Of a stretch of DNA of 24,147 nt, positions 1-24,147 are shown in pieces. The notes under the pieces were generated by a model that saw nothing but the letters and a program-made list of their open reading frames with translations, had not been told where the DNA came from and did no database searches. Location: positions 1 through 24,147 of IMG/VR virus record IMGVR_UViG_3300032288_006065. One strand, given 5' to 3'. Made by a program: the position numbers and the translations under genes. Each line of letters begins with the position of its first letter. Within the stretch, counting starts at the first letter, position 1. The DNA is from a virus.

Positions 1-375
1 GTGTGGCAATGCTTGTAGTTTTTCGTTTTTTGGACCTCGTATGTCCAGTTGATTCAAAAAATCTACAATTTGCTGGCGATCGAGTGGTTGACTTGGACGC
101 GGAAAATCTGCATCTAGTTTTACTGTGTATCCTCGCTCGTTTGCGAATTTTATTACATACGGAATCAGACCATAGTACAACAATTCGCTGTACTGATTGT
201 ACAATCGTATTTTACCGTCCCATATTTTGTGGCGATATGCAGGAGTGTATCTGGCGTTTGGTACCACAAAGGTGAAGTAGTCCACCATTTCCATACCTAT
301 GCCTGCTTCTTTGCAGCAAACTTTTGCATGCACATCATTCAAATAACGAATAATGATGTTGCTCGAATCGCTCAT
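1..375 (-). CDS. uvsW: UvsW-like recombination DNA/RNA helicase, N-terminal part (cut by window edge)
   Basis: The minus strand is open from an ATG at 375 to base 1 (125 codons, no stop), so the 3' part lies outside the window. The translation carries the conserved N-terminal DNA-binding domain of T4 UvsW: a 'PNARYTPAYRHKIWDGKIRLY' type segment at residues about 39-59, then 'YYGLIPYVIKFANERGY' at about 67-83, matching the T4 order of an FxxRxxxWDGxIRL motif followed by a GLVxxIxxF helix. The fragment stops where T4 UvsW begins its Q-motif and Walker A helicase core, so no ATPase motif is visible. UvsW remodels branched DNA (Holliday junctions, stalled forks, R-loops) and switches T4 from origin- to recombination-dependent replication. 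It sits 17 nt after uvsY, the same pairing as in T4. The family call rests on the N-domain only. Confidence 0.82.
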   Translation of the reverse strand, partial: MSDSSNIIIRYLNDVHAKVCCKEAGIGMEMVDYFTFVVPNARYTPAYRHKIWDGKIRLYNQYSELLYYGLIPYVIKFANERGYTVKLDADFPRPSQPLDRQQIVDFLNQLDIRGPKNEKLQALPH

Positions 376-380
376 AAAAA

Positions 381-388
381 TATTTATA
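381..388 (-). promoter_or_regulatory. T4-type late promoter box TATAAATA before uvsW
   Basis: Exact TATAAATA on the minus strand, in the uvsY-uvsW gap. It ends only 5 nt before the uvsW ATG, so a transcript from it would have almost no leader. No Shine-Dalgarno sequence is seen here. It could be a genuine late promoter giving a leaderless message, or chance in AT-rich spacer. Confidence 0.4.
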
Positions 389-392
389 TTGA

Positions 393-830
393 TTAATTTA
401 CGCCATTCACAAACTTGCGCCACTCGATAGCCGATCGAATTTGCCAATGACGATTCATAATTCCTTTTATGATCGATTCGATGTATTCTATTTTTTCACG
501 CTGACGCTCTATCTTCAAACGCAAATTTTGCAGTTCGGTGTCGCTGTCCATGTACAAATCGACATCTTGTTTGAGTATTCGCAAAGCAAACGGCTGCCAA
601 CCATGTTGATTCAATTGCTCTTGATCCATTTTTCCGGTGTAATATTCCCACTTCAAACGACGCATCTTATCAAAATCGATTTGAATTGCACGAAGAACCA
701 AACGTTCGTCGCTCAAAAAATTAAGATATTTGTTGTGAAGTTGTGGAATTCTTAGCGATTCACGGTCGAGTTCGGTGCCGTCCAACGCTAAATCTTGCTC
801 GGCATGAGCACGTATTTCTTCGATTTTCAT
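393..830 (-). CDS. uvsY: UvsY recombination mediator protein
   Basis: A protein of 145 residues, close to T4 UvsY (137). The diagnostic pattern is a basic helical segment with 'LKWEYYTGKMDQEQ' (about residues 58-71; T4 has a LDYYSGRGD-type motif), then 'LKQDVDLYMDSDTELQNL' (about 85-102; T4 'LSADKDVLKVDTSLQY'), and a C-terminal helix ending 'IRSAIEWRKF' (T4 'IKHIQDMRAF'). UvsY loads the UvsX recombinase onto gp32-coated single-stranded DNA and acts as a hexamer. It lies between the tube-like gene (17-nt gap upstream) and uvsW, so recombination genes follow directly on the head operon. A weak AGGAA ribosome site precedes the ATG. UvsX itself is not in the window. Confidence 0.85.
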   Translation of the reverse strand: MKIEEIRAHAEQDLALDGTELDRESLRIPQLHNKYLNFLSDERLVLRAIQIDFDKMRRLKWEYYTGKMDQEQLNQHGWQPFALRILKQDVDLYMDSDTELQNLRLKIERQREKIEYIESIIKGIMNRHWQIRSAIEWRKFVNGVN

Positions 831-847
831 AATATAAAGTTCCTGTT

Positions 848-1375
848 TTAATTGCTGTAAAGCGATGTGATTTTAAACAAGGTATACTCGAATGTAACTG
901 TGCTGTACTGAAACGTGGATCCCATCGATCCAGTTTGAAAATTTAATCCACCAAGGCTAGTTGGAAACAAACCATCAAAATTTATTCTAAATTTTGGAAT
1001 ATTGTTGCTGTCGTGAATAAACAACACACCTTCGCTGTTGAGGTGTGTGCTGGGTTCTTCGTAAGTGTCAAAATTTTCTTGGTTGGTGGATTGACGCATC
1101 CAATTGTATATTTCCAACCAATTTTTTAAATTTTCATCGACCATAAAACTTATGCTCAAGTTTTCTGGAGTCAAAGCACCACCGGGTCTTGGTATATTGT
1201 TGAATGGTGTTGGTTGTTCGGTTGATCTGACTCGCAAACCCGGAAGCGAAACACTTTGACAGAAAAAAGTAACGTTGCTTATTTTTCGCAGTTCAAATTG
1301 AAAATGTGTGGCAAGAATACCGTTTTTATTGTCGGGTTGTAATTGTAAACGACCGTATCCGTTTTGATCTGTCAT
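848..1375 (-). CDS. gp19-superfamily tail-tube-like structural protein
   Basis: A protein of 175 residues from the ATG at 1375. An in-frame TTG at 1399 would add eight residues but lies inside the late promoter box; the ATG has an AGAGG ribosome site 5 nt upstream and is preferred. Near the N-terminus is the pattern 'VTFFCQSVSLPGLRV...TPFNNIPRPGGALTPENLSISFMVDENLKNWLEIYNWM': an F(F)CQ strand, 'LPG', a 'P.PG..L' turn and an 'F..DE...N..E...W' helix. This is the signature of the myovirus tube fold shared by gp19 and the baseplate tube proteins. It is clearly different from the gp19 at 8417-7878, so it is probably a baseplate tube initiator/adaptor or a second tube subunit. The exact T4 equivalent (gp48, gp54 or none) cannot be settled by eye. 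It has its own late promoter and follows the gp23 terminator. Confidence 0.6.
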   Translation of the reverse strand: MTDQNGYGRLQLQPDNKNGILATHFQFELRKISNVTFFCQSVSLPGLRVRSTEQPTPFNNIPRPGGALTPENLSISFMVDENLKNWLEIYNWMRQSTNQENFDTYEEPSTHLNSEGVLFIHDSNNIPKFRINFDGLFPTSLGGLNFQTGSMGSTFQYSTVTFEYTLFKITSLYSN

Positions 1376-1389
1376 ATTTACCTCTGATG

Positions 1390-1397
1390 TATTTATC
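1390..1397 (-). promoter_or_regulatory. Late promoter box GATAAATA before the tube-like gene
   Basis: GATAAATAC lies 14 nt upstream of the preferred ATG at 1375 and directly downstream of the gp23 terminator. The order terminator, then late box, then AGAGG ribosome site suggests an independent late transcription unit for the tube-like gene, uvsY and uvsW. Confidence 0.6.
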
Positions 1398-1400
1398 AAT

Positions 1401-1434
1401 AAAAAAACAGGGAGATCTTTCGATCCCCCTGTTT
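1401..1434 (-). terminator. Intrinsic terminator downstream of gp23
   Basis: In the minus-strand RNA, bases 1434-1405 fold into a 13-bp stem (AAACAGGG...CCCTGTTT) closed by C(GAAA)G, a GNRA tetraloop, followed by a run of seven U (1407-1401). The only non-Watson-Crick position (1413/1426) is A-C when read on the plus strand but a G-U wobble on the minus strand. This supports selection on the gp23 transcript. It separates the head operon from the tube-like/uvsY/uvsW unit. Confidence 0.9.
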
Positions 1435-1443
1435 CGTTTTTAC

Positions 1444-1470
1444 TCTATCTTATGATAATCACAAGATAGA
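1444..1470 (-). other. Second hairpin in the gp23 3' untranslated region
   Basis: Bases 1444-1455 pair with 1459-1470 (12 bp, arms TCTATCTT/AAGATAGA extended by TGAT/ATCA, 3-base loop). The single mismatch (1452/1462) again becomes a G-U wobble only in the minus-strand RNA. It lies 8 nt after the gp23 stop and 9 nt before the terminator stem. It has no U tract of its own, so it may be a 3'-end stabilising structure or a termination enhancer. Confidence 0.65.
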
Positions 1471-1478
1471 ACAAGTTA

Positions 1479-2858
1479 TCAGAACAAATTGTCTACGCGC
1501 ACAATACGGTAGTACTGATTTGAACGAGCCGAGAGCGTCTGACCGTCAGCAGCACCAGTGCTCGTGTTGTACACGAATGGGTTGCTTACGAGACCATAAC
1601 GCGTCTTGAACGCAATCTTGGGCTGGAACGTGTCTTGACCAACCGCACGCACCATCTGGAGCGGCACGTATGGGCAGTAGAAGAGACCAGCGTCGAATGG
1701 CGAGCTACCCTTGTAACCAACGCAGAAGAAGTCGCGCTGGAGCGAAGAGTATGGGTCGATGTGCACGCGGAACTTGCCGTTGAGCACACCAACGAACGTA
1801 TTGCCCGTATCATCAACGTTGAGGTTGGTGTTGAGGGCTGGGGCGTAATCGAGAACGCCTGCCATGGCAAGAGCCGAGGCAACGTCGCTCGAGCAGAGCA
1901 CAAAGTTACCCTTACCACGACGGGTTTCCTTGGCGATCTGGTTGGCTTCGCGTTCGATCTGGAACAGCAAGCCCTTGAACTTTTCGGCACTCCAACGACC
2001 GTTCGAGTCAACGTTGAGATCAAACACGCCTTGTGTCTGAGTGGTACCAGCGCGTGCGCCAAGCTTGGCTACACCGTAGATGGTACGAACCACTTCGCGG
2101 TTGATTTCAGCGAGGATTTCAGCCGACAGGATGTTGGCGAGTTCGGTTTCGGCATCGAGACCGTGAACAGCCTTGAGATCCTGAGCGAGTTCGAGCGAGT
2201 ATTCAGCCTTGAGAGCGCGTGTACGAGCTTCAACGACTGTCTTCTCGATCGAGAATGCCATCTGAGCGAATGGGTTATTGGACGAATCACCAAGAGCTTC
2301 GCCACCACCTGTGTTGTAACCCGGGGTACGCGAAACACCGGCAGTCGTGGTGCTGGTACCGAGTCCAAATGGATCGGTAGCGTAAGTATCGCTGTACTGA
2401 CCGCTGGTTGGACCATATGCACCAAGACCAGCAGTTGCGGTTGCACCCGTAGAACCCGAACCACCAAAGCGTGTATCGGCTTCGAGGAACAGGGCTTCGT
2501 CACCCGTCTGGCTGGCGTAACGGCTGCGCATGGCGAAGATAAGTCCTGTAGGACCGCTCATTGGCTGCACACCGCAGATATCGTACGCAACCAAGTTTGG
2601 CATGGCGCGACGAACGAGGCTGATGAGAATCGGATCCCACAGCGAAACGTTGCCACCCATACCGGTCGAGCTGGTGCCGATCGATGGGTTGGTACCGATC
2701 GAGTTGGCTGGGCTGGCTTCGCGAAGGTGCTGCTGTTGATTTTCGAGAAGCACAGCAGTGACCTGCTTGCGGTAGCTATCGGAAATTTCGGGCATGTCCG
2801 TGTGTTCGAGGATTGGTGCCCACTTCTTCATAATTTTGTCTGATACTCTGAATTCCAT
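1479..2858 (-). CDS. 23: Major capsid protein gp23
   Basis: A protein of 459 residues with the T4 gp23 core: 'RRAMPNLVAYDICGVQPMSGPTG' near residues 87-109, 'EARTRALKAEYSLELAQDLKAVHGLDAE' in the middle, 'AEILAEINREVV', 'VGYKGSSPFDAGLFYCPYVPL' and 'FKTRYGLVSNPF' near the C-terminus. It forms the hexameric capsid lattice of the HK97-fold head. A prohead-protease site of the T4 (L/I)-x-E type is visible at L45-R46-E47/A48, so the mature protein probably starts at A48, shortening the T4 65-residue propeptide to 47. A perfect AAGGAGAT ribosome site and an exact TATAAATA late promoter precede it. A hand count of one 60-base block (1921-1980) gives 57% G+C, richer than most of the window, as expected for its most strongly expressed gene. 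Stop codon TGA. Confidence 0.97.
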   Translation of the reverse strand: MEFRVSDKIMKKWAPILEHTDMPEISDSYRKQVTAVLLENQQQHLREASPANSIGTNPSIGTSSTGMGGNVSLWDPILISLVRRAMPNLVAYDICGVQPMSGPTGLIFAMRSRYASQTGDEALFLEADTRFGGSGSTGATATAGLGAYGPTSGQYSDTYATDPFGLGTSTTTAGVSRTPGYNTGGGEALGDSSNNPFAQMAFSIEKTVVEARTRALKAEYSLELAQDLKAVHGLDAETELANILSAEILAEINREVVRTIYGVAKLGARAGTTQTQGVFDLNVDSNGRWSAEKFKGLLFQIEREANQIAKETRRGKGNFVLCSSDVASALAMAGVLDYAPALNTNLNVDDTGNTFVGVLNGKFRVHIDPYSSLQRDFFCVGYKGSSPFDAGLFYCPYVPLQMVRAVGQDTFQPKIAFKTRYGLVSNPFVYNTSTGAADGQTLSARSNQYYRIVRVDNLF

Positions 2859-2883
2859 TTAAAATCTCCTTGAGAATTAAATT

Positions 2884-2891
2884 TATTTATA
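2884..2891 (-). promoter_or_regulatory. Late promoter TATAAATA before gp23
   Basis: Exact T4 late consensus, 25 nt upstream of the gp23 ATG, between the gp22 stop codon and an AAGGAGAT ribosome site. Position and quality match the strong late promoter known before T4 gene 23. Confidence 0.85.
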
Positions 2892-2893
2892 AT

Positions 2894-4090
2894 TTACTTT
2901 TTTCCAAAACGAGCGAGCGTTTGGACGTATTGGTCCATGCTCTCGTTGAGTTCCACTACATCGTTGTTGCTGGCCACATCGTCAACCGATTCGGTGAGAT
3001 AGTTCACCGGAGCGGATGGTGTGGAGTTGGTTTCGCCAAAATAGCTTTCTTTGATCGTGTTGATTTTGTTGATAAAGTTTTCGTCGGTGTCGTAGTTGAC
3101 ATTTTCGCAAAGCTTCATAAAGCGTTCGAATTCTGCGGCTGTGAGTTCTTCGCCAAGAGTGGCAACCACTTCGTTGCGGCGATACGACTCGATCGATTCG
3201 TTCAAATCGATGTTGCGGTTGATTTCGTCGTTGAGACGACCTTCGAGTTCGTCGATCTTTCCGCTGAGTTGTTCCACAAGGTTCACATCGCTATCGGGAA
3301 CATCCACACCGTGTTCAACAAACAGAGTGCGAAGACCTTCGATAAAGCTTTCGGCGATTTCGAGACGCACGCCGTTTTCGAGCTGAAGACGATTTTCTTC
3401 GACCCATTCGTTCACAACATAACCAAGATACGAATCAACTTGTTCGTTCATTTCGTTCTTGACGATTTCAACGTATTCTTCGGCAAGTGCTTCGTATTCG
3501 TTTGCAATCGATTCACGAAGCGATTGTTCGCGTTCGTCGAGAGCCGTTTGGAAGATAAGAGCAGCCTTCTGCTTGAAATCTTCGCTGAGAGTTTCGCCGT
3601 TGAACAAAGCCGAAAGATGCTCTTCCATCTTTTCAGATTTCATTGGCTTCTTTTCCTTGAGCATCGGCTTGTTTTCGTCGCCTTCGTATTCTTCTTCCTT
3701 TTCGCCCATTTCTTCTGATTCTTCGCCCTCTTCGCCTTCTTCGTCGTTAGACTTGGTGGCAACCGGAGCAGATTTGGTGTTTCCGAACGTATCGGTAGCA
3801 CCAAAGCTCATCTTTTGAGATGTATTCTTGGCTTTTGGATCCTGTGAAGGATGCACAGCCGTTGGAATCTTGGCGAGGAGCGATTGAATCACATCCACTC
3901 CAGGACCTTTGAGAATCACTTCTCCGCCCTGTGAAGGTTGTGAAGGCATCTTTCCAGCCGCATCTTGAGAACGTGTGGCTTCAACGTTCTTGATTTGCAT
4001 GGCTTTACCATTTACGGGATTGGTTTCAGCCATTTCCTTTTTGTTTTCTTCTTCAACAAGAATCTGCTTGATTTGTTCTAAAGGATCCAT
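2894..4090 (-). CDS. 22: Prohead core scaffolding protein gp22
   Basis: A 398-residue, highly charged, helix-rich protein between protease gp21 and capsid gp23, the invariant T4 position of the scaffold. Residues about 115-150 form a very acidic stretch (EEGEEGEESEEMGEKEEEYEGDE region). Residues about 165-310 are predicted-looking coiled coil with repeated 'ALAEEYVEIVKNEMNEQVDSYL' and 'LVEQLSGKIDELEGRLNDEINRN' heptads. The part from 'YRRNEVVATLGEELTAAEFERFMKLCENVNYD' onward resembles the C-terminal half of T4 gp22. It is longer than T4 gp22 (269), mostly through an N-terminal linker. Known role: internal head core, later degraded to small peptides by gp21. Preceded by TAGGAGAT and an exact late promoter. 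Confidence 0.9.
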   Translation of the reverse strand: MDPLEQIKQILVEEENKKEMAETNPVNGKAMQIKNVEATRSQDAAGKMPSQPSQGGEVILKGPGVDVIQSLLAKIPTAVHPSQDPKAKNTSQKMSFGATDTFGNTKSAPVATKSNDEEGEEGEESEEMGEKEEEYEGDENKPMLKEKKPMKSEKMEEHLSALFNGETLSEDFKQKAALIFQTALDEREQSLRESIANEYEALAEEYVEIVKNEMNEQVDSYLGYVVNEWVEENRLQLENGVRLEIAESFIEGLRTLFVEHGVDVPDSDVNLVEQLSGKIDELEGRLNDEINRNIDLNESIESYRRNEVVATLGEELTAAEFERFMKLCENVNYDTDENFINKINTIKESYFGETNSTPSAPVNYLTESVDDVASNNDVVELNESMDQYVQTLARFGKK

Positions 4091-4117
4091 TTATATCTCC
4101 TATTTACCGTTAACAAT

Positions 4118-4125
4118 TATTTATA
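4118..4125 (-). promoter_or_regulatory. Late promoter TATAAATA before gp22
   Basis: Exact consensus in the gp21-gp22 gap, 27 nt upstream of the gp22 ATG, followed by a TAGGAGAT ribosome site. Confidence 0.8.
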
Positions 4126-4129
4126 AAAA

Positions 4130-4774
4130 TTAAAGTTTACCTAAGAAATCTTTGAACGCTTTTAATGCACATTCTTCGAGATTTCTAGAGGATGCTTTTT
4201 TGATTTGTTTCTTGTAATTTTCGATTTCGACGCTTTTGAGAACACCCGACTCGTAAATCCATTCGCGTGATTCCATTATGCCACGCACAAACGCATCGGG
4301 TGCGCTGGGATCAGCCACGATATCGGCTGCGGTTGCCAAGCGGAAATCGTCGTTTACATACGAAACGCCGTTTTGTTCGCGAAGCGTACCCAAACCACGG
4401 CTCGAAACTCCGAGTTTTGCGCCTTCGTCAATCAAATTTTTAACAATTTTACCGTATGGGGTGTCCATGATTTTGGCTTTACCGATGAAGTTGTTGCCTT
4501 CACGGTGAAGATCCTTGATCATGTGGCTAACGCGTTCGAGGTTGATTTGTGGACCATCCGGGTGACCAAGTTCGCCAAAAGCGCGATTTTGGTTCACAAA
4601 AGAGTTCATGTAGCGATCCACTTCGTTTTCCAAAACATGCATTTCATAAACACGACCGTTGCGATTGCGCATTTCACCCTGAAGAAAAACTCCTTCGATG
4701 AAATGCTGCTTGCTGTCGCCTTTTCCTTCGGTGATGATTTTGATGCTTTCGTTGACTTCGGTGATGAGTTTCAT
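4130..4774 (-). CDS. 21: Prohead protease gp21
   Basis: A protein of 214 residues, matching T4 gp21 (212). The family signature is complete: 'GVFLQGEMRNRNGRVY' (28-43), catalytic histidine in 'FGELGHPDG' (H71), 'IGKAKIMDTPYGK' (97-109), and catalytic serine in 'LGVSSRGLGT' (S124/S125). This is the herpesvirus-assemblin-like fold serine protease that matures gp22, gp23 and other head proteins at (L/I)-x-E sites. It is preceded by an AGAG ribosome site and follows the 153-residue gene after a 10-nt gap. Confidence 0.95.
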   Translation of the reverse strand: MKLITEVNESIKIITEGKGDSKQHFIEGVFLQGEMRNRNGRVYEMHVLENEVDRYMNSFVNQNRAFGELGHPDGPQINLERVSHMIKDLHREGNNFIGKAKIMDTPYGKIVKNLIDEGAKLGVSSRGLGTLREQNGVSYVNDDFRLATAADIVADPSAPDAFVRGIMESREWIYESGVLKSVEIENYKKQIKKASSRNLEECALKAFKDFLGKL

Positions 4775-4784
4775 TTGTTTCTCT

Positions 4785-5246
4785 TTACATTTGACGGATG
4801 TATCCGCCGTTCTTGTCTAGTTCCAATATGACCGTTACCGTGTCGTTGGTTGTCATTGCACTGGTGTTTCTTACTTGAACATAGTTTCTGCGAGTGGCTG
4901 CAGTGTCGGTGTTGCGGAAAACTATTGCATCTGCGGTATAATTGACGTATCCGCTACCATTCAAGTACAAAAATGGAGTTCCGGTGAGCGAACCGCTAAC
5001 ACCCCACGACAATTCAACCGCTGTTGCAGTTGAGCCTTGAGGAAGACTCCAAAACACCTTGGATACATTTATGTTTACGGCTGTGCTGCCGGTTGCTTGT
5101 GTGCTGTCGTAGCCGGTCAAACTGCTAGCCTGAATCGATCCAGTCAAGTTTCCGGCAGCAACAGCACCACCGCCACCGCCGTAGATAAATTGTACGACAG
5201 ATCTTTCGTAATTATCATAAAGAACGTTGGTTGTAAATTGAGGCAT
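4785..5246 (-). CDS. Unknown small beta-rich protein in the head operon
   Basis: A protein of 153 residues, not recognised. It opens 'MPQFTTNVLYDNYERSVVQFIYGGGGGAV' and is rich in Gly, Ser, Thr and Val with few charges, and no membrane or signal segment. Its composition and the closing 'TNDTVTVILELDKNGGYIRQM' suggest an all-beta virion protein. It sits between the portal and the protease genes, where T4 carries the core genes 67 and 68, yet looks nothing like those charged peptides. A GATAAATA box 28 nt upstream gives it its own late promoter, which suggests a product needed in quantity. A capsid decoration role is possible but is only inference. Confidence 0.75.
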   Translation of the reverse strand: MPQFTTNVLYDNYERSVVQFIYGGGGGAVAAGNLTGSIQASSLTGYDSTQATGSTAVNINVSKVFWSLPQGSTATAVELSWGVSGSLTGTPFLYLNGSGYVNYTADAIVFRNTDTAATRRNYVQVRNTSAMTTNDTVTVILELDKNGGYIRQM

Positions 5247-5254
5247 TTTTTATC

Positions 5255-5815
5255 TCACACTGGGTTTATCAAGTATTTATCATAATATTTTATTGAGAAA
5301 ATTAACGATCCTGTTAGTGTTTTTCCGGTTGGTATGTCAAAAAAATAAGATATTTCTTCTAAAGAAAAATATTGTTGACTAGTCCATTCGATAGTTCCGT
5401 TTTCGATAAACATGTCGATTCCAGATTTGAAACTGTAATTCATGTTTTGAAAGTTGTCTTTTTTGATATTGAATGTGTTTGCGTTTGAAGATATGTCCAT
5501 CACATTCAATAAATTGGAACCGCTTGGATCAAAATAACCAAATTTTAAGGTGTGATTCAAACTCGACCACACAAAATTTATTTTATATTTGCCAGCATAA
5601 GTTGCATATGGTGGATTTACAACTCCAATTGTTGCTGTTGTGGGATAAAAATAAGATATTACAGAATGATTTAAAAAATCTACTTTATATGTGGCTTCAT
5701 ATGGTGTAGCAGATGTTTGAAGTTCGTTGTTTCCGTTTGAATATTTCAAATAATTGCTGTCACCAGTAAAATTGGTGAGACCTTTGAACTTTAATGTTGT
5801 AACGGTTACAGCCAT
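5255..5815 (-). CDS. Unknown beta-rich protein between portal and protease
   Basis: A protein of 186 residues when started at the ATG whose first base is the last base of the upstream stop (TAATG at 5815), the typical coupled start. A TTG seven codons further upstream (5836) is open but has no advantage. Sequence: 'MAVTVTTLKFKGLTNFTG...', many Tyr, Phe, Asn, Ser and Thr, alternating strand pattern, no recognised domain, and closing 'GSLIFSIKYYDKYLINPV'. It is translated with the 113-residue gene and lies 8 nt before the next small gene. Probably a virion component by context; the function is unknown. Confidence 0.7.
   Translation of the reverse strand: MAVTVTTLKFKGLTNFTGDSNYLKYSNGNNELQTSATPYEATYKVDFLNHSVISYFYPTTATIGVVNPPYATYAGKYKINFVWSSLNHTLKFGYFDPSGSNLLNVMDISSNANTFNIKKDNFQNMNYSFKSGIDMFIENGTIEWTSQQYFSLEEISYFFDIPTGKTLTGSLIFSIKYYDKYLINPV
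5275..5282 (-). promoter_or_regulatory. Late promoter box GATAAATA before the 153-residue gene
   Basis: GATAAATAC lies 28 nt upstream of the ATG at 5246, inside the 3' end of the preceding gene. Spacing is like the other late promoters here. Confidence 0.65.
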
Positions 5816-6156
5816 TAGTTGATGTAGTCTCGACAAAAATCAACAATTTTTGAATAGCTATTGATGTCTTCGTTCAACAAATTTTCAAAGATAACCTGAT
5901 TGTCTTGATTCAATTCTTCGTAAGTGTACACAATATTTTTTGCTTCGTTTTGAGCAATTTGAACAATCGACCCATCTCTAAGCTTGAATGTTTGTGGTTC
6001 TTCGCTGTCGGATGCGGCTTTTATCTTGGAAAGAACCGTTGTTTGTTCGGTTTCGGGTTGTTTTTCGGTTTCGTCGTTGTCAACAGTGCGATGGTTAGCA
6101 TACAATAAAACAGACTCATTTATATTGCTTTTGCGTATATCTGAAAACTTTTTCAT
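5815..6156 (-). CDS. Small acidic protein after the portal gene, candidate head-core component
   Basis: A protein of 113 residues, 'MKKFSDIRKSNINESVLLYANHR', then an acidic linker (DNDETEKQPETEQ) and a C-terminal part 'LRDGSIVQIAQNEAKNIVYTYEELNQDNQVIFENLL'. It lies where T4 has prohead core genes 67/68, is acidic and helical like them, and starts with the short basic segment common to head-core peptides. I see no real sequence match, so the core role is inference from position. The ribosome site TAAGG is formed by the portal stop codon; the ATG is 9 nt after that stop. Its own stop overlaps the next start. Confidence 0.7.
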   Translation of the reverse strand: MKKFSDIRKSNINESVLLYANHRTVDNDETEKQPETEQTTVLSKIKAASDSEEPQTFKLRDGSIVQIAQNEAKNIVYTYEELNQDNQVIFENLLNEDINSYSKIVDFCRDYIN

Positions 6157-6165
6157 TGGTGTGCC

Positions 6166-7860
6166 TTAAAGTCTTGGTTGTTCTTGTTGTGTTGGTTCTA
6201 GAGATGGTTGCTGCTGAGTCTCGTCGGACGGCGGCTGTGACGCATCTTGCTGCTCTTGGGGTTGCATTTCAGTTTGAGCCAATGGTGTTTCGGTATCGGT
6301 TTGCTGTTGAACTTTTTGCGCTTCGGCTTCGGCTTCGATCTGTTGTTTTTGTTTTTCCATTTCTTTTTCTTGATCGATCTGCATCTGCATTATTTCGATT
6401 TCTGTGTCGTTCATTCCCAATATATTCTTTTTGATCCAGTATTGAGAATAATAAACACCAACATATGCTTGCAATTGACCAAGAACATTTGCACGCTCGA
6501 GTGCAACTTCATTTTCTTTGAGTTCCGCAAAATAACTGTCTTTCAAGAAATCAAAGAATATTTTGTCTTTGATGCGATTCCACTCGCGCTCGTTTATTAT
6601 TTTCTTGAGAATAAGTTGTGTTTTGAGAAGATTGTAGAAAAGTTCCGAGAACTTGTTGCGAAGACGATTCACAAACTTAGCGAACTTGATTTCGTCGCGT
6701 GTGATTTCGGTGCTTTTGCCGATGGTGAAGCTCTTTTGTTCGCCATCCATACGCGATAACGGAACATTCAAGCTCTTGTAAAGCTTTTTGAGGAAATATT
6801 TAACGTCTTCGAGTTCGCTGAGATTCTGAGCACCTTGAAGTGTTGTGATTTCGGTGCCTTTGCCACCTTCGCGGCGCGGCAACCAATAATCTTCCAACAT
6901 GCTCATGTGGCGGCGATCGTCGCGTATTTCGCCGGTGCTAGCATCGTAAATGAGCTTGTTGCGATACTTGTTCATCAGATCGCGAACATATTGCTCGGCT
7001 TTTTGCTTGGGCAAGTTACCCACGTCGATATAAAAAATACGACGTTCGGGTGCACGACTAAGACGGTAAATCACTACCGCATCTTCCATCATTCGCAGCT
7101 GATTCAACGGTTTGATGGCTTTGTGCAAGTATCCAACCGTGCGCTTGTTTCGACTGTCGAAAAGACCCGAAGTAACATAAACAACAGCATCCGGAGAGAT
7201 TCGCAGTGCACTGCTGGCACTCGATCCAGTGTTCATGTTCATACCGGTTCTGAAACCATCTTTGCTGTAAACGTAAAATTCTTCGGCACCGGTTATGATT
7301 CTGTGACCCTGTGCGTTCAGTTCGCGCTTGTACTGTTTTACTTTTTGTATGTTTACAGGATCAACGTAACGAACTTCTGCGATACCACGTTCGGGTGTTT
7401 TATCGTCTACGATAATATGGTACACCAACTTTCCGTCGATGTACCATCTACGAAATATCTCGTAACCTTTGGTTTGAAAATTTAAAAGCGAAAGTACGTT
7501 GTTGAATTCTTTGATGATGCGGCGTTTGATGTCATCGCTGTATTCTACTGCATCCAATATTATTTTTACCGGAGCAGAATTTTCTTCGCTGACAATTGCA
7601 TCAGAAACAATATCATCGACTGCCGCTTCGCATTCGGGATGCATCGACATTTCGCGATATTTGTATATCAAATCCGCATCGTTGCGGGTTGTGTGATCGA
7701 AATCAACGTACTGACCAAAAAAGCCACCAACGGCTTCGATACTCACAGCATCGTCGTCGTTTTGCGGCAAAACAAAAGACCGCCGAATCTTCTTGTTTTC
7801 ACTCGAAGACAGCGGTTTTTTGTCGGAACCAAGTTTTAAACCAAAAAGTTTAAATTCCAT
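6166..7860 (-). CDS. 20: Portal vertex protein gp20
   Basis: A protein of 564 residues. The T4-type portal pattern is clear: 'RNDADLIYKYREMSMHPECEAAVDDIVSDAIV' (about 59-90), 'RRWYIDGKLVYHIIVD' (about 140-155), 'IRYVDP'-like 'VRYVDPVNIQKVK', 'IKPLNQLRMMEDAVVIYRLSRAPERRIFYIDVGNLPKQKAEQYV' (about 247-290), and 'DYWLPRREGGKGTEITTLQG' (about 325-345). The C-terminus is a Gln-rich low-complexity tail (about 495-564). The dodecameric portal nucleates prohead assembly and is the DNA channel on which the gp16/gp17 motor docks. It follows gp19 after 17 nt with no clear ribosome site, so its translation may depend on the gp19 message. Confidence 0.96.
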   Translation of the reverse strand: MEFKLFGLKLGSDKKPLSSSENKKIRRSFVLPQNDDDAVSIEAVGGFFGQYVDFDHTTRNDADLIYKYREMSMHPECEAAVDDIVSDAIVSEENSAPVKIILDAVEYSDDIKRRIIKEFNNVLSLLNFQTKGYEIFRRWYIDGKLVYHIIVDDKTPERGIAEVRYVDPVNIQKVKQYKRELNAQGHRIITGAEEFYVYSKDGFRTGMNMNTGSSASSALRISPDAVVYVTSGLFDSRNKRTVGYLHKAIKPLNQLRMMEDAVVIYRLSRAPERRIFYIDVGNLPKQKAEQYVRDLMNKYRNKLIYDASTGEIRDDRRHMSMLEDYWLPRREGGKGTEITTLQGAQNLSELEDVKYFLKKLYKSLNVPLSRMDGEQKSFTIGKSTEITRDEIKFAKFVNRLRNKFSELFYNLLKTQLILKKIINEREWNRIKDKIFFDFLKDSYFAELKENEVALERANVLGQLQAYVGVYYSQYWIKKNILGMNDTEIEIMQMQIDQEKEMEKQKQQIEAEAEAQKVQQQTDTETPLAQTEMQPQEQQDASQPPSDETQQQPSLEPTQQEQPRL

Positions 7861-7877
7861 AATATTGCTTTGCTAAA

Positions 7878-8417
7878 TTAGGTGCTTACTCCACCACCGA
7901 TTTGGTAGTACTGATACTGCAATTCTACGGTGAACGTTTCGATTGCATCTTTAGCACCGTAATCGAGCGCAATATCGCTGATCGCCGATGGCCAGCAGTC
8001 AACAAACTGGTAAGTTTGCACATCACGACCTTGACGATCGAGTTGTGTTACTTGCCACTGCTGTGCGTATTCGCTGAGACCCAAACGACTCACGTTTGTT
8101 TCTACGCTGTTTACACGGTTGCTCCACGCTTCGAATGCTTTGCGAAGAGGATATCCCGTGTCGTTGAGAACCGTGATGGTCCAAGATGCGAACGAGCGGT
8201 CACCAGCCAAAATCAAAGGTCTTCCCTGAAAGAAAGTTGTTACAGTTCCAACCGTTACAGCAGGAATGCTGGCTGCGCTACAAAGAAACTGAATATCGTT
8301 TGCCGGGTTTGTACCGGATATTGCGACCGACACCGCAGGAAATGTACCGTTGACACGATACAAGTTTGCGCGTGCGCCGCCACCCGTTAACTTGTTTTTA
8401 AACTCTTGAATGTTCAT
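7878..8417 (-). CDS. 19: Tail tube protein gp19
   Basis: A protein of 179 residues with the gp19 pattern: 'ARANLYRVNGTFPAV' near residue 15, 'IQFLCSAASIPAVTVGT' (about 42-58), 'FQGRPLILAGDRSFASWTITVLND' (about 62-85), 'RKAFEAWSNRVN' and a terminal 'ETFTVELQYQYYQIG'. Hexamers of this protein stack into the inner tail tube inside the gp18 sheath. It directly follows gp18, as in T4, and has its own late promoter. The AAGGAG ribosome site is 11 nt from the ATG, slightly longer than usual. Confidence 0.95.
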   Translation of the reverse strand: MNIQEFKNKLTGGGARANLYRVNGTFPAVSVAISGTNPANDIQFLCSAASIPAVTVGTVTTFFQGRPLILAGDRSFASWTITVLNDTGYPLRKAFEAWSNRVNSVETNVSRLGLSEYAQQWQVTQLDRQGRDVQTYQFVDCWPSAISDIALDYGAKDAIETFTVELQYQYYQIGGGVST

Positions 8418-8448
8418 TTGTTACAGAACTCCTTCTTGTTCCTTTAAG

Positions 8449-8456
8449 TATTTATC
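8449..8456 (-). promoter_or_regulatory. Late promoter box GATAAATA before gp19
   Basis: GATAAATAC in the gp18-gp19 gap, 31 nt upstream of the gp19 ATG, before an AAGGAG ribosome site. Confidence 0.75.
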
Positions 8457-8462
8457 GATCTT

Positions 8463-10268
8463 TTAGTTGGATCCCGGACGAGTAAGGCTTGCGACTTCTT
8501 CGAAGTTTACACCGGTTCGGGTAGCGATAAAGTTAAGTTGAATGAAGTTGATGCTGCGTGCTGGCTTGATGTAGATGTCAGCCACAAAGCGGTTGCTGTC
8601 GATAACTTCTGGGGTGTTGTTTGTTTCGTCACAAATAACCTTAAAGTCGTACACACCGCGACGTGCCTGAACATCACGAAGGAATGGTTCAACCATGCTT
8701 ACAAACATCGAGCGAGTAAACGCATCGTTGAATTCGAACAGTTGATACTTGGCAGCAATCGAAATTGCTTTCTCAAGAACTATAAACAAGCGGCGCACGT
8801 TGATGCGATCAAACGCACTCGGCTTGGTTTGCGCAGTACGATCGCCGTACAACACGGTTCCTTCGCCGGGGAACGTAACCACGGGATTGATACCCTTGGG
8901 ATAAATGTTGTCGCGATAAGCTTGTGTTGGATTCCATGCAAGTTTGATAACACCCTTGATGTTTCCACGATTGAAACCGGCAGGCGACCACCAGGGATCG
9001 TTGGTTTCATCGGTACGAACCACAAGACCAGCAATATCGCCATTCAACGGAACGTAACGGTAGATGTCGTTGTAACGGTCATACATTTGCTTGTAACCGC
9101 TATCGATGAATGCGTAGCTGTTGCTACCTATTGCAGTTTTCATATCAAATGCTTTGTTCTGTGCGTTGGTGTTGCGAGCAGCACCAGAAACACCCGAACC
9201 AGCAATTGTTTCATCGATATCAGGCGAAACAAATGCAACACAGTCTTTACGATCGCGTGCTACTTCGCACATTGCGGCTGCGCCTGCTCCGGTGAGAGGT
9301 CCACCAAGAAGAAGCGAAACGTCCACCGTGTCGGGATCGCCAAAGAATTCGTCGTATGCTGCACCAAGTTCGTTGTTGTCCACACCAGTCAGAGAGTCGG
9401 CAAGAGTGCCAGCCGTGAACGAAGCAACAAACAATCCAGCTGTAGATCCAGCCGCTGCTGCGCCTGCTGTTGCAGAAATAGATCCAAACGATGAGTTTTC
9501 GGAAGTGTAATTTCCGATACCTTGAATATGGTTCATCCAGTAAATATAAGCGGATGTATCGTTGAGTACATTCTTGTAGTAGTTGCTGCTACCGTCAGAT
9601 TTACGAGCATCGCTAGCCTTGGAAAGACCATCAAATATTTCCAAAACGCTTCCGGTAACACCCGTGTATTTACCGTTTGCATCGATTACAGCAACGTGAA
9701 TTTCATCGCCAAAGAATGCAGTGGATCCACCTTTGGCGTTTTCAACAAACAAAGATGTTCCGGGTGCGCTCACAAATTGACCGCTGAGGCTCCAGCTGTT
9801 GAAAGCTGTTGCGCTATCACACACTTCGATGCGCAAGCTGTTTCCAAAAACACCAGCGTACTTGGCTGCAAAGTATGTGTTTGTGTTTGTGCTATAGTTG
9901 GATGCGCCAACAAGATTTTCGAAACGATCGGCATTTTCAATCAAAACGCCTGTGGTTGCGCCTGCAGATCCGCTCAAACCCACCACCGAGTTTCTTGCGG
10001 CACTTCCAGCTTCCAAAAATCTTACAACTTGAACGTTGTTGCCGTATTGAAGAAAGTTGGCAACCGTAAAAAAGTGCTTGTAGTTGTTGTTGTCGGGACC
10101 GCCGTACAACTGATAAAGATCGTTTTCGCTTGAAACAACAATGCGTTGATTGGCTGGACCCCAATTGAAAAGTCCAACATACCCAGCTGGTGTGGTTGCA
10201 ACTGCAGGAATGATGGAGGTGAGGTCGCGTTCGACTACTCTAACGCCGGGGCTGATTTGAAAACCCAT
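8463..10268 (-). CDS. 18: Contractile tail sheath protein gp18
   Basis: A protein of 601 residues. The N-terminus 'ISPGVRVVERDLTSIIPAVATTPAGYVGLFNWGPANQRIVVSSENDLYQLYGGP' is the standard sheath opening. The C-terminal third has the conserved sheath core: 'NDPWWSPAGFNRGNIKGVIKLAWNPTQAYRDNIYPKGINPVVTFPGEGTVLYGDRTAQTKPSAFDRINVRRLFIVLEKAI' (about 415-495), and it closes with a 'INFIQLNFIATRTGVNF' strand. The middle is a variable surface-exposed region with Ala/Gly-rich low complexity (about 265-290). The protein drives contraction for DNA delivery. It has a strong AAAGGAG ribosome site and an exact late promoter. Confidence 0.97.
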   Translation of the reverse strand: MGFQISPGVRVVERDLTSIIPAVATTPAGYVGLFNWGPANQRIVVSSENDLYQLYGGPDNNNYKHFFTVANFLQYGNNVQVVRFLEAGSAARNSVVGLSGSAGATTGVLIENADRFENLVGASNYSTNTNTYFAAKYAGVFGNSLRIEVCDSATAFNSWSLSGQFVSAPGTSLFVENAKGGSTAFFGDEIHVAVIDANGKYTGVTGSVLEIFDGLSKASDARKSDGSSNYYKNVLNDTSAYIYWMNHIQGIGNYTSENSSFGSISATAGAAAAGSTAGLFVASFTAGTLADSLTGVDNNELGAAYDEFFGDPDTVDVSLLLGGPLTGAGAAAMCEVARDRKDCVAFVSPDIDETIAGSGVSGAARNTNAQNKAFDMKTAIGSNSYAFIDSGYKQMYDRYNDIYRYVPLNGDIAGLVVRTDETNDPWWSPAGFNRGNIKGVIKLAWNPTQAYRDNIYPKGINPVVTFPGEGTVLYGDRTAQTKPSAFDRINVRRLFIVLEKAISIAAKYQLFEFNDAFTRSMFVSMVEPFLRDVQARRGVYDFKVICDETNNTPEVIDSNRFVADIYIKPARSINFIQLNFIATRTGVNFEEVASLTRPGSN

Positions 10269-10335
10269 TATTATTCTCCTTTGGAATACTTGAATGTACC
10301 AATAACACCAATGTATTACGATAGTATTTTATGAA

Positions 10336-10343
10336 TATTTATA
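10336..10343 (-). promoter_or_regulatory. Late promoter TATAAATA before gp18
   Basis: Exact consensus just after the gp17 stop codon, 67 nt upstream of the gp18 ATG, giving the longest leader among the late promoters here. Confidence 0.78.
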
Positions 10344-10355
10344 AAATTTCTATTT

Positions 10356-11840
10356 TTAGTCTTTCCAAAGTTCCATATCATCGTTGCGGCGTTGTTTTTC
10401 GCTACGATCGTCAAAAATATTGATGTTATCGTCGTCGGAGCCGTCTCCATCGTTGAAAAAACCAAATGGCATCACTTGTTCTTCAATTTTTCTTATTTGT
10501 TCTTCGTAAATACGTTGACGAACGTCGCTGTTGGTGTAATCTTTAAAGTAAGATTGTGTGGTGAGCCATCCAAACAGCACCAAAGTGCTGATCAAGTCGT
10601 CGTTGTAGCCTTCGTTTGCTTCGTAACCGGCTCCACGAGCCACAAATGTGCTAAATTCTGAAATTGTATCAAAATCTTGAATTATGAGTTTGTCGTTTTC
10701 GATCATATCTTTAAGCAAACTGCAGCCCATTTTTTTGATTTGATAGCTCATGCGCACACCCATCTGCACTTTACCGCTACCGAAACCACCGTCAGCCTTC
10801 TGACCGCGCTTGCCACGGTTGGATACGCTCAAAATGTTACCATATTCAAGTTCTTCGTGTAATATTTCGGCTACAGCTTGTCCAAGATCGTTGATTTCAA
10901 ACAAAGCCAATGCTTCGTTGTACATATCGCCTAGTTTTTTGATGTGATGCGGTACAACTTGATACGAAATGGTATTATTTTTGAATTTTGCCACTTGACG
11001 ATACGGCATTTTGGTGCAATCGATGATGCTTATCGCATGATAATCTTGTTCTTCGCCTCGAGATGTGTCGATACACATAGCATATATGTGATTTTTCTGT
11101 GGTGGTTCATAAATATCCAATCCTTCGGGGGTGGATGTTTGCGGAACTCCAAAAACCATGTTGGCTATTTTTGATGGAGTTATGAGTGTGTTTTCGCTAC
11201 CTACAAAGTCGCATAAATATTCCGTCCTCCACTGCGCTTCGCTAGTATTGGCTATTGTTTCTTGTTTGAATTTTTCATCGCGTCCTGGTACATCATACCA
11301 ATGTGCTTCAACTGGGACATATCCATTTTTACCGTTTTGAGCATTGGTCCAAGTTTTGTAAAAATGATTGAGACCTTTGGGTGTGCTGATCAAAATAGCT
11401 TTAGTGTTCTTACCCGAGCTGATGGTTGGATATACCGAACTGAAGAATTCTTCTGCCACACCATTGGGAACGTAAGCGTATTCGTCAAGCACGATGCAAT
11501 TCGAAATTTGTACATTATTTGCAATATATGAATGTGTATTTTCCACATTGATCAAATCATAAACATCTTGTTTCTCTTTTGAAATTTCTTTATGCAGTAA
11601 AACTATTTGATTGTCGTTGTGACTTAATACAGTATCATATAATTTTAATTCTTTGGCTGTTTTCCATCCTTCGGGAGTTTTTATTTTATGATCAAAAGTA
11701 CACTTTAAAAAAGACTCATCATCAAAATATAATTCAATTATTTTTTGATCTTTGGTTATCAGCAAGCCATCACTAGAACGATAAATACCATCACCACCGA
11801 GAACTTTTAAATTTGGTATTTCGATTAATTCTTGTTGCAT
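10356..11840 (-). CDS. 17: Terminase large subunit gp17, C-terminal part preceded by a C-intein
   Basis: A protein of 494 residues made of two parts. Residues 1-114 are the C-terminal piece of a split intein: block B 'CTFDHKIKTPEGW' with the TxxH motif (T48, H51), 'AKELKLYDTV', block F 'VYDLINVENTHSYIANN' (H103), and block G ending Ser113-Asn114. Residue 115 is Cys+1 of the C-extein. From there it is gp17: Walker B 'CIVLDEYAYVP' (D119-E120), 'STPKGLNHFYKTW' motif III region, and the RNase H-like packaging nuclease with Asp258 in 'CIDTSRGEEQDYHA', plus 'GYNDDLISTLVLFGWL' near the end. The acidic C-terminal tail is Asp-rich. Its ATG follows directly on the TAA of the upstream half and is in the same frame, so translation is probably by reinitiation; a weak GGGAAG sequence is the only candidate ribosome site. 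Trans-splicing to the upstream half would give a full motor subunit. Confidence 0.9.
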   Translation of the reverse strand: MQQELIEIPNLKVLGGDGIYRSSDGLLITKDQKIIELYFDDESFLKCTFDHKIKTPEGWKTAKELKLYDTVLSHNDNQIVLLHKEISKEKQDVYDLINVENTHSYIANNVQISNCIVLDEYAYVPNGVAEEFFSSVYPTISSGKNTKAILISTPKGLNHFYKTWTNAQNGKNGYVPVEAHWYDVPGRDEKFKQETIANTSEAQWRTEYLCDFVGSENTLITPSKIANMVFGVPQTSTPEGLDIYEPPQKNHIYAMCIDTSRGEEQDYHAISIIDCTKMPYRQVAKFKNNTISYQVVPHHIKKLGDMYNEALALFEINDLGQAVAEILHEELEYGNILSVSNRGKRGQKADGGFGSGKVQMGVRMSYQIKKMGCSLLKDMIENDKLIIQDFDTISEFSTFVARGAGYEANEGYNDDLISTLVLFGWLTTQSYFKDYTNSDVRQRIYEEQIRKIEEQVMPFGFFNDGDGSDDDNINIFDDRSEKQRRNDDMELWKD

Positions 11841-12650
11841 TTATTTTCTTCCCATCACAAATCCATCTGGAGCGTCTTCAGGTTTTACACGTATTATTTG
11901 TCCTGTTGTCCTATTAATAAACCATTTTAAATTGTAGTTAAGATTCTTTTTGCCTTTGTTCCATGCAACTCTACCTTTTGCGGCATCAGACATCTTCTTG
12001 CGTGATTCTTGACTTCTTTTCATGCCCCTATGTTTTTCGGCAGTCTTCATAATCTTGATAGGATTTTTATTAATTTTATCTATCCACTCTTTTGTTTTTT
12101 TGTGACCAAGCAAAGCTTTTGATATTTTTTCTCCGTGCGATTTAGGCATCTTTTTACCGATATGACGACCTTTATTTTTAGCGGAAATTATTTTCTTTGC
12201 TTGTTCTGATATTTTTTTACCTTTGTTTGAGTTAGATATTTTTTGTTTTGTTTCTTGCGAATGGTGTGATCCAGTTCTTACTTGTCGAATAGCCTCACCG
12301 TATTGTTCTTTTAATAATTCATATTGACGAGAAGACACTTTATAATATTTTTTGGCATGTCCATTAATCATTAAATTCCACGCAAGCACCATTTTAGCTT
12401 TTGCTTTTCCTGTCAAACATTTTACCAGCAAACGATGTACAATATAATGCTCTCGTGCTGTCAGATAAACTAGATTGGATGGATCGTCGCTCCCTCCTAA
12501 TGATCTTGGAGTTATGTGGTGCAATTCAGAATATCCATCTACGATATTTCTTTTTTGTGCAAACCGAATAATATTACAATACCAATTATAGTATTTGTTT
12601 GATAATGGTTTAAACTCGATTTCATTTTTACAATCTGGATGAGTTAGCAT
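11841..12650 (-). mobile_element. HNH/NUMOD3 homing endonuclease segment, possibly also made from an internal start
   Basis: This is the endonuclease part of the fused frame, counted from the in-frame ATG at 12650 (Met200). From here it would be a complete 269-residue HNH protein of the kind found free-standing in many T4-like phages: a WY..II..A helix, an HH-N-H-H nuclease core, NUMOD3 DNA-binding repeats and a Trp/Phe-containing 'GFVMGRK' tail. The likely function is cleavage of intein-free gp17 alleles so that the element is copied in. Whether it acts as a fusion to the N-intein or as a separate protein cannot be read from sequence. Confidence 0.7.
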
Positions 12651-13247
12651 ATCATTATTTATTAATTTTGAAATTTTGCCTATTTCAATTTTTTGCTGTT
12701 GTCCTTGATATACAATATCAACAACAGCATCTCCTGTAATGCAATTGTAACTGCCACCACGAACCGCACTCGACGAAGTAGCCGCAGAAATAATTTTGGA
12801 CCCGTTTTCCAATTGAACCGAAAACTTGTTCCATTCGACCACGCCTTGTTGCAACCAACGCGGCAAGTTTTCGTAGCTGGTTTTGAAACGATCCAGCAAT
12901 TCTTTGGCTGTGGTGCCTTTGTTGGCGAGTATTGCCACTCGAACGTTTGCATTGAAGAGACAATAATGCAACAAATAGCTTGTTACGGTAATGGATTTAC
13001 CGCTCTGTCTTGGAATTTTACATATGGTAAATCTGTTGTTGTGAACTGTTTCAACAATTCTTCGTTGAAACGGATACAGTTGAAACGGAACCAAACCTTG
13101 ATCTAGATTCACGACCTTGATGTATTTTTCCATAAAATACACCGGCTCTTCGGCGCATTTCAAGTATTCCTGAAGTTGTTCGGCTGTATAATTTACTTTT
13201 ACGTTTGTATTTTTAAGTAACGGATTGCCAAGATAGTTGTCACTCAT
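11841..13247 (-). CDS. 17: Terminase large subunit gp17 N-terminal part fused to N-intein and HNH homing endonuclease
   Basis: A protein of 468 residues. Residues 1-168 are the gp17 N-extein: 'PFQLYPFQRRIV' Q-motif region, Walker A 'CKIPRQSGKS' (76-85, K84), and 'SSSAVRGGSYN' just before the junction. Cys169 opens the N-intein 'CITGDAVVDIVYQGQQQKIEIG', which ends near residue 198. Then comes an HNH endonuclease: 'NKYYNWYCNIIRFAQKRN', 'ELHHITPRSLGGSDDPSNLVYLTAREHYIVHRLL' (H243, H244, N258, H267, H271), and several NUMOD3-like repeats ('SQETKQKISNSNKGKK', 'GEKISKALLGHKK', 'SQESRKKMSDAAKGR'). The C-terminus 'FINRTTGQIIRVKPEDAPDGFVMGRK' looks like a natural HNH protein end. The ATG overlaps the gp16 stop (ATGA). 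Alone this half cannot package DNA, because it lacks Walker B and the nuclease. Confidence 0.92.
   Translation of the reverse strand: MSDNYLGNPLLKNTNVKVNYTAEQLQEYLKCAEEPVYFMEKYIKVVNLDQGLVPFQLYPFQRRIVETVHNNRFTICKIPRQSGKSITVTSYLLHYCLFNANVRVAILANKGTTAKELLDRFKTSYENLPRWLQQGVVEWNKFSVQLENGSKIISAATSSSAVRGGSYNCITGDAVVDIVYQGQQQKIEIGKISKLINNDMLTHPDCKNEIEFKPLSNKYYNWYCNIIRFAQKRNIVDGYSELHHITPRSLGGSDDPSNLVYLTAREHYIVHRLLVKCLTGKAKAKMVLAWNLMINGHAKKYYKVSSRQYELLKEQYGEAIRQVRTGSHHSQETKQKISNSNKGKKISEQAKKIISAKNKGRHIGKKMPKSHGEKISKALLGHKKTKEWIDKINKNPIKIMKTAEKHRGMKRSQESRKKMSDAAKGRVAWNKGKKNLNYNLKWFINRTTGQIIRVKPEDAPDGFVMGRK
12656..12663 (-). promoter_or_regulatory. Possible late promoter box AATAAATA before the endonuclease internal ATG
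   Basis: AATAAATA lies 5 nt before the internal ATG at 12650, inside the N-intein codons. It could drive a separate HNH message, but the region is very AT-rich and the match may be chance. Confidence 0.25.
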
Positions 13248-13735
13248 TGGTCATTCTCGATGTTTGTTGTGTTTTCCGGAAGCACCATCTTTTTTTGACG
13301 TATCATCTTCAACAAATCGCTGGTGTTTCCAACGTAAATAGAATTGTTTGTGACCGTATCGCCTTTTGTTTTGGTTTCTTCTTTGTTGATATCTTTGACT
13401 GTTTTGTGCAAATCCATCAAGCGGTTGTTTGCATCCAAAGCAGTTTTTATCAAATCCGACACAACTTCGTATGCTCTTGGGCTGTCGCCTTCGTCAGCGA
13501 CGTTTAAAATACCTTCGATTGCGATTTCGGAAGTTAGTATCAATTTTTTTAAATTTTTGCGTACGGTATTATAATCTTCGTCGCTATCGGAATTTTTGGC
13601 TGTGGTTCCGGCTACAATCGGTTGTTCCGAAGTGTCTGCGGACGCAACCAATTGTTTTGGTGTGTTTTCGGATGGATCGATATTTAAAACATCCGACAAT
13701 TTTTGAGTCGCATCGCTTGATTCATCGTTTTGCAT
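13244..13735 (-). CDS. 16: Terminase small subunit gp16
   Basis: A protein of 163 residues, against 164 in T4. Matching features in order: acidic N-terminus, 'DEDYNTVRKNLKKLI' (about 52-66; T4 'EDDYGVVRRNM'), 'ADEGDSPRAYEVVSDLIKTALDANNRLMDLHKTVKDI' (about 80-116; T4 'ADSPRHMEVFATLM...NREILKLHKDMKDI'), and a C-terminal 'NNSIYVGNTSDLLKMI' (T4 'NATVFMGSPTELMDEI'). It binds concatemer DNA and regulates gp17 ATPase and nuclease. Its stop overlaps the gp17 start by ATGA, so the two subunits are coupled in translation. Confidence 0.95.
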   Translation of the reverse strand: MQNDESSDATQKLSDVLNIDPSENTPKQLVASADTSEQPIVAGTTAKNSDSDEDYNTVRKNLKKLILTSEIAIEGILNVADEGDSPRAYEVVSDLIKTALDANNRLMDLHKTVKDINKEETKTKGDTVTNNSIYVGNTSDLLKMIRQKKMVLPENTTNIENDQ

Positions 13736-13742
13736 AAAATTC

Positions 13743-14612
13743 TCATGTTAAACCTTCGGGAAATTCTACTATACGAGTGTACGTACCATCGCTCTTGCTG
13801 TAACTTGTGGTTCCGGGTGTTCCGGTGATTTGCAAAACGCCAATCGATCCGGCTGTTGCGCCACCGGTAACACCAACCGTAACTGTAGCAAAAGTGCTTC
13901 CGGTGACTCCAAAATAAGGTATTTCGTAGCCGGTTGCGGTGGTTGTTGTTCCAGCCACAAACATTGTTTTGAAATCCACAAAATTGATGTCCGACTGAGT
14001 GATGACTTTGCTTTCAGTGACGGGTCCGTAAAGATTCACTTTTGCAACAAAAGAAATGGTTACGGTAAAACTTTTTCTTTCGTCAAAATTGCCTTCGTAA
14101 TTTTCTGTAAAATTTATGTTTCCGATGCTGATAGGAACATCTGCCGATGCATCAAGCGGAAAATTTTTGAAAGTTATACAAAAATCCGGACCAAAATACG
14201 GCAAAATTTGTTCGATGATTTGAAGAGCTTCGTCGGTATTTTTTGTGACAATATGAAGCTGAAACGTTAAATTGTACGGTACTCGCTCGAATCTCGAATA
14301 CATAGAACCTTCGGTTGGTGTGTACCCAACCGATTTGCGAGTTGTTGTGAGTTTTCTGGACGAATCGTAGCTTATGTTGGTAAGCTCAAACCCCATTCTG
14401 GGTCTGTAACTTTCAAAGTTTCTGATGAGTTCGGGTGTTTCTTGTTCAAGACGCACAATAAATTTTTGTTTGGGTCCATATGCAATTGGTACTTTGTAGC
14501 GTTCGAGTTCCGCGCCGTTCGCATCGAATTTCGCAACCCAAACATCATTAAATAGAGTTCCAAATCCGGAAACAACCATTTTTATGATATTGTGACGAAA
14601 ATATTCGAGCAT
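13743..14612 (-). CDS. 15: Tail completion and sheath stabiliser protein gp15
   Basis: A protein of 289 residues (T4 gp15: 272). The N-terminus 'MLEYFRHNIIKMVVSGFGTLFNDVWV' aligns with T4 'MFGYFYNSSFRRYATLMGDLFSNIQI', supporting the first ATG rather than the one at residue 12. The middle has 'YNLTFQLHIVTKNTDEALQIIEQILPYFGPDF' (T4 'YELSIFTRYEDDMFQIVEQILPYFQPHF') and then 'FTVTISFVAKVNLYGPV'. gp15 caps the finished tail and joins it to the neck. The C-terminal 70 residues are Gly/Thr-rich and include 'YSKSDGTYTRIV', not in T4 and similar to a motif in the tail fibre at 20027-17472. The start overlaps the gp14 stop (TAATG). Confidence 0.93.
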   Translation of the reverse strand: MLEYFRHNIIKMVVSGFGTLFNDVWVAKFDANGAELERYKVPIAYGPKQKFIVRLEQETPELIRNFESYRPRMGFELTNISYDSSRKLTTTRKSVGYTPTEGSMYSRFERVPYNLTFQLHIVTKNTDEALQIIEQILPYFGPDFCITFKNFPLDASADVPISIGNINFTENYEGNFDERKSFTVTISFVAKVNLYGPVTESKVITQSDINFVDFKTMFVAGTTTTATGYEIPYFGVTGSTFATVTVGVTGGATAGSIGVLQITGTPGTTSYSKSDGTYTRIVEFPEGLT

Positions 14613-15487
14613 TAGTAGTTTCCAAACGGATTTTGTATAGTAAAGTCTAAATCTGTATCGGCGCGAGTTTGAATATCTTTGTTGTCGTCGTAAGTGTCTT
14701 GCAACACTTTATCGTCAACCGAAGTCACAGTTCGATAGACCGTACCGTTTGAACTTATCACATATCGTGTTTTGCTTGCGGTAGAAGCATACCACTTTCC
14801 AGTGATATTCTTGAGTGTCACCAGACTGCTGGTTGCAGCCTTGACATATCCGGTGGCATCGGCACCCGACGCACCACCGCCAGTTGCACCATTTTTATAT
14901 TGATACACCGTATCACCAACCGTAAACGACGAACCCGTACCGCTGTTTGCATTCACATTTAAATACAAACGAAATTGGATTTCTTCGGGTATAATGTCGA
15001 TTTCGGGTTCTCCGGTGGTGAAAGTTTCTTCGTTGAATTGGAACAACTCGACGCTCAATTTAAAAACGTAATTTTTTCCAAGTTGGAAAAATGGATTTTC
15101 GTGTTCTACATATTTGATTTCAAAAAATCCCTTTGTGAGAGGAAAATAAATGATGTCGCCTTCGAGTGGACGCAACATTCCAGTTTCTTTTTGAAAACGC
15201 TTTTTACTCACAACAAAACTGGCACTATCTTTTATTTCCAAACCAAACTTTCCAAGAGCATCGCCTCCTTGAAACGCATTAACATTTTCCATATACATTT
15301 CAATAGGTTTGTTGCTGCTGAAACGAGAAAGTGGATCTTCACCAAAAATACTGTCTTTGTTTACGATGGTTCTTGGCAAGTAAAAAACGTCAACACCGTG
15401 TATTTTAATAGTTTCAATCACAAGATCTTCGGTAAGATTTTGCTCGTTGCTTGCGCGAATGTTATTGAAATAATGGTTGGTTGACAT
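14612..15487 (-). CDS. 14: Neck protein gp14
   Basis: A protein of 291 residues. It has the gp14 pattern 'TIKIHGVDVFYLPRTIVNKDSIFGEDPLSRF' (about 26-56), 'FQGGDALGKFGLEIKDSASFVVSKKRF' and 'RPLEGDIIYFPLTKGFFEIKYVEHENPFFQLGKNYVFKLSVELFQFNEE' (about 105-155), followed by a Gly/Thr/Ser-rich region (about 180-260) of the kind seen in cyanophage gp14. With gp13 it seals the portal and forms the tail docking site. No Shine-Dalgarno sequence is evident; a CTAAATA box lies 8 nt before the ATG. Stop and gp15 start overlap by one base. Confidence 0.92.
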   Translation of the reverse strand: MSTNHYFNNIRASNEQNLTEDLVIETIKIHGVDVFYLPRTIVNKDSIFGEDPLSRFSSNKPIEMYMENVNAFQGGDALGKFGLEIKDSASFVVSKKRFQKETGMLRPLEGDIIYFPLTKGFFEIKYVEHENPFFQLGKNYVFKLSVELFQFNEETFTTGEPEIDIIPEEIQFRLYLNVNANSGTGSSFTVGDTVYQYKNGATGGGASGADATGYVKAATSSLVTLKNITGKWYASTASKTRYVISSNGTVYRTVTSVDDKVLQDTYDDNKDIQTRADTDLDFTIQNPFGNY

Positions 15488-15528
15488 ATGTAATTATTTA
15501 GGTTTTTGGATCCACGGGATTGTAGGGT

Positions 15529-16365
15529 CTAGCCGACCAGAAAATCGGGGGGTAATTCGAACTTACTTTGAACCGTATTTTCAATGTCTTGAATTTCTTT
15601 GATTGCATCGTTGAACAATTGAGTGCCGTTGAAAGTAACACCTCCAAGCATTTGAATTCCGCTGAACTTGCTAAGATTTGCACCCCATTGACGTTTGATC
15701 AATGCTGTGAGATATTTTTTCAACAACATGTCGTTGTATATTTCCGGAAAAACACGAGCATCCATCACACGATACGCTTCTATTACAATCCAATCGCCCA
15801 CTTTCACATCGCGTTGCCATTTCATATCAATATACAATTTGTTGCTTCGACGCGAAAAGCGTATGGATTTTTCTGGCGACAACATTTGACGCAACAACGA
15901 AAGATACTGCTGAGTGACAGAATAGTGAATCAATTCGATCGTACCAAATGTATAAAGATCGTTCAATGCATATTGATAACGAACGTCAAACATATTGATG
16001 GTGCCGGAAGAAAAATGAAAAACTTGCAAAACACTGGCAATCAATTCTTCGATCGGAACACTTCCAGTTTGACCTGTTTCGGTCATGGTCATGCTGCTTT
16101 CGCTTTGACCGCTTTGTCCGGTTCCAGTAACAAACGTGTTGTTGGAAGTCAAGCTGATATATCCATTTTCAATGTCTTGCTGTTGAACTTGATATTTTAA
16201 ATAAACTCGTTCAACGCCATCAAAATGGTATTCAGCGAAAAATTGCAAAGCATCGTCAAGACGATCTTCCAGTTGATCTTCATCTACGTTAATTTCGATC
16301 ACCGGATGACCGAGATTTCTCAAGCAGTAATCTATAAGTTGTTGACGTGTTTGCGGTCTTGCCAC
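15529..16365 (-). CDS. 13: Neck protein gp13
   Basis: A protein of 278 residues with a GTG start, chosen because GGAGG lies 8 nt upstream and the N-terminus 'ARPQTRQQLIDYCLRNLGHPVIEINVDEDQLEDRLDDALQFFAEYHFDGVERVYLKYQV' begins as in cyanophage gp13 proteins. Further family-like segments are 'FDVRYQYALNDLYTF', 'YLSLLRQMLSPEKSIRFSRRSNKLYIDMKWQRDVKVGDWIVIEAYR' and 'KRQWGANLSKFSGIQMLGGVTFNG'. It is the first protein added to the filled head before gp14. A Gly/Ser/Gln/Thr-rich insert (about 78-100) is unusual for an otherwise compact protein. The GTG is 3 nt beyond the upstream stop. Confidence 0.9.
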   Translation of the reverse strand: MARPQTRQQLIDYCLRNLGHPVIEINVDEDQLEDRLDDALQFFAEYHFDGVERVYLKYQVQQQDIENGYISLTSNNTFVTGTGQSGQSESSMTMTETGQTGSVPIEELIASVLQVFHFSSGTINMFDVRYQYALNDLYTFGTIELIHYSVTQQYLSLLRQMLSPEKSIRFSRRSNKLYIDMKWQRDVKVGDWIVIEAYRVMDARVFPEIYNDMLLKKYLTALIKRQWGANLSKFSGIQMLGGVTFNGTQLFNDAIKEIQDIENTVQSKFELPPDFLVG

Positions 16366-16368
16366 CGT

Positions 16369-16842
16369 TTATTCCTCCGGCTTGGGATATTTTTCTTTTA
16401 TTTCTTTTCTGAGCTTTTGAAGATCTTTCACACCCGAATCTTCTTTGGATTGCTTTTCAATCAGATTCTGCCACATGGCAATCACCAATTCTTCAACGCT
16501 TGGATATTCGTTGCGGCGCAGTTCTTCGTGTGATTTTCTTTTGTTCAGTTCCGCTTCAACTGCTTGATTTATGGCAGCTTCTTGTTGTTGAATTATTTGT
16601 TGAAGTCTTAGAAAATCATTTATTCTTTTGAAGTAACGGTCGCCATCTTCCCAGATCTTGTGCTGCTGAATCATCGTCTTGGATGGCCCAGAAATGCTGT
16701 GCCTCAGAGACGGTTCGTAATAACGTTCGGTATAACCAACCGGCAAATCGGGATATGTTGGTTCGAGTGCTCGAAATTGTTCGACCGTAAGACGAGCTTG
16801 ATTGTTTATGTTTACGATGTTTTCTTTTTGATGTAAAAACAT
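16369..16842 (-). CDS. Small tail-fibre-region protein with a YPS-EEL-AMW / KYPKP motif
   Basis: A protein of 157 residues. The C-terminal 'YPSVEELVIAMWQNLIEKQSK' (about residues 113-133) and 'KEIKEKYPKPEE' ending resemble a short conserved module frequent in marine phages beside tail-fibre genes (the YPS..DQL..L(W/F)......KYPKP type, compared with Bacillus XkdW). The middle is helical and Gln-rich. Position after the fibre genes and before gp13 fits a fibre chaperone or attachment role, which remains inference. GGAG overlaps the upstream stop and serves as ribosome site. Confidence 0.72.
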   Translation of the reverse strand: MFLHQKENIVNINNQARLTVEQFRALEPTYPDLPVGYTERYYEPSLRHSISGPSKTMIQQHKIWEDGDRYFKRINDFLRLQQIIQQQEAAINQAVEAELNKRKSHEELRRNEYPSVEELVIAMWQNLIEKQSKEDSGVKDLQKLRKEIKEKYPKPEE

Positions 16843-16844
16843 GA

Positions 16845-17462
16845 TTACTCCGGCAATCCACCCGGTGGAAAGTAAGTCAACAACGGATCGCCGCCGACTA
16901 TTCGATTTCCAAGCGATGTGTCAACTTGGACCGTTCCTTCAAGATCCACTCCGAGTGCTGTTGTGTTGGCTTGTTGTTTTTGTGCGGTTGCACCTACAAA
17001 TACGGTGCTGTTTTTAAACACCGCAAAATTGCCGCTGGTCAACGAACCGGTTCCGCCTGCGTATCCTGTGACCGACGATTCGAAAAAACTTCCAATCGAA
17101 GCATCCGAAATGTAAAGTCCATACGCCTGACCCGTATAAGAACCGTAAACACCACCTTCTATTTGAGATTTATTTAAATTGAATGTAGAAGCATTTGAGC
17201 TTACGATTCCGTATCTTGTGTCAACTATTTTCGCATTTGACACATCAATATGACTTGTTTCAACTTGAAATCCACGAACGCAAGATATAACTTCAAACGA
17301 GCTTGCGGTGGATCCCGAAACTCCTTGACCGATAAGTTGGCTGTTGTTTCTGACTGTAAAACCAGAAACACTGGCATCTTTTACTAAAACCTTGTCGGTA
17401 AATCGTACAGTGCTTCTGCCTTCAGCATACACACCCGTTTTACAATTGTTAAAATTTGGCAT
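16845..17462 (-). CDS. Beta-helix protein continuing the tail fibre
   Basis: A protein of 205 residues, repetitive and beta-helical. Rungs of the form 'F..C..GVYAEGRSTVRF', 'VLVKDASVSGFTVRNNSQLIG', 'FEVISCVRGFQVETSHIDVSN', 'IVDTRYGIVSSNASTFNLNKSQIEG' and 'GLYISDASIGSFFESSVTGYAGG' are visible. The last rungs of the upstream fibre ('[33 protein letters not shown]') belong to the same pattern, and this frame is the same frame with one TAA between. It has TAAGG as a ribosome site, formed by that stop, 7 nt before the ATG. The C-terminus ends 'TYFPPGGLPE'. It may be a separate fibre subunit that docks on the upstream helix, or the distal half of one interrupted gene. Confidence 0.8.
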   Translation of the reverse strand: MPNFNNCKTGVYAEGRSTVRFTDKVLVKDASVSGFTVRNNSQLIGQGVSGSTASSFEVISCVRGFQVETSHIDVSNAKIVDTRYGIVSSNASTFNLNKSQIEGGVYGSYTGQAYGLYISDASIGSFFESSVTGYAGGTGSLTSGNFAVFKNSTVFVGATAQKQQANTTALGVDLEGTVQVDTSLGNRIVGGDPLLTYFPPGGLPE

Positions 17463-17471
17463 TTTTAAACC

Positions 17472-20027
<2,556 letters not shown>

Positions 20028-20037
20028 CTTTGTTTCC

Positions 20038-21165
20038 TTAACCTTCGCCGTTCATAAGTGCTTCTACCGCAAACTTATGATTGGCTTCGATGCGTTGTCT
20101 TTGATCTTCTGGGAATTTCTTTTCACCAAGTAAGCGATCACCAACAAGTTTTGCTTCTTTGTGGTGTCCACTCCAATATGCAGCAATGCAGAATTCATCA
20201 AGAATGCTCCACTCGTATATTGGTTGACTCACAAACAAAGCTCCTTCTGGCATGCGAAGCTTGAGAGCTTGTTTCGCAAAAATATAAGCTTGATCAAATC
20301 GACAGAACATTCTGCAAATGCGAGCAGCAGCCCAAAGTGATTCGGCACGCCAAGGATTGATTTGATATGCTTGAAAATAAACTTTGATGATATCATCGAT
20401 TGGATGATTCAAAATTTCTTTGATACGACCTACTTGAAACAAGCTATAGAAAACTTCTTCGTTCCATCCACCCAGTTCAGCACGCTTGAGATAAGCGTCA
20501 TGAGCTTTTTGCCACTGTTGGCTGTCGCGATACGATTGAGCAAGATAAAAGTGATAACGATTAAAATCTTTTTCATCGACTGGACCTTTAAGGGCTTCTT
20601 CGAAAGTTTCAGCATCGCGACCATATTTATCGGGAGTCTTGCTGCGTGCTCCGTCTTGAATTGGTCGGTTCAAGATACCTTTTGCAAAATCGCGTGATTC
20701 GATAGGATCATGGCAATCAACATATTCATGCAAAACGCCTCGATAGTAAAAACGCTTGCGGTTTGCTGTCAGCTGGGGACGGTGATACTTGATACCGCCA
20801 TAAAAAGCAAACACGTTGTAAAGATCGGTGGTGAGATTGTCTTTGAAACTTTCTGGATCAAAATTACCATCATATTCCATGATTTCATCTGCATCGATCA
20901 TGATCGTGTAGTCGCCCATTGGTCTAGCAGCTTCGAGAGCTTCGCTTCGACTTTCGCCGAAACCTTTCCATGTGCTTTGCACAAGCTTTCCTTGAATACC
21001 AACATTCTCAAAAAACTTTTCAATTTTTTCTTGAGTTCCATCGGTGCTGCCGGTATCGACGATGCACCAAGTGTCAATCAAAGGAAGCATCGAAGCCAAA
21101 CAGCGTTCAATCACATGCGCTTCATTTTTGACAATCATCGACAATACCAATTTATTCTTAGCCAT
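20038..21165 (-). CDS. Family 2 glycosyltransferase with C-terminal TPR-like helices
   Basis: A protein of 375 residues. A GT-A domain covers about 1-200: '[24 protein letters not shown]' (8-31), nucleotide-sugar motif 'VDTGSTDGT' (36-44) and the metal-binding DxD in '[12 protein letters not shown]' (D91, D93), followed by '[13 protein letters not shown]', typical of bacterial and phage GT2 proteins with this architecture. From about 214 on, paired helices such as '[28 protein letters not shown]' look like TPR repeats. It has no membrane segment, so it is a soluble enzyme acting in the infected cell. Donor and acceptor are unknown; its place between two fibre/baseplate genes suggests decoration of a virion protein. 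GAAAGGG is the ribosome site. Confidence 0.88.
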
Positions 21166-21181
21166 TATAACCCTTTCATAA

Positions 21182-21427
21182 TTAAGAAGATCTGCTGTTA
21201 TTTATTAGAATTTTCAACATGTCTTTTATATCGTTCATGTTGTTTTCTAATTTTTCAATGCGTTCGTTAATATCACCAATTCGAGATATATTTAGTTCTC
21301 TTTTCTGAGCCTCCAAAAAAGCTTTCTTTTGTGCCAAGCTTGTTGCGACGATAGCATTGCTGCTGGTGTCACGAACAAGACCCGGTTCGTTTTCAACTTT
21401 CAAATATTTTGGTTTATTTAAATTCAT
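21182..21427 (-). CDS. Small coiled-coil protein downstream of the DUF4815 gene
   Basis: A protein of 81 residues. The N-terminal 'KPKYLKVENEPGLVRDTSSNAIV' (5-27) resembles a short conserved segment I associate with small proteins of T4-like cyanophages. From residue 34 the sequence is a continuous helix with heptads ('INERIEKLENNMNDIKDMLKILI'), likely a coiled coil. Its ATG overlaps the DUF4815 stop (ATGA), so it is translationally coupled to it. Function unknown; a structural or assembly role with the upstream protein is plausible. Confidence 0.75.
   Translation of the reverse strand: MNLNKPKYLKVENEPGLVRDTSSNAIVATSLAQKKAFLEAQKRELNISRIGDINERIEKLENNMNDIKDMLKILINNSRSS
21199..21206 (-). promoter_or_regulatory. 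Possible late promoter box AATAAATA before the glycosyltransferase
   Basis: AATAAATA lies inside the last codons of the small coiled-coil gene, 33 nt upstream of the glycosyltransferase ATG, at the same spacing as the clear late promoters. The first base departs from TATAAATA. Confidence 0.45.
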
Positions 21428-24147
21428 GTTGCGATTACCTTGAAATCTTTGAACGCAGGAACAACAGTGTTGGTGTAGTCGCCGTACATAACAACTTTCA
21501 ACTGGAATTTTCTAAATTCTTCTTGACCGGTTATACCAGAAGTGCGAGCAGTTGATGTGCCGCCTCGAGTAAATCTTAAATCAACATAATCGTCTTCTCC
21601 GACCGAGAGATATTGAGAGGTTGTTCCATAAGAATTTGCATACGAAGGATGTATAATTAATTTTTCGTATGGGACATCGTCAAAACGGGTATTATCGGTC
21701 TTGGCTTGAGATTTCAAGTAAACACCAATATCGCTGCCACGAGGAAGTCTTGCAGTTAAATATACGTCAACATCTGTCGATTCAAAACCATCTTGAAGAT
21801 TTATTTGACGGCTGATATAACGCATCGGCGAAACATCACTGGCTGTTATACCTGCAACCGAAGCTAAAGATTCATATGTCTCTTGTGTAGCTTGATCGTT
21901 AAAATTCAAGATCAAGTTCTGGATATAAAGACCGCTTACGCGTTGTAAATCGAGAGCTGGTGTAACAGAATCATCGTCGGTATCAAGAGTAATAGAAGCG
22001 GTTATTGTATCGGTGCCAGCATCTTTGATATTCTTTTTGGAAGAGAAAATTAAATTTTCATTTGGAAGAATAGTAATAGATCCTAAACCGTCACCTTCGA
22101 AATCTACAGCAGCGGAAACGGTTGTTGACGGAGGTGCAATGTATGTGCTGTTAAGACGGAACACATTTGCGCCATTGGTTATTCCGGATATTCCAGAATC
22201 AAAATTTGTTTCGGTGAAATTGAAATAAACTGTACCACCGGAAGTATCAAACACACACTTGTGTATTGTAAATTTCAAATCGAGAAGTTGTTCGGCAGTC
22301 CACGTGCTCGAGTTTTGCGATTTGAAGAAAGAGCCACCATACGGCTGAGTAGCGATAATTTCATCGGTTATGGTGTCGTTTTGACCGACTTCGCTAACGA
22401 ATACTTCATATTCGTTGCTGTTGCTCAAAAGAACCATGGAATATTCGCCGGGTTGCAAATAAATCGGACTGTCAAACTGGAAAGTGGTTGAAGAACTACC
22501 ATCTTCAGAAATATTAACATCCGATGGTAATTTTATAACCTCGCTGAACGGAATGATTATTCCCGAGCTTGGATAACCGTTTACTGCGGGTCTCAACTGC
22601 AAAGTTATTGGAAGATTCGAAGACTTGGTTTTGAAGAACACATCAACTTTGCTTATGTACAAACCATTTGGATTTGCAACAGGATCCACAAGGAATGTTT
22701 GAGCAACAGGATCCACATACTCCGAGCGTGTGTCTGTAACTATCGTGTTGTTGAATATTCTGTCTTCGGTTACGGATTCTCTTCTGATAACCAGATTTCT
22801 TGTGGAAAGAATAGTATTTTCTTCGGTCTGTACCAAACCCTGTGCGCGGAAAGAATCTTCGGCAGTGGTTGTACAATTAGAAAGTATATTCGAAGAGTCG
22901 TCGATCAATCGCAACAGACGATCGCCGGTTCGGAAAGTCGCAGAGGGCACACCAAATGTGATTCCTTGAGAATATCCAACTCTTCCGTTAACGTCTGTGA
23001 TTATTGAACCACCGGTAACACCATCAACGCGTACGTATTGTGATATATCTTGATTGTCGAAGAATGGGTATACTCTAACATTCGGGCGCATACCGTCAGC
23101 TTTTACGTTGATGTCGATGCTGCGCATAAATGGTACAATACTCACATCTACGATTCGACTGCCGATATTTCGTGTGGTGGTTTCTGGTACCAATCGCGTA
23201 CGAATACCGGTTCTCGATTGAGCAGATTCTTGTGTTGCTTCCAAACCATAGTCTACACGCTGAACCTTTTTGTTTGTTGTGCCGGGTTTAATAACGCTAT
23301 GTGGTGGTGTTCTGCCAATTTCACGCCAAACACCGGTTGCAACTGGCGTTCCGGTCCAAGTGGTTTCCCAGTTGTTCCACACAGTTCCAAAGTCAACTTC
23401 CGCTAAATCTCCAACCCCATCGTTCTGACCGTTAACGTTCACAACAACGTCCGGAAGTGTTTGCGTATCGATCCAGTCGTCCGACTGAGGAATCATCGTC
23501 AAACGTCCATTGAAGTTTGTCACATCAAATGGATTGACGTTGATAGATTTTGAAGCAAATCGTTGCTGTATGAAAACATCGGTTGTGTAGTTGCAAGTAA
23601 GCAAACCGTTTGTGTTGAATGTCAATCCCGAAGGAATGCTGCCGCTCAATCCAAAATCCACATACTTTGTGGTGAAGCGTGGTCTGGCTTCCAAGCGAAC
23701 AGGATCAATTGCACAAAGATGATCTCGATTCAAATAATCTGAATTGGTTCTTGAATCAAAATTATCTACAAATATACCATTTTTAAATTTATTGAGACCG
23801 TTTTGATCTTGAATTTCTAAAGTTTTGGCTTCTTTTTCCGCCAAGCTCAAGGTAGTATAATATTCCAAACGATCGATTCTCTTTTCGAGAGAACCAATAT
23901 CGCGCATTGTGTATCTGCGATTCTTGACGATAAATTTGGTTGTATCTAAGTTAGATTTGGTGTACGGAAGGAACGTTATAGATGCCAAAGTCATAGCATC
24001 CGATATATCTTGTGGTTCGGGTGCTTGATCGTTATCGGATATTCCTTGCACGATTCTGAATTCTTTATCGCGTGTGAGCACAACCTTGTCGGTTCTTGGT
24101 TGATAGTAACTCCAAGCCATATCAAAAGAATTGCCAATCAGGTTGCA
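21424..24147 (-). CDS. DUF4815-type baseplate/tail structural protein, 5' end outside the window
   Basis: An ATG at 24120 would give 898 residues, but the frame stays open for nine more codons to the window edge (C-N-L-I-G-N-S-F-D before Met-Ala-Trp). 'WSYYQPRTDKVVLTRDKEF' is an internal segment in cyanophage DUF4815 proteins, so the gene very probably starts upstream. Other family-like segments are 'ITFLPYTKSNLDTTKFIVKNRRYTMRDIGSLEKRIDRLEYYTTLSLAEKEA' (about residues 50-100 from that Met) and 'FKNGIFVDNF'. Later come a long beta-rich part with 'VDPVAQTFLVDP' (typical of myovirus fibre/baseplate proteins), then repeated beta-sandwich modules. It stands in the slot of T4 genes 9-11 and is likely a baseplate component connecting fibres. 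Confidence 0.85.
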   Translation of the reverse strand, partial: CNLIGNSFDMAWSYYQPRTDKVVLTRDKEFRIVQGISDNDQAPEPQDISDAMTLASITFLPYTKSNLDTTKFIVKNRRYTMRDIGSLEKRIDRLEYYTTLSLAEKEAKTLEIQDQNGLNKFKNGIFVDNFDSRTNSDYLNRDHLCAIDPVRLEARPRFTTKYVDFGLSGSIPSGLTFNTNGLLTCNYTTDVFIQQRFASKSINVNPFDVTNFNGRLTMIPQSDDWIDTQTLPDVVVNVNGQNDGVGDLAEVDFGTVWNNWETTWTGTPVATGVWREIGRTPPHSVIKPGTTNKKVQRVDYGLEATQESAQSRTGIRTRLVPETTTRNIGSRIVDVSIVPFMRSIDINVKADGMRPNVRVYPFFDNQDISQYVRVDGVTGGSIITDVNGRVGYSQGITFGVPSATFRTGDRLLRLIDDSSNILSNCTTTAEDSFRAQGLVQTEENTILSTRNLVIRRESVTEDRIFNNTIVTDTRSEYVDPVAQTFLVDPVANPNGLYISKVDVFFKTKSSNLPITLQLRPAVNGYPSSGIIIPFSEVIKLPSDVNISEDGSSSTTFQFDSPIYLQPGEYSMVLLSNSNEYEVFVSEVGQNDTITDEIIATQPYGGSFFKSQNSSTWTAEQLLDLKFTIHKCVFDTSGGTVYFNFTETNFDSGISGITNGANVFRLNSTYIAPPSTTVSAAVDFEGDGLGSITILPNENLIFSSKKNIKDAGTDTITASITLDTDDDSVTPALDLQRVSGLYIQNLILNFNDQATQETYESLASVAGITASDVSPMRYISRQINLQDGFESTDVDVYLTARLPRGSDIGVYLKSQAKTDNTRFDDVPYEKLIIHPSYANSYGTTSQYLSVGEDDYVDLRFTRGGTSTARTSGITGQEEFRKFQLKVVMYGDYTNTVVPAFKDFKVIAT

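What the first reader, a model, noticed from the sequence alone, without database searches (positions are those of the whole stretch)
20038..21165. Glycosyltransferase embedded in the fibre/baseplate cluster
A GT2 enzyme with DxD and TPR-like repeats lies between the DUF4815 gene and the collar fibre, probably under its own late promoter. Late timing and neighbours point to glycosylation of virion proteins (fibre Ser/Thr in the GPTGST stalk is an attractive acceptor) rather than DNA or host envelope change. The acceptor is speculative.
Basis: inference. Interest (0 to 1): 0.5.

Follow-up and report, generated by a model that had tools for sequence, protein, structure and literature searches.

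The report
Phage enzyme sugar-coating collagen-like fibres
A T4-like phage carries, right beside its collagen-like fibre gene, a sugar-transferring enzyme whose bacterial relatives also tend to sit beside collagen-like genes, so the virus probably decorates its own fibre with sugars.

Summary
Confirmed: window 20038-21165, minus strand, encodes a 375-aa family-2 glycosyltransferase (GT-A domain, invariant DxD) with a C-terminal TPR-like superhelix (AlphaFold pLDDT 92). It lies 10 nt upstream of a collar/collagen fibre gene in a same-strand structural block. Best structural matches are the peptide S-glycosyltransferases SunS/ThuS; the only PDB sequence match is GmaR.

In 40 bacterial genomes with a relative, 1266 of 2920 (Gly-X-Thr)4 DNA matches fall inside the GT loci (5.8 expected). 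In 99 Mesorhizobium genomes, 36 of 36 with a strong GT match have such arrays, against 6 of 63 others. In gp13-anchored T4-like loci with at least 4 kb upstream, 8 of 9 with the GT and 0 of 30 without it have a collagen run.

Most likely it works like C. difficile SgtA on BclA3, putting sugar on collagen-stalk threonines. Against: 18 of 62 informative phage loci lack a stalk in the adjacent gene; 39 of 80 bacterial loci lack an array within the fetched stretch; no activity, donor or glycan is shown. An own late promoter is not conserved.

The parts
20038..21165 (-). glycosyltransferase gene, 375 aa
   Evidence: ORF; Pfam GT2; PHROG_13126 E 1.8e-25
20641..21165 (-). GT-A catalytic domain, about residues 1-175 (boundary approximate)
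   Evidence: AlphaFold secondary structure; SunS match from residue 1
20887..20895 (-). DxD motif D91-A92-D93
   Evidence: D91 and D93 identical in 107 of 107 homologues
20725..20730 (-). H146-E147, presumed metal/catalytic site (role inferred)
   Evidence: H146 in 107 of 107, E147 in 106 of 107
20041..20640 (-). helical TPR-like domain, about residues 176-375, presumed acceptor-peptide groove (inferred)
   Evidence: helices 180-371; TPR matches Z 15-17
17472..20027 (-). collar/collagen fibre, 851 aa, starts 10 nt after the GT; likely acceptor protein
   Evidence: Pfam Collar 25.4 bits and Collagen 31.4 bits, both above cutoff
18564..18752 (-). Gly-X-Y stalk, residues 426-488: 21 triplets, 14 with Thr in Y; proposed acceptor
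16845..17462 (-). 205-aa NosD-like protein, probably the distal part of the fibre split off in this clade
   Evidence: relatives outside the clade mostly have one ORF of about 1050-1340 aa there
21182..21427 (-). 81-aa structural protein (PHROG_473) ending 16 nt before the GT start
21424..24120 (-). DUF4815 protein, incomplete at the window edge
   Evidence: Pfam; close relatives 1676-1678 aa
21199..21206 (-). AATAAATA, weak late-promoter-like motif
   Evidence: one mismatch; not conserved in relatives

Best explanation
The gene encodes a cytoplasmic, metal-dependent GT-A peptide glycosyltransferase. Its TPR superhelix holds an unfolded or nascent Gly-X-Thr chain while the catalytic domain transfers a sugar (probably GlcNAc from UDP-GlcNAc, by analogy with SgtA) to Thr, perhaps also Ser. 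It decorates the collagen-like stalk of the collar fibre encoded next door, or of another collagen-bearing protein of the same phage, before assembly. Shown by computation: fold, motifs, operon-like position, and association of this enzyme family with Gly-X-Thr proteins in bacteria and phages. Inferred: activity, donor, linkage, exact acceptor, timing and benefit (stalk stiffness, protease resistance or masking).
For: Bacterial relatives (80 loci, 40-47% identity): 45 of 825 ORFs are collagen-like, and after the GT itself the commonest neighbour family is collagen-like (35 of 80 loci); Thr fills Y in 2166 of 2994 triplets. Background in 40 of those genomes: 38 have (GXT)4; 1266 of 2920 matches lie in the GT loci against 5.8 expected under uniform placement; 25 of 40 loci hold one. 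Mesorhizobium: 36 of 36 GT-positive and 6 of 63 other genomes have arrays. T4-like phages with >=4 kb upstream of gp13: 8 of 9 GT-positive, 0 of 30 GT-negative have a collagen run. In 44 of 62 informative viral loci the gene directly downstream has a run of >=6 triplets. Isolate Tunturi_5: GT about 4 kb from a tail fibre full of GPT/GAT triplets. Fold: SunS Z 21.2, 272 residues, 2.9 A; sequence: GmaR E 4.5e-9. SgtA, a GT+TPR enzyme encoded directly upstream of bclA3, puts O-GlcNAc on Thr of collagen repeats.
Against: 18 of 62 informative viral GT loci have no run of >=6 triplets in the adjacent gene. 39 of 80 bacterial loci have no (GXT)4 in the fetched stretch, including the closest lake Methylococcaceae L068, L070, L071, and 2 of 40 genomes have none at all. 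105 of 117 viral stretches with GXT arrays show no GT of this family, and one Lys-type stretch (L349) has it. Two megaphage regions and PaBG have a relative but no collagen nearby. Relatedness inflates the presence/absence tests. No biochemistry; kinship to SgtA itself not tested.
Confidence: 0.68

Rival explanations
1. It modifies the host envelope (LPS O-chain or core) to alter the receptor or block superinfection.
For: This is the published reading of the glycosyltransferases (GT8 above all) found between VrlC and gp14 in pelagimyophages (passages of PMC7029224); PHROG files the family under moron/host takeover.
Against: Does not explain the tie to Gly-X-Thr proteins; relatives occur in Gram-positive Streptomyces and Hoyosella, some with arrays nearby; best solved-structure matches are peptide transferases, though wall-polymer enzymes TarP/TarS/RmlT follow.
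Confidence: 0.14
2. It glycosylates a virion protein, but at a site other than a collagen stalk (collar-domain protein, DUF4815 protein).
For: The short collar-domain protein stays next to the GT in 15 loci where the stalk is absent there; Ser/Thr are frequent in the fibre outside the stalk.
Against: Bacterial relatives neighbour Gly-X-Thr proteins; one of the 15 carries Thr-rich collagen ORFs elsewhere in its record.
Confidence: 0.1
3. It acts on a collagen-like surface protein of the host.
For: Bacterial relatives sit beside bacterial collagen-like genes.
Against: The phage has its own stalk next to the gene, and GT-less relatives lack such a stalk in the searched stretch (0 of 30). The host is unknown.
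Confidence: 0.04
4. It glucosylates phage DNA.
For: The phage is T4-like.
Against: GT-A fold with TPR domain and peptide-transferase matches; T4 DNA glucosyltransferases are GT-B (recalled); the gene lies in the structural module.
Confidence: 0.02

Closest known systems
SgtA-BclA3 of Clostridioides difficile (PMC7157674: abstract, passages and section 3.3 seen)
   Same: 358-aa GT-A plus C-terminal TPR enzyme encoded directly upstream of a collagen-repeat protein rich in Gly-Pro-Thr; here 375 aa, same order, stalk rich in Gly-X-Thr
   Different: Spore-surface protein of a bacterium, not a phage fibre; activity shown there, none here; sequence kinship not tested
SunS/ThuS peptide S-glycosyltransferases (7msp, 7msn, 7msk)
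   Same: Best fold match over most of the protein, Z 20.7-21.2
   Different: 13-18% identity in the alignments; 18 bits against a cutoff of 350 for TIGR04195
GmaR of Listeria (22ao); its role as flagellin O-GlcNAc transferase is recalled
   Same: Only PDB sequence match at E<=0.01, GT domain residues 9-123
   Different: Only the GT domain compared; setting is a phage structural module
Virion glycosylation of mycobacteriophages (Freeman et al. 2023; not held, known from a citing passage in PMC12619734)
   Same: Glycans on phage virion proteins
   Different: C-termini of capsid and tail tube subunits, not a collagen-like stalk
Mimiviral collagen glucosyltransferase (PMC11838735: abstract start in a search listing)
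   Same: Virus-encoded enzyme acting on collagen
   Different: Eukaryotic giant virus; acts on hydroxylysine-linked sugar (recalled)

Membership tests
Glycosyltransferase family 2 (Pfam PF00535/PF13704) | score above the curated cutoff | tested here: met
   45.8 vs 23.3 and 32.1 vs 27.5 bits; both hit in 27 of 27 sampled phage members
Glycosyltransferase family 2 (Pfam PF00535/PF13704) | GT-A fold with DxD | tested here: met
   fold matches; D91/D93 in 107 of 107
SgtA-type collagen O-GlcNAc transferase | GT-A plus C-terminal TPR architecture | tested here: met
   model and fold matches; SgtA description
SgtA-type collagen O-GlcNAc transferase | gene directly upstream of a Gly-X-Thr collagen-like gene | tested here: met
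   10 nt to the fibre; 14 of 21 triplets end in Thr
SgtA-type collagen O-GlcNAc transferase | sequence homology to SgtA | not tested
   SgtA sequence not fetched
SgtA-type collagen O-GlcNAc transferase | Mn-dependent transfer of GlcNAc to Thr/Ser of collagen peptides | not testable with these tools
   needs an enzyme assay
SunS peptide S-glycosyltransferase (TIGR04195) | score above the NCBIfam cutoff | tested here: not met
   18 bits vs 350
SunS peptide S-glycosyltransferase (TIGR04195) | same fold (GT-A plus helical repeats) | tested here: met
   Z 21.2, rmsd 2.9, 272 aligned
SunS peptide S-glycosyltransferase (TIGR04195) | glycocin precursor peptide gene nearby | not tested
   no search made for small precursor genes
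PHROG_13126 (annotated beta-1,4-glycosyltransferase) | profile match over most of the protein | tested here: met
   E 1.8e-25, residues 6-360 on positions 3-348 of 394; the linkage named is annotation only
GmaR flagellin transferase | GT-domain sequence similarity | tested here: met
   E 4.5e-9 over residues 9-123
GmaR flagellin transferase | flagellar gene context and repressor binding | not tested
   no search for it; the window genes identified are phage structural

The most novel reading that the evidence does not exclude
A dedicated collagen-glycosylation pair (a GT2-TPR enzyme plus a Gly-X-Thr protein) recurs in several bacterial phyla and has entered phages more than once: these T4-like phages, jumbo phages such as Tunturi_5 and LR756502, and phages whose more distant GT2 lies next to GXT-rich ORFs. 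Such phages display a glycosylated collagen-like fibre made with their own enzyme.
Probability: 0.5. Interest if true: 0.75.

Novelty: new variant of a known kind. Interest (0 to 1): 0.62.

Why it matters
Glycosyltransferases in phage host-recognition islands have been read as LPS- or DNA-modifying. If this family instead coats collagen-like fibres, those annotations change, phage fibres join the prokaryotic O-glycoproteins, and a GT2-TPR gene beside a Gly-X-Thr gene becomes a predictive rule in bacteria too. Tunturi_5, a named isolate with a named host, makes it directly testable.

Tried and rejected
Own late promoter: scanned, not conserved. SunS membership: rejected on score. PHROG's 'beta-1,4' label: annotation only. 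The porphobilinogen deaminase hit on the 81-aa gene is below its cutoff. Collagen near the relatives in two megaphage regions (L149, L150) and PaBG (L152): looked for, not found. Literature searches: none of the listed titles or abstract starts ties a phage GT to a collagen-like fibre; most subscription papers are not held, and the lists were capped. Freeman et al. 2023 is not held.

Correction made on review: the Lys-type set excluded four stretches that match both patterns; with them it is 1 of 95 (L349 has the GT), not 0 of 91, and Fisher p goes from 0.0014 to 0.007. I lowered the novel case from 0.55 to 0.5 for this, since three of its phage examples outside the T4-like clade rest on that test and no tree of the distant GT2s was made.

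Rows dropped before counts: 4 of 66 viral loci (L008, L023, L030, L045), whose downstream fibre is cut by the contig end, leave 62. In one search, 44 of 83 loci with under 4 kb upstream are outside the contingency (39 without GT or collagen, 4 collagen without GT in range, 1 GT without collagen); L035, returned, was not put in; at least L157, L160, L164 and L165 lie on contigs already seen; the 30 GT-less loci are 26 viral contigs and 4 cyanophages that I picked, and a GT outside the searched stretch would be missed. Whole-genome background: 40 of 80 bacterial loci, mostly the best-scoring. Mesorhizobium: the split into 36 (N-terminal match at E <= 2.4e-36) and 63 (27 weak, 36 none) was made by hand; 22 of the 36 carry a more diverged GT (33-37% to the query). 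One search uses stretches with a run of >=8 triplets: 117 of 120 and 91 of 116; only 80 rows of each scan were printed. Alignment A1 holds the window and 26 of 66 viral GTs. Part was cut from view; its tallies are.

Full report
OBSERVATION. Pfam and PHROG give a family-2 glycosyltransferase (27 of 27 sampled phage members). Pfam sees the TPR region only weakly, but the AlphaFold model from 27 phage sequences (pLDDT 92.2, pTM 0.84) has a GT-A domain followed by a helical superhelix; VIA-align gives SunS Z 21.2 (272 residues, 2.9 A) and isolated TPR domains Z about 15-17 for residues ~232-374. D91, D93, T38, G39, S40, D42 and H146 are identical in 107 of 107 phage and bacterial sequences.

SETTING. 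The identified structural genes of the window run on the minus strand in T4/cyanophage order: DUF4815, an 81-aa structural protein, the GT, a collar/collagen fibre in two ORFs, a 157-aa ORF, gp13, gp14, gp15, small terminase-like ORF, terminase, sheath, tube, portal, capsid (some names by position and relatives only). Gaps around the GT are 16 and 10 nt. Four named cyanophages with 37-39% identical gp14 have one 6-8-kb 'structural protein' gene in this place, and no GT or run of >=8 triplets in the 13 kb upstream of gp13. An own late promoter is not conserved; transcription with the neighbours is the simpler reading (inference).

RELATIVES IN PHAGES. 66 viral loci have the GT at 57-96% identity. 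Among genes compared in 20 or more loci the GT is the best conserved: median identity to the window 69%, against 55% for gp13 and the terminase C-part, 48% gp14, 42% gp15 and sheath; portal (6 loci) 57%. The 81-aa, NosD and terminase-N medians (72, 89, 61%) come from 9, 7 and 5 loci. 27 sampled phage GTs form one clade (SH-aLRT 100, quick method) among bacterial sequences; one acquisition is the simplest history. In named phage records 12 of 50,697 match, among them Tunturi_5 and uncultured megaphages of 635-735 kb.

THE ACCEPTOR TEST. The stalk of the window's fibre has 21 triplets, 14 with Thr in Y. If it is the acceptor, the enzyme family should travel with Gly-X-Thr proteins. (a) 80 bacterial loci (40-47% identity) hold 825 ORFs, 45 collagen-like; after the GT itself the commonest neighbour family is collagen-like, in 35 of 80 loci; Y is Thr in 2166 of 2994 triplets. 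(b) In 40 of those genomes searched whole, 38 hold (GXT)4; 1266 of 2920 matches lie inside the GT loci against 5.8 for uniform placement; 25 of 40 loci, and 41 of all 80, hold one. (c) In 99 Mesorhizobium genomes, 36 of 36 with a strong match have arrays, 6 of 63 others do, each with 8 matches or fewer; 27 of the 63 have only weak hits, mostly to the GT2 part, so the tie is not to GT2 at large. (d) With at least 4 kb upstream of gp13, 8 of 9 GT-positive and 0 of 30 GT-negative loci have a run of >=8 triplets. (e) In reverse, 12 of 117 viral stretches with GXT arrays have a GT of this family; 1 of 95 with Gly-X-Lys arrays, the one being shared with the first set. In 11 of these 12 the GT lies within 2.7 kb of a collagen ORF; 9 of 12 score only 72-106 bits, i.e. 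are distant GT2s, two of them with an N-terminal extension. Tests (c) and (d) are inflated by relatedness; (e) is modest.

EXCEPTIONS. Of 62 informative viral loci, 44 have a run of >=6 triplets in the gene directly downstream. In 15 that gene is a short (about 262-268 aa) collar-type protein (Pfam Collar tested on one; L034 read), in 2 a 449-aa collar-type protein, and in 1 gp13 follows directly. Of the 15, one 177-kb record holds two collagen ORFs far from the GT, one Thr-rich (24, 20 and 6 triplets), a second (66 kb) a 10-triplet run in another fibre-sized ORF, and L028 and L034 runs of 8 and 10 triplets upstream; the rest were not examined beyond their loci, and one 89-kb record has no (GXT)3. 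Among bacteria, the lake Methylococcaceae L068, L070 and L071 have no (GXT)4 within 6 kb but 7, 31 and 49 elsewhere. Two megaphage regions and PaBG have no collagen run nearby; a third megaphage (LR756502) and Tunturi_5 do.

MECHANISM. SgtA, a 358-aa GT-A+TPR enzyme encoded directly upstream of bclA3, adds beta-O-GlcNAc to Thr, and Ser if offered, of collagen-repeat peptides with Mn and UDP-GlcNAc (PMC7157674). Architecture, gene order and acceptor type match; kinship to SgtA was not tested. I propose that the phage enzyme glycosylates collagen-stalk threonines during fibre synthesis. Donor, linkage, timing and benefit are inferences.

ALTERNATIVES. Envelope modification is the published reading for GTs in the pelagimyophage host-recognition cluster and remains possible, but does not explain the tie to Gly-X-Thr proteins or the Gram-positive members. 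A non-stalk virion acceptor, a host collagen-like acceptor and DNA are less likely.

NOVELTY. Each element has a precedent: SgtA on collagen repeats, virion glycosylation in mycobacteriophages (citing passage), a mimiviral collagen glucosyltransferase (listing). The searches named under Tried and rejected showed no paper joining them for tailed phages, so I call it a new variant of a known kind.

Noticed in passing
window 10356-13247, minus strand: The terminase large subunit is in two abutting ORFs: the first ends with intein-like start, HNH and NUMOD3 motifs, the second begins with an intein-C-like stretch (sub-cutoff Intein_splicing/HINT hits) before the rest of the terminase: looks like a split-intein ('fractured') terminase with a homing endonuclease.
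   Followed up: partly
window 16845-20027, minus strand: The fibre is two ORFs (851 + 205 aa) in this window and close relatives such as L002-L004, where other relatives mostly have one ORF of about 1050-1340 aa.
   Followed up: partly
window 20038-21165: The GT is better conserved than gp13, gp14, gp15, sheath and terminase C-part across the viral loci, unusual for a supposed accessory gene.
   Followed up: partly
L249, L292, L309, L350, L358, L362, L364: A more distant, about 355-365-aa GT2 type lies 0-2.7 kb from GXT-rich ORFs in other viral contigs: perhaps an independent version of the same pairing.
   Followed up: no
L288, L323: The GT match there is in 533-537-aa ORFs whose N-terminus looks like a methyltransferase (by eye).
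   Followed up: no
L084:6239-9043: In Mesorhizobium the GT is fused to a further C-terminal domain (934 aa in all) that matches separately in other strains.
   Followed up: no
L058:1754-2920: In this viral contig the GT is split into two ORFs (234 and 143 aa), a frameshift or assembly error.
   Followed up: no
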